Origin: Candidatus Aminicenantota bacterium
GTDB lineage: Bacteria; Acidobacteriota; Aminicenantia; JAMOAD01
DNA: 6,584 nucleotides
Assembly: GCA_027061995.1 (NCBI GenBank)
Contig: JAMOUT010000084.1
Location: 1-6,584, forward strand
Reading direction: 5' to 3'
In this document: positions 1 through 6,584 of the stretch, piece after piece
Position numbering within the stretch: the first letter of the stretch is position 1
Layout of the letters: the number at the start of each line of letters is the position of its first letter
Translations under genes and position numbers: made by a program
Notes under the pieces: generated by a model
Told to the model about the DNA's origin: nothing
The model's input: only the letters and a program-made list of their open reading frames with translations
The model's database searches: none

Positions 1-81
1 CCCTCCACGAATAAATTATAATAATATTATTAGGTATTTTTTTCATTTATTATTGTAGTCCTTTGTCTGAATTTGTCAAGT

Positions 82-127
82 AAAACACTGAAAAAAGCAA
101 AAAAACGGTTGTGTTTTGTTTTTTTTT
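82..127 (+). terminator. Terminator-like inverted repeat upstream of the methyltransferase
   Basis: AAAACAC (82-88) can pair with GTGTTTT (111-117), and a run of T follows (119-127). This would end rightward transcription from a gene left of the window. The stem is short, almost all A-T, and has a 22-base loop, so it may be chance in A- and T-tracts. A separate perfect 14-base palindrome lies at 19-32. No coding sequence is supported in 1-169. Confidence 0.25.
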
Positions 128-142
128 ACAATATATTATAAT
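116..142 (+). promoter_or_regulatory. Promoter of the restriction-modification cassette
   Basis: A perfect -10 box TATAAT lies at 137-142, 27 bases before the methyltransferase ATG. The -35 is weak: TTGTTT at 116-121 gives a 15-base spacer; TTGTGT at 109-114 gives 17 bases to an overlapping TATATT at 132-137. Expected transcription start is near 149, giving a leader of about 20 bases with an AGAGGA ribosome site at 159-164. It would drive both genes of the cassette. Confidence 0.55.
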
Positions 143-147
143 GTAAA
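125..147. promoter_or_regulatory. Candidate operator: 23-base palindrome over the -10 box
   Basis: TTTACA (125-130) mirrors TGTAAA (142-147). The inner arms TATA (132-135) and TATA (137-140) also pair around a centre at 136, so only 131/141 mismatch. The palindrome covers the -10 box, where a bound dimer would block RNA polymerase. The binding protein is unknown: the methyltransferase itself or the WYL regulator at 1961-2917 are candidates. The high A-T content makes chance palindromes fairly likely. Confidence 0.35.
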
Positions 148-169
148 TATATAAATAAAGAGGAATTAA

Positions 170-985
170 ATGAGTAACAATCGAAAATTAAAATATCCTG
201 ATGATTTTATTGATAAATTTATCTGTGGAGATTCAATTGATATTATGAAACAAATTCCTGATGGTGCTGTTGATTTAATAGTTACATCACCCCCATATAA
301 TTTAAAAAATTCAACTGGAAACGGGATGAAAGATGGTAGAGGCGGGAAATGGTCAAACGCAGCTCTCATTAATGGTTATTCAAATTATAATGATAATATG
401 CCACACGAAGAATATGTAAAATGGCAAAGAGATTGTTTAACTGAAATGATGCGAATTATTCCGGATGATGGAGCTATATTTTACAATCATAAATGGCGCG
501 TTCAAGCAGGGTTATTACAAGATAGGCATGATATTATTTCAGGGTTTCCTGTTAGGCAAATCATTATATGGAAAAGAAAGGGAGGAATTAATTTTAATCC
601 TGGATATTTTTTACCAACCTATGAAGTTATTTATCTTATTACTAAACAAAAATTCAAACTTGCTCCCAAAGCGAATAAATATGGAGATGTTTGGGAATTT
701 ATGCAGGAAAGCAAAAACAAACATCCTGCTCCCTTTCCCGCAAAATTAATTGACAGAATAATATCCTCAACAACAGCAAGAATCATTCTTGATCCATTTA
801 TGGGCTCTGGAACAACTGCTCTTGTAGCAAAAAGTTTGGGAAGATCTTTTATTGGTATTGATATATCTCCAGAATATTGTAAAATGGCTGAAGAAAGACT
901 TATCAATCCTTCATCAATAAGAAGACAGAGGGATAATACTAAAATAAAACAACCTACCTTATTCGAACTTTGGAGAGATAAATGA
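170..985 (+). CDS. Type II beta-class DNA amino-methyltransferase (N4-cytosine or N6-adenine)
   Basis: This 271-residue protein should transfer a methyl group from S-adenosylmethionine to an exocyclic amino group in a short DNA site, protecting the host from the enzyme encoded next to it. The catalytic motif IV TSPPY is at residues 39-43. HPAPFP (185-190, motif X) and the SAM-binding DPFMGSGTT (208-216, motif I) follow, then GIDIS with the acidic motif II residue at about 231. Motif IV ahead of motif I defines the beta class; the target-recognition part should lie between, roughly 90-180. SPPY is typical of N4-cytosine enzymes and known MvaI/BcnI partners make that mark, but N6-adenine enzymes with S exist, so the base is not settled. 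All motifs are intact and the length is normal. The start has AGAGGA (159-164) five bases upstream. The stop overlaps the next ATG (ATGA, 982-985), so the two genes are translationally coupled, methyltransferase first. Confidence 0.93.
   Translation: MSNNRKLKYPDDFIDKFICGDSIDIMKQIPDGAVDLIVTSPPYNLKNSTGNGMKDGRGGKWSNAALINGYSNYNDNMPHEEYVKWQRDCLTEMMRIIPDDGAIFYNHKWRVQAGLLQDRHDIISGFPVRQIIIWKRKGGINFNPGYFLPTYEVIYLITKQKFKLAPKANKYGDVWEFMQESKNKHPAPFPAKLIDRIISSTTARIILDPFMGSGTTALVAKSLGRSFIGIDISPEYCKMAEERLINPSSIRRQRDNTKIKQPTLFELWRDK
217..244 (+). repeat. 28-base direct repeat, copy 1 (inside the methyltransferase gene)
   Basis: These 28 bases encode the methyltransferase residues around ICGDSIDI (17-25), just before its catalytic motif. 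They recur without mismatch at 1874-1901. The core contains an 8-base palindrome, TCAATTGA. Confidence 0.95.
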
Positions 986-1755
986 AAACATATACAAAAA
1001 AGAGTTTAATAAAAGCACTTATTAAAATTCGTGAGAAAGGATGGATACCAACAGGGCGTGCAAATAATGATGGTGGTGTGGGTAATACTCTTGAAGATTT
1101 ACTTGGTATAGAGGAAAACAATCTACCAATTCCAAATGCATCAGAATGGGAACTAAAGGCTCAAAAAAGAGATACAACTTCTCTAATTACATTATTTCAT
1201 ATGGAACCTTCTCCCCGTGCATACAAATTTGTTCCATCAATACTATTGCCTCAGTTTGGATGGAATCACCAAAAAGCCGGCACAAAATATCCTGTTGATG
1301 AAAAAAGTTTCAGACAAACAATAAATGCTATTAATTATAGTAATCGGGGATTTATTGTGAAAGTAGATAGAAAACAAAGAAAAATATTTGTTGATTTTGA
1401 TTACCATAAAATAGCAACTGTTGATCATCCTGAATGGATAAACACTGTTAAAAACAAAATTCTTGATCCTAAACCTTATTGGGGGTTTGATGACTTATAT
1501 CATAAAGCAGGAACAAAATTGCATAATTGCTTTTTTGTGTGGGCTGAATCAAAAAAAATAAAAGGGATAGTCCATTTTCATTATAAGGAAATTTTTATGT
1601 TGAAAAAGTTTGATTTGGATAAATTTATTAATGCCATTGAATCGGGTAATATTTATATAGATTTTGATGCAAGAACCGGACATAATCATGGAACAAAATT
1701 TAGATTAAAAAAAGGGACCTTTATTAACTTGTATGCTGAAGTGCAACAATATTGA
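982..1755 (+). CDS. MvaI/BcnI-family type II restriction endonuclease
   Basis: This 257-residue protein is the likely cleavage partner of the methyltransferase. The N-terminal segment GNTLEDLLGI (34-43) followed by EWELKAQ (55-61) matches the MutH-like fold of the MvaI/BcnI family: E38 corresponds to the helix glutamate, and E57-x-K59 is the metal-binding catalytic pair. The C-terminal HNHGTKFR (234-241) is also of the kind seen in this family. As I recall, MvaI has an aspartate five residues before the E-x-K; here that position is N52, with no aspartate nearby, so either this branch normally uses another residue or activity is altered. MvaI and BcnI cut CCWGG and CCSGG, so a related site is possible but cannot be read from sequence. 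The start has GGAGAG (972-977) at good spacing and overlaps the preceding stop by four bases. It ends in tandem stops TGATGA (1753-1758). No frameshift or truncation is visible. Confidence 0.85.
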   Translation: MKTYTKKSLIKALIKIREKGWIPTGRANNDGGVGNTLEDLLGIEENNLPIPNASEWELKAQKRDTTSLITLFHMEPSPRAYKFVPSILLPQFGWNHQKAGTKYPVDEKSFRQTINAINYSNRGFIVKVDRKQRKIFVDFDYHKIATVDHPEWINTVKNKILDPKPYWGFDDLYHKAGTKLHNCFFVWAESKKIKGIVHFHYKEIFMLKKFDLDKFINAIESGNIYIDFDARTGHNHGTKFRLKKGTFINLYAEVQQY

Positions 1756-1757
1756 TG

Positions 1758-1791
1758 ATTAATAAATCATTTTATTAATTTCCTGTTTTTT
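1758..1791 (+). terminator. Possible terminator of the restriction-modification cassette
   Basis: ATTAATAAA (1758-1766) pairs perfectly with TTTATTAAT (1771-1779) around a 4-base TCAT loop, directly behind the endonuclease stop, with a T-rich stretch at 1784-1792. The stem has no G-C pair, so it would be weak. An overlapping alternative is ATGATT (1755-1760) with AATCAT (1765-1770). Confidence 0.35.
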
Positions 1792-1873
1792 TCTATCTCT
1801 TTATAAAATATATCTTCCAACTCAAAATCTTTTCCCCGGAGTTTAAATTTTTAAAGTTTGCAATCAACAGATT

Positions 1874-1901
1874 ATTTATCTGTGGAGATTCAATTGATAT
1901 T
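1874..1901 (+). repeat. 28-base direct repeat, copy 2 (orphan methyltransferase fragment)
   Basis: This is an exact copy of 217-244, now in the spacer between the endonuclease and the WYL regulator. The identity stops sharply: position 1873 and position 1902 both differ from the first copy. In the methyltransferase frame the neighbourhood stays open for about 77 codons (1779-2009) but has no start codon, so it is not a gene. It sits about 25 bases before the -35 box of the regulator promoter. It may be the remnant of an old duplication or recombination event, or a shared binding site. Confidence 0.95.
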
Positions 1902-1906
1902 CAAGT

Positions 1907-1927
1907 AAAACAAGTTACCATTGTTTT
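1907..1927. promoter_or_regulatory. Candidate operator of the WYL regulator
   Basis: AAAACAA (1907-1913) and TTGTTTT (1921-1927) form a perfect 7-base inverted repeat with a 7-base centre, touching the -35 box of the regulator promoter. The position fits autoregulation by the dimeric WYL protein. This is inferred from position and symmetry only. Confidence 0.35.
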
Positions 1928-1954
1928 GATTTTTGGTGTAAATTCTGATATAAA
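1926..1954 (+). promoter_or_regulatory. Promoter of the WYL regulator, possibly leaderless
   Basis: TTGATT (1926-1931), a 17-base spacer and TATAAA (1949-1954) make a good sigma70-like promoter. Transcription would begin at about 1960-1962, which is the ATG itself at 1961. No Shine-Dalgarno sequence is seen before that ATG, consistent with a leaderless mRNA. Confidence 0.5.
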
Positions 1955-1960
1955 CAATAT

Positions 1961-2917
1961 ATGGGTAAAGCACTTAGCTATGAGAGATATGTTTGGTTTA
2001 TCAGCCAGATAAATGAAAACAGATACCCGAATGCATCTGATATTGCGAAATTCCATGAAATCAGCCATTCTCAAGCATTCAGAGATATAGAATTCATCAG
2101 AGACAGATTAAATGCTCCGATTCAATATGATCCCGTGAAAAAAGGATATTTTTTAACGGATGAAAGTTATATGCTTCCGTCCGTATGGATAGATTATAAA
2201 GAGCTGCTTTTATTAACGCTCTCAAAAGAGTTGTTAAAGGATAAAGATGCAAAAAAGATTCTTGAAACTCTTTATAATAGAATAGTTCCCTTTTCAAAAT
2301 TGGGATTGAAAGAGATTCATGATATTGTCTCATATAAAGGGATAAGATTTTATAAAATCAAAGAGGGAATCTTAACATCAATTTTTTTCGCAATATTAAA
2401 CAAAAGGATGATAGAGGTTAAATATGTTCATATACTTGATAGCAGCGAATGTTTAAGAGTAATATCTCCGTTTCATCTTATTTTTTACATGGGGAATTGG
2501 TATCTTCTCGCTTTTTCAGAGGATAAAATAAAAACATATGCTTTGTCAAGGATTAAGGAAGTGAATATTTTGAGAAAAGATATAAAAGAGAAGATTAATA
2601 ATAAAAAGATAAAAAAGATGATAAACGAAGTGTTCGGAATTTATCTGTCCGATACAGATAAACATATATTTGACATCAAGCTAAAATTTTCAAAAAACAT
2701 CTCTAATCTTATAAAGAGCGTGTATTTTCATGAAAAACAGAAGATGGAAAAACTTGAAAACGGAGAAGTGATTATCAGTTTCAAATCTTCATTAAATGAG
2801 GAATTGATAAGAGAGGTTTTAAGATTCATCGGTGATATTGATGTTATCTCCCCTCCCGAATTAAAACAAAAAATCATAGACAGGGTATCGAATTCGGTTT
2901 TTACCCGGAAAAATTAG
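1961..2917 (+). CDS. WYL-domain transcriptional regulator (YafY/PafBC-like)
   Basis: This 318-residue protein has the three-part layout of WYL regulators: an N-terminal winged helix-turn-helix (about 1-65, recognition helix around SHSQAFRDIEFIRDRL), a WYL domain (about 137-205) with NWYLLAF at 179-185 and ALSRIKEV at 194-201, and a C-terminal WCX-type domain (about 225-312). Such proteins bind DNA as dimers and sense a nucleic acid or other ligand through the WYL pocket. Relatives such as BrxR and CapW control phage-defence operons, so control of the cassette 205 bases upstream is a reasonable inference but not shown; a DNA-damage or housekeeping role is the alternative. The ATG at 1961 is the only plausible start: an in-frame TGA lies at 1946-1948 and the HTH begins right after. 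There is no visible ribosome site. Its TAG stop overlaps the TAA stop of the convergent hydrolase gene. Confidence 0.88.
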   Translation: MGKALSYERYVWFISQINENRYPNASDIAKFHEISHSQAFRDIEFIRDRLNAPIQYDPVKKGYFLTDESYMLPSVWIDYKELLLLTLSKELLKDKDAKKILETLYNRIVPFSKLGLKEIHDIVSYKGIRFYKIKEGILTSIFFAILNKRMIEVKYVHILDSSECLRVISPFHLIFYMGNWYLLAFSEDKIKTYALSRIKEVNILRKDIKEKINNKKIKKMINEVFGIYLSDTDKHIFDIKLKFSKNISNLIKSVYFHEKQKMEKLENGEVIISFKSSLNEELIREVLRFIGDIDVISPPELKQKIIDRVSNSVFTRKN

Positions 2918-3567
2918 ATTCTTATACTTTCTCCCGGCTGAATAATGATGATTTCAGCATAATTTCTTGCGTATTTCTTAAATTCTTCGGGATCTTTTTT
3001 AATAGGTTCCCAAGTATTATAATGCATCGGAATAGCTATTTTGGGTTTCACAAGCTCGACAGCCTTAGCTGCGGCACGAGGACTCATATTAAAAAGACCG
3101 TCTATGGGTAAAAGCATCATATTGGGTTTATAAAGTTCCCCGATAAGAGACATTGATCCGAATATACCGGTATCTCCCGTGTGATAAACCGATTTTCCGT
3201 CCATCGCTATTATAAATCCCGTAGGAACTCCTTTGTTTGAGGAGTGGATAGCTTGAACCATGGAAAAAGAAACCCCTTCAAGTGTAATAGTGCCACCTAT
3301 GTTCATGCCGACAGAATCAATCTCTTTTGATTGAAGTGCGAGAGAAAGCTCGAATATGGTTATGACTTTGGCCTTTGAGTTTTTTGCTATTTTTTCAACA
3401 TCACCATAATGATCCTGATGATCATGTGTTATGGCTATGTAATCAATATTTTCAATATCTTCCGGATCATATTTTGCAGCGGGATTATCCGTTAGAAAAG
3501 GGTCAATCAAGATTTTTTTCGAACCCTTCAATAAAAACGCTGAATGACCAAGCCATTTAATTTCCAT
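2914..3567 (-). CDS. UPF0173 family metal-dependent hydrolase (metallo-beta-lactamase fold)
   Basis: This 217-residue protein is a small cytoplasmic hydrolase of the YtkL/UPF0173 family, close to the usual length. Metal ligands are visible: THDHQDH with H48, H50, D52 and H53; H108 in AIHSS; D132 in HTGDT; and H182 in PMHYNT, enough for a two-metal centre. WLGHSAFLL at the start and GMNIGG (87-92) are family hallmarks. The substrate is not known for the family, so no reaction should be assigned. No signal peptide is seen. The start is secure: AAGGAGGT (3573-3580) lies five bases before the ATG. It likely has its own promoter at 3595-3623, behind a terminator-like hairpin. Its stop shares bases with the stop of the convergent WYL regulator gene. 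Confidence 0.9.
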   Translation of the reverse strand: MEIKWLGHSAFLLKGSKKILIDPFLTDNPAAKYDPEDIENIDYIAITHDHQDHYGDVEKIAKNSKAKVITIFELSLALQSKEIDSVGMNIGGTITLEGVSFSMVQAIHSSNKGVPTGFIIAMDGKSVYHTGDTGIFGSMSLIGELYKPNMMLLPIDGLFNMSPRAAAKAVELVKPKIAIPMHYNTWEPIKKDPEEFKKYARNYAEIIIIQPGESIRI

Positions 3568-3594
3568 AATCCACCTCCTTTTTTATTATTTAAA

Positions 3595-3623
3595 AGTATA
3601 TATCAGAAAAAAAAGATAATCAA
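3595..3623 (-). promoter_or_regulatory. Promoter of the UPF0173 hydrolase gene
   Basis: Read on the minus strand, TTGATT (3618-3623), a 17-base spacer and TATACT (3595-3600) form a sigma70-like promoter. The start would be near 3588, giving a leader of about 20 bases that includes the strong ribosome site. Confidence 0.55.
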
Positions 3624-3644
3624 GCATCAAAAGAAGCCGTTAAG

Positions 3645-3673
3645 CAAAAAGCTGCCTCAGCATTCAGCTTTTG
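3645..3673 (-). terminator. Hairpin terminator behind the pgi / SelB-like operon
   Basis: On the minus strand AAAAGCTG (3672-3665), a 10-base loop and CAGCTTTT (3654-3647) form an 8-base stem with a fifth T directly after it. The A-tract, G-C core and U-tract arrangement is that of an intrinsic terminator. It lies 155 bases beyond the SelB-like stop and just before the hydrolase promoter, so it would separate the two units. The structure is symmetric and could also act on the plus strand. Confidence 0.55.
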
Positions 3674-3713
3674 TGATTTTAGTTGAGTTTCTATTTAAAA
3701 AGATAACCTAAAT

Positions 3714-3741
3714 AATATAATTTATAAGGCGTGCTTCTCAA
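3714..3741 (-). promoter_or_regulatory. Possible extra minus-strand promoter
   Basis: TTGAGA (3736-3741), a 16-base spacer and TATATT (3714-3719) match the consensus well; TATTAT two bases further is an alternative -10. Transcription would begin near 3707 and run into the hairpin at 3645-3673, giving a short noncoding RNA of about 65 bases, or a second upstream start for the hydrolase gene if the hairpin is read through. Confidence 0.35.
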
Positions 3742-3817
3742 GAAATCTTTTCTTTATTATCGGGAACTAAATCAATAATATCTAAAAGACATGATTATAT
3801 TTTAGAAAAAAGATTTC
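3742..3817 (-). ncRNA. Possible folded RNA element (three-way junction) in the 3' region of the SelB-like gene
   Basis: Three perfect stems nest without conflict. The outer stem pairs GAAATCTTTT (3742-3751) with AAAAGATTTC (3808-3817). Inside it are TATTAT (3755-3760) with ATAATA (3775-3780), and TCTAAAA (3781-3787) with TTTTAGA (3800-3806). The two inner stems abut with no unpaired base, and only three and one bases separate them from the outer stem. On the minus strand it begins 10 bases behind the SelB-like stop codon, so it would be in that mRNA's 3' region. I recognise no known RNA family, and A-T-rich stems can arise by chance. Confidence 0.3.
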
Positions 3818-3827
3818 ATCGGAAAAA

Positions 3828-4883
3828 CTATACTAATATCTCCCTGTCATCTCCGATTTTTTTTGTGATTTCAAGATAATCCAAAAGTTCGAGAATAGGG
3901 ATATTATGCTTTCTGCTTAAACCTGTTATCTCTTTAAAATCCTTTATTTTAAAACGGGGTTTATGAACCTTCATCTTTCTCAACTCTCTTATTATATATT
4001 GCAGATAAGCTTCATTCAGAAAAAAGCCCCCTTTCGTGGGCATGATTTTCTCTCTTGCTATCAATATATCAATATATTTTCTTAATAATGTTTTATCTAT
4101 TTTTAAAAACTCGGCAAGTCCTTCAATATCAAGAGGATTAAAACTCTCTTTCGAATACAGTTCTTCAAGTTTATTGATAAGTTTTTCCTCCTCTTCCGTC
4201 AACAGATCCCCTTTGTTTGTAAAAACTCTGTCAGAATATATCTCTATTTTTTCCTCTTTTAAAAGTTTCCGGATAATCAGTTTGAATAATCTTGAATTTC
4301 TGAGTTTAACTTTTTTCCTCAAATCTTTCAATTTAACACCGAATCTAATATTATTCTTGGTCTCTCTTGTGCTGATGAATTGAAAAACTTTGTTTGTAAA
4401 TGATTCCAAATAATTCTTCTTTATAAAGCCATAATTTATCATCTCAAGAATAAGGATATCACCTAAAGCTTCAAAATCAAATATGAATTTTTCAAGCTTT
4501 TTTTTATTGAAATTAAGAGATAATGATTCTCCCGCAATCCCGTTTTTACCGGAAATATCAATTAAAAATCTAATACGATTTTTCACATCATAATTTTCAA
4601 GATTATTTATCTTTTTTTCCATAATCTCTTTTAAATAATAGAGATTATTATCAATAATAAAAATAATTCTTCCCGAACATATCTTCCTTTTATCCTTATT
4701 ATAGATAAGCATACTTCCCGTTGAAGCTTTCCCTCTCTCTTGTGAAGGGGTAAAAAGAAAATGTTTATCATCAATCGGCTTTATTCTTCCCGGGATAAAT
4801 GATTTTTTTTGTTTTAAGAAAAACTTTTTTTTACTAAATGAACACTCTTTATCTATTGTAAAAACATACTCGGATATTATCAT
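3828..4883 (-). CDS. SelB C-terminal winged-helix-like protein lacking the GTPase domain
   Basis: This 351-residue protein resembles the C-terminal RNA-binding half of the selenocysteine elongation factor SelB. The clearest match is at the end: residues 315-350, with FKEITG, LSRKH-IP, LE-LD and ITKK-GDDREIL, follow the conserved last winged helix of SelB, the domain that grips the SECIS hairpin. Residues 228-300 look like the preceding winged helix; two weaker ones may lie at about 97-160 and 165-225. Residues 1-75 may be a worn remnant of the beta-barrel domain before them (ICSGRIIF at 68-75). The EF-Tu-like GTPase, with its P-loop, DTPGH and NKxD motifs, is absent, and full SelB is about 600 residues or more; pgi directly upstream leaves no room for it. 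It therefore cannot deliver selenocysteyl-tRNA alone. It may bind RNA or DNA, or be a decayed SelB. It starts 6 bases after the pgi stop, with only AAGG 11 bases upstream, so translation is probably coupled to pgi. Lysine-rich and basic. Confidence 0.72.
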   Translation of the reverse strand: MIISEYVFTIDKECSFSKKKFFLKQKKSFIPGRIKPIDDKHFLFTPSQERGKASTGSMLIYNKDKRKICSGRIIFIIDNNLYYLKEIMEKKINNLENYDVKNRIRFLIDISGKNGIAGESLSLNFNKKKLEKFIFDFEALGDILILEMINYGFIKKNYLESFTNKVFQFISTRETKNNIRFGVKLKDLRKKVKLRNSRLFKLIIRKLLKEEKIEIYSDRVFTNKGDLLTEEEEKLINKLEELYSKESFNPLDIEGLAEFLKIDKTLLRKYIDILIAREKIMPTKGGFFLNEAYLQYIIRELRKMKVHKPRFKIKDFKEITGLSRKHNIPILELLDYLEITKKIGDDREILV

Positions 4884-4889
4884 ATTTAA

Positions 4890-6260
4890 TTAAACCTTTT
4901 TCCTCTCTAATTTTTGAAGATTCTCTATTAATGAAAGATCATACCCCTCTCTTTTAAGAAAACCATAGGTTAATTTTTTCCCCAGTTCAACACCGGGTTG
5001 ATTATAAGTGTTGATTCCGAGAATCTCGCCAGCTATGGCTGTTTGCATCTCCATTAACAGGAAAAATTCCCCTATTGATTCGGGAGATATATCTTTAAAA
5101 AGATAAGTGAAACTCGGTTTTCCGTTTTTAGCGAGGGCGAATTCGGTTCCTTTTTTTTCGGAGTCAATAAGTTCGGAGATTTTATGCCCTCCGAGATAAG
5201 ATGTTGCGGAAAACTCTTTTAATATTTCAGGAATTTCAATATCTCTGTTTTTATTTTCAACTTCCATAAATCCTATAACTTTATCATCGGGCCCCTCGAT
5301 ATAGAGCTGAACCTGTGAATGCTGATCCACAACCCCGAGGGATTTTACCGGAGTCTGTCCCCAATTGATTATTTCCCCTTTAAGATTCTCTCTCTTTCCG
5401 AGGCTTTCCGCCCAAAGCTGCCTGAACCAATCCGCCGCAAGATATAATTTTGAAGAATAGGGGAATAAGACAAAGATATTTCTTCCCCTTTTGTAAAATT
5501 CAAGAAGGATTATCGCTGATAAGGCTGCGGGATTTTTAAATATATCTTTTTTTGAAACTCTATCAATAATCCCTTTTGCACCTTCCAGAATTTTTCTTGA
5601 AGATATTCCCAATAATTCGGCTGAAAGAAGACCGATAGGAGTTAATATGGAAAATCTTCCCCCCACATTTTGCGGAATATGAAAAATTTTATACCCCTCT
5701 TTTTTCCCTATTTTCAAAAGATCCCCTTTTTCAGGATCAGTTATTAAAATGATTCTTTTTGATAATTCGGCAGCTCCCGATTTTTCCATTTTATCCTTTA
5801 AAATCATAAATTGCGCCATTGTTTCCGCTGTTGAACCCGATTTTGTGATAATAACGGCAATTGATTTTTTTAAATCAATATTATCATAGAATTCCGCAAT
5901 AATCTCAGGATCAACATTTTCAAGGAAAAAGAATCGGGGTTTATTATTAATATTATGATAATAAGACAGGAGAGATTGATATATTGCCTGAACTCCGAGA
6001 GATGACCCACCTATACCTGTTATTATAATATTTTCATATTCGATGTTAAGGGTTTTAACAAAATCCTCAACCTCTTCAAGAGGGGATGTATCCGAAGGAA
6101 GATTAAGAAACGAAAGCTCCCCCTTCTTATGCATCTCCATTATATTATCTATAGAATTATTGATGCTTTCCTCATATTTGTTTATATCATCTATGGTCAG
6201 TCCTTTTTCTCCTATAATCTCTTTCAGAACAAAAGTATAATCAATACTGATTTTACTCAT
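4890..6260 (-). CDS. pgi: Glucose-6-phosphate isomerase
   Basis: This 456-residue enzyme interconverts glucose 6-phosphate and fructose 6-phosphate in glycolysis and gluconeogenesis, in the cytoplasm. The sugar-isomerase fold is clear: GIGGSSLG (82-89), SGSTAET (141-147, phosphate binding), GGRFS (200-204), WAESLGKR (283-290), DQHSQVQLY (312-320), GGH (357-359) and NQPGVELGKK (420-429). Catalytic residues by analogy with rabbit PGI are E285, H314 and K428; all are present. The length fits the short bacterial type of about 450 residues rather than the 550-residue type. The start is fixed by AGGAGG (6265-6270) four bases upstream. It is the first gene of an operon with the SelB-like gene 6 bases downstream. 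No defect is seen. Confidence 0.96.
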   Translation of the reverse strand: MSKISIDYTFVLKEIIGEKGLTIDDINKYEESINNSIDNIMEMHKKGELSFLNLPSDTSPLEEVEDFVKTLNIEYENIIITGIGGSSLGVQAIYQSLLSYYHNINNKPRFFFLENVDPEIIAEFYDNIDLKKSIAVIITKSGSTAETMAQFMILKDKMEKSGAAELSKRIILITDPEKGDLLKIGKKEGYKIFHIPQNVGGRFSILTPIGLLSAELLGISSRKILEGAKGIIDRVSKKDIFKNPAALSAIILLEFYKRGRNIFVLFPYSSKLYLAADWFRQLWAESLGKRENLKGEIINWGQTPVKSLGVVDQHSQVQLYIEGPDDKVIGFMEVENKNRDIEIPEILKEFSATSYLGGHKISELIDSEKKGTEFALAKNGKPSFTYLFKDISPESIGEFFLLMEMQTAIAGEILGINTYNQPGVELGKKLTYGFLKREGYDLSLIENLQKLERKKV

Positions 6261-6281
6261 AATGCCTCCTTTATATAATAT

Positions 6282-6310
6282 ATTTTAACAATATTCCGAC
6301 TATTATTCAA
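6282..6310 (-). promoter_or_regulatory. pgi: Promoter of pgi
   Basis: On the minus strand TTGAAT (6305-6310), a 17-base spacer and TAAAAT (6282-6287) lie just before the gene. Transcription would start near 6275, leaving about 15 bases of leader that contain the AAAGGAGG ribosome site. Several overlapping TATATT-like boxes in the same stretch make the exact -10 uncertain. Confidence 0.5.
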
Positions 6311-6584
6311 TAACAAGTGAAATCAGGATAGCTATATTTATGAAATATTTGTAATTGACCGGCAGACAATAGGAGATAACACATAATAAACAAAAAAAAT
6401 AAGAACAAAATCTCACATTGATTTTAAAAGCTTTTTACGAAGGGCTCATTAAAATTACGTTTTTCATCAAAAATAAATCTAACTGAAATATATATTTTAT
6501 AATTTATTATAAACATTTTGTAGCGATTTCCTTGTTAGAATAATTTAATTCAAAATCTATATTAAAGTCATTGTTATTACTGTA
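6311..6584. other. Intergenic region with no supported gene
   Basis: This AT-rich stretch upstream of pgi runs to the window edge. I see no open reading frame with a ribosome site and no tRNA- or rRNA-like sequence. It holds a 10-base palindrome AAAAGCTTTT (6426-6435) and a perfect 7-base inverted repeat, TTTATAA (6496-6502) with TTATAAA (6507-6513). The latter may be a weak hairpin or an operator for a gene beyond the right edge. Confidence 0.6.

Follow-up and report, generated by a model that had tools for sequence, protein, structure and literature searches.

A GTPase-Less SelB-Type Winged-Helix Protein Conserved as a Free Form in Aminicenantes and Commonly Encoded behind RNase R

The Locus

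The window, by which we mean the whole 6,584-nt stretch analyzed (contig JAMOUT010000084.1, assembly GCA_027061995.1), belongs to a Candidatus Aminicenantota genome of 2.36 Mb that is 95% complete. ORF calls place on its reverse strand a GTPase-less SelB-like gene with an ATG start, encoding a protein of 351 aa referred to here as SelB-C, which follows pgi as the second gene of a pair. A terminator scan found no terminator behind the SelB-C gene, and the window contains no Rfam match. The features of the pair are as follows:

4890..6260, reverse strand: pgi, the first of the two genes, encoding a glucose-6-phosphate isomerase of 456 aa (PF00342, E 1.7e-37)
4884..4889, reverse strand: 6 nt separating the stop of pgi from the start of SelB-C
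3828..4883, reverse strand: SelB-like gene without GTPase (ORF; SelB-wing_3, E 7.5e-12; 1LVA, E 6e-11; model pLDDT 86.7)
4650..4883, reverse strand: beta-barrel resembling SelB/EF-Tu domain III, residues 1-78 (model strands; 4ZU9 alignment)
4416..4592, reverse strand: winged helix 1, residues 98-156 (model; the 1LVA alignment begins at model residue 98)
4203..4415, reverse strand: winged helix 2, residues 157-227 (model and fold match; SelB-wing_2 in homologues)
4011..4202, reverse strand: winged helix 3, residues 228-291 (model; winged helices 3 and 4 match 1WSU at 1.8 Å over 123 residues)
3831..4010, reverse strand: winged helix 4 (WH4), residues 292-351; the domain that binds SECIS in SelB, and the best conserved one in the family
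3906..3917, reverse strand: SRKH, residues 323-326, where the recognition helix of WH4 begins (aligns to Moorella SelB S605-R606-K607-Y608)

The window also carries a type II restriction-modification pair on the forward strand, comprising a DNA methyltransferase (170-985; N6_N4_Mtase, E 5.9e-45) and an overlapping MvaI/BcnI-family restriction endonuclease (982-1755; E 1.8e-64). A forward-strand regulator with a WYL/WCX domain (1961-2917) is convergent with a small metallo-beta-lactamase-fold hydrolase on the reverse strand (2914-3567), their ends overlapping.

Domain Content and Fold

The original prediction, made from the letters and reading frames of the window, had proposed that this protein carries the signature of the last SelB winged helix and at least one more such domain while missing the EF-Tu-like GTPase, and all three points hold. 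The sole Pfam match is SelB-wing_3 (PF09107) on residues 309-347, at 45 bits against a cut-off of 23.2. The AlphaFold model comprises the barrel and four winged helices in total. Pfam reports no GTP_EFTU match, and the 351 residues leave no room for a GTPase domain as the barrel begins at residue 1; EF-Tu domain II is also absent from the model. The NCBIfam selB model (TIGR00475) matches only residues 151-348, with 30 bits, below its equivalog cut-off of 242.25.

Structure prediction and profile searches, proposed with the original prediction as a check, returned SelB as the best match and no better unrelated winged-helix family. In a phmmer search of PDB sequences, Moorella SelB (1LVA) matched residues 121-349, and the family profile matched the same protein with an E value of 2.5e-40. 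The top fold matches among solved structures were all SelB (1WSU, Z 16.8; 1LVA, Z 16.7), and Aquifex SelB (4ZU9) aligned to the model across residues 1-351. Residues 1-79 also matched domain III of eIF2-gamma (Z 8.7), and Pfam Beta-barrel_SelB was found in the homologue at locus L045, not in the window protein itself. Winged helices of UFL1, cullin and Roco proteins scored below SelB in the fold searches and were taken as generic instances of the fold. The window protein is thus an intact SelB relative with a domain-III-like barrel and four winged helices and without a GTPase domain.

Conservation and Independence from Selenocysteine

A survey of 100 genomes of the class (Aminicenantes and relatives) found PF09107 in 95 genomes representing all 39 genera, and the GTPase-less protein, hereafter the free form, in 94; the remaining genome (G016) has a full SelB only. 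An apparent absence of the gene in G020 was traced to a contig end. One relative, in a Candidatus Aminicenantes draft genome, shares 63% identity over 249 residues with the window protein, which identifies the class as Aminicenantes or its GTDB equivalent. Estimates of dN/dS between two close relatives were 0.07 (NG86) and 0.13 (YN00), and the free form is under strong purifying selection.

As suggested with the original prediction, the window genome was searched for the selenocysteine machinery. Neither full SelB nor SelA nor tRNA-Sec was found above cut-off in this 95% complete genome, the best tRNA-Sec matches being ordinary tRNAs (Ser, Leu, Trp and others). Across the class, selA exceeds the cut-off in 20 of the 100 genomes. 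The earlier idea that the protein competes with, or otherwise modulates, true SelB during selenocysteine decoding could draw on the free form being present in 19 of these 20 genomes, but 75 of the 80 selA-less genomes, that of the window included, carry it as well. Such a role is strongly disfavored as a general function and we consider it extremely unlikely. The RNA-gripping half of SelB is kept as a separate protein across the class, even where selenocysteine is not used.

Origin of the Free Form

Maximum-likelihood trees of the winged-helix region contain one branch that parts the free forms from nearly all SelBs of the phylum, the full-length SelBs of the class itself included; the exception is two full SelBs of family f42, which fall near the free forms. 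The free form of family f4 is longer (467-471 aa) and is missing the GTPase domain alone, its residues 1-210 folding as EF-Tu-type domains II and III (Z about 16, 2.7-3.3 Å) ahead of four winged helices. At the other extreme, the frames of some genomes encode just the four winged helices, without the barrel, in about 256-278 aa. The simplest history is stepwise N-terminal loss from a full SelB. The family f5 free form is very divergent, on a branch of about 1.8 changes per column. An Actinomarina protein (L040) proved to be an ordinary SelB of 559 aa.

The missing GTPase domain might by itself suggest a decaying selB fragment, but that explanation is refuted by conservation. The frame is intact, it is maintained under the low dN/dS given above in 94 of 100 genomes, and it stands apart from the local SelBs in the tree. 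No relative examined has a full SelB at the same position with this copy decayed. The gene is not a decayed selB, and the original description of an intact frame starting 6 nt behind pgi in a shared operon, not a fragment of a broken selB, is upheld.

Retention of RNA-Contact Residues

WH4 has the lowest mean column entropy of the family (1.40 bits, against 2.1-2.4 for the other domains). Within its SRKH motif, R324 is kept in 23/24 free forms and K325 in 22/24 in the alignment, and both in 46/46 SelBs. Among the free forms, the residue at the Moorella R606 position is kept in 23/24, that at K607 in 22/24, that at R624 in 23/24 and that at R629 in 24/24; the window protein has K342 at the place of R624. 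We take Moorella R606 and its neighbors to be SECIS RNA contacts, as in the 1WSU and 2UWM complexes. The 21 family members in the alignment are without exception basic, with pI values of 8.9-10.2. Thr 320 marks the free group, being present in 23/24 free forms at a position that is mostly aromatic or aliphatic in SelB. The contact residues of SelB are therefore conserved in the free forms, for which binding of hairpin RNA is predicted.

Linkage to rnr

Gene order in relatives identifies RNase R (PF00773, E 4.8e-118), not pgi, as the recurrent upstream gene. When the coordinates of SelB-wing_3, RNB and PGI matches were joined over the 100 class genomes, the free form lay directly behind rnr on the same strand in 55 of the 59 genomes outside families f1 and f5, seven of these having pgi in between (f2, f4, f6). 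The other four (G026, G436, G440, G447) have the two genes on different contigs, at least one of them at or near a contig end. Most junctions overlap or span less than about 40 nt (among those inspected, 12 overlap as ATGA and one as GTGA), so that the earlier idea of binding to its own mRNA would find no room for a leader there. A conserved RNA element at the junction was set aside: although the alifold energy was below that of column shuffles, the sequences are close relatives and the region is largely coding, and wider sampling gave overlaps or very short gaps.

The two remaining families differ. None of the 30 f5 carriers of the divergent free form has a full-size RNase R; a significant RNB match is absent in 21 of them, in the other nine the only RNB protein is of a different, shorter type, and the f5 gene has no close same-strand gene upstream. 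In f1, the family of the window, rnr lies elsewhere, next to pyrH (assigned by sequence), and SelB-C is paired with pgi. This family has lost the rnr link and its gene travels with pgi. The rnr operon also contains valS, birA and coaX and is therefore in part a general housekeeping cluster.

RNase R of the window family (L083:763-2955, L115-L117) ends in a K/R-rich tail of 24-35 residues. The tail is absent in most linked genomes and present in the unlinked f1; linked f4 members have short tails and the outgroups are mixed, several being tailless, so that loss of the tail does not discriminate as a mark of dependence on SelB-C. Six f4 genomes (G007, G011, G014, G017, G020, G026) have a second RNB-like gene with a weaker match and a frame of 618-654 aa. 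Among the linked loci, a protein of roughly 690 aa without Pfam match is encoded convergently to the SelB-C gene at L045:3395-5455 and at 13 more loci; the next gene is often one for a carbamoyltransferase with OTCace domains.

A Second Link between rnr and Full-Length selB

Among the SelB and RNB matches listed for the one phylum surveyed, a full-length selB lies directly behind rnr in at least three families, f32 (at least six genomes), f23 (at least three) and f63 (at least two), with gaps of -26 to +90 nt (loci L158-L163, L176, L177, L179-L181). In f84 rnr and a full-length selB are parted by a 2.5-kb insert, and no rnr was found within the stretch examined at the other ten SelB loci checked. 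The f32, f23 and f63 SelBs form one clade (100/100), sister to the f16 SelBs on the Moorella side of the tree. Grouping them with the free forms, as expected from a single ancestral rnr-selB link, is disfavored (p-AU 0.027-0.029, for groups named after the tree was seen). Because the rnr-linked full-length SelBs and the free forms are different clades, the link to rnr probably arose twice.

Linkage to pgi

The original prediction drew attention to an unexpected tie to a glycolytic gene. The pgi neighbor is real: it adjoins SelB-C also in G001, G003, G005, G009 and f4 genomes, and in G002 the two are fused in frame as an 889-aa protein (L044:5988-8657) with a charged, K/E/P-rich linker of roughly 100 residues. 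A place for pgi as the main partner is, however, not supported. The pairing was found in only some families, pgi intervening between rnr and SelB-C in three of them, and most class genomes have pgi elsewhere. The pgi link is the exception and rnr is the class-wide partner. That SelB-C specifically partners phosphoglucose isomerase, or serves it as a moonlighting control unit, would fit the pairs seen in f1, f2, f4 and f6 as well as the fusion; given the distribution of pgi across the class, and a fusion that comes from one draft genome of 85% completeness, we regard this as very unlikely.

Proposed Role

The best explanation, to which we give about an even chance, is that SelB-C is a GTPase-less SelB paralogue that binds RNA as a free protein, apart from selenocysteine decoding, and serves as a partner of RNase R. 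Domains I and II, the GTPase and tRNA-binding part of SelB, would have been shed, while domain III stayed together with the four hairpin-holding winged helices, of which WH4 may grip a hairpin, either within an RNA or on the ribosome. There SelB-C might bring, orient or restrain the 3'-5' exonuclease RNase R; made in step with this enzyme, it could most simply direct RNase R to targets or hand RNA over to it, a part played elsewhere by SmpB. The data establish the SelB homology and domain content of the protein, its conservation, the coupling of its gene to rnr, its independence from Sec genes and its retained RNA-contact residues. We infer RNA binding, contact with RNase R and the direction of its effect; the partnership is the most likely role in view of translational coupling to rnr in most of the class together with the separate SelB clade behind rnr. 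Gene neighborhood alone is no proof that SelB-C contacts RNase R, and the f5 carriers without full-size RNase R, the f1 genomes with rnr elsewhere and the housekeeping genes in the rnr operon count against the partnership. In other bacteria SmpB is encoded together with RNase R and binds it; the co-encoded pair is a precedent from the literature (PMC12320835). RNase R requires a single-stranded 3' overhang, and its substrates include structured RNA as well as ribosomes (PMC12320835, PMC10901742).

SelB-C might instead be an RNA-hairpin-binding regulator with targets of its own, rnr and pgi being merely co-expressed neighbors. The f5 genomes, which keep the protein without RNase R or a close same-strand gene upstream, and the window family, which keeps the gene away from rnr, demonstrate that it can exist without this neighbor and make a broader RNA-binding role a serious rival. 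We nevertheless hold it to be rather unlikely, since it accounts poorly for the 55/59 linkage with translational coupling and for a full selB having become linked to rnr in another clade as well.

Quite unlikely, in our judgment, is a ribosome-associated factor (for rescue, hibernation or 30S quality control) whose SelB-type winged helices dock close to the mRNA channel, RNase R then acting downstream. SelB itself is active on the ribosome (the fold match to 5LZB), and RNase R degrades 30S subunits and non-stop mRNA on ribosomes (PMC10901742, PMC12320835), but the best-conserved part of the family is WH4, which contacts SECIS in SelB, and not the barrel.

Returning to the RNase R partnership, the data suggest that the hairpin-binding part of SelB was put to a second use in RNA decay. 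A bolder version, which we advance tentatively and with less than even confidence, is that the SECIS-binding half of SelB became a dedicated RNase R targeting subunit in one class while another clade independently linked an intact SelB to RNase R. If true, this would reveal a previously unrecognized tie between RNA decay and the SelB way of recognizing hairpins. A literature search, with most subscription papers outside its reach, found neither a publication that links SelB to RNase R in this manner nor one on a free SelB C-terminal protein from Aminicenantes. To our knowledge, the only described task of the SelB winged helices is to grip SECIS in selenocysteine decoding. In this class, mostly without selA, they are maintained as stand-alone proteins, with a surviving intermediate that has lost the GTPase domain only, and the recurrent pairing with RNase R provides a concrete, testable idea of how the module may be used outside selenocysteine decoding.

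Comparison with Known Systems

The window protein has in common with SelB/EF-Sec (1LVA and 1WSU from Moorella, 4ZU9 from Aquifex, 5LZB from Escherichia coli) a domain-III-like barrel and winged helices 1-4. Unlike SelB, it has neither GTPase domain I nor domain II, falls below the cut-off of the selB model and belongs to its own clade, and unlike the usual setting of SelB, its genome is without selA, full selB and tRNA-Sec. The rnr-selB pairs of f32, f23 and f63 resemble the free-form loci in having a SelB-type protein encoded directly behind rnr, often with overlap, but their SelB is full length with a GTPase and forms a separate SelB clade. A further parallel is the RNase R-SmpB pair (rnr-smpB in Bacillus and Streptococcus), in which, as with SelB-C, a small translation-linked RNA-binding protein is co-encoded with RNase R. 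SmpB is, as far as we know, unrelated to SelB-C. For an accessory role of the SmpB kind, co-encoding with rnr is seen in those 55 of the 59 genomes that lie outside families f1 and f5, and not in the window genome, where rnr is elsewhere; SmpB binds RNase R, and SelB-C is predicted to do so.
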